The notes under the pieces were generated by a model, which did not search any database, had not been told where the DNA came from, and saw nothing but the letters and a program-made list of their open reading frames with translations. From an uncultured Hyphomicrobiaceae bacterium (GTDB lineage Bacteria > Pseudomonadota > Alphaproteobacteria > Rhizobiales > CAMYJA01): a DNA stretch of 64,000 nucleotides. How positions within the stretch are numbered: position 1 is the first letter of the stretch; each line of letters opens with the position of its first letter. Positions 1-64,000 of this stretch are shown here, piece after piece. The position numbers were made by a program, and so were the translations under genes. The stretch is taken from NCBI GenBank assembly GCA_947258705.1, contig CAMYJA010000007.1:74074-138073 (forward strand). Direction: 5' to 3'.

Positions 1-525
1 TGAGGGTGCCTTAATGACGTCATCAAAATGTCAACAATTTCATTAATGATGATGAAGTTTACAGGTGGCTGTAAGGAGAAAAATCGATATTCTGAAAGTC
101 TCATTTGTTTGGGCAGACAAGAAAAAACAATGAGATGTATTTGTAGCGCGTAGCGGAATTTGGGTTGTAAAAGGGACGCGGCTAGCAGGAAACCTGAACT
201 GGTACTGTTTCCATCCTTCACACAAATTAACTCAGAAAATTTGCTTCGTGCGATGCGAGATTTGCCTGAAGAAGTGCAAGGTCCGCCGCATTTCCTTCGC
301 TTCGACGGGTAAGTGGTTGGTCGCAAAACGGCTTAGAGTGGCCTCCTCGTTGATGCCGTGAAATGACCAACCTGTTCGAGCCAGGTGACCAGTGCCCTCT
401 TTGGTTCATCAGGCTCAATCGACCGGTCCAGCAATTTCTTCGGAACACAACCCCGCTGCCGAAGTGTTGCGGGGCCGGTCACATTCTCCCCCAACCTCCC
501 GCAGCTTCGCTCCCCTCACCCGCAC
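1..525. other. no supported gene
   Basis: Short open frames exist on both strands but none has a ribosome binding site, a recognisable domain or a convincing composition. The stretch is AT-richer than the genes that follow. It may hold the decayed end of a gene lying outside the window, but nothing in it could be identified. Confidence 0.5.
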
Positions 526-558
526 AATAAAAACCCGGCCACCAATATTTGGGCCAGG
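526..558 (-). terminator. Rho-independent terminator of rpmG
   Basis: Read on the minus strand, CCTGGCC (558-552) and GGCCGGG (540-534) form a 7-bp stem with one T-G wobble around an 11-nt loop. A run of five T follows. It lies about 70 nt beyond the rpmG stop codon and fits as its terminator. Confidence 0.65.
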
Positions 559-628
559 CTGAATTCAATTTCCTGCTGTAGAAATTCCGTGAAAAAAAGC
601 AAAACTTATGACCGGGCCATGCGCCTCG

Positions 629-796
629 TCACTTGATCTTTGATTCCTTGAAGTCGACGTGAGCGCGCTTCACGGGATCATATTTTTTCAGGACCAGTTT
701 TTCGGTCTGCGTCCGGGGGTTTTTCTTGGTCACATAATAATAACCCGTGTCGGCTGTGCTCACGAGCTTGATTTTCTGCGTATTTGACTTGGCCAT
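629..796 (-). CDS. rpmG: 50S ribosomal protein L33
   Basis: A 55-residue basic protein, the usual length of alphaproteobacterial L33, a component of the large ribosomal subunit near the E site. It starts [11 protein letters not shown] and ends [10 protein letters not shown], and carries the family signature [17 protein letters not shown] near residues 14-30. It has no cysteine, so it is the zinc-independent form. The ATG follows GGAG with 7-nt spacing. The gene stands alone, with a hairpin-type terminator downstream and a GC-rich hairpin in its leader. It is shorter than 60 codons and easily missed. Confidence 0.96.
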
Positions 797-1165
797 TGAT
801 ATCTCCAAAAGAGTCGGGTCGGGGGGGCTTGAGAGCCCCGAGCGAAACCCATCCTCAAAACAACATTCGTCAGGAGTTTGACTGATTGGGAGCGCACTCT
901 ATAGGAGCGCCCCTTCATGTCAAGCATCTGGAACCCGCACCGTCAGAGATTTGTCGCAGGCATGACGCAGTAAACAATGAACATGCTTAACGGGATACTA
1001 ACCCGGATCTGCAAAACTTCAGATCCGTAACGTTGCAGATTGCCGCTCGCGTCAAATTGATGCCCCATTGGAATGATCATTTGGCCTTGTCGGTCTCTGC
1101 CGGTCGCGTTCCAGGTTTTGTCTTCCGTTCTGTCGGTTGTAATTATCGGGTTGTCTTTATTTGTC
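797..1165. other. intergenic region between divergent rpmG and carboxypeptidase gene
   Basis: The region must hold both promoters. The only distinct structure seen is a stem GGGGCT/AGCCCC with a 4-nt loop (824-839), which would sit in the rpmG leader about 30 nt before its start codon and could influence its translation. Open frames here are not supported. Confidence 0.45.
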
Positions 1166-2527
1166 ATGAAAATCAGTGGGTTCAGTTTCACAGGGCCGAA
1201 AATGAGATGCTTACGGCTCGTCGACAGCGCGTGTATTGCGCTGATTGCTCTGGCTATGGTGGCCGCCGGGCCGGTGACCGCTTCGGCCAAACCTAAATAT
1301 TCAGCAATCGTGATAGACCGGAATACAGGCAAGACCCTTTATTCAAGGAATGCGGACGCACAGCGATACCCAGCTTCTCTTACCAAAATGATGACGCTCT
1401 ATATCGTTTTCGATCTCATCGAGAGCGGGCGGTTGAGTTATAAGTCGCAATTGCGCGTGACGGCTAATGCCGCTCGACAGCAGCCGTCGAAACTCGGCCT
1501 GAAAACGAACTCGAAGATTTCTCTGCACAATGCCATCAGGGCGCTTGTGACGAAGTCCGCCAATGATGTGGCGGTGACGATTGCGGAAAACCTGGCGGGC
1601 ACGGAGGCAAAATTCGCGCGGATCATGACCTGGAAAGCGCGCCAGATCGGCATGAAAAAAACTGTCTTTAAAAATGCCTCGGGACTGCCCAATTCGCGGC
1701 AGGTAACGACGGCCCGGGACATGGCCATGCTCGGCGACCGGCTCATTGCTGATTTTCCCAAGCATTACAGCTTTTTCAAACAACGGTATTTTGCCTATAA
1801 GGGCCGGTCCTACCGCAATCACAATTCGCTTCTGCATAATTTCAAGGGTACGGACGGCATCAAAACCGGTTATACGCGGGCCTCCGGTTTTAACCTCGTG
1901 GCTTCGGTGAAACGTGGCGGCAAGCATCTCATCGGTGTGGTGATGGGCGGCAAAACCTCACGCCATCGCAACGCCAATATGCGAACCATGCTGGCCGGCG
2001 CGTTCAAGAAAGCCTCGAGGAAAAAGTCCCGGCGGGTCTATGCGGCGGCTCCGAGAACACGGATTGCCACGCCCATGATCGCCAATCTGAGGCCGGAAGA
2101 AAGCACACGGACTGTATCGCGCGGCCTCTCGCGCCCAAGCCGCGCAAAAGCTCGATTGAATGTCCCCATTCCCCAACCTGTTCTCAGGCGTCCGGTTCAA
2201 TACCGGGCGGCACAATCCAGGGGGCGAACGAAGCCTGTCCGGGTCGATGCCCGCCGGGCTCAAAACAACCGGGCGCATGGCCCGTTTCATATTCAGGTCG
2301 GCGCCTTCGCGACAAAACAAGAGGCAGAGACATCCCTCTGGCAGGTTCGCCGCCGTGTAGGGCCGGACCTGAACGCGCATAAGGCATTCACGCAGCCCTT
2401 CAACGCGAAAAACAAGAAGCTTTATTATCGTGCCCGCTTTGCCGGATTCACAAGGTCGCTGGCGTCATCTTTTTGCGACAAGGTGAAAGCCGCAAAATTC
2501 GATTGCATTGTAATGCGCGCCGAATAA
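1166..2527 (+). CDS. D-alanyl-D-alanine carboxypeptidase (PBP5/6 type, peptidase S11) with SPOR domain
   Basis: A periplasmic serine peptidase that trims the terminal D-Ala from peptidoglycan pentapeptides. The S11 catalytic motifs are present: SLTK (Ser71, Lys74), SAN (131-133) and KTG (233-235). A hydrophobic signal peptide ends near ASA (residue 40). The middle is long and rich in Arg, Ala and Pro. The last ~75 residues, beginning FHIQVGAFATKQEA, form a SPOR domain, which in this family binds denuded septal glycan and suggests a role in division. The frame is open back to 1073, but the ATG at 1166 or 1202 gives a normal signal peptide; 1166 was chosen and no strong ribosome binding site decides it. 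The gene converges with the aminotransferase, 26 bp away. Confidence 0.9.
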   Translation: MKISGFSFTGPKMRCLRLVDSACIALIALAMVAAGPVTASAKPKYSAIVIDRNTGKTLYSRNADAQRYPASLTKMMTLYIVFDLIESGRLSYKSQLRVTANAARQQPSKLGLKTNSKISLHNAIRALVTKSANDVAVTIAENLAGTEAKFARIMTWKARQIGMKKTVFKNASGLPNSRQVTTARDMAMLGDRLIADFPKHYSFFKQRYFAYKGRSYRNHNSLLHNFKGTDGIKTGYTRASGFNLVASVKRGGKHLIGVVMGGKTSRHRNANMRTMLAGAFKKASRKKSRRVYAAAPRTRIATPMIANLRPEESTRTVSRGLSRPSRAKARLNVPIPQPVLRRPVQYRAAQSRGRTKPVRVDARRAQNNRAHGPFHIQVGAFATKQEAETSLWQVRRRVGPDLNAHKAFTQPFNAKNKKLYYRARFAGFTRSLASSFCDKVKAAKFDCIVMRAE

Positions 2528-2553
2528 AGAGCAGTATTCGATGGCGCTCTTGA

Positions 2554-3771
<1,218 letters not shown>

Positions 3772-4025
3772 TTAAAATATTCGTGATTGGCATCATACGG
3801 TCCGGCACCCTGGGGTGTCGGAAGCGGGCAAAATAGTTCGCTCTCGCGCTTTATACAAGGGGCATCTCGCATTTACGGAGGCGCGGGGGCGGTTCGGTGG
3901 CTTTGTCATTTTATTAACGGCGATGAACACGAGCCTGTTTGCTGATCTTGTTTTGCACCACGAGATGCCCATGTTTTGATTATAAACTGGATTTCACACA
4001 GCCGGGTCGGAGAGGAAGTACCGCG

Positions 4026-4049
4026 CACCTGTTTGACGTAAAACAGGTG
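4026..4049. promoter_or_regulatory. perfect 9-bp inverted repeat, candidate operator
   Basis: CACCTGTTT at 4026-4034 and AAACAGGTG at 4041-4049 form a perfect inverted repeat around the 6-nt spacer GACGTA. It is centred about 66 bp before the dehydrogenase start, in the 340-bp gap between divergent aspC and the dehydrogenase. No T-run follows, so a protein-binding site is more likely than a terminator. The regulator is unknown. The rest of the gap (3763-4025 and 4050-4103) shows nothing else recognisable. Confidence 0.5.
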
Positions 4050-4103
4050 GTTTGCGGTGGTTTGAATTATCCCGGGGGGCGGCCATAGCATGGAGCCTCA
4101 GTG

Positions 4104-5177
4104 ATGAAGCACAATCTCAATCTATCCATTTCTCAAAACGCGGCATTCGCGGATCACGAAGAGGTCGTGTTCTGCGACGATCCGAATACCGGTCTTCGGG
4201 CGATCATTGCCGTGCACGACACGACGCTCGGCCCTGCTCTTGGCGGCACACGCATGTGGCCCTATGAAAGCGATGCCGCCGCCCTGCGCGACGTTCTGCG
4301 GCTCTCTTACGGCATGACCTTGAAAAATGCGCTCGCGGGCGTTCTATATGGCGGTGGAAAAGCGGTTATTATAGGCGATCCGAAACGGGACAAAACACCC
4401 GAACTGCTGACGAGTTTCGCCCATTATCTGAATCGCTTCGGCGGCCGGTTTATCACGGGTGAAGACGTAGGCATGCGTGTGGCGGATGCCGATATAATCG
4501 CTCGGGTCACGCCGCATATAAGGGGCACTTCTTCGGGCCATGCGGGTGATCCCTCGCCCTTCACGGCTTATGGCGTCTATTGCGGGCTTCTGGCTGCGGC
4601 CGAACATAAATATTGCAGCCTCGGCATTGAGGGGATGAGCGTTTCGGTCCAGGGACTCGGCGCCGTCGGTATGGCGCTTTGCCAATATCTGCACGATGCG
4701 GGAGCGGAGTTGTTCGTGTCGGATATTCGTATTGAGGCCGTGCGCGAGGCGCAGGACCGTTTTGGCGCATGCCCCGTGTCGCCCGAGGACTCGCACCGTG
4801 TGGCTGCCGACATTTATGCGCCATGCGCCCTGGGCGGCGGCCTCAACGCGCAGACCATACCGGACCTGACGGCGCGGGTGGTTGCCGGTTCGGCAAACAA
4901 TCAGCTCCGCTCCGCGCATGATGGCGATTTGCTGCAGCGGTCCGGCATTCTTTATGCGCCGGACTACGTGATCAATGCAGGCGGCGTTATTTCAATCGCC
5001 CATGACAAGCACGGTTATGATCCCGCCCGGCTACGGGCGCATGTTGCGGGAATTGGAGACACTTTGCGGGAGATTTTCGTTCGGTCTGAAAAAACCGGCC
5101 GTCCGACATCGCGCATTGCCGACGAACTGGCGCTCGCACGGATTGCGCCACCCCATGACCGTCACTTTGCCGCGTGA
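4104..5177 (+). CDS. Glu/Leu/Phe/Val dehydrogenase family (leucine dehydrogenase type)
   Basis: A 357-residue NAD-dependent amino acid dehydrogenase that oxidatively deaminates a branched-chain or related amino acid to its 2-oxo acid. Its length fits the short leucine/phenylalanine dehydrogenase branch and not glutamate dehydrogenase (about 450). Motifs are the glycine-rich GGTRMW start, the catalytic lysine segment in MTLKNALAGVLYGGGKAVI, GEDVGMRVADAD, and the Rossmann segment VSVQGLGAVGMALCQYL. ATG 4104 was chosen over the adjacent in-frame GTG at 4101 because GGAG at 4092-4095 is 8 nt before it. It stands alone, divergent from aspC, and an inverted repeat lies just upstream. Exact substrate is inferred only. 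Confidence 0.88.
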   Translation: MKHNLNLSISQNAAFADHEEVVFCDDPNTGLRAIIAVHDTTLGPALGGTRMWPYESDAAALRDVLRLSYGMTLKNALAGVLYGGGKAVIIGDPKRDKTPELLTSFAHYLNRFGGRFITGEDVGMRVADADIIARVTPHIRGTSSGHAGDPSPFTAYGVYCGLLAAAEHKYCSLGIEGMSVSVQGLGAVGMALCQYLHDAGAELFVSDIRIEAVREAQDRFGACPVSPEDSHRVAADIYAPCALGGGLNAQTIPDLTARVVAGSANNQLRSAHDGDLLQRSGILYAPDYVINAGGVISIAHDKHGYDPARLRAHVAGIGDTLREIFVRSEKTGRPTSRIADELALARIAPPHDRHFAA

Positions 5178-5200
5178 GTTTTAATCGGGCCGGGTGAATT

Positions 5201-6244
5201 CTATCCCCGTTTCGTGCCCTCAAAGCAGGCTTTCAGTGCCGCTGCCAAATTGCGCATCAGTTTAAAATAATGATCGGGTCCGGGCGCGATGGCCGCGCCC
5301 AGGGGATCGAGCGCGCCAAGCCGGGCAGGTGTTCCCTCGATCAGACGCCGCGCCAGCCCGGGTGGAAATTGCGCCTCCGTAAAAAGGCATTTCACGCGTC
5401 CCGATTTGAAGATATTTCTCAACTGAACCAGATGACGCGCACCCGGCTGGATATGTGCGTCCGACGCTACCGCGCCCCATGAACCGAGATCATAGCGCTT
5501 CTCGAAATATTGATAGGCGTCATGATAAACGATGAAGGGTTTTTGGTGGACGGAGGCCAGTTCGCTTCTCAATTCCAAGTCGAGCTCGCGCAAACGCCTG
5601 TTGAGCTCCGCCGCGTTTTTTCTGATCGTATCTGCGTGGATTTTATCGCGTTCCGCCGCCAGATCCGCAAGGGCGGTCACGAATTTCATTGCATTCGCGG
5701 GATCGAGCCAGAGATGGGGATCGAAACTTTCCTCATGATCCCTGTGGCGTGGGTTTCCGGGGTTCTCGGCGGCCGGTTCGCCGGCTTGACCTGACATCGC
5801 TTCGCGCGGCCAAAGTCCCGAGCCGCGAAAGTGATATCGCCTCATCCCGCCTATCTCCGCGAGCCAGAGTACCGTTGTCTTGCCGTTTAAACGCGAGATT
5901 GGGCGCTTAAGGCCTGTTTCGAAGCTTTCATCGACACCGATCACAATATCGGCCTTGCCGAGAAGGTCGATTTCGGACGGCCGCAATTTGTATCCATGTG
6001 GTGAGTGCGTGCCGCGGATAAGCAAATCAGGAGTGCCCGCTCCCTTGAATATGCCTGTCGCGAGTGAATGAAGGGGGGCTATGGTCGCCACCACTTTCAG
6101 CTCCGCCTGAGCATGGCCGGGGGCATGAAGCAGCATGGCGCCGCAAATCACGGCCAGGGTGCTGCGAAAGGCCCACTTCGACCACCCGTGCCCTATACTG
6201 ACGGGCTTTTGCGCCTGGTCCAGCTGCCGCACCTTATCGATCAC
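5201..6244 (-). CDS. znuA: zinc ABC transporter substrate-binding protein ZnuA
   Basis: The periplasmic zinc-binding protein of a high-affinity ZnuABC importer. It has a signal peptide with a hydrophobic core around residues 26-42 ending HAQA, then the cluster A-I fold. Candidate zinc ligands are the histidines in IAPLHSLATGI, GTHSPHGYKL and SFDPHLWLDPANA, plus an acidic residue late in the chain. A short His/Asp/Glu loop, HRDHEESFDPH, resembles the charged loop of ZnuA proteins. The assigned start is GTG, and a later in-frame GTG is possible. No znuB, znuC or zur lies next to it, so the permease and ATPase must be encoded elsewhere. A Zur-like palindrome lies 75 bp upstream. Confidence 0.92.
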   Translation of the reverse strand: MIDKVRQLDQAQKPVSIGHGWSKWAFRSTLAVICGAMLLHAPGHAQAELKVVATIAPLHSLATGIFKGAGTPDLLIRGTHSPHGYKLRPSEIDLLGKADIVIGVDESFETGLKRPISRLNGKTTVLWLAEIGGMRRYHFRGSGLWPREAMSGQAGEPAAENPGNPRHRDHEESFDPHLWLDPANAMKFVTALADLAAERDKIHADTIRKNAAELNRRLRELDLELRSELASVHQKPFIVYHDAYQYFEKRYDLGSWGAVASDAHIQPGARHLVQLRNIFKSGRVKCLFTEAQFPPGLARRLIEGTPARLGALDPLGAAIAPGPDHYFKLMRNLAAALKACFEGTKRG

Positions 6245-6318
6245 CCTTCATACTTCACCCCTATCGCGGGGTTTCATCCTGCTCGCGTCCTGCCGCAGAT
6301 TTATAACTGAAAATGAAG

Positions 6319-6337
6319 AATGTTACATCATAACATT
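6319..6337 (-). promoter_or_regulatory. Zur-box-like operator of znuA
   Basis: AATGTTA-CATCA-TAACATT is a perfect 7-5-7 palindrome. It resembles the Zur operators known upstream of znu genes in proteobacteria, which are AT-rich and built around a GTTATNNNATAAC-like core. It lies between znuA and the CelD-like gene, upstream of znuA only. Repression of znuA by Zur in zinc-replete cells is inferred. Confidence 0.75.
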
Positions 6338-6424
6338 TGTGCAATTTGCGATCGCTGTCATATGCTGATGTTATCAAACCGGGATGGACGGCCATGACGC
6401 CGGCGCAGACACCCAGGTCCGGTG

Positions 6425-7684
6425 TCAGGACCCGGTCAAGTTCTTCAGGCGCTGCCGCATGGCTTTGATCCGGTTGAACCGCGACTCCGAACTTTTGACC
6501 CAGCGCTTTAATCTCAGCTTGCCGATCATCGCCTGTTTGGCAAACCAGCCCCTGAGCGAGTTGGCACGGATTGAAACCATGAGTTCCGAATGCTGGTCAG
6601 CCCATTCGAATTTATAGGGTTCATCGCCGATGGAAAAATCAAACAACTCCCGGCCTTCCTCAGCCATGCGCTCCATCATATCCATGAGCAGCAGCGTGCC
6701 CGGCGAAAATCTTGTGTATTTGCTCAAGCCATAGGCCGTTTGATAGAGAATGAAACTCGACTTATCCGTCAGGCCAAAGGCACTCGCCAGACTTTCGCCG
6801 TTGAGATCAAGAGTGAAGACGCGCAGACTTTCCGTCATCTGGGCATCGCGGGCCAGCTTGTCGAAAAACCGTCCGGTTTCGGCATCAGCGAACGGATCGA
6901 TCGCACCTGTGCCTCTGACCTGATCGCGCTTCCACTGGATGGTTTGAAGGATCATTTCGGCGCGGTCATCGGGCATGGTCAATTCGCGGAACTGCAAAGT
7001 TCCCTGTTCCGCGAGGGACCTTGCCTTGTCTTTCAGGCGACGCCGGGATTTGGCCCCGCGGCGGCGCTGATAATAAGCCTGCCAATCGGCGCCGATATTC
7101 GCAGCGTGATAGCCCAGGCCAAAATCATACGCATCGGTCCGGTAGAATGGATTTTTCAGGCCTGCCAGGAGTTCGGGCTGCTTTGGGAGATAAAGGAGAT
7201 CCACATCCGGGCATTCCATCAGAACGTTTTGCCAGATTTGTTTCGTGTTCCGGGCATTGAGCGTCGCGAAGAACTCTTTGTCGATCAGCGGCGCATTGTA
7301 GTCGCTCAAATGATGTCCGAGCCAGATCAACCGGCTTGTCCCCCAGCGCCGCTCGATTGCCAAAGGCAGGATCAGCTTGAGATCTTCTGCCTGATCGACA
7401 AAAATTATACGCGGCGATAGAGATGATGCCTGATCGCTCTCCTGAAAGGCCTGCCACCAGTTTTTCAACCAGTTTATCGACTGAAAGGGCTGGGCAATGG
7501 CAGTGGATTGAAATGCACGCCATTCGGCCTCACAGGCGTTCAAATCGTCGTAAATCCGGTAATGAAACACTTGTCCAGCCTCGCCGCGCCGTTTAAACGG
7601 CCAGGATAACGGGAGGGCTGATGCGAGCGCCGATTGCTCCTTCAGGTCAGCGCGTCTCCACTCATTGCTGTCTTGCAACGTCAT
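6425..7684 (-). CDS. GNAT-fold acetyltransferase, CelD/BcsL-like (Acetyltransf_6)
   Basis: A 419-residue protein of the family annotated as cellulose biosynthesis CelD or FemAB-like acyltransferase. It has an N-terminal domain around YDDLNACEAEWRAFQ and INWLKNWWQAFQ (residues 45-95). The C-terminal GNAT half contains LDLNGESLASAFGLTDKSSFILYQTAYG and FSPGTLLLMDMMERMAEEG, the usual acyl-CoA-binding region. No membrane segment or signal peptide was seen. Members modify polysaccharides or amino sugars, but no polysaccharide locus surrounds it, so the substrate is unknown. The ATG follows GAGAG with 8-nt spacing. Confidence 0.8.
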   Translation of the reverse strand: MTLQDSNEWRRADLKEQSALASALPLSWPFKRRGEAGQVFHYRIYDDLNACEAEWRAFQSTAIAQPFQSINWLKNWWQAFQESDQASSLSPRIIFVDQAEDLKLILPLAIERRWGTSRLIWLGHHLSDYNAPLIDKEFFATLNARNTKQIWQNVLMECPDVDLLYLPKQPELLAGLKNPFYRTDAYDFGLGYHAANIGADWQAYYQRRRGAKSRRRLKDKARSLAEQGTLQFRELTMPDDRAEMILQTIQWKRDQVRGTGAIDPFADAETGRFFDKLARDAQMTESLRVFTLDLNGESLASAFGLTDKSSFILYQTAYGLSKYTRFSPGTLLLMDMMERMAEEGRELFDFSIGDEPYKFEWADQHSELMVSIRANSLRGWFAKQAMIGKLRLKRWVKSSESRFNRIKAMRQRLKNLTGS

Positions 7685-7921
7685 CTATTGGTCTCTCAAA
7701 AAAACCCGATTGTAATTCTTCCCAGGAAGCGCAATCAGTACGCTCTTCACAGCGAACCGTTTCACCCGATTTCCCATGCCGAATGCGTGTTTGCATCATG
7801 CATGTCAGCTAATGCATGATTCACACCATTTTCGGCCTGCGCGCTCAGAATAGGCACTGATTGTTAAATAAAGAGAAATACAAAGGATGAGGGTTAATCG
7901 CGCGTTACGGGGGAATGGCGC

Positions 7922-7960
7922 AAAAAAAACCGGACCGCCACGTGATGCGCCGGTCCGGTT
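7922..7960 (-). terminator. strong Rho-independent terminator
   Basis: On the minus strand, AACCGGACCG (7960-7951) pairs perfectly with CGGTCCGGTT (7937-7928) around a 13-nt loop, followed by a run of T's (eight A's on the plus strand, 7922-7929). It would end the small RNA and any read-through from the LysR gene. Confidence 0.85.
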
Positions 7961-8046
7961 CAGTCTCTGGGTTCCGCGCCATTATTGGGAATGGCGCAGT
8001 GAAGGTCCTTAGGGAGGATTGCCTTCGTTGCTGCCTCTCGACAACA
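7922..8046 (-). ncRNA. probable small regulatory RNA, suhB/mmgR-like
   Basis: On the minus strand, downstream of the LysR gene, there is a candidate promoter (TTGATG, 16 nt, TATTTT ending near 8052). It is followed by a structured stretch containing the CCTCCCT anti-Shine-Dalgarno motif (RC of 8011-8017) in the context AAGGCAATCCTCCCTAAGGA, then a perfect 8-bp hairpin (7997-7990 with 7983-7976), then a strong terminator. An exposed CCUCCC loop followed by a Rho-independent terminator is the hallmark of the suhB/mmgR (alpha-r8) family of alphaproteobacterial RNAs. The family match is from memory, and the 5' end is an estimate. Confidence 0.5.
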
Positions 8047-8149
8047 TGACAAAAAAATAGTCCATGCGGAGAAATCATCAAGGGCTGGCTTTGCATATGA
8101 GGCATGCATTAAATGCATGGCATGTCCTTAAAGGCCTGAATTCATTTCC

Positions 8150-9037
8150 CTAATCCTTCCATTGCCGTGCCTTGGAGACCAGAAAATCCCTTAAAACATC
8201 GATCCTTTTGGATTTTCTGTGTTCCTCCGGATAGACATAGAACACGTCAAGTTCCGGCATATCGACATTACGCAATACAGGAACCAGAAAACTGTCATCG
8301 CGAACCATATAGTCCGGCAGTACGGCCAGTCCCAGACCAGCCTTGACCGCCTGTTTTTGCGCATAAACGCCGTTGGTTTTGAGCACGGGTTTGCGCCGGC
8401 TGCCGTCCTCCCGGACCAGATCGAGACGGTTGGCGGGCAAGAAATGTATCGGCGCCGTCTCGCCGAGCAGCATGATGTCGTGACTGTTCAGTTCCTCGCA
8501 GCTGCGCGGCGTGCCCGAGCGCTTGAGATAATCGGCGGAGGCATAAATATGGAAATGCACAGTAAACATCTTCTTGCGGATCAGCCCCGATTGCTGGGGC
8601 TCGCGAAACCGGATCGCAACCTCCGTGACCCCCGGCGAGAGTTCAAGCTCTTCGTCCGTGAGTTGCAGCTCGAGATCGATATCGGGGTAGAGTTTCATGA
8701 ATTCCGGCAGGCGCGGAACGAGCCAGATGGATCCCAGGCCTATGGGTACCGTTATTTTCAGGGGGCCGAACGGCTTTTCCCTGGTATCGTTGATCAAGGT
8801 TTCCGCGGCTTGTAGTTTTTCACGTATCTCGGTGGCTGTGTGCATGAGCATCTGGCCCTGCTCCGTCAGCGTCAATCCGCGTGCATGACGGTGAAACAGC
8901 GCGACGTTAAGCTCGTGTTCGAGCGCGCTTACCTGACGGCTCACCGACGACTGGTTGATCTTGAGCAACTCACCCGCGCGCGTGAAACTGCCGGCTTCGG
9001 CAGTGGCGTGAAATATTCTCAGCTTGTCCCAATCCAT
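8150..9037 (-). CDS. lsrB: LysR-type transcriptional regulator of the LsrB/VtlR type
   Basis: A 295-residue LysR regulator. The N-terminal winged helix-turn-helix starts MDWDKLRIFHATAEAGSFTR and includes INQSSVSRQVSALE (27-41). The effector-binding domain spans about residues 90-290. The opening sequence and the position beside trxB match LsrB of Sinorhizobium and VtlR of Brucella and Agrobacterium. Those proteins control envelope and oxidative-stress genes and the AbcR small RNAs. The adjacent candidate small RNA on the same strand is therefore notable. The gene follows trxB on the minus strand across an 84-bp gap. Orthology rests on remembered similarity and synteny. Confidence 0.85.
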   Translation of the reverse strand: MDWDKLRIFHATAEAGSFTRAGELLKINQSSVSRQVSALEHELNVALFHRHARGLTLTEQGQMLMHTATEIREKLQAAETLINDTREKPFGPLKITVPIGLGSIWLVPRLPEFMKLYPDIDLELQLTDEELELSPGVTEVAIRFREPQQSGLIRKKMFTVHFHIYASADYLKRSGTPRSCEELNSHDIMLLGETAPIHFLPANRLDLVREDGSRRKPVLKTNGVYAQKQAVKAGLGLAVLPDYMVRDDSFLVPVLRNVDMPELDVFYVYPEEHRKSKRIDVLRDFLVSKARQWKD

Positions 9038-9121
9038 ATGGCGGCGCGTCTCGTCGGCTTGGCCCTTAACTTGTCGGGCCGTTATTAAAACAAAATGTTC
9101 CGATGCTGAAGATTTGTCGCA

Positions 9122-10099
<978 letters not shown>

Positions 10100-10215
10100 T
10101 CATTTCAGAATTTGAAAGAAGGGTATGCTCAAATATCGAGCGGCCGTAGTGTGAATTTTATGTTGCAGCATATATCGCCCCGCGGTCCGTCCCGGTCAAT
10201 AGGGCAAATGACCGC

Positions 10216-11250
10216 TCATGATGCCTCCAGCCGGGCTCTCTCGCTTGCCGCCTGCCCGCGCCAGTCGCGAAAACGCTCTGCTATTTCACGTGCAATCCGC
10301 GGTGTGGAATTTATCGGTACGTAAGTAAATGGTTGAAGAGGCAGCTCAAGGGGTTTTATGGCGCCCTCATCTTCGAGCCTCTCCAGAAAATAATCGATTT
10401 TGTGATGGCCGCCAGTGGGGCGGAAAACATGAACGGGACGGCCTGTCGATACCGCTTCACCGACCATGTTGACACTGTCGGCGGTCACGATGAACTGATC
10501 GGATTTGGCGAGGATCTGCAAATATGGATTCTCGCCCCTGCCGTCCCAAAGGTAATATTTCAGGCCCTTTAATTGATCGCGAATACGCGAAAGCGTGGAT
10601 TTTCGGGTCCGACGCGATGGCGTGATGAGCAGGCTCGCGCCCGCCTCCGCGCTCTTGGCAACCTGCTCGAGCAGATAGGCCAGTTCGCGCTCGGACTGCT
10701 CGTCAAATTGAAACGAATTGCTGTCACCGCCCAACAGAACTCCGATATAGGGTCTGGTGTAGCGGTCAATCATCGTATCGGATTGCTGCCGTGCTTCGCT
10801 TAAACGCTCTTTGGACATCATATGCGGGCTCGTCAACGTGACCAGGACATTGTCGGCGCGCAGCCAGTCATGTTCCGGCACCCAGATCAAATCGGCCGCT
10901 TCCGGGCCGGTGCGCGGATCCATGAGAATGACGGTAAAGACGTCCCCATCCGTTTCCTGCCGGATCTGCCGGACATAGGCAATGGCCCGCCTGCCCGAGG
11001 CGATAACCAGATCGGGCCATTTTCCACCAAGAGGGCCGGCGGAGTTGGTGCTCTTGTCACGCGGATCGATCGGTCCGAACGGCATCAGCCATACCCAGGG
11101 CGGACGCGGGGAGATGCGGCGGATTTGGGCCTCTAAACCAAGCTCATGCGCGACGCCGAGGCATTTGAGTTCATCTCCCGCCTTGCCATCCGTCAGTATC
11201 CAGCAATTCCGGATACCGACTTCCGCCGCCAGATTTTTATTATCAGACAT
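10216..11250 (-). CDS. mitochondrial fission ELM1 family protein
   Basis: A 344-residue protein of the COG3660/ELM1 family, common in alphaproteobacteria and named after the plant mitochondrial fission factor ELM1. The family opening CWILTDGKAGDELKCLGVAHEL is at 16-37. Further motifs are PDLVIASGRRAIAYVRQIRQ, IGVLLGGDSNSFQFDE, LLITPSRRT and a C-terminal FIVTADSVNMVGEAVSTGRPVHV. That last segment resembles the nucleotide-sugar site of GT-B glycosyltransferases. No signal peptide was seen. The bacterial function is not established. It is divergent from the Lrp gene. Confidence 0.85.
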   Translation of the reverse strand: MSDNKNLAAEVGIRNCWILTDGKAGDELKCLGVAHELGLEAQIRRISPRPPWVWLMPFGPIDPRDKSTNSAGPLGGKWPDLVIASGRRAIAYVRQIRQETDGDVFTVILMDPRTGPEAADLIWVPEHDWLRADNVLVTLTSPHMMSKERLSEARQQSDTMIDRYTRPYIGVLLGGDSNSFQFDEQSERELAYLLEQVAKSAEAGASLLITPSRRTRKSTLSRIRDQLKGLKYYLWDGRGENPYLQILAKSDQFIVTADSVNMVGEAVSTGRPVHVFRPTGGHHKIDYFLERLEDEGAIKPLELPLQPFTYVPINSTPRIAREIAERFRDWRGQAASERARLEAS

Positions 11251-11454
11251 TGTTGCCGTTTCGTGATTCTTTCGCTGTAAATTCGATAGCGCAGAATTGT
11301 GGTCAGGTCATCTATCCCATGGACAATTTAAAAAACTTGCGCCTGAGCGTAATATTGTTACCTTTTTCATGGGACAAGGTTTATGGTTGTTGCGCTATCT
11401 CGGAGCTCCGGGACGCGCCCGTTTTATCTCATTGTTGAATAAAGGCCAGGTTTC

Positions 11455-11940
11455 ATGAAATCCACCCTTGATCCGACGGACTGGCGGATTTTGAGCGAGC
11501 TTCAGCATGACGGCCGCATGACCAATATCGAGCTTGCGCGCCGGGTTGGCATTTCCGCACCGCCCTGTTTGCGGCGCGTTCGCGCACTTGAGGAAGCGGG
11601 TATCATCGAGGGTTACCGCTGTCTCATCGACGGGAAGAAAATCGGTTTTGAACTCACAGCATTCGCAATGCTCGGGCTCTCCAGCCAGGCGGAAGCCGAT
11701 CTCCTCGCCTTCGAGGCCAGGGTGCGCAATTGGCCGATCGTGCGCGAATGCCACATGCTGTCGGGCGAGACCGACTTCATCCTGAAATGCGTCGCACAGG
11801 ATCTGGCCAGTTTTCACGATTTCATCATTCATGAACTGACGGCCGCACCCAATGTCGACAGCGTGAAAACGTCGCTGGTTATCCGGCGGTCGAAATACGA
11901 ACCGGGCGTGCCGCTCGATCTGGGACAGGACAGCGAATAG
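11455..11940 (+). CDS. Lrp/AsnC family transcriptional regulator
   Basis: A 161-residue regulator with an N-terminal helix-turn-helix (LDPTDWRILSELQHDGRMTNIELARRVGISAPPCLRRVRALEEAG, about residues 4-48, split here only by domain sense). A RAM effector-binding domain follows (about 65-150). The recognition helix ISAPPCLRRVRALE is typical of Lrp proteins, which sense amino acids and form octamers. In rhizobia, an lrp gene lies near trxB and lsrB, as here. The C-terminal VIRRSKYEPGVPLDL is also family-typical. It converges with greA. Targets cannot be read from the sequence. Confidence 0.9.
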   Translation: MKSTLDPTDWRILSELQHDGRMTNIELARRVGISAPPCLRRVRALEEAGIIEGYRCLIDGKKIGFELTAFAMLGLSSQAEADLLAFEARVRNWPIVRECHMLSGETDFILKCVAQDLASFHDFIIHELTAAPNVDSVKTSLVIRRSKYEPGVPLDLGQDSE

Positions 11941-11952
11941 CGGTCCGTTCTC

Positions 11953-12432
11953 TTATTTGTATTTGACCTTCAAAATCTCGTAGGAGCGGGAAAGTTTCGG
12001 CGTGTTGACCTCGATCGTGTCGCCGGCCTCCTTGCCGATAAGCGCCCGTGCGATCGGGCTTGTGATGGAGACTTTTCCCTTGCTCACATCGGATTCATAT
12101 TCCCCGACGATCTGATAGGTCACCTCTTCGTCGGTGTCTTCATCGACAAGATCGACGGTGGCGCCGAATTTGATCGAATTGCCGGACAGCGCCTTAACGT
12201 CGATTATATCCGCGCGCGACAGCGCACCCTCAAGTTCGGACACTTTGGCTTCATTCATGCCCTGCGCTTCCTTTGCGGCATGGTATTCGGCGTTTTCGGA
12301 CAGGTCGCCATGGGCTCGCGCTTCGGCGATCGCCTGAATTATGCGCGGGCGCTCGACCGACTTGCGGTGCTGCAGCTCGCTTTCCAGCGCGCTGTGTCCC
12401 TCAATTGTCATTGGCACCTTATCTACCGACAT
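11953..12432 (-). CDS. greA: transcription elongation factor GreA
   Basis: A 159-residue factor that stimulates RNA polymerase to cleave backtracked transcripts. The N-terminal coiled coil carries the acidic tip in [18 protein letters not shown] (41-58), whose Asp and Glu coordinate the catalytic magnesium. The C-terminal globular domain includes [23 protein letters not shown] and [21 protein letters not shown]. Length and order are standard. It ends 13 bp from the convergent lrp gene. It lies downstream of carB on the same strand across a 112-bp gap, an arrangement common in this order. Confidence 0.96.
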
Positions 12433-12544
12433 TTTATTTTCTCCCGATATCGAACAACCGTATCACCCGGTACGCAATTCACATGCTCAGAATATTTTAT
12501 ATGATTTTTACAACTCAAAGACGGTTCGACGTTACGCGCCTTTT

Positions 12545-15799
<3,255 letters not shown>

Positions 15800-16245
15800 G
15801 TCGGGGGCTGGTTTACTGGAGTCCTAAGCATTTGGCTAGGGCCTAGGCCCGTGAAAGCGCAAATGTCCACCTCTGATCGCGGGAGGGATAATCTTTAACC
15901 GGTCAGAATGCAATGAGCGCTAGACCCTGTTGACCCTTTTCAGACGTTATGACAGCAGTTCATACCTAGCCGCCAAACCGTCATGCTCACGGAGGTGGGC
16001 ATCCTTTGGAGCATCAGCACACACGCAGTGTCTGAATGCGCGACATCCGCACGGGAGATGGATCGAAGCGTAAATCCTGTTGGCTTCACAGTTGTGTGTC
16101 ACTCTAGCCGCGCGCCTATTGTGAATTGAACTGGGCCCCGTTCTACAACGGGGTGACGGTGTGTTTGGAGCAAACGCCTTCAATCCCCACCTCACGTCAT
16201 CCCGGCGAAGGCCGGGACCCAGTGTGGTTAACGGCAAGCTCGACA
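15800..16245. other. intergenic region upstream of carB
   Basis: 446 bp without a supported gene. It must contain the carB promoter and leader. A perfect stem CCCCGTT/AACGGGG with a 4-nt loop sits at 16136-16153, and a palindromic repeat copy at 16195-16222. The weak minus-strand open frame over 15947-16246 spans these repeats and was not accepted. Confidence 0.45.
16195..16222 (+). repeat. 28-bp palindromic extragenic repeat, copy 1
   Basis: The copy begins CGTCATCCCGGCGAAGGCCG and ends GGACCCAG. Its core CCCGGCGAAGGCCGGG can fold into a short stem. Copy 2 at 16648-16675 is its exact reverse complement. Elements of this kind are widespread between genes in many alphaproteobacteria. Confidence 0.85.
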
Positions 16246-16608
16246 TTAGCGGTAATTTCGAGCGCTATCGGCTGGTCCGTCAAGGATTTCACCTGTTGTT
16301 TCATCGAATAGATCGGTCCATTCGGGGTTCATTTTTTCAATCATTCGAATTTTCCACGCCCGCTGCCACTCCTTCAAACGCTTCTCGTGCAGAATGGCGC
16401 CATCCATGGTCTGGTGCATCTCGTAATAAACAAGTGTCTTGACGTCATAGTCTTTCGTGAACCCCTCGATCAGCCCCTGTTTGTGTTGAGACATGCGATC
16501 GGGTAGCGCACCTGTCACGCCAATATAGAGCGTGCCATTGCGGCGGCTGGCGAGAATATAGACACAAGGTGTGATCATGGGAGCGGGTGACATCCTATTT
16601 GCTTGCAT
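16246..16608 (-). CDS. GIY-YIG nuclease family protein
   Basis: A 120-residue single-domain GIY-YIG protein (COG2827, UPF0213 type). The signature is CVYILASRRNGTLYIGVT (15-32), followed by RMSQHKQGLIEGFTKDYDVKTLVYYEM and the helix with the metal-binding Glu in AILHEKRLKEWQRAWKIRMIE. Members are small, widespread, mostly uncharacterised endonuclease-like proteins. The ATG codes at residues 6 and 11 are alternative starts; no ribosome binding site decides between them. The gene sits between inverted copies of the 28-bp repeat, and its composition is lower in GC than carB. It could be a mobile cassette or repeat-associated gene. Confidence 0.85.
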   Translation of the reverse strand: MQANRMSPAPMITPCVYILASRRNGTLYIGVTGALPDRMSQHKQGLIEGFTKDYDVKTLVYYEMHQTMDGAILHEKRLKEWQRAWKIRMIEKMNPEWTDLFDETTGEILDGPADSARNYR

Positions 16609-16647
16609 CTTTATTCAGTCCGACATGTCGCGCAAGCGGAAATGAAT

Positions 16648-16675
16648 CTGGGTCCCGGCCTTCGCCGGGATGACG
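16648..16675 (-). repeat. 28-bp palindromic extragenic repeat, copy 2 (inverted)
   Basis: This is the perfect reverse complement of the copy at 16195-16222. Together they bracket the GIY-YIG gene. The ends are 426 bp apart. Confidence 0.85.
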
Positions 16676-16756
16676 GTGAGAGTGATGAGGACGGTTGAGT
16701 GCAATTTGCATAGGTCGCGAAAAACGTCAGTACTTTAGGTGCCGGCATCCAGATCC

Positions 16757-16773
16757 CCTTCGCCGGGATGACG
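16757..16773 (-). repeat. partial third copy of the palindromic repeat
   Basis: The 17 nt CCTTCGCCGGGATGACG match the distal part of copy 2 exactly. The other half of the palindrome has decayed. Confidence 0.65.
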
Positions 16774-16918
16774 GAGAGATGAACACCACACCAAATGATT
16801 GGCCGATGGTAATTTCTCCATAAATGCGATGAACTCCCCATCGCGGTTTCGTGTCTGGATATGTCCGGCCGGGACCGTTAAGCTGCCGTACCCTGACAGT
16901 TAGAGTACGAGGTTCTCA

Positions 16919-18307
16919 ATGTCCGTATTGCCGGTTGAAAATCCCTATACGCGCGAAATGATCGGCGAGGTGCCGATGAGCGACTGGGGGCAGGCCGATG
17001 GCTGGCTCGACCGGGCTCAGGCATTGCACCGCGATCAGTCGAGCCCCTTGCCCGCCCATGAGCGCATCGCGATCCTCAACCGCGCCGCGCAGATCATGCG
17101 GGAGCGCTTCGCCGATCTCGCCCACCAGATCGCCAATGAGGGCGGCAAGCCGCTCATCGACGCCCGCGTCGAGGTCGAGCGCGCCATTGACGGGGTGGAA
17201 CTGGCGGTGCGCGAGCTTTTGCATTTGCGCGGCACGGAAATCCCCATGGATCTCACTGCAGCGGGGGCGGGACGGATGGCGTTCACGCGGCGCGAGCCCA
17301 TCGGGCCGGTGGCAGCCATATCGGCCTTTAATCATCCGCTCAATCTGATCGTGCACCAGGTGGCGCCCGCAGTCGCGGTGGGATGCCCGGTCATCGTCAA
17401 GCCCGCCGACGATACGCCGCTCTCGGCAAAGGCCTTTGTCGATATTCTGCACGAGGCCGGATTGCCGCCCGATTGGTGCCGGTTTTTCGCCTGCGACATC
17501 CCCACCGCGGAAAAGCTCGTGACCGACCCCCGGGTGGCGTTCTTCTCCTTCATCGGTTCGGCGAAGGTCGGCTGGATGCTCCGGTCCAAACTCGCGCCCG
17601 GCACCCGCTGTGCGCTCGAGCATGGCGGCGCCGCCCCGGTGATCGTCGACGAGACGGCGGATATCGAGGCCATGATCCCGCTCCTGCTCAAGGGCGGCTT
17701 TTATCATGCCGGGCAGGTCTGCGTGTCAGTGCAGCGGGTCTTTGCACCGACCGCGATAGCCAGGGATATCGCCATGCGTCTCGCGGCAGGGGGCGAAAAG
17801 CTCATCGTCGGCGATGCGGTCGAGGAAAAGACCGAGGTTGGCCCCCTGATCCGTCCGGGCGAGGTCACGCGCGTGGCCGAGTGGGTCGAGGAAGCCGGGA
17901 GCGGCGGCGGTGAAATATTGACCGGTGGCGCGCCCCTTGGGCCGACCAGTTTTGCGCCCACGGTGGTGTTCGAGCCACCGGCCTCATGCCGCCTCTCGAC
18001 GATGGAGATTTTCGGCCCGGTCATCGGGGTTTACGGCTATGACGATCTCAATGCGGCCATCGCGCAGGCAAACGCCCTGCCTTTCGCCTTTCAGGCCGCA
18101 GGATTCACCCAGCGTCTCGATGTGGCGACGCGGCTCATCGACGCGCTGGATGCCACCGCCGTCATGATCAATGACCACACCGCTTTCCGGGTCGACTGGA
18201 TGCCCTTTGCCGGGCGGCGCCAGTCCGGCTACGGCACGGGCGGCATCGGCTATACCATGCATGATATGACGGAAGACAAGATGGCCGTGATCAGGATGCC
18301 GCAATAG
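16919..18307 (+). CDS. aldehyde dehydrogenase family protein
   Basis: A 462-residue NAD(P)-dependent aldehyde dehydrogenase. The catalytic cysteine is Cys268 in HAGQVCVSVQRV and the general base Glu234 is in CALEHGGAAPVIV. The N169-type motif is ISAFNHPLNLIVHQVAPA and the coenzyme lysine motif is VIVKPADDTPLSA. The C-terminal signature is MEIFGPVIGVYGYDD. It resembles the branch that includes phosphonoacetaldehyde, sulfolactaldehyde and lactaldehyde dehydrogenases, so the substrate is uncertain. The ATG follows CGAGG with 7-8-nt spacing. It stands alone and converges with the J-domain gene, 19 bp away. GC content is high compared with the upstream region. Confidence 0.88.
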   Translation: MSVLPVENPYTREMIGEVPMSDWGQADGWLDRAQALHRDQSSPLPAHERIAILNRAAQIMRERFADLAHQIANEGGKPLIDARVEVERAIDGVELAVRELLHLRGTEIPMDLTAAGAGRMAFTRREPIGPVAAISAFNHPLNLIVHQVAPAVAVGCPVIVKPADDTPLSAKAFVDILHEAGLPPDWCRFFACDIPTAEKLVTDPRVAFFSFIGSAKVGWMLRSKLAPGTRCALEHGGAAPVIVDETADIEAMIPLLLKGGFYHAGQVCVSVQRVFAPTAIARDIAMRLAAGGEKLIVGDAVEEKTEVGPLIRPGEVTRVAEWVEEAGSGGGEILTGGAPLGPTSFAPTVVFEPPASCRLSTMEIFGPVIGVYGYDDLNAAIAQANALPFAFQAAGFTQRLDVATRLIDALDATAVMINDHTAFRVDWMPFAGRRQSGYGTGGIGYTMHDMTEDKMAVIRMPQ

Positions 18308-18326
18308 TGACGGGTGGGGCTGCCCC

Positions 18327-19079
18327 TCAGCCCAGCAGCATATCCTTGGCCTGATTGATCTTGGCGGCCAGATAGGTGCTGCCGCCCTGATCGGGATGGA
18401 GTTTTTTCATCAGCGCCCGGTGCGCCTTCTGAATGGCCCTTTTGTCAGCCCCTTCGGCGAGCCCCAGGATTTCAAGGGCTTCCTCTCGGGTCATGCCCGA
18501 TTGCGTGCCTGCCTCCGCACCGTCATAAGCACCCTGGCCATATCCCTGGCCATGTCCCTGGCCCTGCCCGGTGCCGGTGCCGGCATCTGCGCCTGCTTCG
18601 GCCCCGGCACCGGGCCGCCAATCTTCCCGGGTGCGGTCGAGATAGGCATCGATGAGCTGGGCCGATTGCGGGTCGGCTGCGTGGCATTCACGGCGCAATT
18701 CAAGAAGCTGCTCAAGATCGAGCGCGCTCAAGGCTTTTCCCTTGAAGCTGCCCTTGAGAACAGTGCCTTCCATCTCGCCGCTGTCGTGGTCGAGTTCAAG
18801 TTCAAGAAAATCCGTTCGCACCTTCGAATTCTGGCCCGGGGCTTTTTGCCGGCTGCCGAAGGAAAAGCCGCCATTCAGAAGACCGATACCGAATAGCGCC
18901 AGCGGACCGGCAATTGCCAGGGCGCCGCGCGCGGCAAAAAGGGCGGCGACCGCAAGCGACGCAATGCCGCCAAAGGTCCGCGACTGACGCGCGAGCGTCG
19001 CGGGGCTGGCGCTCACGGTATATTTCGCGGCGAGCAACAGCAGCGCCAAAACGACCATGCCGAGAATGAGATATTGCAT
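18327..19079 (-). CDS. membrane-anchored J-domain (DnaJ-like) protein
   Basis: A 250-residue protein with a hydrophobic N-terminus (about 1-22) and a second hydrophobic region (about 38-70). Next comes a cytoplasmic linker with a repeated [17 protein letters not shown] stretch, and last a C-terminal J domain (about 195-250). The essential HPD tripeptide is in [22 protein letters not shown]. By family it should recruit and stimulate Hsp70 (DnaK) at the inner membrane. Its start codon overlaps the stop of the VWA gene in TAATG, so the two are translationally coupled. Glycine-rich low complexity replaces the usual G/F region. The client is unknown. Confidence 0.85.
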
Positions 19080-19822
19080 TACTTCAACTGCTCCAGAAGC
19101 AGGCGCGCACCTTTGCCAGAGCCGCTTCCGCTATGATCTTCAAGCGCCGCCCTGCCGCCCGAGGCAAATATCGCGACGGCGGAGAGAAGTTCCCTTAACT
19201 GGTGCGCCGAGCCTGCGTCAAACCGGCACCAGGCGCCGTTGCTCAACCGGGCGAATTCGCGAAACGCCGTCTCGGCGCCCGGGTCATGCCCCTCCTGAAA
19301 AAGAAAAACAGGCACGCCCTTCAATCCCAACCGGCCGGCGAGTTCTGAAAGCTCGTCGATATTTTCTTCCATGCAATCGCCGACATAAACGAGCGCATTG
19401 ACCTTCTTTTGGTCGTTTTCGCGTTCGGCATGTAGGAAGACTTTCCGGATCTGGGTTTTGCCGCCCCTGCACGATACCGTGGTCATCAAGCGTGCGAGAC
19501 CGGCCGCATCGCTGACCCATTTCGAATTGCGGCACTCGCCGAAACCCCTGAAATAGACGAGTTGGACGTCGAGGCCACCCGTATCTCTGACGGCGTTGAA
19601 CATGTCCGCCTGCAGCTCGAGCGCCATGTCCCAAGTGGGTTGGCGGCTCATGGTCGCGTCCATGGCGAAAATCAGCCTGCCGTGGCCGGCGCCGCCGGTT
19701 TTGCGCGCATCCAGCTCATTCAGCCTGCCCAGAAATTCCGCCACCTCGCTGTCGCTCGATGTTGATTTCCGTTCGAGCTCCGACCGGTCCGGTTTGCTTG
19801 TTATGTCGCGTTTGGATGCCAT
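19079..19822 (-). CDS. VWA domain-containing protein
   Basis: A 247-residue protein with a von Willebrand factor A domain: [20 protein letters not shown] gives the start of a MIDAS-like metal site (DATMS in place of the classic DxSxS), and [26 protein letters not shown] follows. There is no signal peptide, so it is probably cytoplasmic. The frame extends upstream to a TTG at 19852, but ATG 19822 follows AGGA at 7 nt and gives the natural start MASKRDITS. It overlaps the J-domain gene by 1 nt. VWA proteins often assist metal insertion or AAA+ machines; no such partner is adjacent. The role is unknown. Confidence 0.82.
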
Positions 19823-19907
19823 CCAATATTCCTGTATTGCGTCCTGACCCAATAGATGGCGTTTCCGGCACTATATCGCAAGACGCCCGTTCCATTGGAA
19901 AAACATG

Positions 19908-22900
19908 CTATTCCGACGGCTCGTCCTGCCCGTCTTCCTTTGGCTCGGGATTGAGGGCCAGGAGTTCGGCATTGCCGCCGGTGGCCGCGATATTTACCGT
20001 TCGCACGCGTTCGGTTGCAAATCGTTGCAGGTAATGGGGCCCGCCCGCTTTTGGGCCGGTACCGGACAGTCCTTCGCCGCCAAAGGGCTGGGACCCAACG
20101 ATGGCACCGATCTGATCGCGGTTGACGTATAAATTGCCGACAGCGACGTGGTCGGCGACAAAATCTGCGGTTGATTCGATGCGGCTGTGCAGGCCGAGTG
20201 TCAGGCCGTAACCCGTAGAGTTTATTTCATCGCAAACATCGAGGAGATTTTTCCGGGCATATCGGATGACATGCAATATTGGGCCGAAAACCTCGCCCTT
20301 GAGCTGGGAGATTTTCCTGATCTCGTAAATCGCCGGCGTGACGAAGGTTCCGGAGCGGCAATCGTCCGGCATCGGGCGATCAATAATTTCGACAGCTTCG
20401 CGCCGCATGCGCATTTTATGGGCCTCGAGATCGTCCAGCGCGCTTTGGTCGATGACCGGACCCATATCGGTTTCATAGAGAATCGGATCGCCGATCTTGA
20501 GTTCCTCGACGGCCCCTTTCAGCATTTCGATCACGTCATCGGCGATGTCTTCCTGCAGGTAAAGCACGCGCAGGGCCGAGCAGCGTTGACCGGCTGAATC
20601 AAATGCCGAACGGAGGGCATCGTGCACAACCTGTTCCGGCAGAGCGGATGAATCGACGATCATGGCGTTGATGCCGCCGGTCTCGGCGATCAGGGGAATG
20701 ATGGGACCGCCGCGCCGGGCGAGATTGCTCTGGATGATTTCGGCCGTTTCGTTCGAGCCCGTGAACACCACGCCCCCGACCCTCTGATCCGTGACCAGCC
20801 GCGCTCCGACCGTTTCTCCAGGGCCCGTCAGAAGATGCAGGACTTCGGGGGGTATGCCGGCTTCAAGGAGCAACAGGGTCGCCATATAGGCCGTTATCGG
20901 GGTCTGCTCCGCCGGTTTGGCGACGACCGCATTGCCGGCGGCCAGAGCGGCTGCCACCTGGCCCGTAAATATCGCCAGTGGAAAATTCCATGGCGACAGG
21001 GCGCAGAATACACCCCGTCCATGAAGCTCGAGCCGATTGGTTTCCCCGGTCGGACCGTCAAGCATGGTCGGGGCTCCGAACTGATCTTTCGCGCGGGCGG
21101 CGTAATAACGCAGAAAATCGACGGCTTCGCGGATTTCAGCAAGCGAAGCGTCGAGCGTCTTTCCCGCTTCGCGTATCATGGCGGCCATCAGGGATGAACG
21201 ATTCCTCTCAAAAAGATCGGCTGCATTTTCGAGAATTCCGGCGCGCGCCTTTCCTCCGAGGCGGTCCCAGGAATGTTGGGCATTCCGTGCGATCTCGAGA
21301 GCCCGGTCAATATGAGTTTCATCCGCATCCACGGAGAGACCGACAAGCGTCCGCCGGTCATGAGGTGACAGGATTTCCCGTCCATGCTCCCCTGTATCCG
21401 CTTCACCTCCGACAATCGGCCCGGTGGCCAGCGTCAGTTTCAGCTCGGCCTCGATGCCGCGTTTCAGCGGTCCGCGCACATGATTTTCCCACAGCGCCAA
21501 CCCGGCACTGTTGGGCCGCTCGGGTTGAAAGAGGTCGCCGGGCCGTGCAATGGCGGGGTGTTCCTTGAACTCGATTGCCTCCATGCGGGCGACGGGATCG
21601 CGGACGATTTCCTCTATCGGTGTCTCGTCATCCGCCAGGCGGTTGACGAACGATGTGTTGGAGCCGTTTTCAAGAAGACGCCGCACCAGATAGGAAAGCA
21701 GGTCTTCATGGCCTCCGACAGGCGCGTAAATACGGCATTTCCGGTTCATCTTCATGGGATCGATGACATCGCCATAGAGCGCCTCCCCCATGCCATGAAG
21801 ACGCTGAAACTCGAAAGATGAGCGAGGCGACAGAATGTGCGCCGAGGCAATGGTGTGGGCGTTGTGGGTCGCAAATTGCGGATAAAAGGCCTGTGGATTG
21901 GTCAATATCTGGCGCATGCAGGCGAGATAGGAAATGTCAGTGTTCGCCTTTCGGGTGAAGACGGGGAAATTCGCCAGACCATGCGCCTGGGCGTATTTTA
22001 TTTCGCTATCCCAATAGGCGCCCTTGACTAGACGTATTGGGATTTTGCGGTCCAGGGATTTTGAAATTTTCAGCAACCAGCGCAAAACCGGCAGGGCGCG
22101 CCTGCTATAGGACTGCACTGCAATGCCCAGACCCGGCCAGCCTTGGAAGGCCGGATCGGCCATGGCATCCGCGAAAATCTGCAATGTCAGGTCGAGATGC
22201 TCCTGCTCTTCGGCGTCGACGGTCAGGGGGATGTTGTTTTCCCGTGCGGCCCTGGCAAGACTGTTCAAGCGAGCGCCGAGCTCGCGGCGTACTCGCGCAC
22301 TTTGAGATTGTTCGAATCTGGGGTGAAGCGCTGAAAGCTTGACGGATATTTCGGGTCTGTCCATCAGCGCATCGACATGATGATGATTCAGGGGCGGCAG
22401 ATCGCGGCCGATGACATCGATCGCCTTTTTATAGCGCTCGAAATACCGTTCGGCATCGGGTGTGGTCATCGCCGACTCGCCAAGCATGTCGTAGGTGATG
22501 AGATAGCCCGATTTTTCATATTGCGCCGACCGGGCGCGGGCCTCCTCGATAGTCCTGCCCATGACGAACTGATCACCAAGGATCCGCATGGCGTGCTTCA
22601 GCGCCTGGCGGATGAACGGTTCGCCGGTGCGGTTGACCAGGCGCGCCAATATGTTTGTCTCGCCGTCATCGCCGGGCATGCCCAGCCTGACGATGCGGCC
22701 CGTCAGCATCAGGCCCCAGCTCGATGCATTGACAAACAGCCGGTCAGAATGGCCCAGATGGCTTTCCCAGTCGCCACTCGTTATCTGTTCGGCAATGAAA
22801 TCGTCGGCGGTTTCTGCATCCGGGATTCGTAAAAGCGCCTCGGCGAGACACATGAGAACGATGCCTTCCTCCGAGGAGAGGCCATATTCATGCATGAATG

Positions 22901-23141
22901 CGTCAATGCCGCCAAAATCGCGCCGGCCTTCGCGTGCCGTCCGGACGAGGCTACGGGCCAGTTTCTCGATCTTGCGCCCGTCGTCCGACGGCATTATCGC
23001 CTGTTCGATCAGACCGCTCACCAGACGGCTCTCGTCTATCATGTAATGATCGGCTATTTCGCGACGGTCGGGCAGCGTGCTCAACAAATCATTATCCGTT
23101 TCACTTGCTTCGTATGTTGTGGCCTCATCCATTGTCTGCAT
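19908..23141 (-). CDS. putA: bifunctional proline dehydrogenase / L-glutamate gamma-semialdehyde dehydrogenase
   Basis: A 1077-residue enzyme that oxidises proline to glutamate in two channelled steps, at the membrane with FAD and then with NAD. The N-terminal proline dehydrogenase barrel lies at about 80-490; it includes SVKLSALHPRFEQSQ, VDAEEQEHLDLTLQIF and IRLVKGAYWDSEIKYAQAHG. The ALDH domain lies at about 560-1040, with base Glu in IPLIAETGGINAMIV and catalytic Cys in SAGQRCSALRVLYL. It lacks the ribbon-helix-helix DNA-binding domain of E. coli PutA, so it is the short type and cannot repress itself that way. An ATG three codons in is an alternative start. It is followed by the VWA gene, 85 bp away. 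Confidence 0.97.
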   Translation of the reverse strand: MQTMDEATTYEASETDNDLLSTLPDRREIADHYMIDESRLVSGLIEQAIMPSDDGRKIEKLARSLVRTAREGRRDFGGIDAFMHEYGLSSEEGIVLMCLAEALLRIPDAETADDFIAEQITSGDWESHLGHSDRLFVNASSWGLMLTGRIVRLGMPGDDGETNILARLVNRTGEPFIRQALKHAMRILGDQFVMGRTIEEARARSAQYEKSGYLITYDMLGESAMTTPDAERYFERYKKAIDVIGRDLPPLNHHHVDALMDRPEISVKLSALHPRFEQSQSARVRRELGARLNSLARAARENNIPLTVDAEEQEHLDLTLQIFADAMADPAFQGWPGLGIAVQSYSRRALPVLRWLLKISKSLDRKIPIRLVKGAYWDSEIKYAQAHGLANFPVFTRKANTDISYLACMRQILTNPQAFYPQFATHNAHTIASAHILSPRSSFEFQRLHGMGEALYGDVIDPMKMNRKCRIYAPVGGHEDLLSYLVRRLLENGSNTSFVNRLADDETPIEEIVRDPVARMEAIEFKEHPAIARPGDLFQPERPNSAGLALWENHVRGPLKRGIEAELKLTLATGPIVGGEADTGEHGREILSPHDRRTLVGLSVDADETHIDRALEIARNAQHSWDRLGGKARAGILENAADLFERNRSSLMAAMIREAGKTLDASLAEIREAVDFLRYYAARAKDQFGAPTMLDGPTGETNRLELHGRGVFCALSPWNFPLAIFTGQVAAALAAGNAVVAKPAEQTPITAYMATLLLLEAGIPPEVLHLLTGPGETVGARLVTDQRVGGVVFTGSNETAEIIQSNLARRGGPIIPLIAETGGINAMIVDSSALPEQVVHDALRSAFDSAGQRCSALRVLYLQEDIADDVIEMLKGAVEELKIGDPILYETDMGPVIDQSALDDLEAHKMRMRREAVEIIDRPMPDDCRSGTFVTPAIYEIRKISQLKGEVFGPILHVIRYARKNLLDVCDEINSTGYGLTLGLHSRIESTADFVADHVAVGNLYVNRDQIGAIVGSQPFGGEGLSGTGPKAGGPHYLQRFATERVRTVNIAATGGNAELLALNPEPKEDGQDEPSE

Positions 23142-23305
23142 TCCAGGAGATTTCCCGCACTTGACGATTCGACGGAATTCCTCGAAATCGTCGTTTGATC
23201 AGGCGCAACCGAATCATACTGATGTGAATCGCGCATTGCCATATTATCAGAACGGGAAGCATAATCGCCAAAAGAAAGCTCAAGACAGAACCGGGAGAAA
23301 GAAGC

Positions 23306-24175
23306 GTGGGCGCGCTTGATAAAAATCAGGTCGATACAGTGCGAACGATCGCCGCTCTTCGTGAGAAAGTGGCCGAATGGCGCCGCGCGGGCGAAACGGT
23401 GGCGCTTGTGCCGACCATGGGAGCGCTCCATGAGGGGCATGTTTCGCTCATGCGCAGCGGACAAGACAGTGCCGACCGGCTGGTGGTATCGATCTTCGTC
23501 AATCCGACGCAATTCGGCGCCGGCGAAGATCTCGACGCTTATCCGAGAACCGAGGCGGCCGATCTGGAAAAACTTGCCGCAGTCGGCGCCGATCTCGCCT
23601 ACTGCCCGGGTGTTTCAGAGATCTATTCCGACGGCTTTGCGACGAGGATCAATGTCGAAGGGCTGGAAGATGAATTATGCGGCGCATCGCGGGTGGGGCA
23701 TTTTTCCGGCGTCGCGACCATCGTGGCCAAGCTCCTCCTGCAAGCCATGCCGGATGTGGCGGTCTTTGGCGAGAAGGACTATCAGCAATTGCTGATCATT
23801 CGCCGGATGGTGCGCGATCTCGACATCCCTGTCGAAATACTCAGCGGTGCGACGGTGCGCGAAGCGGACGGGCTGGCGCTTTCCTCGCGCAATGCCTATC
23901 TCACGCCTGAGGAACGGAACATAGCGCCGCTCCTGCACAAAATCATGCTTGAGATGGCTGATGCCCTGATGCGGGGCGATGATGCAGCGGATGTCGTTGC
24001 GGCGGCCCGCCAAAAACTGGAAAAGGCCGGATTTGCCATTGATTATCTCGAACTGCGGGATGGTGGAACGCTTGCACCCGTCACAGGAAAAATTACCGGG
24101 GTGGCCCGGATATTCGCGGCTGTGCGTCTGGGAAAGACCCGGCTTATCGACAATATCGCCATAAAGGGGCGTTAG
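23306..24175 (+). CDS. panC: pantoate--beta-alanine ligase (pantothenate synthetase)
   Basis: A 289-residue ATP-dependent ligase that joins pantoate and beta-alanine, the last step of pantothenate (vitamin B5) synthesis. Motifs are VALVPTMGALHEGHVSLM (HIGH-like nucleotide site), VVSIFVNPTQFGAGEDLDAYPR, GVATIVAKLLLQAMPDVAVFGEKDYQQL and GLALSSRNAYLTPEER (KMSKS-like loop). The start is GTG, preceded by GGGAG. panB is not adjacent. It is divergent from putA with a 164-bp gap and is followed by parE on the same strand after 130 bp or more. Confidence 0.97.
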   Translation: MGALDKNQVDTVRTIAALREKVAEWRRAGETVALVPTMGALHEGHVSLMRSGQDSADRLVVSIFVNPTQFGAGEDLDAYPRTEAADLEKLAAVGADLAYCPGVSEIYSDGFATRINVEGLEDELCGASRVGHFSGVATIVAKLLLQAMPDVAVFGEKDYQQLLIIRRMVRDLDIPVEILSGATVREADGLALSSRNAYLTPEERNIAPLLHKIMLEMADALMRGDDAADVVAAARQKLEKAGFAIDYLELRDGGTLAPVTGKITGVARIFAAVRLGKTRLIDNIAIKGR

Positions 24176-24316
24176 GCCGAATTTGGGCGACTGTTGTGCT
24201 CTATCACTTGCCAAATCACCCTGACACATGCGACGAATCCGATTTGAAGGGCACAGATTCGCCAAGTGAAACTGAAAATAAATCGGCAATAATTTATATC
24301 GCAAGTGGGGGCGCAG

Positions 24317-26338
24317 ATGGCTGCATCGCGGGACCTGTTTGGTAATATCGAGAGTGCAGTGACCAGTAAACCGGCAAAAAAAGCAAAAGGCCTTTCCGGG
24401 GCCGAGGCAAACTATACAGCGGCTGATATTGAGGTGCTGGAAGGGCTTGAGCCCGTGCGCCGCAGACCCGGCATGTATATTGGCGGCACCGATGAAAAGG
24501 CGCTGCATCACCTGTTTGCAGAGGTGATCGATAATTCCATGGATGAGGCGGTGGCTGGGCATGCGAGCTGGATCGACGTTTCGCTCGATGCCGAGGGATA
24601 TCTCAGCGTGTCGGACAATGGCCGCGGCATTCCCGTGGATCCGCACCCCAAGTTCAAGAAAAAGTCGGCCCTTGAAGTGATCATGACGACGCTGCACGCG
24701 GGCGGAAAATTCGATTCAGGCGTCTATGCCACATCGGGCGGGCTGCACGGCGTCGGCGTATCGGTGGTCAATGCGCTTTCTGAGGTTCTCGAGGTCGAGG
24801 TCGCGCGCGGGCAAAACCTCTATCGGCAGATCTATGTGCGGGGCATCGCGCAGACCTCGCTCGAAAATCTCGGTTCGGTACGCAACCGGCGCGGCACCAA
24901 AGTCCGCTTCAAGCCCGATCCGGAAATATTCGGCAGACCGGCACGGTTCAAACCGGCCCGCATTTTTACCATGGCCCGCTCGAAAGCCTATCTTTTCGGC
25001 GGCGTCGAAATCCGATGGTCCTGCGCACCCGAACTGCTCAAGGAAAACGACACGACACCGGAAAAATCGGTCTTCCATTTTCCGGGCGGGCTGAAGGATT
25101 TTCTGTCCCAGAAAATCGCCGGCAGCAACGCCGTCACTACCGAATTATTTTCAGGCAAGCTGACGAAAAAGGGCGGACACGGCTCAGTGGAGTGGGCGAT
25201 TTCGTGGCTCATCGACCGGGACGGTTTTCTCAATTCCTATTGTAACACGGTGCCCACAAGGGATGGCGGTACCCATGAAGCGGGGCTGCGGGCGGCGCTC
25301 TCCAAGGGGCTCCGGGCCTATGGGGAGCTGGCGGGCGTTAAAAAAGTCTCCCAGATAACGGCCGATGACGTCATGTCGTCAATCGGCGGAATGCTTTCGG
25401 TTTTCATCCGCGAGCCAGAATTTCAGGGCCAGACCAAGGACCGGCTCGCGACGGTGGCGGCCCAGAAGATCGTCGAGGCGACCTTGCGGGACGCCTTCGA
25501 CCATTGGCTGGCGGACAGTCCCGCCCAGGCCAACAAGCTGCTCGAATGGGTTGTCGAACGCTCGGATGAGCGACTAAGGCGGCGGCGCGAAAAAGAAGTC
25601 TCGCGCAAAACGGCCGTGCGCAAGTTGCGACTGCCGGGCAAACTCGCCGATTGCTCGCAGTCGGCGGCTCAGGGCACGGAGCTCTTTATCGTCGAGGGCG
25701 ACAGCGCGGGCGGCTCGGCCAAACAGGCGCGCAACCGGAAAAATCAGGCAATACTGCCGCTACGCGGCAAGATATTGAACGTCGCCAATGCGTCCGCGGC
25801 GAAGCTCGCGCAGAACCAGCTCCTCACCGACCTCGTACAGGCACTCGGTGCCGGAACGGGGCGGAATTACCGGGACGAGGACTTGCGCTATGAACGCATT
25901 ATCATCATGACGGATGCGGATGTGGACGGGGCGCATATCGCCTCCCTCCTCATCACTTTCTTTTATTCGCAGATGCCGGAGCTAATCGAAAACGGACATC
26001 TTTATATGGGCGTGCCGCCGCTTTACAAGATTTCGCAGGGTTCGAAAACGGCCTACGCGCAGGATGATGCGCACAAGGACCATCTCATCGAGACGGAATT
26101 CACGGGTCGCGGAAAGGTCGAAATTTCACGCTTTAAGGGGCTTGGCGAAATGATGCCCGCCCAGCTCAAGGAAACAACCATGGATCCGGCCGGGCGCCAG
26201 CTCCTTAGAATCGAGATCGTCGGGGACGACAAGGACCGGACCGCGCGCGCGGTTTCGGATCTGATGGGAAACAAGCCAGAAGCGCGGTTCCGCTTCATTC
26301 AGGAACATGCGCAGTTCGCGGAAAAACTCGATATTTAG
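24317..26338 (+). CDS. parE: DNA topoisomerase IV subunit B
   Basis: A 673-residue ATPase subunit of topoisomerase IV, which decatenates daughter chromosomes. The GHKL ATPase domain has EVIDNSMDEAVAGHA, VSDNGRGIPVDPHPKFKKK and GGLHGVGVSVVNALSEV. The transducer follows, then the Toprim domain with FIVEGDSAGGSAKQARNR and IIMTDADVDGAHIASLL, and a C-terminal FKGLGEMMPAQLKETTMDP segment. The single-domain layout and the ParE-like KFKKKSALEV insert separate it from GyrB, which is longer. ATG 24317 follows a GGGGG stretch; an in-frame GTG at 24305 is the alternative. parC is not in the window. Confidence 0.95.
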   Translation: MAASRDLFGNIESAVTSKPAKKAKGLSGAEANYTAADIEVLEGLEPVRRRPGMYIGGTDEKALHHLFAEVIDNSMDEAVAGHASWIDVSLDAEGYLSVSDNGRGIPVDPHPKFKKKSALEVIMTTLHAGGKFDSGVYATSGGLHGVGVSVVNALSEVLEVEVARGQNLYRQIYVRGIAQTSLENLGSVRNRRGTKVRFKPDPEIFGRPARFKPARIFTMARSKAYLFGGVEIRWSCAPELLKENDTTPEKSVFHFPGGLKDFLSQKIAGSNAVTTELFSGKLTKKGGHGSVEWAISWLIDRDGFLNSYCNTVPTRDGGTHEAGLRAALSKGLRAYGELAGVKKVSQITADDVMSSIGGMLSVFIREPEFQGQTKDRLATVAAQKIVEATLRDAFDHWLADSPAQANKLLEWVVERSDERLRRRREKEVSRKTAVRKLRLPGKLADCSQSAAQGTELFIVEGDSAGGSAKQARNRKNQAILPLRGKILNVANASAAKLAQNQLLTDLVQALGAGTGRNYRDEDLRYERIIIMTDADVDGAHIASLLITFFYSQMPELIENGHLYMGVPPLYKISQGSKTAYAQDDAHKDHLIETEFTGRGKVEISRFKGLGEMMPAQLKETTMDPAGRQLLRIEIVGDDKDRTARAVSDLMGNKPEARFRFIQEHAQFAEKLDI

Positions 26339-26500
26339 ACCGCCTCGCCTGCCTGCGTCGCCCCTCTTTTCTCTCCTCACGAAATGATCCACACGCGAAT
26401 ATGTGCACGGCTGATAAATTCGCTTGCACCAAATCTTCGTTCTCTACATAAATCAGCGAGGTGCGATTCTTGAGAATATTGGGCTATCGGAGTTGGAACT

Positions 26501-28072
26501 TTGCTTGAACGAGGCTCGAAAGATTCGGTTGGCCGGATCTCCTTTCCAACTGGAATTATTCTGTGGCGCATATTGCTGCCGGCTTCATTCGTCGGAATAA
26601 TATTTCTTTTCACCTACAATTCACATATTGGTCTGCCGGGCGGCACCCTACTCATCGTGGCTGCGATGGTCGGGGGATATATGGCCATGAACATCGGCGC
26701 CAATGACAGCGCCAACAATATCGGTCCGGCAGTCGGGGCCGGCGCCCTGACCCTGGGTGCCGGAATGGTGATGGCAGCCATTGCCGAGGCTTCGGGAGCG
26801 CTGATTGCCGGCGGCGACGTCGTCGGCACAATCAAGAAAGGCATTATCGATCCCGCGCTGATCAACGACAGCTCCACCTATATCTGGCTGATGCTGGCGG
26901 GGCTTCTGGCAGCGGCGCTCTGGCTCAATCTCGCGACCTATCTGGGGGCGCCCGTTTCCACCACGCATTCGATCGTTGGCGGCGTATTGGGCGCCGGAAT
27001 TGCAGCCGGAGGCTGGCATATTGCGGCATGGGACAAGGTCGGCGCCATCGTCGCCAGCTGGGTGATTTCACCATTTTTGGGCGGCATTATCGCGGCCCTT
27101 TTTCTCTATCTGATCAAAAGAACAATCATCTTCCGGCGCGATATGGTGAGTGCGGCGATACTTCGTGTGCCGTTATTTGTATCCATTATGGCCTGGGCCT
27201 TTGGAACCTATCTGGTCCTGAAAGGACTGAAAAAACTCTGGAAAATCGATTTTTTCTCAGCGACATTAATGGGCCTGGCCGTGGCGGTCGCGACATATTT
27301 TATCGTCAAACCCATCATCTCCCGGGCCGCAAAGGATCTCTCCAACAAACGGGAAGAAATCAACGGGCTGTTTATGGTTCCACTGATTTTTTCCGCGGCC
27401 CTGTTGAGCTTTGCTCATGGAGCCAACGACGTGGCCAATGCCGTCGGCCCTCTTGCCGCCATCAATGATGCCGTGACCACGGGACAAATCGCCAAAAAGG
27501 TGGCGATCCCCCTTTGGGTCATGGTCATCGGCGCCCTCGGTATCTCCCTTGGCCTCATCCTCTTTGGCGCACGGGTCATTCGCAGGGTCGGCCAGGAGAT
27601 CACCGAACTCGACCACATCCGCGCTTTCTGCATTGCGCTTGCAGCTGCGATTACGGTTATCATAGCCAGCCATCTCGGCCTGCCTGTGAGCACGACCCAC
27701 ATTACGGTTGGCGCCGTCTTCGGCGTGGGTTTCCTGCGCGAAATGGTCGAAGCAAACCACGCCCGGAAAATCGAGCAGATTCGCGACCTTCACGGCGAGG
27801 ACGCGCCCGATATTCTCGATGCGTTTTTAAACGAGTATGAAGCGGCCAATCTTGAGGAAAAAGGGCAGATGCTCAAAGCGCTGAAAAAGGATCGCGAACA
27901 TTTCGCCTTATCCAAACAAGACCGGAAAGGTCTGCGCAAGGTCTACCAGAAGGAGTTGGTGAAACGATCGATGGTCTACAAGGTCATCGCCGCCTGGATC
28001 ATCACGGTTCCGGTCGCCGCCATGCTGGCAGCGCTCATTTACTTCATGATCCGGGGCATTTTGCTGCCCTAG
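26501..28072 (+). CDS. inorganic phosphate transporter, Pit family
   Basis: A 523-residue membrane protein of the PiT (PHO4) family, which imports phosphate or metal-phosphate by proton or sodium symport. The two duplicated signatures are IGANDSANNIGPAVGAGALT (near 65-84) and AHGANDVANAVGPLAAINDA (near 307). PVSTTHSIVGGVLG and PVSTTHITVGAVFG are the paired re-entrant segments. At least ten hydrophobic segments are visible, and a charged cytoplasmic stretch of about 80 residues precedes the last one. The start is TTG, with GGAG 8 nt upstream. No DUF47/PhoU-like partner is adjacent. It is a single-gene unit. Confidence 0.92.
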   Translation: MLERGSKDSVGRISFPTGIILWRILLPASFVGIIFLFTYNSHIGLPGGTLLIVAAMVGGYMAMNIGANDSANNIGPAVGAGALTLGAGMVMAAIAEASGALIAGGDVVGTIKKGIIDPALINDSSTYIWLMLAGLLAAALWLNLATYLGAPVSTTHSIVGGVLGAGIAAGGWHIAAWDKVGAIVASWVISPFLGGIIAALFLYLIKRTIIFRRDMVSAAILRVPLFVSIMAWAFGTYLVLKGLKKLWKIDFFSATLMGLAVAVATYFIVKPIISRAAKDLSNKREEINGLFMVPLIFSAALLSFAHGANDVANAVGPLAAINDAVTTGQIAKKVAIPLWVMVIGALGISLGLILFGARVIRRVGQEITELDHIRAFCIALAAAITVIIASHLGLPVSTTHITVGAVFGVGFLREMVEANHARKIEQIRDLHGEDAPDILDAFLNEYEAANLEEKGQMLKALKKDREHFALSKQDRKGLRKVYQKELVKRSMVYKVIAAWIITVPVAAMLAALIYFMIRGILLP

Positions 28073-28146
28073 CTATTGGTTTTCATCTTTTTTCTCTTCC
28101 CGCTTCGCCTTTCCCCACATCGCCTCTCCCCTGGATTGCCCCCCGG

Positions 28147-28842
28147 CTAGAGGCCCAGCCAGCCGGCAAAAATCCGATTGACGGCCGCCGGCTGCTCGAT
28201 CGTCGAAAGATGGCCGCAATCGGGGACGATTTCCAAATCCGCATCCGGTATCCGCCCGGCCATTTCTTGGGCGACCTTGGGCGGTGTCAGGCCGTCTTCC
28301 TCGCCGACGATAATCATGGTCGGGCATTTGATCGCACTCAGCTCCTCGCGCGCGTCCTTGCGCCCTATGATGGCGTTTTGCTGACGGATGAAAGCTTCCG
28401 CGCCGGTGTCGCGCATCATGTCCCTGATGGTGTGCGTCAGGACCGCATCTGCCATGCGGGCCGGATGAATGAGTAGCGGCAGCAATATATCGATAACGGG
28501 ATTCAATCCCTCTTTTGACGCAAGACCGATCAGCGCGCGGCGCTGGTCCGCCTGCTCTGGCCGGTCGGCGCGGGCCGAAGTGTCGATGAGGCAGAGGCGG
28601 GTGACGCGCTCGGGCGCGCGGCGTAAAATCTCGAAGGCAACATAACCGCCCATGGACAGGCCCGCGAGGGCGAATTTCTCGGGTGCCGATTCGAGGATGT
28701 CTGCCGCGATCCGGTCCATGCTGTCGTGTCGGGTGTGATCGGCGACCTCGATATTGAGCCGGCCTTCGAATTCGTTCATTTGCGGTGCGAAAAGCGCACG
28801 CGTGCACAGGAGCCCCGGAACCAGAAGCAGATTATCGCTCAT
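28147..28842 (-). CDS. alpha/beta hydrolase
   Basis: A 231-residue alpha/beta hydrolase. The nucleophile elbow is AGLSMGGYVAFEI (Ser in GLSMGG), the oxyanion region is LLLVPGLLCTRALF near the start, and the catalytic Asp/His are probably in IVGEEDGLTPPKV and IVPDCGHLSTIEQP. There is no signal peptide. It resembles the small 'MhpC/YbfF' type of esterases and C-C bond hydrolases, but the substrate is unknown. ATG 28842 is preferred over an in-frame GTG at 28851. It converges with the phosphate transporter. Confidence 0.82.
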   Translation of the reverse strand: MSDNLLLVPGLLCTRALFAPQMNEFEGRLNIEVADHTRHDSMDRIAADILESAPEKFALAGLSMGGYVAFEILRRAPERVTRLCLIDTSARADRPEQADQRRALIGLASKEGLNPVIDILLPLLIHPARMADAVLTHTIRDMMRDTGAEAFIRQQNAIIGRKDAREELSAIKCPTMIIVGEEDGLTPPKVAQEMAGRIPDADLEIVPDCGHLSTIEQPAAVNRIFAGWLGL

Positions 28843-29144
28843 GGGTTTCACTCATGATTTTTTCCAATTTTCCTCATCCACCGGTTTGGACAGGGATTTC
28901 CCGTCCGGAAAGCCTAAAACAACAAGGCCTGTCCGGTCCCGGCCATGTTTTCCAGGGTGTCTCATGTTAGGCAGGGAAGCGCAAATATTACTTCGATAAA
29001 TCCTTGTGAATCCATGCTTTCCCGGGCTATAGAACTCTTGAGTGCTGTACAACAGCCGTGATTCGGCCCCTCAGGATGCGATCCTGTGCCGTTTGTTTTT
29101 TTCACGATCACGCCACCTAAGAGAAAAGGACGTCCAGTCCATAC

Positions 29145-30659
29145 ATGCCTTTTTCCGAACTGGGCCTCAGCCCAAAAGTTTTAAGCGCCATTGAAGCGGC
29201 CGGTTATGACGAGCCGACGCCGATACAGGCTGAAGCTATTCCTGTTGCGGTCACAGGCCGGGACGTTCTCGGGATCGCCCAGACGGGAACCGGCAAGACG
29301 GCCTCCTTCGTGCTTCCCATATTGACACGGCTCGAAAAGGGCCGCACCCGGGCGCGCATGCCGCGCACCCTGATATTGGCGCCGACACGGGAACTCGCGG
29401 CCCAGGTGGCCGAAAGTTTTGCAAATTACGGGGCTGGTCACAAGCTGACACTGGCGCTTCTTATCGGCGGCGTTTCGTTTGACGAACAGGTGCGCAAGCT
29501 CGATCGCGGCGCCGATGTTCTTATCGCCACGCCCGGTCGGCTGCTCGATCATTTTCAGCGCGGCAAGGTACTGCTTAACGGTGTCGAGATACTGGTTATC
29601 GACGAAGCGGACCGGATGCTCGACATGGGCTTCATTCCCGATATCGAGAAGATCTGCAAATTGCTGTCGCCGCGCCGTCAAACGCTTTTCTTCTCGGCGA
29701 CCATGCCTTCGATAATTCAGCGCCTGGTCGACAGCTTCCTGAATGACCCGGTCCGGGTCGAGGTGGCGCGGCAGGCGAGCGTGGCATCGACGATCGAGCA
29801 GAAGTTCATGGCGGTCCCGTCCGATCCGCGCCTCAAGCGAGCGGCTCTGCGCGAATTGCTGAAATCCGAGAAAGTCAAAAACGCCATCATATTCTGCAAC
29901 CGCAAACGCGATGTCGCGGTCATCATGAAATCGCTGACCAAGCATGGATTTAACACGGGCGAGTTGCATGGCGATATGGATCAGCGCCAGCGCATGGCGA
30001 CGCTGGAAGCGTTCCGGAATGGCGAGATAACATTTCTCGCGGCCAGCGATGTCGCGGCGCGTGGGCTCGATATCCCGGAGGTCAGCCATGTGTTTAATTA
30101 TGACGTGCCCTATCAGGCAGAGGATTACGTCCACCGTATCGGCCGCACGGGCCGCGCGGGGAAAGAGGGATTTTCGGCCACTCTGGTTACGCCTGATGAC
30201 GCCAAGTCACTGAAAGCAATCGAAGAGATGGCCGAACTTGAGATCGACTGGATCGGCGAACCTCTCGATCCCGATGCCGCCAGCTCGTATGGCGACCGGG
30301 GTGGGCGCCGTGGCGGATCAGCGCGTGGCTCTTCCGGTGGCCGGGGCGGTCAGGGTGGTGGACAGCGTCGTGGTCAGGGAGGCCGGTCGAGCGGCGGTCG
30401 TGGCAAACCGGCTCAGGGACGCAGGTCGGATGAATCTTCCGATCAGAAGCCCAAGTCGCAACCCGACCCCCAGGCCGAGCAGAAAGCTGAAGAAACGGCT
30501 CGAAAAGAGCCCGCGCGTAAAGCCAGTGCGCCGAAAAAACCTCAGAAAGCCGATGACGATGCGGCAATAAAACCGCGTCAGCAACGTGGCAAGCGCGAGC
30601 CGGTGACCGGCATGGGCGACCATGTGCCGGATTTCCTCAAGCGCCCGGTGAAAAACTGA
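29145..30659 (+). CDS. rhlE: DEAD-box ATP-dependent RNA helicase (RhlE type)
   Basis: A 504-residue cytoplasmic RNA helicase. In order: the Q motif region (YDEPTPIQAEAIPVAVTGRD), motif I AQTGTGKT, motif Ia PTRELAAQV, motif II VIDEADRMLDMGF, motif III SAT, motif V ARGLDIPEV and motif VI HRIGRTGRAG. The core ends near residue 375. The C-terminal ~130 residues are low complexity: an RGG-rich stretch (GDRGGRRGGSARGSSGGRGG) followed by a Lys/Ala/Pro-rich tail, typical of RhlE proteins and useful for RNA binding. A 290-bp leader precedes it, with an AGGAT/ATCCT hairpin and a T-run near 29075-29100 that may form a cold-responsive or attenuator structure. Confidence 0.94.
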   Translation: MPFSELGLSPKVLSAIEAAGYDEPTPIQAEAIPVAVTGRDVLGIAQTGTGKTASFVLPILTRLEKGRTRARMPRTLILAPTRELAAQVAESFANYGAGHKLTLALLIGGVSFDEQVRKLDRGADVLIATPGRLLDHFQRGKVLLNGVEILVIDEADRMLDMGFIPDIEKICKLLSPRRQTLFFSATMPSIIQRLVDSFLNDPVRVEVARQASVASTIEQKFMAVPSDPRLKRAALRELLKSEKVKNAIIFCNRKRDVAVIMKSLTKHGFNTGELHGDMDQRQRMATLEAFRNGEITFLAASDVAARGLDIPEVSHVFNYDVPYQAEDYVHRIGRTGRAGKEGFSATLVTPDDAKSLKAIEEMAELEIDWIGEPLDPDAASSYGDRGGRRGGSARGSSGGRGGQGGGQRRGQGGRSSGGRGKPAQGRRSDESSDQKPKSQPDPQAEQKAEETARKEPARKASAPKKPQKADDDAAIKPRQQRGKREPVTGMGDHVPDFLKRPVKN

Positions 30660-30772
30660 GGCCTGGGTATCCCGAACGCGGATTTGCATGACCGGACCGG
30701 CATTAGCCCTGTCTGGCACAAGCTATTCCCGGCAAGTACTTTACCCGGCCATCGCTCGACCGGGAGGAACAC

Positions 30773-31672
30773 ATGAAACGCAGCGACATTGAATTCAAAT
30801 CCGGCGGACTGACCTGCGCAGGCTGGTTTTTCGATCCTGAAACGGATGCGCCCGGGCCCTGCATCGTCATGGCGCACGGGCTTGGCGCGATAAAGGAAAT
30901 GCGGCTTGACGCTTATGCCGAGCGTTTTTCGGCCGAGGGCTACAGGGTGCTTGTCTTCGACTACCGCCATTTCGGCGGCAGCGAAGGCGAACCACGGCAA
31001 TTGCTCGATATTGGCAGGCAGCTACAGGACTGGCGCAGCGCCATCACCCATGCCCGTAACCTTGATGGTGTCGATCCGGACAGGATCATTCTCTGGGGAT
31101 CATCGCTTTCGGGCGGCCATGTGATGGAGGTCGCCGCCGGCGATGACGCCGTGGCCGCGGTGATCGCGCAGGTTCCACATGCCTATGCACTCAGCTCCTT
31201 GCAGGCGACCGGCCTCTGGCACGGGGCCCGCCTGGCGCCGCATGGATTGTATGACGGCCTGAAGGGCCTTCTTGGACTGAAACCGCATTATATCGATGCC
31301 TGTGGGCCGCCGGGATCGCTGGCGATCATGACTGCGCCCGAAGCGCTTCAATATCTCGACCTCGTTCCCGAAACCTATGATTTTGACAAGCGTATCGCCG
31401 CCCGCTTCCTCCTCCAGGTGATGTTTTATTCACCCGCGGCAAAGCTCAACAGGATCAAGGCGCCGGTGCTGATGCAGGTGGCATGGAAGGATCAGACGAC
31501 GCCGCCGGGCGCCGCCATCGCGGCGGCGAAGACAAATCGGCGCGTGAAGCTCAAATCCTATGACGTCGGTCATTTCAAGCTCTATCTCGGCGACTGGTTC
31601 GAAACTACCGTGGCCGACCAGATCGCATTTCTCAATTCTCATTTCCAATTGGATGGGCGGGCCGCGGCATGA
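30773..31672 (+). CDS. alpha/beta hydrolase (dienelactone hydrolase / S15-like)
   Basis: A 299-residue hydrolase. The oxyanion segment is IVMAHGLGAIKEMRLDAYAE (36-55), the nucleophile elbow is ILWGSSLSGGHVMEVAAG, and the probable acid and His lie in LMQVAWKDQTTPP and SYDVGHFKLYLG. YRVLVFDYRHFGGSEGEPR is typical of this group of peptidase-S15-like esterases. A ribosome binding site GGGAGG lies 5 nt upstream. It lies 113 bp downstream of rhlE and 63 bp upstream of the VOC gene, so these may be co-transcribed. The substrate is unknown. Confidence 0.85.
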   Translation: MKRSDIEFKSGGLTCAGWFFDPETDAPGPCIVMAHGLGAIKEMRLDAYAERFSAEGYRVLVFDYRHFGGSEGEPRQLLDIGRQLQDWRSAITHARNLDGVDPDRIILWGSSLSGGHVMEVAAGDDAVAAVIAQVPHAYALSSLQATGLWHGARLAPHGLYDGLKGLLGLKPHYIDACGPPGSLAIMTAPEALQYLDLVPETYDFDKRIAARFLLQVMFYSPAAKLNRIKAPVLMQVAWKDQTTPPGAAIAAAKTNRRVKLKSYDVGHFKLYLGDWFETTVADQIAFLNSHFQLDGRAAA

Positions 31673-32122
<450 letters not shown>

Positions 32123-32220
32123 CAGCCCGCGAACAATCTTTTGTCCACATAACGAGCCAAACGCTCCCCGTCACTTCGACAGGGAGCGCTCGGTCTGGCT
32201 GGGAGGGAATTGGTCAGCTC

Positions 32221-32478
32221 CTAGTAGCGGTCATAGCGGCAGATATAGTAACGCTTGAGCCAGTATTTCTTGCCGGTCCGGTGATATTTCCGCTTGAAGC
32301 GCCAGCATCCGCGATAGCTATGTTTGTAGTAGTTGCCGTGATAAACGTCGTGATGTCCCCAGTGATGATTGAAATGACGTTTGTGTTTTTTTCCACCTGC
32401 TTCGGCCGCGCCCTGCATAGCTGTCAATGCGATTGCGCTAACGCCCAGTGCCATCATTGTGTTCTTGATCATCGTCAT
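32221..32478 (-). CDS. small secreted His/Tyr/Lys-rich hypothetical protein
   Basis: An 85-residue protein. It has a signal peptide (NTMMALGVSAIALTAMQGAAEA, about 6-27) followed by a short mature chain very rich in His, Tyr, Lys and Arg, for example KRHFNHHWGHHDVYHGNYY, with only two cysteines. The ATG follows GGAG with 7-nt spacing; a longer frame to 32688 lacks support. The composition suggests binding of metal, anionic polymer or cell wall. No family is recognised. It is a single gene convergent with the VOC gene. Confidence 0.75.
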   Translation of the reverse strand: MTMIKNTMMALGVSAIALTAMQGAAEAGGKKHKRHFNHHWGHHDVYHGNYYKHSYRGCWRFKRKYHRTGKKYWLKRYYICRYDRY

Positions 32479-32713
32479 CTGTCTTCTCCTCTGTCTGGTT
32501 GCTGCAGCGCCTTGTTGGCTGCGATGTATGTAGATTAGGGAGAAGCGGGCGGGCGCGATGTGACGGCCATCACACTTTTGACGGTTTTGGAGAATTCCTG
32601 TCATTTTCCTTGATTGTCTTGCGTCACGGGGCACGATCCTGGAGATCGTCAGGCGTCTTTCAACGCATTCCGGATCATTCTGGGTCATTCGGCGCAGGCA
32701 GGATCATCATTCC

Positions 32714-33976
32714 TCATTTTCCATGACCGACGAGGTACCAGGTGTTCATTTCGCCGAATCCCTTGACGGATTTGGCGCCCGCGGCTTCGAATTCGAAGTG
32801 CTGCGTAAGCGCGCGTTCGACATTCTCCGGCACCAGTATATTTCCGGGCGGGCAATTGGTTTCCATTCGCGCTGCCAGATTGACCGTGTCCCCCCAGATG
32901 TCATAGCTGAACTTCCGTGTCCCGATAATGCCCGCCATAAGGGGTCCCGAAGCGAGCCCGATTCTGGCGTCGATATCGACCTTGTTCGACGCAGAAACCC
33001 GTTTGATGGCTGCTCGAAAGGCCAGCGCGGCGTTCGCCAGTTTTACAAGATGATCGGGATCGGCGCCGGGAATCCCGGATGCGGCCATATAAGCGTCGCC
33101 GATGGTCTTGATTTTTTCAATCCCCGCCGCTGCCGCCTGACGGTCAAGTTCGGTGACGATCTCGTTGAGAATTTTCACGGTGTCCTTTGGTCCAAGCTTC
33201 TGCGCCAGAACGGTGAAACCGCTGAGATCGAGAAAAAGCACCGAAGCGCTGTCGTACATATCGGCGATCGGTTCATCAGGCTGCCTGTTCAGGCGCTCGA
33301 TAATATCTGCAGGCAATATGTTGAGCAGCAGCTTCTCCACCTCGGCTTGCGCTTTTTCGGCCAGGGTATAGGCGTAGTAGACTGCTGCGGCGATCAGCGC
33401 CGTGGTCGTCACGGCTGCATTCACATAAAGCGCATTGAGCGTTCCGTTGTCGACGTCGATGATCGCCGCATGCCTTGGAAACCAGAACCAGGCCAGGAGG
33501 TGCAGCACCAGTCCCACCAGAACGATGGAGAATGCGAGCAGTTTCCTTTTTAAACCGAGGATAACGAAAGGGGCTGCCGCGCCGACGAAATATTGAAGCT
33601 GCATGCCTGCCGGGCTGCCGAGATAGGCTGCAAACGCAAAAAGCGCAATATACTCGGCGAAAACAAGCAGCAGCCCGCCTGCCACTTCATGAAAGCGGTG
33701 TGCAAACGGCACCAGGGCCGCAAAAAAAATCAGAGATATGTTGATCGCAATAACGGGTGCGAACTTTTCCGAATAATGGGTAATATGCTGGATTGAATAA
33801 ATGATCGTCGCGACAATGATCAGATAGGCAACGGCATTCATCACCCGCAATCTTCGTTGCGTTTCGGGCGGATAGTCATGGGTGCCGAAACTGAGAAGTT
33901 TCTCCATGATGGCCCGTATTTTAGGCCATGTCAGGCGCCCATGGGCCGTTGCTTCTGTTCCGGGGGCGCGGCTCAT
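32714..33976 (-). CDS. membrane-anchored class III adenylate/guanylate cyclase
   Basis: A 420-residue integral membrane cyclase. Six hydrophobic segments occupy about residues 45-205 (MASE-like sensor), followed by a class III cyclase homology domain: SVLFLDLSGFTVLAQKLGPKD (metal Asp residues in FLDLSGF), KIKTIGDAYMAASGIPG (second metal and base-contact region), and RIGLASGPLMAGIIGTRKFSYDIWGDTVNLAARME (transition-state Asn/Arg). It should make cAMP, possibly cGMP. A CRP-like regulator gene lies immediately upstream on the same strand, 81 bp away, a natural sensor/second-messenger/regulator pair. The start could be the ATG 23 codons later. Confidence 0.9.
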   Translation of the reverse strand: MSRAPGTEATAHGRLTWPKIRAIMEKLLSFGTHDYPPETQRRLRVMNAVAYLIIVATIIYSIQHITHYSEKFAPVIAINISLIFFAALVPFAHRFHEVAGGLLLVFAEYIALFAFAAYLGSPAGMQLQYFVGAAAPFVILGLKRKLLAFSIVLVGLVLHLLAWFWFPRHAAIIDVDNGTLNALYVNAAVTTTALIAAAVYYAYTLAEKAQAEVEKLLLNILPADIIERLNRQPDEPIADMYDSASVLFLDLSGFTVLAQKLGPKDTVKILNEIVTELDRQAAAAGIEKIKTIGDAYMAASGIPGADPDHLVKLANAALAFRAAIKRVSASNKVDIDARIGLASGPLMAGIIGTRKFSYDIWGDTVNLAARMETNCPPGNILVPENVERALTQHFEFEAAGAKSVKGFGEMNTWYLVGHGK

Positions 33977-34057
33977 GAGAAAATTTCCATCGTGTCGTTC
34001 GGTGATGATTTACGGCGACGGCGAATATGTCTTATGCGCATATGAGTGAATTGAGCC

Positions 34058-34750
34058 CTAGAGGTTTGTCAGTTGTCGGAGCTTGTCGGCGTCTTCTATG
34101 CAGTAATACCGGCTTATGCGCGTGATGGTCTTGTCCTGGCGCCATTTGTTGATCTGTCGCGAGACATTTTCCCGGGCGGTTCCCGCCATTATGCCGATTT
34201 GTTCCTGGGTAAAATTCTGGCGTATCAAAATACGGCCGTCATCGACGGGCTCGCCAAAGGCCTCTGAAAGCCGCAAAAGGATATGCGCCAGCCGCCCGCT
34301 CACGGGCAGCCTCTGATACGCGGTCAGGGAGGTGTTGGAGGCGCGGATGCGCTCCGCCATGATCTTGAGCATGTGTTGATAAATCTTCGGGTTACTGTCG
34401 GCGATCGTCTTGAAATCCCGGGTAGAGAGATAGGCCAGCTCGCAATCTTTCAGCGCCGTTACAGTGGCTGAGCGCGGTGCGCCGTCAATCAACCCGATCT
34501 CGCCCGCGATCTCGCCCGACCCCAGAACCGCCAGGACCGTTTCCTCGCCCTCGGCCGTTATTGTCGAAACCTTGAGCATCCCATCCAAAACCGCAAAACA
34601 ACCGTCAGGCTCTTCGTCCTGCATCATCAACACGGCGCCGGCCGGGAGCGATAAGGTTTTCATGATCAGTGCGATGGCCTGCATGGCGTCCTCGTCAAGG
34701 CCATAAAACAGCGTCGAATGTTTCAGTATCTCAGCCTGCATCTGGGACAT
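34058..34750 (-). CDS. Crp/Fnr family transcriptional regulator
   Basis: A 230-residue regulator. The N-terminal cyclic-nucleotide-binding domain includes SGEIAGEIGLIDGAPRSATVTAL (about 77-99); the GE and RS residues match the positions by which CRP holds cAMP, so a cAMP-responsive CRP and not an FNR is likely. No Fnr-type N-terminal cysteine cluster is present. The C-terminal helix-turn-helix is FTQEQIGIMAGTARENVSRQINKWRQDK. The adenylate cyclase gene follows on the same strand. Confidence 0.88.
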   Translation of the reverse strand: MSQMQAEILKHSTLFYGLDEDAMQAIALIMKTLSLPAGAVLMMQDEEPDGCFAVLDGMLKVSTITAEGEETVLAVLGSGEIAGEIGLIDGAPRSATVTALKDCELAYLSTRDFKTIADSNPKIYQHMLKIMAERIRASNTSLTAYQRLPVSGRLAHILLRLSEAFGEPVDDGRILIRQNFTQEQIGIMAGTARENVSRQINKWRQDKTITRISRYYCIEDADKLRQLTNL

Positions 34751-35055
34751 CTTTCAAAAATCGAACTTTAGCCCAGACAGTATGGCGCCTGAGCCAGTGG
34801 GCCGCGCGATAATGCGCGTTCTCTGCGTCCTCTTCAAGTCGGAAGTCGGCAAGTGCCCTCGCTCGACGGCTCCTGCAGTTGTCGCGATTTTGGAGCCCAA
34901 AGGAATAGCAGATCTAAATCAGGGCCATGTTATCGGGGCGTTCGAACCGGATCAGAGCTTATCCGCCTGTCGCAACTAACGCACTGGCCTTATCAATACA
35001 TGCAGCTTGCATCGCGAATCACTTTAAGGTCTTCGAAACACTTCAGGGGGTCGCT
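34751..35055. other. intergenic region, divergent promoters
   Basis: 305 bp between the divergent Crp-like gene and the secreted-protein gene. No structured element or coding sequence stood out. Confidence 0.45.
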
Positions 35056-35577
35056 ATGAAATATTTCAATTCACATTTCTTCGTCGGCATATTTTTGGTT
35101 TTGATTTCACTTGCACTCGTACCGGCTGAGCCCGCTTCGGCGAGCGAGCAGGGAAAAGTGCTGCGTGCATATATATCCCTGCCATTTGGCGGAAAGGTGC
35201 CCGCTACCGAGGATGTGCAATTGGGGCTGCAGATGATTCAGGAAGTTTACCAGACCAATTCCGGGCCTATCGATACATTCAGCGAGACGACGGTGCTTGA
35301 TTTCGCCTTCAATAATGACGGCCTTTCCATGGGTGAAGTCATGGGCTTCAATATGATCGAGATCTACCGGCTGATGAATGAACCGACGACGCTTGGCCTT
35401 GAAGCAAACACTATCGGCGGCCTCGTAGCGCTGGCCCTGGGCGGTGCTGCGGTCGGCGCGGCGACACTCTGCATGACCGATACAATATGCAATTCGAACA
35501 AGCCTGCGCCTGTAACCAATGCATGCGCTGCCTTTGGCAACCGGCCTGTCCTTGGCACTAATACTTGTACTCGTTGA
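35056..35577 (+). CDS. secreted hypothetical protein
   Basis: A 173-residue protein with a signal peptide (hydrophobic VGIFLVLISLALVPA, cleavage near ASA at residue 29-31). The mature chain carries a Gly/Ala-rich hydrophobic stretch near the C-terminus (VALALGGAAVGAATLC) and several late cysteines. The ATG follows AGGGGG at 5 nt; the longer upstream frame was rejected. No family was recognised. It may be anchored or autotransported, but there is no evidence of its function. Confidence 0.75.
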   Translation: MKYFNSHFFVGIFLVLISLALVPAEPASASEQGKVLRAYISLPFGGKVPATEDVQLGLQMIQEVYQTNSGPIDTFSETTVLDFAFNNDGLSMGEVMGFNMIEIYRLMNEPTTLGLEANTIGGLVALALGGAAVGAATLCMTDTICNSNKPAPVTNACAAFGNRPVLGTNTCTR

Positions 35578-35805
35578 TGATCAGGCGGCCATTTGTCTGA
35601 ATTTCATGGTTTCTGGAAACTTTACGGGTCGGTGGAGAATGAATGTGATATGACCTACCGCTCGCGTGCCCGGGGGCATCGGTTGCAATTTTGATCTCAA
35701 GGACGAAGCGAAAAGTAGCGTGTGATTCACCGCTTGCCGGACCGAGCGGCTAAACCGGTTGCCACTTCCGAAGAGCGCCCTATACCCACCCGCGCCCGGC
35801 CTTGA

Positions 35806-37434
35806 TCAGTCCTCAGCCTCGAGGTCCAGTTCGATCTCATTGCCCGGCGGCTCCGACACAACTTTCAGCTCGGCCTGCCTCAGATGATGCGCGATCCGCC
35901 ACAGGTGGTAGGCAACGCGATGCAGCCATCTGACACTATCGAGCCGCTCCAGCATGGCCTCCGTGCTGAATTTACTCTGCGATGCAATCTCGATGGTTCT
36001 ATCCCGGTACAACCGGCGCTGCTGGCGCAGCTCATTACGGGCATGATCAAGCTCGTGCCCGGCCTCCTCAAGATTATTGCCCTTGGTCAGTTTCGCTGCA
36101 GCGCTCAGCAATAGAGCTGCATATTGCCTGAGCTGTTTTTCCTCATGGATTGCTGCGATCCTGTTTTGCTGCATACAGCGCCGCGAAAGCCGGCGCGAAT
36201 GGTCGAGGATATGCAAGGCCGCCGTGTGGCGTATTCGCGTTGTCTCATTCTCATCCGCTGTATCGATCCGCGCCATATAGCTGCGGGTTGCTTCAAGCGC
36301 TTCTTCAATGGTGCCCAGCCGCGCCTCATCCGGCCGACCTTTTCCATCAGGTTCGAGAGCATGAGTGATAACTCCGATGAGTTCTGTGGTGATGTCGCCC
36401 ATCGTCGCCAGTCCTGTATCAATCGCGCTCCCCGGGCTCGCCACGAGCCGTTTGTCAAGGCGCCGAAGCAGCGGCGGGCCGCTTTCAGGAACCAGCTCGG
36501 TGATCAATCTGGCAAAGGGCTGCACGAACGGAAGGATGAGAATAACGCCGATGGTATTGAACAGGGTATGAAAGGCGACCAGCGAAATCTGCGTGTTCCC
36601 GGCGCCGCCCTGCGAGATCCAGTCCGCTACATAATCCGCATACGGTCCGAGCAGGAAGAAGGCCATCACGCCCGTCATGACATTGTATATTACATGGGCG
36701 TAGCCGGTCCGCCTGGTGGCCGTGGATCCGCCGATTGTCGCCAGCGCCGCGGTAAAGGTTGTGCCGACATCCATGCCGATGACCATGGCGGCCGCCTGGG
36801 GAAACGATATCGCCCCGGCGCCGATTGCCGCCAATGCCGTCGCCACGCCTGCGCTCGAGGACTGCGTGACCAGGGTGATAGCAACGCCGATCAGCAATAA
36901 TTTGAACCGGCCGAAGAGCGTATTGTCAGGGAAGACATCCGGCGTGACGGCGCCCTCGAACTGGGCCATGCCCTGCTGCATGGCATCAATGCCAAAAAAC
37001 AACAGGCTGAAGCCGGCAAGCGACAGGCCAATATGACGGACACGTCCGCTGCCATACAGCCGGAGCATCACGCCGAGTAATACAAGCGGCAGAACGACCT
37101 CGCCGAGATGTAGTTTGAAACCTAGTATCGCCACCAGCCAGCCGGTGATCGTCGTGCCGATATTGGCGCCGAATATGATCCCCAAAGCCTGTGGGAAGGT
37201 CAGCAGACCGGCGCCGACGAAACCGACCGCGGTGATGATGGTGGCACTGGATGATTGTATGAGTGCGGTGGCGACCGCGCCTGTCGCCGCGCCCGACATC
37301 GGTGTTTTGGTGTAATTTGAAAGCAGGCGGCGCAGCCGGTCGCCCGCCAGCCCCTTTAAACCATCCGTCATCAGCACCATGCCGAGAAGGAACAGGCCGA
37401 TCCCTCCGATCACAAGCAGAATTTTTGTATCCAT
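35806..37434 (-). CDS. Na/Pi cotransporter family protein (YjbB/NptA-like)
   Basis: A 542-residue transporter. The membrane part (about 1-310) holds duplicated Na-Pi cotransporter repeats with the paired QSSSA motifs ATALIQSSSATIITAVGF and LVTQSSSAGVATALAAIG. The cytoplasmic C-terminal half (about 330-520) is helical and PhoU-like. Family members export or import phosphate by sodium coupling; bacterial YjbB favours export. This gives two sodium or proton driven phosphate transporters in the window, with the Pit gene at 26.5 kb. It stands alone. Confidence 0.9.
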   Translation of the reverse strand: MDTKILLVIGGIGLFLLGMVLMTDGLKGLAGDRLRRLLSNYTKTPMSGAATGAVATALIQSSSATIITAVGFVGAGLLTFPQALGIIFGANIGTTITGWLVAILGFKLHLGEVVLPLVLLGVMLRLYGSGRVRHIGLSLAGFSLLFFGIDAMQQGMAQFEGAVTPDVFPDNTLFGRFKLLLIGVAITLVTQSSSAGVATALAAIGAGAISFPQAAAMVIGMDVGTTFTAALATIGGSTATRRTGYAHVIYNVMTGVMAFFLLGPYADYVADWISQGGAGNTQISLVAFHTLFNTIGVILILPFVQPFARLITELVPESGPPLLRRLDKRLVASPGSAIDTGLATMGDITTELIGVITHALEPDGKGRPDEARLGTIEEALEATRSYMARIDTADENETTRIRHTAALHILDHSRRLSRRCMQQNRIAAIHEEKQLRQYAALLLSAAAKLTKGNNLEEAGHELDHARNELRQQRRLYRDRTIEIASQSKFSTEAMLERLDSVRWLHRVAYHLWRIAHHLRQAELKVVSEPPGNEIELDLEAED

Positions 37435-37682
37435 CCCGACTTGTTAGCGCGATCTCCGGCCCATGCGAAGACTCTTGGGATGAAAATATCCATGTACGGT
37501 CTCCTGCCCGTGCCGACGCTGGCGCATTCATCATAGACAAGGATGGGAATTTCTTTTGCCACCAGCCAAATACACGACCTCATGGCGAGGTGGTGCGCGA
37601 AGTGCGCCGTCTCGAACCATGTCTGGCCTGGGATACTGTACACGGGGAGAAGAAAGTTTTTAAGCCACGAAGAAAATAGGGC

Positions 37683-38078
37683 CTAGCCGGCGGTGGCGGG
37701 TTTTTCGAATGCGTTCAACGCGTCGATATTGGCGGCGGTAAGCTCGACCGATTCGCCGCAGCCGCATGCGCTCGTCTGATTAGGATTGTTGAAAACGAAA
37801 CCCGAGGACAGTTTTTCGACGCTGTAGTCCATCTCGGTACCGAGAAGAAACAGAATGGCTTTCGGATCGATGAACAGCTTGACGCCCTTGTCCTCGATGA
37901 CGTCATCGCCCGCGGCCGCCTCATCGGCATATTCCATGGTGTATTCCATGCCGGCGCAGCCGCCGTTCTTGACACCGATCCGGATGCCCGTGATGTCATT
38001 GTCCGAATTTGCCATGATGTTGCGCACTCGTTCCGCTGCGGCGTCGGTGAGGGTCATAATTTTCGGCATTGCGTTCAT
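37683..38078 (-). CDS. sufA: HesB/IscA-type iron-sulfur assembly protein SufA
   Basis: A 131-residue A-type carrier that holds a nascent Fe-S cluster and passes it to apoproteins. The three family cysteines are present: Cys41 in NGGCAGMEY, and Cys105 and Cys107 in SACGCGES. Other family elements are SSGFVFNNPN and FIDPKAILFLLGTEMDY. It is the last gene of the suf operon, 60 bp after sufT. In such operons this position is usually called sufA or erpA. Confidence 0.92.
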   Translation of the reverse strand: MNAMPKIMTLTDAAAERVRNIMANSDNDITGIRIGVKNGGCAGMEYTMEYADEAAAGDDVIEDKGVKLFIDPKAILFLLGTEMDYSVEKLSSGFVFNNPNQTSACGCGESVELTAANIDALNAFEKPATAG

Positions 38079-38138
38079 TGGTCAAACTCTCTCAATTTTC
38101 TCGTTCCGTCCTTATATGGGGCTTGGCCCACACCATTG

Positions 38139-38588
38139 CTAGAACATGTTTATCGCGAGCCGTGCCTCGTCGGACATGCGGCTCATATCCCATGGCGGAT
38201 CGAAAACCAGATTGACCTTGACGTCCTGAATGCCGGGGACGGAGCGCACCGCGTTTTCAACCCATTGCGGCATCTCGCCGGCAACCGGACAGCCGGGCGC
38301 GGTCAGGGTCATGTCGATGGTGACATTTCGCTCATCGCTTATGTCGACCTTGTAGATCAGTCCGAGTTCGTAAATGTCGGTGGGGATCTCCGGGTCATAG
38401 ACGGTTTTAAGCGCCGCCACGATATCCGCCGTCATCTGGTCGAGTTCCTCGCGTGAAAACGCGGTGCCCGTTATCTCCGTACCGCCATCGGCGACGCTGG
38501 GAGGAGCTTTCAATGTGCTTTCATCCATGGTGATGAAGTTTTCAGGCTTCAGTTCCTGGGGACGCTCGTTGTTTTGATCTGTTGTCAT
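38139..38588 (-). CDS. sufT: SUF system protein SufT (MIP18/DUF59 family)
   Basis: A 149-residue protein. The MIP18/DUF59 domain occupies the C-terminal two thirds: IVAALKTVYDPEIPTDIYELGLIYKV, then VTIDMTLTAPGCPVAGEMPQWVENAV, where the conserved Cys is in APGCPVAG. SufT helps mature Fe-S proteins, especially under high demand. The 45-residue N-terminal extension is low in conservation. ATG 38588 was chosen because the longer frame would start with TTG inside sufS. The gene lies between sufS and sufA. Confidence 0.9.
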   Translation of the reverse strand: MTTDQNNERPQELKPENFITMDESTLKAPPSVADGGTEITGTAFSREELDQMTADIVAALKTVYDPEIPTDIYELGLIYKVDISDERNVTIDMTLTAPGCPVAGEMPQWVENAVRSVPGIQDVKVNLVFDPPWDMSRMSDEARLAINMF

Positions 38589-38617
38589 TGTTTTACACTC
38601 GTGTCTGACAGAAAAAT

Positions 38618-39889
38618 TCAAGAGAAAAAATCATGCGCCTTTTTCAAGGCTTCTATGAACGCGTCGACTTCCTCCATGGTGTTGTACATGGCAAAGGATG
38701 CGCGGCAGGTCGCGGTTACCCCGTAACGATCGAGCAGCGGCTGGGCGCAATGATGCCCGGCGCGGACCGCAACGCCGGAGCGGTCGATTACAGTTGAAAT
38801 ATCATGGGGGTGCAGCCCTTCCATCGTAAAAGACAGGATTGCCCCCTTGCCGGGCGCGTTGCCGATGACGTTTACGTAGCCGAGTTCGCTTACCCGCTCC
38901 TGGGCGTAAGCGATCAGGGCCTCTTCATGGGCTTTGATGTTGTCGCGTCCGACCTGCATCATATAGTCAAGGGCTGCGCCTAATCCAATGGCCTGGACGA
39001 TCGGCGGCGTTCCCGCCTCAAAGCGGTGCGGCGGCGCGCCGTAAGTCACTTCATCGACGCTGACCGTTTCGATCATTTCGCCGCCACCCATAAAGGGAGG
39101 CATTGCCTCGAGGTGCTTTTTCTTGGCGTATAAAATGCCGATGCCGCTTGGACCATAAAGCTTGTGACCGGTCATGACGTAGAAGTCGGCATCGAGGTCC
39201 TGGACGTCGATATTCATGTGAACCGCGGCCTGGCTGCCGTCGACGAGAACCGGAATGCCGCGTGCATGGGCAATGCGAATGATTTCCTTTACGGGGACCA
39301 CCGTTCCCAGCACGTTCGACATATGGGTAATGGCGATCATTTTCGTGCGATCGCTCAGAAGGTTTTCGAATTCCTCCAGGAGCAACTCGCCATTATCCGC
39401 AATGGGCGCCCATTTCAAAACCGCGCCATTGTGCTCTCTGTGAAAATGCCATGGCACGATATTGGAATGATGCTCCATGATGGAGAGCACGATCTCGTCG
39501 CCCTCGCCGATCACCATGCCGCCGAACGACTGGGCGACAAGATTGATCGCCTCGGTCGCGTTGCCGGTGAAAATGATTTCTTCATCATGGGCGGCGTTGA
39601 CAAAATTGGCGGCCGTCGTGCGGGCATTCTCAAATTTGCCGGTAACCGCGTTGGAGAGGTAATGAAGCCCGCGGTGAACGTTGGCATATTCCAGGCTGTA
39701 GGCGTCGGTTACCGCATCGATGACCGATTTCGGTTTTTGGGCCGATGCGCCATTGTCGAGATATACAAGCGGCTTGCCATACACCTCGCGAAAGAGAATG
39801 GGGAAATCGGCGCGAATACGCTCGACGTCGAATTCCGCCGCCGGAGCCGCGCCCGTATTCTCGATCGTTTCTGTCTCCAGGTTCGCCAT
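38618..39889 (-). CDS. sufS: SufS group II cysteine desulfurase
   Basis: A 423-residue PLP enzyme that removes sulfur from cysteine for cluster assembly by SufBCD. The PLP lysine is Lys243 in VMTGHKLYGPSGIGIL. The persulfide cysteine is Cys381 in VRAGHHCAQPLLDRYG, with the short group II context. ATG 39889 is chosen because it follows sufD by 10 bp; the ATG of the longer frame lies inside sufD. The usual partner SufE is not in this operon, so sulfur transfer may use another carrier or go directly. Confidence 0.93.
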   Translation of the reverse strand: MANLETETIENTGAAPAAEFDVERIRADFPILFREVYGKPLVYLDNGASAQKPKSVIDAVTDAYSLEYANVHRGLHYLSNAVTGKFENARTTAANFVNAAHDEEIIFTGNATEAINLVAQSFGGMVIGEGDEIVLSIMEHHSNIVPWHFHREHNGAVLKWAPIADNGELLLEEFENLLSDRTKMIAITHMSNVLGTVVPVKEIIRIAHARGIPVLVDGSQAAVHMNIDVQDLDADFYVMTGHKLYGPSGIGILYAKKKHLEAMPPFMGGGEMIETVSVDEVTYGAPPHRFEAGTPPIVQAIGLGAALDYMMQVGRDNIKAHEEALIAYAQERVSELGYVNVIGNAPGKGAILSFTMEGLHPHDISTVIDRSGVAVRAGHHCAQPLLDRYGVTATCRASFAMYNTMEEVDAFIEALKKAHDFFS

Positions 39890-39899
39890 CTTTTTTGCC

Positions 39900-41246
39900 T
39901 TACCCCCTTGCTTCACCGAGCCAGTCTGCGGAACGAAGCAGAAATGCCTCACGAATGGTCTCGTTGCGGACATTCTCTATGGCTTCATCGATGAAAGCAT
40001 TGACCAGAAGGGCGGTTGCCTTCTTCTCCGGTATGCCGCGCGCCATGAGATAAAATAGCAGATTTTCATCCAGCTCGCCGGAGGTTGTGCCGTGACCGCA
40101 CAGAACATCGTCGGCATAAATTTCAAGCTCGGGCTTTGAATCGAATTCCGCCGTCTCCGACAACATCAGCGAACGGGCCATTTGATGGCCATCGGTTTTC
40201 TGGGCTTCCTTCGCGACGATGACCTTGCCCTGGACGACGCCGCGGGATTTATCGTCGAGCACGCATTTGAAGAGTTCGCGGCTTTGGCAGTTGGGCGCGT
40301 CATGATTGACAACCGTTGTTGCATCGACGTGCTGATTATCCCACAGCATCATTGCGCCGGAAAGCGCCGCACTGGCATGTTCGCCATTGAACCTGAGGAA
40401 ATTCTGGTGCCGCGCCATGGCGCCGCCAATGGCAAATTCGAAAGCGTTGTAATCGGCGCCCTGACCGAGTTCCGTCAACCAGGATGCGACATGTATCGCC
40501 ATGCGCCCCTCGTTCTGATATTTGACATGCTCGACCACCGCATTGTCGCCGACGACCATTTCGGTGACGCAGTTGCGCTGCATATCGGGGGTGCGGCGGG
40601 CTGAAAACGATTCCATCAGGGTCAGTTTGGCCCCCTCGCCCACATGAACGAAATTCCGGGTCGTCACCAGGCCGGGCTTTGTCGACCCGGTTACCATGAT
40701 GAGATGGACCGGGCGATCGAGTTCAGCGCCATCGGCCACGCGGATGACCACGCCGTCGCTCATGAACGCCGTATTTAGGGCGAGGACAGCCTCGTTCTTC
40801 TGAGGGTTGACCTTGCCGAATTTTTCTTCAAACCATGCCGGGGGATCGTTGAGCGTTTCGGCCAGGCTCGTGACTTCGAATTTACCCTCGGCGCCGTCAA
40901 TATTGGATAGCTCCTTGTCAAAAACGCCGTCCGCAACGACGAGACGGTAGCTCAGCATCTCATCGAGATCGACACCGAGCACGTCGTAAATATCGGATTC
41001 CGAGATTGCGTCACTTTCCACGCGCGTTTCGTGCGCCTCTCTCATTTTGGCGCGCAGGTCGGAATATTTCCATTGCTCGACACGGCGGTCGGGCAGACCG
41101 AGCGCTTTGAATTGAGCCATGGCGGTCTCGCGCATTTTGCGAACCCAATCGACATTTGCGCCCGGCAGGCTCGAGGCGACGCCGTCAAACCGCTCCACCA
41201 ACGCGTCTTCCGCCGCCGTTGTTTTTCTGTCTGTCATAATATTCAT
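39900..41246 (-). CDS. sufD: Fe-S cluster assembly protein SufD
   Basis: A 448-residue subunit of the SufBC2D scaffold. It shares the beta-helix core with SufB. The C-terminal UPF0051/SufBD domain contains the His and acidic residues in NHDAPNCQSRELFKCVLDDKS and YADDVLCGHGTTSGELDENLLFYLMARGI. ATG 41246 follows AGGAG with a 10-nt spacer and lies 22 bp after sufC. The order sufB-sufC-sufD-sufS matches the standard proteobacterial operon. Confidence 0.93.
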   Translation of the reverse strand: MNIMTDRKTTAAEDALVERFDGVASSLPGANVDWVRKMRETAMAQFKALGLPDRRVEQWKYSDLRAKMREAHETRVESDAISESDIYDVLGVDLDEMLSYRLVVADGVFDKELSNIDGAEGKFEVTSLAETLNDPPAWFEEKFGKVNPQKNEAVLALNTAFMSDGVVIRVADGAELDRPVHLIMVTGSTKPGLVTTRNFVHVGEGAKLTLMESFSARRTPDMQRNCVTEMVVGDNAVVEHVKYQNEGRMAIHVASWLTELGQGADYNAFEFAIGGAMARHQNFLRFNGEHASAALSGAMMLWDNQHVDATTVVNHDAPNCQSRELFKCVLDDKSRGVVQGKVIVAKEAQKTDGHQMARSLMLSETAEFDSKPELEIYADDVLCGHGTTSGELDENLLFYLMARGIPEKKATALLVNAFIDEAIENVRNETIREAFLLRSADWLGEARG

Positions 41247-41268
41247 GATTTTTCCGCTCCTGGGCCGA

Positions 41269-42021
41269 TCAGGCCGCTTCGTCCTCGCCATATTCGGCAT
41301 AGCCGGATTTTTCAAGCTCAAGAGCCAGTTCCTTGCCGCCCGACCGCACGATGCGGCCCTTCGAGAGTACGTGCACCTTGTCGGGCACGATATATTCGAG
41401 GAGGCGCTGATAATGGGTGATGACCAGTATCGCCTTGTCGGGACCGCGCATGGCGTTCACGCCGTCGGAAACAATGCGCAGGGCATCGATATCAAGGCCG
41501 GAATCGGTTTCGTCAAGAACGCATAAAGTCGGCGAAAGAAGCGACATCTGAAGAATTTCCATGCGCTTCTTTTCACCACCCGAAAAGCCGACATTGAGCG
41601 GGCGCTTCAGCATGTCCAGTGGAATATTGAGGGCCTCAGCCTTTTCGCGGACGATGCGCATCGTTTCAGCGGCGTTCAATTCATCTTCGCCCCTCGCCTT
41701 GCGAACGGCATTCATCGCCGAGCGAAGGAAATTCATGGTTCCCACGCCCGGAATTTCTACCGGATATTGCATGGCAAGAAAAAAGCCGGCCGCGACGCGT
41801 TCGTCGACTTCAAGCTCGCTCAGATCCTGTCCGTTCCAGACAATTGAGCCCTCTGTGATTTCATAGTCGTCCTTGCCTGCGAGGACATAGGAAAGTGTCG
41901 ACTTTCCCGAACCATTCGGGCCCATGATGGCGTGGACCTCTCCTTGCGGTATCTCAAGATCGACGCCGCGCAATATCATGTCGCCATCGACTTTGGCATG
42001 TAGGTTCTTGATTTCCAGCAT
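41269..42021 (-). CDS. sufC: Fe-S cluster assembly ATPase SufC
   Basis: A 250-residue soluble ABC-type ATPase that drives the SufBCD scaffold. The Walker A motif is IMGPNGSGKSTLSYVLAG (about 32-49). The ABC signature is NVGFSGGEKKRMEILQMSLL, followed by Walker B and the catalytic Glu in LCVLDETDSGLDIDALR, and a His switch in LVITHYQRLLEYI. The insertion between Walker A and signature is of the SufC type. It lies between sufB and sufD. Confidence 0.96.
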   Translation of the reverse strand: MLEIKNLHAKVDGDMILRGVDLEIPQGEVHAIMGPNGSGKSTLSYVLAGKDDYEITEGSIVWNGQDLSELEVDERVAAGFFLAMQYPVEIPGVGTMNFLRSAMNAVRKARGEDELNAAETMRIVREKAEALNIPLDMLKRPLNVGFSGGEKKRMEILQMSLLSPTLCVLDETDSGLDIDALRIVSDGVNAMRGPDKAILVITHYQRLLEYIVPDKVHVLSKGRIVRSGGKELALELEKSGYAEYGEDEAA

Positions 42022-42131
42022 TTCGCAATACTCTCTCTTTTATCTTCTGTCCGTTCATTCGCCGCCGAAAATATCGCGGCCTCTTTGCTCTTGTCCGAAA
42101 CCGGCCATACCGGCGAGCGGAATTCTCTGCA

Positions 42132-43622
42132 TCAGCCGACACTGCCTTCGAGGCTGATGCCGATCAGTTTCTGGGTTTCCGCCATGAATTCCATCGGCAA
42201 TTGCTGCAGCACATCGCGGACGAAGCCGTTGACAATCAATGCCACCGCTTCCTCCTCATTGAGCCCGCGGGCCATGCAGTAGAACATCTGGTCATCGGAT
42301 ATCTTCGATGTCGTGGCTTCGTGCTCAAAGCTTGCCGTTGAATTCTTTGCCTCGATATAGGGAACCGTATGGGCACCGCAATCATTGCCGATGAGCAGAC
42401 TGTCGCACTGCGTGAAATTGCGCGAATTCGTCGCTTTGCGGTGGGCAGACACCAGGCCGCGATAAGTGTTGTTCGAGCGGCCGGCGGAGATGCCCTTGGA
42501 GATGATCCGGCTCGACGTGTTTTTACCGAGATGGATCATCTTGGTGCCGCTGTCGACCTGCTGGTAGCCGTTGGAAATGGCGATGGAATAGAACTCGCCC
42601 TGGCTGTTGTCGCCGCGCAGGATGCAGCTTGGGTATTTCCAGGTTATGGCGGAGCCGGTTTCAACCTGGGTCCAGGAAATCTTGGAATTGTCACCACGGC
42701 AGTCGCCGCGCTTGGTAACAAAGTTGTAGATACCGCCCTTGCCGTCCGCATCGCCCGGATACCAGTTCTGGACCGTCGAATATTTGATCTCCGCATCTTC
42801 CAGCGCTACCAGCTCGACGACGGCGGCATGAAGCTGGTTTTCATCGCGCATGGGCGCCGTGCAGCCTTCGAGATAGCTCACATATGAGCCCTTCTCGGCC
42901 ACGATCAGGGTGCGCTCGAACTGGCCCGTCTGGCTCTCATTGATACGGAAATAGGTCGAGAGCTCCATCGGGCAGCGCACGCCTTCGGGTATATAGACGA
43001 ATGAACCGTCGGAAAAGACGGCCGAATTCAGCGCCGAGTAGAAATTGTCGGATTTTGGAACGACGGAGCCGAGATATTTTTTGACGAGTTCGGGGTGTTC
43101 CTTGATCGCCTCGGAAATAGGACAGAAAATCACACCCGCCTTCGCCAGCTCCTCCTTGAAGGTGGTGACGACGGAGACGCTGTCGAATATCGCATCGACG
43201 GCGACGCCCGGCGCGCCCGCGAGGGGGCCTGCACCCTCGACGCCGGCCAGCATTTTTTGCTCGGACAGGGGGATGCCGAGTTTTTCATAGGTCGCCAACA
43301 GCTCGGGATCGACCTCGTCGAGGCTTTTCAGCTTCTCGGCCGATTTCGGTGCGGCGTAATAATAAAGATCCTGAAAATCGATCTTCGGATAATGCACCCG
43401 CGCCCATTCCGGCTCCTGCATGCTCTGCCAGCGCTCATATGCGTCAAGCCGCCATTCGAGCATCCATTCCGGCTCATCCTTCTTGGCCGAAATAAAGCGG
43501 ATAATGTCTTCATCGAGGCCCTTTGGGGCCTTTACCGTCTCAATATCCGTGCTGAAACCGTATTTATACTGGTCAACGTCAATGTCCTTGACCTGTTCGA
43601 TGGTTTCTCTAACTGCGGCCAT
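42132..43622 (-). CDS. sufB: Fe-S cluster assembly protein SufB
   Basis: A 496-residue subunit of the SufBC2D scaffold on which Fe-S clusters are built. Conserved segments are [60 protein letters not shown] (the Cys in EGCTAP is a proposed sulfur acceptor), and the C-terminal [30 protein letters not shown]. The ATG follows GGAGAAGAAC. It is the first of the sufBCDS set, 58 bp after the cysteine desulfurase gene. Confidence 0.96.
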
Positions 43623-43680
43623 GTTCTTCTCCGTGTGCTTCTTTGCTTTAAAGCGTTCAATTTATAACCGGGCCGGCCAA

Positions 43681-44904
43681 TCAGGCCGCCCTGTTCGTAT
43701 TGGTATTGGTATTCGTATTGGTATCCGTGTCCGTATCCGTCACCTTATCCGACTGCCCGCTCAGTATGTCCCTGGCGGCCTTGATGAAATTGTCGATATG
43801 CGCATCATTGCTGTCCCAGCCAAGGCTGACCCTGATGGCAGCGCCGGTCAGGCTGTCATCCAGCCCCATGGCTTCGAGAACCCGCGAGCGAGCGACCTTG
43901 CCCGATGTGCAGGCAGCGCCGGCGCTTATGGCGCAACCCGCCAGATCAAAAGCGATCACCAGGGTCTCCGCCGCATGGCCGGGCAGGGCAATTGCCGATG
44001 TGTTGGGCAACCGGGGCGCATCATGGGCAATGAATTCCGCTTCGGCTGCAAGCCTGGCGATATCGCCCTCAAGACGGTCGCGCAAACGGGATATTTCAGC
44101 GATCCGGCCGAGGCCCGCAAGCGCCAGCCCGGCTGCTTTTCCAAAGCCCGCAATGGCGGCGGTGTTTTCGGTTCCGGCCCGGTTGCGTCCCTCCTGGCCA
44201 CCGCCCGTCATGAGCGGTGCGAGTTCAAGTTCCGGGCGCTTGATCAGCGCCCCCACACCCTTCGGCCCGCCAATTTTGTGGGCGGATAGGGACATGGCGT
44301 CGGCACCCGTTGCCACGAAATCGACCGGGATTTTTCCCGCAGCCTGAACGGCATCCGTATGCAGCACGATGTCGCCCACGTCGCCCGCCTCGGGGGGATT
44401 GTCTTCGCGAAATTGATTTATTATGGCGCTGATTTTACCGAGATCCTGCAAGACGCCGGTTTCATTGTTCGCCATCTGCACCGAGACCAGAACATTGCTG
44501 TTCTCCCGGCATAAATCTGTTAACAGCTCTGCGAGGTGATCGGGATCGGCCAGGCCATTCTTATCAACCTTCAGGATGGCATGTTTCGCTCCGCAAGCCA
44601 TGGCCGGGCTCAATACCGAATCATGCTCGGTCGCTGTGGTGACGACCGCGTCCCATGATTGCCTGAGCACCATATTGTTCGCTTCAGTGCCGCCGCTTGT
44701 GAAAATAACCTCTTTCGGCGCGGCCCCGACGAGCTGTGCCACACTTTTGCGCGCTCCCTCGATCAGCCCGCGGGCGCGGCGTCCCTCTTCATGAACCGAG
44801 GATGGGTTGCCATTACAGCCCAGCGCCTCGACCATGACATCACGCACCTCGGGCCGCATCGGCGAGGTGGCGTTGTGATCGAGATATGTGCGTGCCGGGC
44901 TCAA
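43681..44904 (-). CDS. cysteine desulfurase, NifS/IscS type, in the suf operon
   Basis: A 407-residue group I PLP cysteine desulfurase. The start YLDHNATSPMRPEV, the PLP lysine Lys210 in LSAHKIGGPKG and the persulfide Cys332 in AGAACTSGKVARS (long group I loop) are all visible. TTG 44904 is the start: GGAGG lies 10 nt upstream and the TTG overlaps the iscR stop in TTGA. The C-terminus ends in a low-complexity DTDTDTNTNTNTNTNRAA tail encoded by a hexanucleotide repeat. The operon therefore has two desulfurases, this one and SufS, an arrangement common in rhizobial suf operons. Confidence 0.93.
   Translation of the reverse strand: MSPARTYLDHNATSPMRPEVRDVMVEALGCNGNPSSVHEEGRRARGLIEGARKSVAQLVGAAPKEVIFTSGGTEANNMVLRQSWDAVVTTATEHDSVLSPAMACGAKHAILKVDKNGLADPDHLAELLTDLCRENSNVLVSVQMANNETGVLQDLGKISAIINQFREDNPPEAGDVGDIVLHTDAVQAAGKIPVDFVATGADAMSLSAHKIGGPKGVGALIKRPELELAPLMTGGGQEGRNRAGTENTAAIAGFGKAAGLALAGLGRIAEISRLRDRLEGDIARLAAEAEFIAHDAPRLPNTSAIALPGHAAETLVIAFDLAGCAISAGAACTSGKVARSRVLEAMGLDDSLTGAAIRVSLGWDSNDAHIDNFIKAARDILSGQSDKVTDTDTDTNTNTNTNTNRAA
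43694..43741. repeat. hexanucleotide microsatellite in the 3' end of the desulfurase gene
   Basis: Eight 6-nt units of the form TTSGTA/TCCGTN run in tandem (such as TTCGTA, TTGGTA, TCCGTA). They encode alternating Thr with Asp or Asn. As the unit is 6 nt, slippage would change the length of the tail and not the frame. Confidence 0.85.
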
Positions 44905-45362
44905 TTCGAGGCGACCTCCGTGACTTCGCGCCCCGCCTCGGCAACCGGCCAAAGGGGAACGTTTTTCTTGAGCACGTCCGAAAGCGTCACATCGGAGAGA
45001 AAGGAAAGGATGTGGGTGCCCAGGGCGCGCCATAAATCATGGGTCAGACATTTCTGGCCGCCGTGACAGAAATCGGAAACTTCTGCGCAGCGCGTCATCT
45101 GAATGGGCTCGCCGACTGCCGACATGATCTCCGCAATCGTTATCTCGTCGGCGGTTCTGGCCAGTACATAACCACCCGAGCGGCCGCGCTGGCTCTCGAC
45201 GAGATTGGCGCGGCGGAGCTGCACAAAGAGCTGTTCGAGGTAGGAAAGCGAGATTTGCTGACGTTCCGATATCGCGGACAGGGCGATGGTTTGATCATCG
45301 CCATGCTTGGCGAGATCTGCCATAGCCATGACGGCATAGCGACCTTTGGTATTCAGCTCCAT
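44901..45362 (-). CDS. iscR: Rrf2 family regulator IscR
   Basis: A 153-residue Fe-S-sensing regulator and first gene of the suf operon. The winged helix contains YLEQLFVQLRRANLVESQRG and the turn RSGGYVLAR. The cluster ligands appear as Cys92, Cys99, Cys105 and His108 in RCAEVSDFCHGGQKCLTHDL; compared with E. coli (92, 98, 104, 107) there is one extra residue between the first two. ATG 45362 is used, as the longer frame starts with TTG. Its stop codon overlaps the TTG start of the next gene, so translation is coupled. Autoregulation by cluster status is expected. Confidence 0.92.
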   Translation of the reverse strand: MELNTKGRYAVMAMADLAKHGDDQTIALSAISERQQISLSYLEQLFVQLRRANLVESQRGRSGGYVLARTADEITIAEIMSAVGEPIQMTRCAEVSDFCHGGQKCLTHDLWRALGTHILSFLSDVTLSDVLKKNVPLWPVAEAGREVTEVASN

Positions 45363-45516
45363 GGCGACATTCCACCTTGTGTTCAACGTCTTGGGTCGTG
45401 TCCCGCTTGACTGCGAGGGCCTATTCGCTATATCCAGTCAGATCATGTCAGGCCTGAAACGCAGCGCGCTGGAACATAAATTTTTCGGCGACGGGTTTTG
45501 TGCCTGTCAAAACTTA

Positions 45517-45533
45517 TTTTGAACCATTCTAAA
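45517..45533 (-). promoter_or_regulatory. ICE-like element (Irr-type iron control element) before iscR-suf
   Basis: TTTTGAA-CCA-TTCTAAA is a near-perfect 7-3-7 palindrome (one mismatch) matching the TTTAGAA...TTCTAAA pattern of iron control elements bound by Irr in rhizobia. It lies just downstream of the predicted -10, about where the first transcribed bases fall, a position fit for repression of suf by Irr. It is 155 bp upstream of the iscR start codon. Irr binding is inferred. Confidence 0.7.
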
Positions 45534-45549
45534 CAGCGCATCTGTACTT

Positions 45550-45578
45550 CATATATTAATCCTGAGCTGACAAGTCAA
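45550..45578 (-). promoter_or_regulatory. predicted promoter of the iscR-suf operon
   Basis: On the minus strand, TTGACT (45578-45573) and TATATG (45555-45550) are separated by exactly 17 nt, a good sigma-70 match. The ICE-like palindrome follows 16 nt after the -10. Confidence 0.55.
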
Positions 45579-45695
45579 GTTTAATATCCAACGTGCTTTT
45601 AGGTGGATTCCGGAGCGCTTATACCCGGCTTTCTGCATTGGCCGTCAGCCGGCACCACCTTTGAGACAGATTCACAAAAGGCAATTATTCCCGCC

Positions 45696-46352
45696 ATGCC
45701 AGAAGTCATGATTAACGGCCCGGACGGCCGTCTTGAGGCGCGTTACCATCACAATCCTGCGCCCGATTCGCCTGTTGCGATTATTCTTCATCCGCACCCG
45801 CAATTCGGCGGCACAATGAACAATCAGATCGTCTACAGGCTCTATTACAGTTACGTCGAACGCGGATTTTCGGTTATCCGCTTCAATTTCAGAGGCGTGG
45901 GACGCAGCCAGGGCCTGTTCGACAACGGCATCGGCGAGCTGTCGGATGCGGCCGGCGTGCTCGACTGGGCGCAATCCTTCAATCCGGATTCGCGCTATTG
46001 CTGGATTGCGGGAGTGTCCTTCGGCGCCTGGATATCCATGCAGCTCCTGATGCGCCGGCCCGAGATCGCCGGCTTCATCTCCGTGGCGCCCCCCGCCAAT
46101 CATTATGATTTCAGCTTCCTCGCCCCGTGCCCGTCATCGGGCCTGATGGTCAATGGCGCCGAGGACAAGGTCGTTCCCAATTCATCGGTGGAAGAACTGG
46201 TGGCCAAGCTCAAGACCCAGAAAGGCATCGAGATCACACATGAGCTCATTGCCGGCGCCAATCATTTCTTCGAGGGCAAGGTGGACGAGCTGATGAAGGT
46301 GACGGATGCCTATCTCGACACCCGCCTGGCCGAGCTCGACAAGAAGGCATAG
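45696..46352 (+). CDS. alpha/beta hydrolase (COG2945)
   Basis: A 218-residue alpha/beta hydrolase of the family of short bacterial dienelactone hydrolase-like proteins. It starts MPEVMINGPDGRLEARYHH; the oxyanion part is IILHPHPQFGGTMNNQIVYRLY, the nucleophile elbow is IAGVSFGAWISMQLL, and the catalytic Asp/His are likely in MVNGAEDKVVP and AGANHFFEGK. ATG 45696 is used; the upstream frame (45603) lacks support. It is divergent from iscR. The last 223 bp of the gene are duplicated at 52404-52626, so the gene forms the left border of the accessory segment. The substrate is unknown. Confidence 0.85.
   Translation: MPEVMINGPDGRLEARYHHNPAPDSPVAIILHPHPQFGGTMNNQIVYRLYYSYVERGFSVIRFNFRGVGRSQGLFDNGIGELSDAAGVLDWAQSFNPDSRYCWIAGVSFGAWISMQLLMRRPEIAGFISVAPPANHYDFSFLAPCPSSGLMVNGAEDKVVPNSSVEELVAKLKTQKGIEITHELIAGANHFFEGKVDELMKVTDAYLDTRLAELDKKA
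46130..46352 (+). repeat. direct repeat 1: 3' end of the hydrolase gene
   Basis: 223 bp that align without gaps to 52404-52626, with about 18 mismatches by hand count (about 92 percent). The repeat contains the complete 3' end of the hydrolase reading frame, including its TAG stop. Confidence 0.9.
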
Positions 46353-46632
46353 CGACGCGTTTAATTTCGGATGTCATGTCCGGCAGGTGCCAGAACCGGA
46401 CCTCGGCGGCTGGGAAATTGCTCCCGTTCTGACAAACTTCGGTTCGAGTAAGCCGGCCTATCTCACGTCAGCCAATGTCTACTTTCGGTGAGGGCACATC
46501 ATGTTGATACAAAGAGAACGGATCAAACGGCAGACCATCCAACTCTGGTGATTGCAGTATCGTAAAGGCGCCGCATGGGGACTGCCGACCACATGTGTCA
46601 AGCACTCGCTCATATCAGCTTCTAATCGGTCC

Positions 46633-47052
46633 TCAACCGTCTGATGAGCTACCGTTATGATGCTCCTCCGTTGATGACTCGCAATCCGGCTTGCTTGAAA
46701 TATTCTCAAGCGCCTGACGCCAATCTCCACCGTCTGATGTTTGCTCAGCTTTTTTCGGCTCTTCGACCGGGGTGTAGGGTGGCAAATCGAATGCCTCATA
46801 TTCGAGACTGTCTATCGGATCGGCCGTCGCTGGAAATGCACCGATCCGTGCGGCGAGTTCCTGGAGTTCCGTCAAAATTGCAGCACGGCGGGTCTCATGC
46901 TCAATGGTGACACTTCTCACATCGTCAAGAAGCCGTCTATCCGCATAAGTCAGCGCTTCGCCCAATGCTTCAATGAGCATTTGCTCCCGCTTCGCAACCC
47001 TACTCATCCGTGTGTGAATGCTATTAATGTAATCATTTGATTTGGTGGTCAT
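46633..47052 (-). CDS. hypothetical coiled-coil protein
   Basis: A 139-residue acidic protein with a helical, coiled-coil-prone first half (SRVAKREQMLIEALGEALTYADRRLLDDVRS) and a low-complexity, Ser/Glu/Pro-rich second half. The ATG is preceded by AGGGGG at 6 nt, so it is probably translated. No domain was recognised and no transmembrane segment or signal peptide was seen. It lies on the opposite strand from the hydrolase gene, within the accessory segment. Confidence 0.65.
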   Translation of the reverse strand: MTTKSNDYINSIHTRMSRVAKREQMLIEALGEALTYADRRLLDDVRSVTIEHETRRAAILTELQELAARIGAFPATADPIDSLEYEAFDLPPYTPVEEPKKAEQTSDGGDWRQALENISSKPDCESSTEEHHNGSSSDG

Positions 47053-47459
47053 GACATCCCCCTGTTCCGAATTGCTCTACCGAATCATTTCACTAGTCAT
47101 ATTTTTTCAGGGTAATTCGGTGAAAATGAGATAAAATTCTGGCGGCGTAGCTCCACCCACAGCCGCAATGTCAATGGGAGATGTCGTTATGATCGCGAGC
47201 TGTAAGCGGTAAAATCGTGTCGCCAACGAGCATTCCGTCACATCGAAGGCCGTCGAAGGCCGTCGACGGCCGGGCGCATCTTTTTGACTACCGCGCGCAA
47301 CCACGACAGTACAGGGACGGGAGCAGCCTGACCAATCGGTCGGCGAAAACGGGGAGGGTGTCAGGAGGTTGCTCTTAGAGCTCACCAATATCCAATTGCA
47401 TGACGATTTTGAATAATGGCTGTAACGATTTGGCCAGCTGGTGACTCGTTGTTCGAGAA
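47053..47459. other. intergenic, no supported gene; contains a 10-bp tandem repeat
   Basis: 407 bp. The only distinct structure is three tandem copies of CRTCGAMGGC (47241-47270, CATCGAAGGC, CGTCGAAGGC, CGTCGACGGC). A minus-strand open frame over 47107-47496 runs through it and was not accepted, as it overlaps the peptidase gene and has no start site. Confidence 0.45.
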
Positions 47460-48368
47460 TTATCTCGCGGCAGATTCCAGGAACTGTCCGTGCCAAGCCA
47501 TGCCGTGGCGTGCACCGCCGGCAAAGCCTGTTTTGTTGACGACGATGATCCCAAGGTCCACGTTTTCGGCAAGTTCGTTAAGGGCCCATTCGACGATCTG
47601 CTCGGGGCTCCGCCCCCCTTCAAGCTCCGCATGGGCCCGATAGGCGAGCAAGGACCTTGCGATATACTCGCCATCACCTGTCGTAGCGATGGCTCCGTGC
47701 TTACCTGCATACAGCCCGCAACCGGGTAGCGGCACATCCCCCACACGCCCTCGCAAGACTGCCATTGTGCCCCCAGAGCTGAGGGCGCAAGCAAAGGTCT
47801 GTCCGTCCCAAACAACACTGCCTACCGTGTCACCGCCAAGGACCTCTCGCAGAGGCGTATCATAATTCCACGCACGTTCAAGATCGGTATACGACCATTC
47901 TCCCATCCGATCAGTAATAGCCATCACTTGGCTAAACCGCTTCTTCGCTTTGGGCGTCGTCGGATCATATTCACCAAAGCCGCAACGGCGAGCAAACTCG
48001 GTGGCCCCATCCGCCACAAGCAATATATGGGGGGTGCCAAGCAGGCGTTTCGCAACGGAGATTGGGTTTTTTACTCTCGCAATGGCGGCCACTGCTGCGA
48101 AATCCCCGGCGCTCGTCATGCATGAGGCATCCATTTGGATGGCTTTACCGTCGAGGCGAAGGTTTGAGCCGGTTCCTGCGTTAAAGCGTTCGTCGTCTTC
48201 CAAAGCTTGCGTCGCGCAGATAGCGGCATCCAGCGCTCCTTTTTGTTGGGCAATAATCTCGATCCCGGCGTGACACGCATGTCGAGGCCCGTCTGACTGG
48301 GTCGGATTTGAGGCAGAGCCCGCATGGCAAACGATTATTGGCGTACTCGTTGTAGTCTCTATTGGCAT
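47460..48368 (-). CDS. isoaspartyl peptidase / L-asparaginase (Ntn hydrolase family)
   Basis: A 302-residue type-2 asparaginase-like Ntn hydrolase. It self-cleaves before the nucleophile Thr181 in GGDTVGSVVWDGQTFACA; this motif (GDTVG) is the characteristic site. The N-terminal FNAGTGSNLRLDG segment and C-terminal AIATTGDGEYIARS match the family. Substrates in the family are isoaspartyl dipeptides, beta-aspartyl peptides and asparagine. The start ATG has no strong ribosome binding site. It is divergent from the ATP-grasp gene, across 477 bp. Confidence 0.88.
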   Translation of the reverse strand: MPIETTTSTPIIVCHAGSASNPTQSDGPRHACHAGIEIIAQQKGALDAAICATQALEDDERFNAGTGSNLRLDGKAIQMDASCMTSAGDFAAVAAIARVKNPISVAKRLLGTPHILLVADGATEFARRCGFGEYDPTTPKAKKRFSQVMAITDRMGEWSYTDLERAWNYDTPLREVLGGDTVGSVVWDGQTFACALSSGGTMAVLRGRVGDVPLPGCGLYAGKHGAIATTGDGEYIARSLLAYRAHAELEGGRSPEQIVEWALNELAENVDLGIIVVNKTGFAGGARHGMAWHGQFLESAAR

Positions 48369-48845
48369 GCGGATGAATGTAATCTGGTGCGACGTATTAG
48401 TACAGCTGGATCGTCACGGCAGTTAAAAATGAGGTTAGAATGGCATCCACACGGTGCCTTATTTAAACCGCAATTGACCTCCATAAAGCCACATTGTTTG
48501 TGTGGGCGGGTATGACTTCTTGATGCGCCAGCGTCCCTCGGCCCGACATTCTCTAGCAACAATCCGATCACTAAACGCATGGCACTATGGTCGCCCTGCG
48601 ACGATCCTCTCTGCATTGCTATTTCGAAAAACACAGGTGAGACCAGGCGGACGCCAAAAGCAAGTGGAGTCGCGGCACGATCTTGGGCAATTCGCCGAAG
48701 CTGCAATTCAGCAGTGAGGCTACGACCGATCTGATCAGTTCAAAATATTTTCAGATTTCAGACTCTTGCCAAAATTGGGCAGCGGCTGCACCGCCGTTTC
48801 ACCCCTCTCTGATACGCAAATATTGAATTTGCCAACGGAAAGGCT
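48369..48845. other. intergenic region between divergent peptidase and ATP-grasp genes
   Basis: 477 bp with antisense overlapping open frames (48359-48706 minus, 48502-48717 plus). Neither has a recognised domain or ribosome binding site, and they shadow each other. They may be a decayed gene. The region should hold promoters for both neighbours. Confidence 0.45.
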
Positions 48846-49919
48846 ATGAATATGAACAAAGACGATGCTGTGACGAAGATCGCCCAACATATTGAAGTCA
48901 TTACGACCGATACTACGGATCTGAAGGAAACGGCTTTCGGTTCGGTCGAGACGTGCCGAAGTGTCTACGACGTTCTGAAACACCGCTATAAGCACGTGCA
49001 TCTTAACGTGGTCCAAACAGAACAGGATTTGCAGCGTATCGTCAATCTTGCGCCAGATCTCGTTGTTTTATGTGTCAAGTACATCATTGAAGAAGAACAG
49101 GGAGCAATGATCTGGTTGTCGGACTATTTTTCGCGTCACGAAGTTCCTTTTACCGGATCGGACAGGGCAACACTTGAATTTGACTCCAACAAAGGCAAAG
49201 CGAAAAATGCACTTCTGCGAAAAGGGGTGGCCACAGCGGAGTTTTTCCTCGCACATCCAGGATTATACACGGATGAAAGTGATTTGCCTCTTCCTCTGCC
49301 TCTATTTGTCAAACCTTTGGATGCGGCTAACGGGAACGGCATTGATGAAAACTCGTTGGTCCATGATTTTTTTAGTTATGAAGCAAAGATCGCGGAGATT
49401 TATGCGGTCTATGGCGGCTCCGCACTGGTGGAGGAAGTCCTGCCGGGTCGAGAGTTCACGGTAGCCGTCTTCGACGAACCTGCACACAATTCTCGCTTGA
49501 TCTACCCGGTTGAGGTTATTGTTCCCAGAAATTCCAAGGGAGACAGAGTCCTGGGCTGTTTGGAGAAATCCAACAATCAGGAGGTGCTTCTGCAAGTGGC
49601 CGAGCCTACCAGGACAGCTATTTCTGAACTGGCCGGCAAAGTGTTCTCCGCTCTGGAGGTGCGCGATTTTGGACGTATCGATATCAAGATGGATGCGCAC
49701 GGCAACCCACACTTTATAGAGGCAAATCTTGTTCCGGGCATGACGCCTGGGACGAGTTATTTTCCACGTGCCTGTAATATTAACGGTATGATGTCCTATG
49801 CAAGCGTCGTATTGAAGATCGTTAAAATCGCGTTGCGCAGGAGCGAACTCCCTGCCTTCGTACCCGGACTTGCCGCAGTGCAGAGCTTACCATCCATATT
49901 AGGAGAAACCCATGAGTAG
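48846..49919 (+). CDS. ATP-grasp ligase, D-alanine--D-alanine ligase-like
   Basis: A 357-residue protein with a Ddl-type ATP-grasp domain. Visible are the ATP-binding Lys156 in LFVKPLDAANGNGID, LVEEVLPGREFTVAVF (194-209), and the metal-binding residues Asp279, Glu292 and Asn294 in GRIDIKM and FIEANLVPGMTPGTSYFP, aligned with Ddl. The N-terminal ~100 residues are a short pre-ATP-grasp domain. Ligases of this fold join carboxylates to amino groups; the chain lacks enough Ddl substrate markers to call it Ddl. It overlaps the next gene by 8 nt (ATGAGTAG), so the two are coupled. The start could be ATG 48852. Composition is AT-richer than the flanks. Confidence 0.85.
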   Translation: MNMNKDDAVTKIAQHIEVITTDTTDLKETAFGSVETCRSVYDVLKHRYKHVHLNVVQTEQDLQRIVNLAPDLVVLCVKYIIEEEQGAMIWLSDYFSRHEVPFTGSDRATLEFDSNKGKAKNALLRKGVATAEFFLAHPGLYTDESDLPLPLPLFVKPLDAANGNGIDENSLVHDFFSYEAKIAEIYAVYGGSALVEEVLPGREFTVAVFDEPAHNSRLIYPVEVIVPRNSKGDRVLGCLEKSNNQEVLLQVAEPTRTAISELAGKVFSALEVRDFGRIDIKMDAHGNPHFIEANLVPGMTPGTSYFPRACNINGMMSYASVVLKIVKIALRRSELPAFVPGLAAVQSLPSILGETHE

Positions 49920-50694
49920 AATGCAACGCCTGCGTGATGTTTTTATTCTTTCCGTCGCACTTTTGACGCTTCTGTTTTTTGTTCCCAGCGGAGTGTTTGC
50001 ACAGGGCACGCCCGATAAAATACCAGATCATGCAAGGGCAAAGAGTTACGGGACTGGATGGCAATGCGATATCGGATATCGGGAATTGAATGGAATTTGT
50101 GCGGCCATTAAGGTTCCGGCACATGCATATCTGACAGATGAATCCTATGGACGGGGCTGGGCCTGTTTGAGGGGATATCGGATAGACAATGAGATCTGCG
50201 CCGCCCTCGCGATTCCCGCCAACGCATATCTGAAGTCTTCAGGAGATAGATGGGAATGCCAACGAGGTTATAGGAGGAGCGACGATACCTGCGTTGTTGT
50301 TAGAGTACCGGTGAATGGATACCTTTCGGGGTCTTCTTATGGATCAGGCTGGGCGTGCAATCGAAAGTACCGCGCGGTCGACAGTGCCTGTGTTGCAGTC
50401 AAAGTACCCGCTCACGGATATTTCGTGGACAATTCATACGGAGATGGATGGAAGTGCGATCGAGGGTATCGACCCGCAGATGGTGCCTGTGTTGCAGTCA
50501 AAGTACCCGCCCACGGATATCTCGCAGACGATTCTTATGGATCTGGATGGAAGTGTGAGCGTGGATACCGGGCCGTCAAAGAAACTTGTGCAATTATTAA
50601 AATGCCAGAGAACGCTCACCTCGACTATTCAGCCGAGGATTGGACTTGTAGCCCTCCTTACAAAAAGGAAGGAGAAAGTTGCGTTCTGTCTTGA
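49912..50694 (+). CDS. secreted protein of seven cysteine-pair repeats
   Basis: A 260-residue protein. A signal peptide occupies about 1-31 (LSVALLTLLFFVPSGVFAQ). The rest is seven repeats of about 33 residues. Each has two cysteines in a pattern like VPAHGYLADDSYGSGWKC, followed by a GYR and a second Cys. Such repeats look like small disulfide-bonded modules. Repeats 4-6 are nearly identical at DNA level (99-nt period), indicating recent tandem duplication. AGGAG sits 6 nt before the ATG, and the gene overlaps the ATP-grasp gene by 8 nt. No enzyme domain was seen. The function is unknown; a structural or binding role outside the cytoplasm is likely. Confidence 0.82.
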   Translation: MSRMQRLRDVFILSVALLTLLFFVPSGVFAQGTPDKIPDHARAKSYGTGWQCDIGYRELNGICAAIKVPAHAYLTDESYGRGWACLRGYRIDNEICAALAIPANAYLKSSGDRWECQRGYRRSDDTCVVVRVPVNGYLSGSSYGSGWACNRKYRAVDSACVAVKVPAHGYFVDNSYGDGWKCDRGYRPADGACVAVKVPAHGYLADDSYGSGWKCERGYRAVKETCAIIKMPENAHLDYSAEDWTCSPPYKKEGESCVLS

Positions 50695-50730
50695 ACATAT
50701 CAATGTCCGGTTAGGGCCAATTGCCGATAC

Positions 50731-50818
50731 GCCGGTGTGAAAAAATCTGCAATCAAATCTTAGGGTGCAAACCATGGCGTATTACAGCTCACGGTTTTGA
50801 ATTTTGGACTACGCCGCA
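50731..50818 (+). repeat. 88-bp direct repeat, copy A
   Basis: Starts GCCGGTGTGAAAAAATCTGC and ends GGACTACGCCGCA. Copy B at 51629-51716 matches with about 4 mismatches (about 95 percent). It contains the short inverted pair GGCGTA/TACGCC. It begins 36 bp after the stop of the cysteine-repeat gene. Confidence 0.9.
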
Positions 50819-50955
50819 ATTCTCTTGGATCACACAGAACAAACCGATCGCAAGAACAAGATTGTTTGTCCACGTCCCACATTGTCTTGATAAAGCGTGT
50901 TGGCTACAAAAACAGCCTGTCTATGTCATGCGTCGAGGAAGAGAAAAGGTGCTCT

Positions 50956-51555
50956 GTGACCGACTATAGTTTCTATTACTTCCTTTCCGACAATCTTAGG
51001 ATCTTGATGTGGGCACCTATAATCCTGTCGTTTAAACTTGTTTTCAAGGCGCAACCTGACAGCTCAGCGAGTTGGCGGGTTGTGCGCCTCGTTGGCGCAA
51101 TCGGTTTGCTTTACTTCTCAGCCAATCTGATCTTGCATCTCAGCTATAATTTTCAGTGGTGGGGGATTGATGCATATCACGCACATTTTCCTCAGTGTGA
51201 ATACAAACATTGTGAGGGGGAACGCAAACCCAGAAATTTCGGCGCCAATTTTGCGATCTATTTGATCTTGGGCTGGATTCCAGCCTTGATATTCGTTGGA
51301 TTTTGCGAATTGGGTTGGAGGTATCAACATCGCCACAGGATTCGAGTGCTGAAAGAACGTGATGCCGGATATTTTTTTAGTTCCGCACTGATCATTTTGA
51401 ACTTTCTGTTCATTTCACTTTTTTATGTATTTGCTACTCTTGAAGGTATTGAGCGCTACGGCTTATTTTCTTTGTTTACCTACATATATGGAATTTTATA
51501 TTTACTTGCGCTTGCTCTTGGTATGATTGCTTTGCTGATCCCTTTTTTTCTGTGA
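50956..51555 (+). CDS. hypothetical membrane protein
   Basis: A 199-residue protein with about five hydrophobic segments: MWAPIILSFKLVF, LVGAIGLLYFSANLILHL, FAIYLILGWIPALIFVGF, SSALIILNFLFISLFYVF, and a C-terminal IYGILYLLALALGMIALLIP. The frame is open upstream through repeat A, but GTG 50956 follows AAAGG at 6 nt and is chosen. It lies between the two copies of the 88-bp repeat. No family was recognised. The composition is AT-rich. Confidence 0.65.
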   Translation: MTDYSFYYFLSDNLRILMWAPIILSFKLVFKAQPDSSASWRVVRLVGAIGLLYFSANLILHLSYNFQWWGIDAYHAHFPQCEYKHCEGERKPRNFGANFAIYLILGWIPALIFVGFCELGWRYQHRHRIRVLKERDAGYFFSSALIILNFLFISLFYVFATLEGIERYGLFSLFTYIYGILYLLALALGMIALLIPFFL

Positions 51556-51628
51556 GATTTAATATGAAATATTTTTCTCCAGAGATGCAGAACAGAGAGA
51601 GTTCTGATCGGACGCCACGGACCTACAG

Positions 51629-51716
51629 GCCGGTGTGAAAAAATCTGCGCTCAAATCTTAGGGCGCAAACCACGGCGTATTACAGCTCACGGTTTTGAAT
51701 TTTGGACTACGCCGCA
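51629..51716 (+). repeat. 88-bp direct repeat, copy B
   Basis: Near-identical copy of 50731-50818. Its reverse strand encodes the last ~19 residues of the adjacent minus-strand gene, including the stop codon. Confidence 0.9.
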
Positions 51717-52182
51717 GCTCTAAAAATACCGTGTAGAAACTAGTCGCAATAATTGCAGTATCAAGCGGATATTCTTTTTTCTTTTCGTTCCACTTCCTCT
51801 TAAAAAACTTACTATCGAAAATGAGCGTCATCATTTCATGACCCGGCATTTCCATGCGTTGCTCAGGCTTTTTGCCATATTCGAGAATGACAAGGTCTGA
51901 ATTGGTGGGGTGGCGGTGGAATTGAATCATCTTATCTGTTGTTATCAAAATTTTCCCACGCGCATCCCTTAAAACCGTGTAAGTAAACGGTCGATCGCCT
52001 TGTTGAAATACCCCCGCACGGCCGATCATGTAGCCGTTCGGCAGCACCACGCATTTGGCCCGCATGTCAATTCTGATCCAAACGTTGAGGATTACGTACA
52101 GAAACAGAAATATGCCGAAATATTTCAAAGAAACCCAAAGACAGCCTTTTCTTTTACGTTCCGAACCGGCTTTTCTGGCCAT
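51658..52182 (-). CDS. hypothetical single-pass membrane protein
   Basis: A 174-residue protein. It has a basic N-terminus, one hydrophobic segment (LKYFGIFLFLYVILNVWI, about 19-36) and a mainly hydrophilic C-terminal domain, such as GKILITTDKMIQFHRHPTNSD. ATG 52182 follows AAGG at 9 nt; the longer frame begins with GTG. The C-terminal RSPKFKTVSCNTPWFAP lies in copy B of the 88-bp repeat, so the end of the reading frame was probably replaced or truncated by that element. No family was recognised. Confidence 0.6.
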   Translation of the reverse strand: MARKAGSERKRKGCLWVSLKYFGIFLFLYVILNVWIRIDMRAKCVVLPNGYMIGRAGVFQQGDRPFTYTVLRDARGKILITTDKMIQFHRHPTNSDLVILEYGKKPEQRMEMPGHEMMTLIFDSKFFKRKWNEKKKEYPLDTAIIATSFYTVFLELRRSPKFKTVSCNTPWFAP

Positions 52183-52403
52183 CAAGGTAAACCTTCGCCC
52201 AAACGCTGGCGCTCCATTGATCACTGATTTTGTATGGCGTGCCGCCGGGGTGTGAGGGGCATGCCGGCCGCGTAATTCCGTAAGCGGATTTTTTACCGCG
52301 ACGCATAAGTTCGCGCAATGCGCGATCTCTTATATAATCGCGAAGGGATTGATCGGCCTTGCCGATTTTCTTACACCCGGCTCATTCGCCTCAACCAGCC
52401 CGA

Positions 52404-52626
52404 CCCGTCATCGGACCTGATGGTCAATGGCGTCGAGGACAACGTCGTTCCCAATCCATCGGTGGAAATACTGGTGGGCAAGCTCAAGACCCAGAAAGGC
52501 ATCGAGATCAAGCATGAGTTCATTACCGGTGCCAATCATTTCTTCGCGGGCAAGGTGGACGAGCTGATGAAAGTGACTGATGCCTATCTCGATGCCCGCC
52601 TGGCCGAGCTCGACAAGAAGACATAG
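52404..52626 (+). pseudogene. truncated copy of the alpha/beta hydrolase 3' end
   Basis: 223 bp that match the last 223 bp of the hydrolase gene at 45696-46352 at about 92 percent. It encodes SSDLMVNGVEDNVVP and GANHFFAGKVDELMKVT, ending with the same TAG. Nothing upstream resembles the rest of the gene: the catalytic Ser and oxyanion parts are missing, so it is not functional. The differences include nonsynonymous changes, consistent with relaxed constraint. Confidence 0.9.
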
Positions 52627-52690
52627 TGGTGTTTGTCACTATGGCTATCATGTCTCCACTGGATTAGTAGCGGCAAACATCTCCGGCAAT

Positions 52691-53914
52691 TTAATGAGTG
52701 CTCCGCCCTGCGATGGCCGGCTCAACGACCTTCCCGCCCGTCATCGGCCGCGCCACCCCCGTCGTTCCCGGGAAGGTCAGGGGCAGGTCTTTGAGGCAGC
52801 GCACCGCCAGGTATGCGAAGGCTTCCGCCTCCATGAATTCGCTCGACCAATTGTCGCTAGCGACGTCGCTAGCGACGGCGCTTGTGGCCCTGTCGCGAGC
52901 GGTTTCGCCATCAGTGTCCCCGTCATTTGTGACATTGTGACAAGCGATTTTATCGGCGGCCATGACCTCGCCGTCGAGGCGCTTTTGGAGCTCACCCATG
53001 AGGGCGGGATTGCGCGCACCGCCGCCGGTGATGATCCATTGTTTCGGCGGCATGGGAAAATGAAAATCCGCCCGGGCTATTGAAAGAGCCGTGAAGGCCG
53101 TCAATGTCGCGGCGCCCGCCTCAAGTGAAAGCCCCTCCACCGCGTCGAGCGAAAAGGCGTCCCGGTCGAGGGATTTGGGGGGTGTCTCGGCGAAATAGGG
53201 ATTGTCCAGGAGCCGTGCCAGCCTCGGCTCCGACAGTTTTCCCTCAAGCGCGCATTTGCCGTCGCGGTCCATCGGCTCCGCGCCATGCCGCGCCATCCAG
53301 TCATCGATAAGCGCATTGCCGGGTCCGGTATCGAAGGCCAGAAGCTCATCGCCCTCGCCGATCCACGTCACATTGGCGACGCCGCCGATATTGACGATGC
53401 ATATAGGCAGATCGAGCCCCGTAGATCCGGCCAGAGCCTGATGATAGACCGGCACCAGCGGCGCGCCCTCGCCGCCTGCCGCCACGTCCCGGCTGCGAAA
53501 ATCACAGGCGGTGCGGATACCGGTCTTATCGGCGAGCAATGCCCCGTCACCCAATTGGACGGTCAAATGATCTTCCGGCCGGTGCATGACCGTCTGGCCG
53601 TGAAAGCCGAGAATATCGATGTCGCCTGCGTCCCAGCCATATTCCTCGAGATAGCGCGCGACCGCGTCCGCATGTTTGAAGGTGAGTTCTTCCTCGACCC
53701 CGGCCAAAGAACCCGGACGCTCATCGGCGGCGCCCAAACCGCAGGCGTCTTCGAGAGCGCCGCGCAATCGTTCGCGGAACGCCGGATCATATGGGACCGC
53801 GAGGCCCGGACCCCGTTTGAGCACGCTTTCACCGTCCGTTTCGACGAGTGCAAGGTCGATGCCGTCCATGGACGTCCCGCTCATGAGGCCGATGGCACGC
53901 AAGATCTTTGTCAA
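52691..53914 (-). CDS. anmK: anhydro-N-acetylmuramic acid kinase
   Basis: A 407-residue kinase that opens and phosphorylates 1,6-anhydroMurNAc for peptidoglycan recycling. The signature [22 protein letters not shown] is at the N-terminus (7-28), followed by [17 protein letters not shown], the metal/phosphate region [12 protein letters not shown], and [17 protein letters not shown] 53914 is the start: AGGAG lies 8 nt upstream, and the frame to 53983 is not needed. About 30 low-complexity residues (ending [10 protein letters not shown]) are inserted in the C-terminal region before [18 protein letters not shown]; they contain two tandem 12-bp palindromes. It is divergent from tyrS. Confidence 0.93.
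52853..52876 (-). repeat. two tandem palindromic 12-mers in anmK
   Basis: GTCGCTAGCGAC occurs twice in direct tandem. Each unit is itself a palindrome. On the minus strand it encodes VASDVASD, within a region absent from typical AnmK proteins. Confidence 0.85.
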
Positions 53915-53989
53915 AGTCGCTTCTCCTACAGCCTCGAAACTGCTAAACCGCCTCACGCGGTTGAGATAATAGAGGCACATCACACATTC

Positions 53990-55243
53990 ATGGTCACATA
54001 TAAATCAGATTTTTTAAAAGAGCTGAGCGCGCGCGGTTATCTCAGGCAATGCACGGACGAGGCAGCGCTCGACAAGCTGGCGTGCGACGAGATCATCACG
54101 GCCTATATCGGATTCGACTGCACCGCGCCCAGCCTGCATGTGGGCAGCCTGATCGGTATCATGATGCTGCGCAAATTGCAGCAGGCCGGGCATCGTCCGA
54201 TCGTACTGATGGGCGGCGGCACGACGCGGGTCGGCGATCCGTCGGGCAAGGACGAAACCCGTCAGCTCCTGACGGATGAGAAAATCGCAGCCAACATGGC
54301 CGGCATCCGCCAGGTATTCGACAGGTTTCTCACATTCGGCGACGGCCCCACGGACGCGATCATGGTCGACAATGCCGACTGGCTGGACGAGCTCAACTAC
54401 ATTGCCTTCCTGCGCGATTATGGCAGGCATTTCACCATCAACCGCATGTTGGCGTTCGATTCCGTGAAGTCACGGCTCGACCGGGAGCATTCGCTGACCT
54501 TTCTCGAATTCAATTACATGATCCTGCAGGCCTATGATTTTCTCGAGCTGAACCGGCGGCTCGGCTGCCGGCTGCAGATGGGCGGTTCGGATCAATGGGG
54601 CAATATCATCAACGGCGTCGAGCTCGCACGCCGGGTCGACAGCGCGGAGGTTTTTGGGCTGACGACGGAACTCCTGACCACCTCGTCGGGAGCGAAAATG
54701 GGCAAGACCGCCGCGGGCGCCGTCTGGCTCAACAGCGACATGCTGAGCGTCTATGATTACTGGCAATTCTGGCGCAATAGCGAGGACGCGGATGTGGGGC
54801 GCTTTTTGCGGCTCTTTACGGAATTGCCTCTCGATGAAATCGCGAAGCTCGAGAAACTCGAAGGCTCGGAATTGAACGAGGCCAAGAAAATCCTGGCGAC
54901 CGAGGCGACCGCGCTCATGCATGGGCGCGCGCAGGCGGAGGCTGCCTCCGAGACGGCCCGGCAGACATTCGAGGAGGGGCAAACGGCCCAGGGACTGCCC
55001 AGCGTGGAAGTTTCGAAAGCCGAGCTGGAAGCGGGGATGGGACTGCTTACGGCACTTGTTCAGGCAGGGCTAGCACAATCCAATGGCGAAGCGCGGCGGC
55101 ATATCAAGGCCGGTGCGGCCAAGGTCAATGACAAACCGGCCAAAGACGAACGCGGGCAACTTACGCTCGATGATCTGAACGAGGATGGCGTGGTCAAACT
55201 GTCTATTGGCAAAAAGCGCCATGCGCTGCTGCACCTGACCTGA
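53990..55243 (+). CDS. tyrS: tyrosyl-tRNA synthetase
   Basis: A 417-residue class I aminoacyl-tRNA synthetase. The HIGH motif appears as HVGS (50-53) in [17 protein letters not shown], and the KMSKS motif as KMGKT in [16 protein letters not shown]. The tyrosine pocket includes [27 protein letters not shown]-terminal S4-like RNA-binding domain follows ([19 protein letters not shown]). The frame is open upstream to 53285 across the divergent anmK gene, but ATG 53990 gives the correct start. Divergence from anmK is a typical alphaproteobacterial arrangement. Confidence 0.97.
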
Positions 55244-55323
55244 ACACCGAGTGCTGCCCGAACTTACGGCAGGTCGGGAAAGCCATGGCCGGGCAAGACA
55301 ATAGAGGTTTTTCTCAATAGGGC

Positions 55324-58300
55324 TCAGTTGGGCAGGGTTTCGACGGACCAGCTGTCCGGCTCGGCCGCTTTCGGGCGCTGTGCCGGAATCGGCGGCGGCG
55401 GCGGCGCGATTGTTGTAGGCGTCGGCAAAGTCATGACGGGCGGCGCGCTTGAAGATTTTGAACCGGCTTCTGTGGCCGCGGTTCTTTTTTTCGCCCGCGG
55501 ACGCACTTTGGTCGTCTGAGGGGTCATGTCGAAGATCTGGCGGAAGATGCCGGGAGTAACCACGGAAATCGGATTGACCAGGACATTCGGTTTTTCCATC
55601 GGTCCGTTGACGGCAAAGGTTATGCCCAGGAAGCCTTCTCCGCGACGCCCGACCAGAAGCTGGCCCAGGATCGGAATTTCGCCGACAACCGAATTCAAAC
55701 CGTAGAGCGGCACGTAAGTACCGCCGAGCTGAAGGCGCTTACGGTCATAATCAACGCGACCGCGTATGGTCGCGCCGATCAAAGGCCCGTTAATGTATGA
55801 GTTGCGCAATACGAGCTGGCCCTGGCCGACGGAAAAAGCCATTTTCAACCGGTCGAACTGTGTTTTCGAATATTTGACCTTGCCTCCCGTACGGCCCTTC
55901 TTCCGGCTTTCGCCCGGTGAGGTCATATAGCTCTCATCGGGTGTGTTGACCAGGACTTCGCCGACCACCGGATCACCGCGTATGAAAAAATTCCGTGCCC
56001 ATAACGTGCCTATTCTTTCAGCATAACCCTCGCCGTCCATATTGACGCGCAAGGATCCATGACCGCCGATTACACTCGGGTAAAAGCCGACAAGGCGAAA
56101 GGCCTCGCCAGCGTTTTTAGTTTCGGAAAAGAGGTAACGCGGCTTTCCCGCTTCCTTGACAAGGCTGACGTTAATCGGAGAATTGTCCCTAAACATTCCA
56201 CGCACCGCCAAACTGCTCATCTTGCCCTGGCGGCTGCTCATTTTGATCGAGACGTCTTTCACCATCGTATCCTCAAAACCGACAACATTGGCGATCTGGG
56301 CTTCGAGGTCGATACCCGCCCGGTCCTTGGGCCGGTTGAGCCTTTTTTCGGTAATCCGTCCGGCGGAGAACAGAGAGCGGAACAGATTGCGGCCATCGAA
56401 TGTCGTACCCCCGGCCTTGACCTTCCAGACGTTCTGCTCGTCCAGTTTGCCCTCGATTTCGATATGGGTAATCAGATTGATCGAGAATTCGGGGAAGTAA
56501 AAAGCATCCAGCCTGTTTTTCTCGTTCAGGCCAAGCCAGCCGTCAATGGCAATATTGTCGCCAACGATCTTGAAGTTCTGCAATTCTGTACGGTTGTTGT
56601 CGCGTCCGATAATGTCGAATTCGAGGATGGCGGTATGACCGGGCGGTTTGCGCCATGCCATGTTCTCGATGATCAGTTCCGCATTTGTCAAATCGGCCTG
56701 GGCACTGACTTGCCGGACGCCGTTTTCGGCCGGCGTGATCGTGAGATCGACCGGTATCTGGCCCTGGACGATATGGTTGAGCTCCAGGCCGAGCTGATCG
56801 CGGTCGGCATCGTCAAACCGGCCAGTGACGCGGATCGGCGGCTGACGGCCCGGTGCCGCCGCGAATATGCGCTGCCATCGCAGTCTGGCCGGGACTCCAT
56901 TGATCAGGATATCGCCATTGGCCTCCAGCGCCTTTTCGGTCACTCCAAAACCGACGGAACCGCCGCTCACCTTGATGCCGCCGAAGCGCCTTTTCAGCGC
57001 GCCGTCCTCGAGGTTGAGGCGGCCGTCGATTTTTATGTCCTCGAAGCGGACATCTCGCGACAAGGGCATGTTGAGATGAATGTTGCCCTTGACCCTGCCG
57101 GAAATTGCATCGGTCTTGATACCGATTTCAGAGACGTAGCCCAGCGGCTTGTGGTCAAGCAATTCAAGCGCCGCATGGGCATCGGCATCGGCTTCGAAAA
57201 TTATTTGCCCCTGGGGAACATCCGGGAAATGATCGGGTATGCGGATTTCTCCGTCCCGGAGCGTGATCTCGCGTCCCGAGGGCAGGGAGATCGATCCGCG
57301 CGATATGCTGGCAAGGACGGTTTGGCCGCTGAGCGCCAGCTTGACCGGCCCGGTCCGTAGATATGGCAGATGTTTCAGGTATTCGACTTCGACATTGTCG
57401 GCGTCGAGTTCAAAGTGGATAATTTTTCGGTACCAGTCATCGTGATCGTTTCGCAACAGCGGTCCGCCGGATGACCCCGCCGCCTGTGCCGTGGCGGCGT
57501 TCAGACCGCGCGTGGATATTCTAAGCACCCCCCTTGTGATATCGCCGCCGAATACACTCTCCTGAAACCAGTCATGGGCGTCCGGCATCAAAAAAGACGG
57601 CCAGAGGTTTTTCAGGCGGTTCACGGGCATCGGATCGAACTTGCCGCTGATTTCGATATCCGGCACCGGCTCGCGCATAGCCACATGTCCATAAATGGAA
57701 ATTGCGGTGCCGTCGGCCTTGAGTTCGAAATTACCGATCTCCAGACGGTGTGACCGCGGGTCGAGGCTGCCGTTGAATCTCCAATGGTCGAGCGTCACGG
57801 CATTGCGGCTCAGACCGAGTTTCACATCGTCGGCAACGAGACCGATATTCCACCTTTGCGAACCTTCCTCCTGCCCACCGCGTTCGGCGGTGCCCGACAG
57901 CATCGCGCTGCTGTCGTCCCATCGCACCAGTGACGGCCGGAGTGTAATTTGATCGCGCTCCCCCGAATAATGGAAATTGAGACTTGATGGAGCAATGCGA
58001 GGCGGCCGCTTCAGGCCCGCAACGCCGAACGCGCCGGCGCCGAGATCAAGTTTGATATCCGCATCGGTGATATTCCAGTCCCGCGACAGCATCATTTTAA
58101 TATTGGCCTGGACGGGCGTTGTTATATTTTCGATTGCCGAAAGATAGGGGAGATTCCGGTGCAGCTTGGCGGGAATCAGATCACTGATCCGGGTGTCGAT
58201 TTCAATGCGGTTCTTGCGGGCGAATTCGATCATTTTGAAATTCAGCCCCCAATCCTTATCCTCCGACAAGATCCGGCCCTGGCCCGAGATCGTGCTCCTC

Positions 58301-59142
58301 TTTTTCTGGTGCTTCATGTTGATTTCAAAATGAGGCACCTGCCAGAAGCTCTGGCGGCCTTCCCTCTCAAACGCAACAACGGCTCTACGCAAACCGAATC
58401 TTGTCAGGTAGGAAGATGCGGTGCTTCGCCGCCGCGCAAGTGTGAACGCACGGCTAATTGTCTGGGTGAGCGAGATTTCGATCGTCCGCTCTTCCTCGGA
58501 GACCGCCCCGCCGGGTTCGTCCCGGTTTGCATTTTTCAGGCCGCCCGGTGCCTGTTCCGTCCGTGTGTATTCGGGAAAGCTCAGGGAAAATCCGTTTTCC
58601 TTCGAATAGAATACGAGGATGCGCGGTTCGATGAACTCGACTATGGCCGGCGCTATTTTGGCCTTCAGAAGCGCTGCGCCGCTCAATCTGATCGCGGCGC
58701 GCGGAGCCTGGGCGACGACGTCCCCCTTGATGTCGAGCAGGCTTACATTGCGCAGCCGGAAGCGGATGTTATTGCTTTGGTCATACTGAACCACCGCGTC
58801 ACCGATGCGGATGGTGCTGTCCGGAAGCTCGCGATTGATCGCCTGTTCGATCGGAGAGACGAGAAAGCTGAGGGAAACGGGGCCCTTCTGCAGCCGCGAA
58901 TGCGCAAACAGAACGGCTAGAAAGGCGACAAAGGCAATACCGCCGACTATCTCGAACGCAACGATGAGCGAGCGGTAGGGGATGCGTTTGGATTCGAGGT
59001 TGATCCCACGGCTCAGCCCGGTCCTGACAACCCTGGTGCCCGACTTGAGAAGCTCTCTGGTTTTGCCGGTTTCGCGGCTCTCCGGTCCTGTTGTTGGCTG
59101 TTCGGTCGTGCCCACCTGGTCCCCTCTGTTTTTGGTGCGCAT
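55324..59142 (-). CDS. AsmA-like / DUF3971 (YhdP-type) envelope protein
   Basis: A 1272-residue protein. A cytoplasmic N-terminus of about 58 residues is followed by one membrane anchor (LIVAFEIVGGIAFVAFLAVLFAH, about 60-82). The large periplasmic body has the repeated beta-rich modules of the DUF3971/AsmA superfamily and a C-terminal AsmA-like segment (LVLRNSYINGPLIGATIRGRVD, then LLVGRRGEGFLGITFAVNG). A proline-rich tail ends it. In E. coli, YhdP, TamB and YdbH form bridge-like channels that carry phospholipids to the outer membrane; the same is inferred here. It is convergent with tyrS. Confidence 0.87.
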   Translation of the reverse strand: MRTKNRGDQVGTTEQPTTGPESRETGKTRELLKSGTRVVRTGLSRGINLESKRIPYRSLIVAFEIVGGIAFVAFLAVLFAHSRLQKGPVSLSFLVSPIEQAINRELPDSTIRIGDAVVQYDQSNNIRFRLRNVSLLDIKGDVVAQAPRAAIRLSGAALLKAKIAPAIVEFIEPRILVFYSKENGFSLSFPEYTRTEQAPGGLKNANRDEPGGAVSEEERTIEISLTQTISRAFTLARRRSTASSYLTRFGLRRAVVAFEREGRQSFWQVPHFEINMKHQKKRSTISGQGRILSEDKDWGLNFKMIEFARKNRIEIDTRISDLIPAKLHRNLPYLSAIENITTPVQANIKMMLSRDWNITDADIKLDLGAGAFGVAGLKRPPRIAPSSLNFHYSGERDQITLRPSLVRWDDSSAMLSGTAERGGQEEGSQRWNIGLVADDVKLGLSRNAVTLDHWRFNGSLDPRSHRLEIGNFELKADGTAISIYGHVAMREPVPDIEISGKFDPMPVNRLKNLWPSFLMPDAHDWFQESVFGGDITRGVLRISTRGLNAATAQAAGSSGGPLLRNDHDDWYRKIIHFELDADNVEVEYLKHLPYLRTGPVKLALSGQTVLASISRGSISLPSGREITLRDGEIRIPDHFPDVPQGQIIFEADADAHAALELLDHKPLGYVSEIGIKTDAISGRVKGNIHLNMPLSRDVRFEDIKIDGRLNLEDGALKRRFGGIKVSGGSVGFGVTEKALEANGDILINGVPARLRWQRIFAAAPGRQPPIRVTGRFDDADRDQLGLELNHIVQGQIPVDLTITPAENGVRQVSAQADLTNAELIIENMAWRKPPGHTAILEFDIIGRDNNRTELQNFKIVGDNIAIDGWLGLNEKNRLDAFYFPEFSINLITHIEIEGKLDEQNVWKVKAGGTTFDGRNLFRSLFSAGRITEKRLNRPKDRAGIDLEAQIANVVGFEDTMVKDVSIKMSSRQGKMSSLAVRGMFRDNSPINVSLVKEAGKPRYLFSETKNAGEAFRLVGFYPSVIGGHGSLRVNMDGEGYAERIGTLWARNFFIRGDPVVGEVLVNTPDESYMTSPGESRKKGRTGGKVKYSKTQFDRLKMAFSVGQGQLVLRNSYINGPLIGATIRGRVDYDRKRLQLGGTYVPLYGLNSVVGEIPILGQLLVGRRGEGFLGITFAVNGPMEKPNVLVNPISVVTPGIFRQIFDMTPQTTKVRPRAKKRTAATEAGSKSSSAPPVMTLPTPTTIAPPPPPIPAQRPKAAEPDSWSVETLPN

Positions 59143-59729
59143 GTTGATCGGTTAACTCCTGAACCGATAATCGGTACACTGGTCGTTGATGCCGTTTCTA
59201 GCACTCCTCAACCGACGCTCTCAAACCATCGGCGTTTCATGCTTAACCTGTATCAGGCAATCTCAAAACATGAACCCACACGGCTCATTTCAATCAATCA
59301 TCTTTGATTCTTTGCCAGTCTAGCGCGTAAAGTGCGCCGCAAGGATATATCGAGAGGACAATTCACAGTTTGCGTTCCGGACAATGGCAGGACCCGAAAC
59401 AGGCCGCAGCCGGTCAGGTCTTCCTGTACATCGAGACCGCGCCATGTTTGGTCTTTGACGCTAAAGTCGTGGAGCCCTCCTTCATTCAGCGTTCGAATCT
59501 GTCCTCTTCAACTGCCATAACAGAACTCAATAAAGACCAAAGAATGGCAATGACACCGCCCTTGTTGATGAAATGATGGCCGCTCCCGAGCGCCGTTTAC
59601 ATCGCGCGGGAGATCTGTATTTAAAGTGTCTTTCGGATGCTCAGTCATGACGGCGCATGTCCGTCCTTGCCGAGCATCCATTGAGATGCGAAACAGACCT
59701 GAAACGGCACTCATGGAAAGGGCGGAAAC
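59143..59729. other. intergenic region with no recognised gene
   Basis: 587 bp between the divergent AsmA-like gene and the peroxiredoxin gene. Several short open frames lack ribosome binding sites. No tRNA, terminator or repeat was seen. Promoters for both genes should lie here. A small RNA cannot be excluded. Confidence 0.45.
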
Positions 59730-60197
59730 ATGCTTGAAGAGGGAAAAAAGGCGCCAGCGATTACGCTTGCGACAGATGGTGACGACAAATTCCGGTTGAG
59801 CGATCAGAAAGGTTCGGCGGTGGTGCTTTTCTTTTATCCGAAAGACAATACCAGCGGCTGTACGAGAGAGGCCATCGAATTCACCGAACAGATCAAGGCG
59901 TTTGACGGGGAAAAGGCCATCATTGTCGGAATTTCTCCGGATTCGGTGAAGAGCCACGGCAAATTTCGCGCCGATCATGGCCTCAAGGTCGTTCTGGCTT
60001 CGGACGAGGAAAAGAAGATTTTATCGAAATACGGCGTCTGGGTGGAAAAACAAATGTATGGCCGGAAATATATGGGCGTTGAGCGATCGACTTTCCTGAT
60101 CGACAAAACCGGAAAAATTGCCAGAATCTGGCGCAAGGTGAAGGTGCCGGGACATGTGGACGAGGTTTTGGAGGCGGTCAGAGAGTTGAATTCTTGA
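59730..60197 (+). CDS. bcp: peroxiredoxin, Bcp/PrxQ family
   Basis: A 155-residue thioredoxin-fold peroxidase that reduces peroxides. The peroxidatic cysteine is in FYPKDNTSGCTREAIEF (about residue 47). The resolving cysteine that Bcp usually has five residues later is absent (the position is an isoleucine), and no other cysteine is present, so this is a 1-Cys member. LSDQKGSAVVLFFYPKDN and IVGISPDSVKSHGKFR are family segments. It stands alone after a 587-bp gap. Confidence 0.93.
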   Translation: MLEEGKKAPAITLATDGDDKFRLSDQKGSAVVLFFYPKDNTSGCTREAIEFTEQIKAFDGEKAIIVGISPDSVKSHGKFRADHGLKVVLASDEEKKILSKYGVWVEKQMYGRKYMGVERSTFLIDKTGKIARIWRKVKVPGHVDEVLEAVRELNS

Positions 60198-60553
60198 CGG
60201 GGTGCGCCCAAAAGATGTCACACCGCGCGGCCTCGGTAGAAGAGATGTTACGGTCCCCAATGAGACCGGGGCCTGAGATGCAGCTTCAATGCTTTTGTCA
60301 ATCCTGTCCGGTGTGCCACAATCTTGTGGCCAATTAGGGATTGGCCAAGTTTTCTATTACTATTTCCGGCTGACGTGATAAAAGTAGGAGCGTGATTGCC
60401 ATAAAATATCCTCGGAAAAGGAATAGGTGATTGCATTCAGGGCCGATTGATCTTTTTTGATCCTGCTCACGGGGAGGGACAAGTTTTTCAGTTGAGGCCG
60501 AATGATAAGGGCTGAGTATCGTTAAACTGATTAGCGTAAAGGGGTATTAAGTA
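60198..60553. other. intergenic region; hairpin candidate near 60316-60352
   Basis: 356 bp before the bactofilin gene. A hairpin GGCCAAT/ATTGGCC (60328-60346) overlaps a smaller one, CCACA/TGTGG (60316-60329); a modest T-rich stretch (AAGTTTT) follows, so it may be a weak terminator of the peroxiredoxin gene. The rest shows nothing else. Confidence 0.4.
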
Positions 60554-61087
60554 ATGGCATTTATCGGTGGTAAAAAACCGGAATTGACATCCGGTGGCGT
60601 GACTTCAGGATCGGGAACTCCCGAAACGCTGACACAACCTGTATCGAAACCCAAGACAACCGTGGTTGCTCGTGACAAGGGTGGTCCATCCGTTGTCGGC
60701 ATGGACCTCACCATCAACGGCAATCTTGCATCCAATGGCGAAATTCAGGTCGAAGGCGAAGTTCAGGGCGATATTAAATGTGCGTCGCTTATCGTTGGCG
60801 ACAATGCGCGGGTGACCGGCGAAGTGGTTGCAGAGGATATCGTCATTCGCGGCAATATGATGGGAACGATCAAAGGCATGCGCGTGACACTGCAATCGTC
60901 GTCCCATGTCGAAGGCGACATTTTCCATAAATCGCTTGCGATCGAACAGGGAGCCTTCTTTGAAGGGAAATCCCGGCGTGTCGAGGATCCGACCGCATTA
61001 AAGTCGGAAAGCGCCGGGAATGGCCAGAAATCCGCAAGCGGGAGCAGCCTCTCGCCATCGGTAAAGCCCGGCTCGACCGTCAATTGA
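60554..61087 (+). CDS. bactofilin (polymer-forming cytoskeletal protein)
   Basis: A 177-residue bactofilin (DUF583). The central beta-helical domain spans about 50-140: MDLTINGNLASNGEIQVEGEVQGDI, ARVTGEVVAEDIVIRGNMMG and SSSHVEGDIFHKSLAIEQGAFFEG show the repeated beta turns. N- and C-terminal tails are low complexity. Bactofilins polymerise without nucleotide and organise cell shape, stalks or polar structures. The ATG follows AAAGGGG at 9 nt. A terminator follows the gene. Confidence 0.93.
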   Translation: MAFIGGKKPELTSGGVTSGSGTPETLTQPVSKPKTTVVARDKGGPSVVGMDLTINGNLASNGEIQVEGEVQGDIKCASLIVGDNARVTGEVVAEDIVIRGNMMGTIKGMRVTLQSSSHVEGDIFHKSLAIEQGAFFEGKSRRVEDPTALKSESAGNGQKSASGSSLSPSVKPGSTVN

Positions 61088-61163
61088 AATATCGACCGGC
61101 AGATCGGAAAATAGCCGGATAATATTCACGGCCTGCCCGCATCGCCCGGCATCGACACAAATT

Positions 61164-61208
61164 GAGAGTCCCGCATGCATGAAAATGCTTTCGGGGCTCT
61201 CTTTGTTT
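61164..61208 (+). terminator. Rho-independent terminator of the bactofilin gene
   Basis: GAGAGTCCCG (61164-61173) pairs with CGGGGCTCTC (61192-61201), with one T-G wobble, around an 18-nt loop. TTTGTTTC follows. It lies between the convergent bactofilin and prfB genes and may serve both. Confidence 0.7.
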
Positions 61209-61264
61209 CAGTGGTGCCTTCTCTAAGGGGTGGCATCGGAACCGGCTTTCCCCTGGGTGCGATC

Positions 61265-62396
61265 CTATTCGATATCCTCGATCTCGACACCGCCGCCGCC
61301 CTCAACCCGCTGGGCCAGCGCCGCTTCGATAAACGGATTGATATCGCCGTCAAGAACCGATGACGGGGTTCCGCTCTCGACTCCCGTTCGCAGGTCTTTC
61401 ACCATCTGATAGGGCTGAAGCACATATGAACGGATCTGATGCCCCCAGCCGATTTCCGATTTTTGCGATTCTTCTTCCGCGGCTTCCTCTTCACGTTTCT
61501 GCAATTCCGCCTCATACAAGCGGGCGCGCAGCATCGACCAGGCGGTCGCGCGGTTCTTGTGCTGTGAGCGTTCGTTTTGACATTGAACGACAATGCCGGA
61601 GGGCGCGTGGGTGATGCGAACCGCGCTATCGGTCGTGTTGACATGCTGGCCACCGGCGCCCGATGCGCGATAGGTGTCGATACGGCAATCGCTCTCATTG
61701 ACTTCGATTTCGATATTGTCGTCGATCACTGGATAAACCCAGACGGAGGCAAAACTCGTGTGACGGCGGGACTGACTGTCAAAGGGAGAGATGCGTACAA
61801 GTCGATGGACACCCGATTCTGTTTTCAGCCAGCCATAGGCGTTCAAGCCCTTGATCAGGATTGTCGCGGACTTAAGCCCCGCTTCCTCGCCCGCATGCTG
61901 TTCGATGAGCTCGACCTTGTAGCCGCGTTGCTCGGCCCAGCGCGTATACATTCTGAGTAGGATCTGAGCCCAGTCCTGGCTTTCCGTGCCACCAGCGCCC
62001 GAATGGACTTCCAGAAAACAGTCGTTGCCGTCGGCTTCGCCGGACAGCAGGGCCTCGACTTCCCGCCGCTGCGCTTCCTTTAGAAGCCCGCCAAGGGCGT
62101 TTTCCGCCTCGGCGATAATATCCGCGTCATCTTCCTCCTCGCCAAGCTCAATGAGCCCGACCGAATCGTCGAGTTCCCGTTCAAGCCGGCGATAAGCATT
62201 GATGGCATCGTCAAGCCTTTGTCTTTCGCGCATGACGATACGTGCCTTGGACGTATCATTCCAGAGATCCGGATCTTCTGCCTTGTGATTGAGTTCATCG
62301 AGGCGTTTCAGGGCTGTATCCCAGTCAAAGATGCCTCCTCAGGAGTTCGAGTGACTCCTTGATTTGATCGACCATGCCCTGTGCTTCAGCGCGCAT
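61265..62396 (-). CDS. prfB: peptide chain release factor 2, with programmed +1 frameshift
   Basis: RF2 releases nascent chains at UGA and UAA. The product is 376 residues once the frameshift is counted. Translation starts at ATG 62396 ([10 protein letters not shown]...) and meets an in-frame TGA at 62325-62327 after 23 codons; at CTT-TGA the ribosome slips +1 and continues [13 protein letters not shown] into the main frame. The stop-recognition SPF motif is in [13 protein letters not shown] and the catalytic GGQ in [17 protein letters not shown]. The main frame alone (from ATG 62233) would lack the N-terminal ~54 residues. PBP1A lies upstream on the same strand. Confidence 0.96.
62325..62339 (-). 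promoter_or_regulatory. programmed +1 frameshift site of prfB
   Basis: On the minus strand: AGGAGG (62339-62334), CAT spacer, CTT (62330-62328), TGA (62327-62325), C. The internal Shine-Dalgarno-like AGGAGG three nt before CTT, the slippery CTT-TGA-C and the poor UGAC stop context are the classical RF2 autoregulatory elements. RF2 shortage promotes slipping and so raises RF2. Confidence 0.95.
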
Positions 62397-62578
62397 CTGA
62401 TTGTCATTTCTCAATTAAATTTCTGGTCACTTAAATCCCGACGTCGGGCCCTACCCGGCGCGTCCCGGCCGCTAGCTGAGCCGTGCGAAACTAGAGGGTT
62501 GCCGCCTGCATGTAAACAGGGCCCAGGCCTGCCTGGGCGGTTTACGACGCCAAAGGGGTAATATCGCTGAAAGGAGCC

Positions 62579-64000
62579 CTAGTAAAGGCCGCGCCCCGAA
62601 TCCAGCCGGTCCGGATAATAGCTATCGCCGTCCTGGCCGGGCGCTCCGAACGCACCGCCGCCTTCGCTGGTCCAGCCGATGGCCGAATAGGTGTCGGGCG
62701 GCTCCGTATCGGGCTTGAATGCCTCCAAAATCGTGTCGCTTTCCCCTGCGCGGGCGCGCAAACCGGTTTTGCGGTTGATGCGTACAAGCTTGATGCCGGG
62801 GGGAATGCGGAACGGCACTGCCGGTTTGCCGGCATGGGCCATCTTCATGAAATCGCGGAATATGGGAGAAGCAACTCCGCCGCCCGTCTCGCCCTTGCCC
62901 ATGCGTTTCGGATTGTCGAAACCGACAAAGACTCCGACCGCGAGATCCGGCGCGAAGCCCACGAACCAGGCGTCTTTTTCATCGTTTGTCGTGCCGGTTT
63001 TACCGGCGAGCGGATAATTTGGCAGGCCCTTGTGGACACGCGTTCCGGTGCCGCGCTTGACGACGCCTTCAAGCATGGAAACCGTCTGGTAAGCCGTGTG
63101 CGGATCAACGATCTGCTTGCGGGTATCTTCGAGTTTCGGCTCATCCTGACCGGTATATTCATCGGCGGTGCAGGCCTCGCATTTCCGCGTGTCATGGCGC
63201 CAGATCGTCTTGCCATAGCGGTCCTGAATACGGTCGATCAGAGTTGCGTTGACCTGGCGCCCACCGTTCACCAGCATCGAATAGGCGTTGGTCAGGCGAA
63301 GAAGCGTCGTCTCGCCCGCGCCGAGCGACATGGACAGAACCGGCAGCAAATTGTCATAAATGCCAAACCGGCGCGCGTATTCGGAAATGAGAGGCATGCC
63401 CATATCCTGCGCCAGGCGCACGGTCATCAGGTTTCTGGATTTCTCGATGCCAAGGCGCAGCGTCGAGGGACCATAGAATTTCTTGCCGTAATTCTGGGGT
63501 TTCCAGATATCCTGACCGGCGCCCTGTTCGATCGCGATGGGCGCATCGAGCACGATGCTGGCCGGCGTGTAGCCGTTATCGAGGGCAGCCGCATAAACGA
63601 ATGGCTTGAAAGACGAACCCGGCTGACGCTTGGCCTGGACCGCCCGGTCGAACTGGCTGGCGGCAAAACTGAAACCGCCCATGAGAGCCAACACGCGGCC
63701 GGTATGCGGCTCCATCGCGATAATGGCGCCACCAATTTCGGGTATCTGCATCAACTGCCATTGGGTTTCGCCATTTTTATCCGGTTTTTCCGTCGGCGCG
63801 ACATAGATCACATCACCCGGCTGCAAAAGCCTGGGCAGCGATCTGGCCTTGGAGGAAAAAGCCCATTTTGCCTTCGATGCCTGAAGGACGCTCTGCTCTC
63901 TCTCCTTTTTCAATTGACGGTCTTTTTGCCGCGTCGGGCGAAAACCGATCACTGCCGCTTTTTTGGACACCTCCAGCACCACCGCCATGCGCCAGGGTTG
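62579..64000 (-). CDS. mrcA: penicillin-binding protein 1A (partial, N-terminus outside the window)
   Basis: The C-terminal ~474 residues of a class A PBP, a bifunctional peptidoglycan synthase of the inner membrane. The reading frame is open to the window edge, so the glycosyltransferase domain and membrane anchor lie outside. Present are the OB-like linker (VLEVSKKAAVIGFRPTRQ, then LQPGDVIYV), and the transpeptidase with SSFK (catalytic Ser in KRQPGSSFKPFVYAAAL), SRN in GIEKSRNLMTVRL, and KTGT in LAGKTGTTNDEKDAWFVGF. A Glu/Gly/Asp-rich tail ends the protein. prfB lies downstream on the same strand, with two short palindromes in the gap (62437-62448 and 62521-62538). Confidence 0.93.
   Translation of the reverse strand, partial: QPWRMAVVLEVSKKAAVIGFRPTRQKDRQLKKEREQSVLQASKAKWAFSSKARSLPRLLQPGDVIYVAPTEKPDKNGETQWQLMQIPEIGGAIIAMEPHTGRVLALMGGFSFAASQFDRAVQAKRQPGSSFKPFVYAAALDNGYTPASIVLDAPIAIEQGAGQDIWKPQNYGKKFYGPSTLRLGIEKSRNLMTVRLAQDMGMPLISEYARRFGIYDNLLPVLSMSLGAGETTLLRLTNAYSMLVNGGRQVNATLIDRIQDRYGKTIWRHDTRKCEACTADEYTGQDEPKLEDTRKQIVDPHTAYQTVSMLEGVVKRGTGTRVHKGLPNYPLAGKTGTTNDEKDAWFVGFAPDLAVGVFVGFDNPKRMGKGETGGGVASPIFRDFMKMAHAGKPAVPFRIPPGIKLVRINRKTGLRARAGESDTILEAFKPDTEPPDTYSAIGWTSEGGGAFGAPGQDGDSYYPDRLDSGRGLY

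What the first reader, a model, noticed from the sequence alone, without database searches (positions are those of the whole stretch)
46130..52626. 6-kb accessory segment bracketed by a duplicated gene 3' end
The last 223 bp of an alpha/beta hydrolase gene, ending at its stop codon, recur about 6.05 kb further on at about 92 percent identity without gaps. Between the copies are genes that look unlike the flanking housekeeping sequence: AT-richer, with hypothetical membrane proteins and small repeats. A gene 3' end that is regenerated at one junction is the signature of site-specific insertion into a gene end, as with islands that carry their own copy of the target. The divergence of about 8 percent means the copy came with the segment or the event is old. 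No integrase was seen, so the mover is missing or outside my recognition.
Basis: partly seen in the sequence, partly recalled or inferred. Interest (0 to 1): 0.75.

Follow-up and report, generated by a model that had tools for sequence, protein, structure and literature searches.

The report
Foreign insert with duplicated gene end
A 6-kb stretch of foreign DNA, including the cut-off end of a phage-type toxin gene and its probable protective partner, was inserted behind a housekeeping gene and left a second, now decaying, copy of that gene's tail on its far side.

Summary
The last 223 bp of an alpha/beta-hydrolase gene (46130-46352) recur at 52404-52626, 92% identical and gap-free, at only these two places in the genome. 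Relatives show the empty site: in 60 of 109 loci anmK or tyrS follows within 300 bp, and in 0 of 109 was a second hydrolase piece found in the DNA held. So the 6,051 bp between were inserted in the window's lineage. The 18 differences fall 6/6/6 on codon positions, against 75% at third positions between working orthologues: the copies were near-identical at the event and the right one has decayed; it did not arrive already diverged. The site-specific reading is not supported: no tyrosine recombinase in the window, no other island found at this end. 'Insertion with long target duplication' fits better. The right edge of the cargo is a 72-codon C-terminal stub of a Phage_Mu_F-domain (polymorphic-toxin type) gene overlapping an immunity candidate (PH). 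All four PH relatives found lie beside Mu_F sequence, one again beside only a stub. A second direct repeat, PH's own 3' end, is nested inside. Mostly ordinary: a decayed accessory island.

The parts
45693..46352 (+). intact alpha/beta-hydrolase gene (219 aa), the target gene
   Evidence: Pfam Peptidase_S15 / Hydrolase_4; DNA match in 56 of 61 genomes, own included
46130..46352 (+). repeat copy 1: last 223 bp of the intact hydrolase gene
46353..52403 (.). inserted segment, 6,051 bp, 50.0% GC, atypical tetranucleotide profile
46633..47052 (-). 139-aa protein of unknown function; 35-42% identical relatives in 6 other genomes of the order
47460..48368 (-). Asparaginase_2 (isoaspartyl peptidase-like) protein, 302 aa
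   Evidence: Pfam 3.5e-56
48846..49919 (+). D-Ala-D-Ala-ligase-like ATP-grasp protein, 357 aa
49912..50694 (+). Cys/Trp repeat protein, 260 aa, with a hydrophobic N-terminus (by eye); start overlaps the ATP-grasp gene's end
50731..50818 (-). repeat D2 copy 1: stub of the 3' end of the PH gene; 4 of 88 mismatches to copy 2
50956..51555 (+). 'mem': membrane protein; GTG start suggested by eye from the relative in L317 (open frame runs from 50797)
51629..51716 (-). repeat D2 copy 2: the last 59 bp of PH (about 19 codons and the stop) plus 29 bp after it
51658..52182 (-). 'PH': membrane-anchored protein (by eye), candidate immunity protein of the Mu_F-type gene; start taken as the ATG at 52182 (open frame runs to 52224)
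52154..52372 (-). C-terminal stub (72 codons plus stop) of a Phage_Mu_F-domain protein gene, N-terminal part missing
   Evidence: 50% identity over 70 aa to the L105 Mu_F protein, E 4e-14; best of 200 shuffles 30.8 bits against 65.5
52404..52626 (+). repeat copy 2: displaced, decaying 3' end of the hydrolase gene
52691..53983 (-). anmK, native neighbour of the hydrolase gene

Best explanation
Shown: in the window's lineage 6,051 bp of foreign DNA were inserted between the hydrolase gene and anmK. The last 223 bp of the hydrolase gene are now present on both sides; the left copy belongs to the intact gene and the right copy is a dead tail that has decayed since the two were near-identical. Shown: the segment's right edge carries only the last 72 codons of a Phage_Mu_F-domain gene, overlapping a small gene (PH) whose relatives lie beside Mu_F sequence in all four other places found. 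Inferred: the insertion came about without a dedicated recombinase, as a break-repair or template-switch event that copied a length of target ('insertion with long target duplication'); it was tolerated because the copied stretch included the whole gene end, so the hydrolase stayed intact. Inferred: what is left of the cargo is an orphan immunity gene (PH, perhaps with the convergent membrane gene mem) plus unrelated accessory genes, after the toxin-type gene was broken.
For: Empty site: 60 of 109 loci have anmK or tyrS within 300 bp of the hydrolase stop; 17 of 109 had under 1.5 kb of room with neither seen; in 0 of 109 was a second hydrolase piece found. The right copy ends 64 bp from anmK (from coordinates), as in several relatives (11-83 bp in eight). 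Decay: 18 differences, 6/6/6 by codon position, 12 of 73 codons changed in amino acid; control pairs of working orthologues at 4-14% divergence have 833 of 1107 differences at third positions and 221 of 3434 amino acids changed, P = 2e-4 (50 non-independent pairs). Gly150 is Gly in 80 of 80 relatives and Asp in the right copy. Foreign composition. Mu_F stub. PH relatives beside Mu_F sequence in L102, L103, L104 and L105, 4 of 4; in L103 too only a C-terminal stub of 34 residues was matched. L317 has a Mu_F gene, a PH-like gene and a convergent mem relative. No tyrosine recombinase in the window.
Against: No genome closer than the same order was available: all 60 others, and all rows shown, are of the same order only; so the event is not seen in a close pair. 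The repeat ends at the stop codon almost to the base, which a random target copy would not need. The right edge lies inside a gene, so a later deletion may have set the 223-bp length. No Ku gene in the genome, so capture by Ku-type end joining is unlikely. With the six closest but distant relatives as yardstick the codon test gives only P = 0.058.
Confidence: 0.55

Rival explanations
1. Whole-gene tandem duplication of the hydrolase followed by insertion of the foreign DNA into, and deletion of the 5' part of, the second copy; the 223 bp are what is left of a paralogue.
For: The right junction brings together two broken genes (Mu_F-type and hydrolase), as a deletion would. A similar 3'-end stub of PH is nested in the same segment.
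Against: Needs at least two events. In 0 of 109 loci was a second hydrolase piece found. Sequence after the left stop codon does not match that after the right one beyond a weak 28-bp tail.
Confidence: 0.2
2. Single crossover (Campbell type) of a circular DNA that carried the same hydrolase 3' end, for example a circle excised earlier from a sister genome. A circle model of this kind was proposed for transposed Arabidopsis genes with flanking repeats (PMC2869330, passages).
For: Gives exactly hydrolase - cargo - hydrolase tail, with near-identical copies at the event, as the codon pattern asks. The repeat protein of the cargo has relatives on plasmids (35 records).
Against: Needs a circle that already carries this gene end. 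No plasmid match for three other cargo proteins at E 1e-3 nor for the ATP-grasp protein at E 1e-15; no relative of the hydrolase found in viral contigs. The Asparaginase_2 protein was not searched in plasmids.
Confidence: 0.15
3. Site-specific integration into the gene's 3' end by a tyrosine recombinase, with the recombinase gene since lost.
For: Topology matches: gene end regenerated on one side, old end displaced on the other; the repeat ends at the stop codon; identical runs of up to 32 bp remain in the repeat, long enough for a core.
Against: No tyrosine recombinase in the window; of the genome's four, two lie on the same contig 146 kb or more away and two on other contigs. Pfam gave no recombinase or transposase for the six main proteins of the segment. 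In 0 of 109 loci is the same end used, and 27 re-tested loci show no repeat.
Confidence: 0.1

Closest known systems
'Insertion with long target duplication' of Helicobacter pylori (Nobusato et al. 2000, not read; described in PMC1643837, passages)
   Same: Foreign genes between two long direct copies of a target that is single in the relative; the passages read name no enzyme.
   Different: There frequently associated with restriction-modification genes and found by comparing two strains; PMC4978471 (passages) suggests a site-specific manner for one case. Here no restriction-modification gene was recognised among the six main proteins, the host belongs to an order whose named members are Hyphomicrobiales, and only order-level relatives are available.
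Genomic islands integrated at gene 3' ends by tyrosine recombinases (general knowledge, recalled)
   Same: Gene end regenerated at one junction and displaced end at the other.
   Different: No recombinase in the window, no recurrent use of the site in 109 loci.
MuF polymorphic toxins of temperate phages (PMC5576092, abstract and passages)
   Different: In the window only the last 72 codons remain. In L102 and L105 the neighbours tested by Pfam that gave a match are host genes (priA; ccm genes and a LysR gene), not phage genes.
Orphan immunity arrays left after effector displacement (PMC5361080, abstract)
   Same: Immunity-type genes kept after their toxin is lost.
   Different: Type VI secretion there; here a Mu_F-type gene, and the immunity role of PH and mem is inferred from position only.

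Membership tests
insertion with long target duplication | site empty in relatives | tested here: met
   60 of 109 loci with anmK or tyrS within 300 bp; second hydrolase piece found in 0 of 109
insertion with long target duplication | long direct duplication of the target on both sides of the insert | tested here: met
   223 bp, 92%; the present length may be reduced by a later deletion
insertion with long target duplication | target present once in a closely related strain | tested here: inconclusive
   only order-level relatives available; single in those
insertion with long target duplication | restriction-modification cargo (said to be frequent, not required) | tested here: not met
   none recognised in the six main proteins
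integrase-borne genomic island | recombinase gene in the element | tested here: not met
   no PF00589 match in the window, four elsewhere in the genome; no other recombinase by Pfam in the six main proteins
integrase-borne genomic island | same gene end used by other islands | tested here: not met
   0 of 109 loci; 27 of them re-tested at DNA level, none
integrase-borne genomic island | short identical core in both copies | tested here: inconclusive
   18 differences spread over 223 bp; longest identical runs 32, 26 and 24 bp
MuF polymorphic toxin module | N-terminal Mu_F domain | tested here: not met
   the window keeps only the part matching residues 284-353 of the L105 protein
MuF polymorphic toxin module | small gene directly after the C-terminal domain | tested here: met
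   PH overlaps the end of the stub, as its relatives do in L102 and L105
MuF polymorphic toxin module | toxicity and neutralisation | not testable with these tools
   needs co-expression in a laboratory strain

The most novel reading that the evidence does not exclude
This lineage gains accessory DNA by a recombinase-free process that copies long, variable stretches of target (88 to 223 bp here): three spaced direct repeats around AT-richer DNA lie on one 278-kb contig and none was found in another 712 kb of the same genome. Standalone Mu_F-type toxin/immunity modules in housekeeping loci would be among its cargo.
Probability: 0.15. Interest if true: 0.5.

Novelty: new member of a known kind. 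Interest (0 to 1): 0.3.

Why it matters
It is a clean case of how accessory DNA can enter a chromosome without a recognisable mover: the empty site is documented in relatives, the target gene was kept whole, and codon-position counts tell which copy is dead and that the copies were alike at the event. It also shows a toxin-type gene cut at an insertion edge with its immunity candidate left behind, an arrangement that recurs in one relative, and points to Mu_F-type modules beside host genes rather than in recognised prophages.

Tried and rejected
Rejected: tRNA-linked island (no tRNA found in the window). Integron-like cassette with D2 as recombination site: D2 does not fold better than shuffles, and its two copies are the 3' end of the PH gene and a stub of it. 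Ku-type end joining: no Ku in the draft genome. Phage or plasmid origin: no PH relative in phages or plasmids; rep, PH and the hydrolase without a relative in viral contigs; the 46633-47052 protein and mem without a match in plasmids at E 1e-3, the ATP-grasp protein at E 1e-15; only rep has plasmid-borne relatives (35 records). Operon of rep with amino-acid ligases: rep overlaps an ATP-grasp gene here and a Mur-ligase gene in L051, but no such partner was seen in the other rep loci whose upstream frames I listed, so it was not pursued. Genome-wide recurrence of spaced repeats: not found outside contig C7 in the part sampled. The third repeat on C7 (232500/235867) could not be shown to mark an insertion: in 18 loci of its neighbouring gene from relatives only one neighbour of that gene was matched once. 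My first check of co-location missed several known relatives because of its frame filter; one search repeated it with tblastn.
Full report
Observation. The 223-bp direct repeat is as described: 46130-46352 and 52404-52626, 18 mismatches, no gaps, and these are the only two places found in the genome. The window is part of contig C7 (278,436 bp) of a 2.77-Mb, 66-contig genome. All 60 other genomes, and all rows shown, are related to it only at the level of the order.

Empty site. The hydrolase gene has a DNA-level match in 56 of 61 genomes searched, own included; the second matches in five other genomes are scraps of 25-36 bp. In 32 anmK and in 28 tyrS follows within 300 bp; in 19 more one of them was matched at 0.3-8.5 kb; in 13 neither was seen with at least 1.5 kb of room; in 17 neither was seen with less room. 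In 0 of 109 did a second hydrolase piece appear at E 1e-5 in the DNA held. Twenty-seven of these loci, with other DNA at the site or no neighbour seen, were searched at DNA level for a repeat of the hydrolase end; none had one. So the site tolerates insertions in the order, but the duplicated end was seen only in the window's lineage. The second copy ends 64 bp from the end of anmK, like the native gene end in several relatives.

Which copy is dead. The 18 differences fall 6, 6 and 6 on the codon positions and change 12 of 73 amino acids. As a control I took all pairs of the 80 named orthologues that differ by 4-14% in the same 73 codons: 50 pairs, 833 of 1107 differences at third positions, 221 of 3434 amino acids changed; at that rate 6 or fewer of 18 at third positions has P = 2e-4 (the pairs are not independent). 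Against the six closest but much more distant relatives the same test gives P = 0.058. With the 20 closest relatives the majority base agrees with the left copy at 9 of the 18 sites, with the right at 2, with neither at 7; Gly150 is kept in 80 of 80 relatives and is Asp in the right copy. Hence the right copy has most likely decayed without function since a time when the two were near-identical. This argues against a copy that arrived already diverged.

Cargo. The segment has 50.0% GC against 56.1% for the contig, and 1 of 273 windows of its size is as far from the contig's tetranucleotide profile. Left to right: a 139-aa protein of unknown function; an Asparaginase_2 protein; a Ddl-like ATP-grasp protein; a Cys/Trp repeat protein (rep) whose start overlaps the ATP-grasp gene's end; a membrane protein (mem); a membrane-anchored protein (PH) on the minus strand. 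Relatives occur in few genomes of the order, own genome included each time: ATP-grasp 16 of 199 (4 others above 35% identity), rep 12 of 199, PH 4 of 199, the 139-aa protein 7 of 199, mem 2 of 297; the Asparaginase_2 protein was not searched in genomes. In the 20 stretches fetched around relatives no two different cargo proteins were found together; in one of them, L095, two rep copies lie with a Mu_F-domain piece about 2.2 kb from the nearer one.

The right edge. PH has four relatives in three other genomes, and all four lie beside Mu_F sequence: in L102 and L105 directly after, and overlapping, a long Phage_Mu_F-domain gene; in L104 between a long Mu_F stretch and a second Mu_F fragment; in L103 beside only a 34-residue match to the C-terminus of the L102 protein, the same 'stub plus PH' as in the window. 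The mem relative in G140 (L317) is convergent with a PH-like gene that follows a Phage_Mu_F-domain gene, the order and orientation of PH and mem in the window; the PH-like protein is only weakly similar to PH (36% over 50 aa, E 0.002 in a one-to-one comparison). In the window, minus strand 52372-52154 encodes 72 residues and a stop; they match residues 284-353 of the L105 Mu_F protein at 50% (E 4e-14) and the L102 protein at 35% (E 1e-4), while 200 shuffled queries reach at most 30.8 bits against 65.5. The L317 protein has no convincing match to the stub. Thirty-one bp separate the first matching codon from the hydrolase copy, and the frame is not open through them. About four fifths of the gene, with the Mu_F domain, are missing. 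Whether the incoming DNA ended there or a later deletion joined the two broken genes cannot be told; in the second case 223 bp are a lower bound of the original duplication. In print, 89.4% of 191 MuF toxin genes are followed by a small gene taken to encode immunity (PMC5576092, passages), and immunity genes are kept after effectors are displaced (PMC5361080, abstract).

Nested repeat. PH's last 59 bp plus 29 bp after it (51629-51716) recur at 50731-50818 on the other side of mem with 4 of 88 mismatches; a weaker protein-level match with one stop runs on to 50909. Its divergence does not differ from that of the hydrolase repeat (Fisher P 0.33). I read it as a stub of a tandem PH copy.

Is it a habit of this genome? 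On C7 three direct repeats of 88-223 bp lie 0.9-6.3 kb apart, the third at C7 232500-232671 / 235867-236044 around DNA of 51.7% GC; one more of 50 bp has copies 435 bp apart. In all of C2 (332 kb) and 19 further 20-kb stretches, at 50 bp or more and 78% or more, none had spacing between 0.6 and 15 kb: five close tandem-type pairs and two 56-57-bp pairs more than 30 kb apart were seen. Controls of 400 kb gave 0 local direct and 1 inverted (G029), and 1 direct and 1 inverted (G019). For the third repeat an insertion could not be shown. This is a hint only.

Mechanism. The topology (gene, cargo, dead tail) fits integrase islands, single-crossover integration and insertion with long target duplication alike. 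Against an integrase: no tyrosine recombinase in the window, two on the same contig 146 kb or more from the right copy and two on other contigs, and no recurrence at this end; a short core cannot be excluded. Against Ku-type end joining: no Ku found. I put most weight on a recombinase-free insertion that copied a stretch of target. It matches the pattern named by Nobusato et al. 2000 (not read; cited through PMC1643837 and PMC3154945, passages), there frequently with restriction-modification genes in Helicobacter pylori. A search of the held library for that phrase together with 'insertion' and 'alphaproteobacteria' returned no paper; the phrase alone returned 19.

Verdict. A genuine, lineage-specific and not recent insertion with an unusual but known kind of scar; the cargo is a decayed accessory island with an orphan toxin-immunity remnant. 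The site-specific reading is not supported.

Noticed in passing
49912-50694 and 48846-49919: A repeat protein (GWxCxRGYR...C...VPxNAYL units) starts within the end of a Ddl-like ATP-grasp gene; in L051 (G014) a relative overlaps a Mur-ligase gene in the same way. No such partner was seen in the other rep loci whose upstream frames were listed; no solved structure matches the family at E 0.01.
   Followed up: partly
L102:4916-6572, L105:4938-6501, L317:24-2103: Phage_Mu_F-domain genes with a following small gene; in L102 and L105 the neighbours that Pfam could name are host genes (priA; ccm genes, LysR), although MuF toxins were described as exclusive to temperate phages and prophages (PMC5576092).
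   Followed up: partly
L104 (G030:C10) about 4711-6452: A Mu_F stretch, a PH relative and a second Mu_F fragment in a row, with frames broken in places, like a decaying array.
   Followed up: no
L095 (G063:C5) 4487-5254, 14366-15151, 17329-17475: Two relatives of the repeat protein and a Mu_F-domain piece within 13 kb.
   Followed up: no
G000 contig C7 232500-232671 and 235867-236044 (L089): A further direct repeat (179 bp aligned, 87%) around 3.2 kb at 51.7% GC with genes that look by eye like a histidine kinase, a LysR regulator and a peroxiredoxin.
   Followed up: partly
G000 contig C7 about 265000-278000 (L091): AT-rich region near the contig end with two tyrosine recombinase genes at 272640 and 277156, perhaps an integrated element.
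   Followed up: no
hydrolase-anmK/tyrS junction in L249, L251, L264, L273: Other relatives carry 2.5-8.5 kb of DNA between the hydrolase gene and anmK or tyrS, so this gap is a recurrent landing place.
   Followed up: partly
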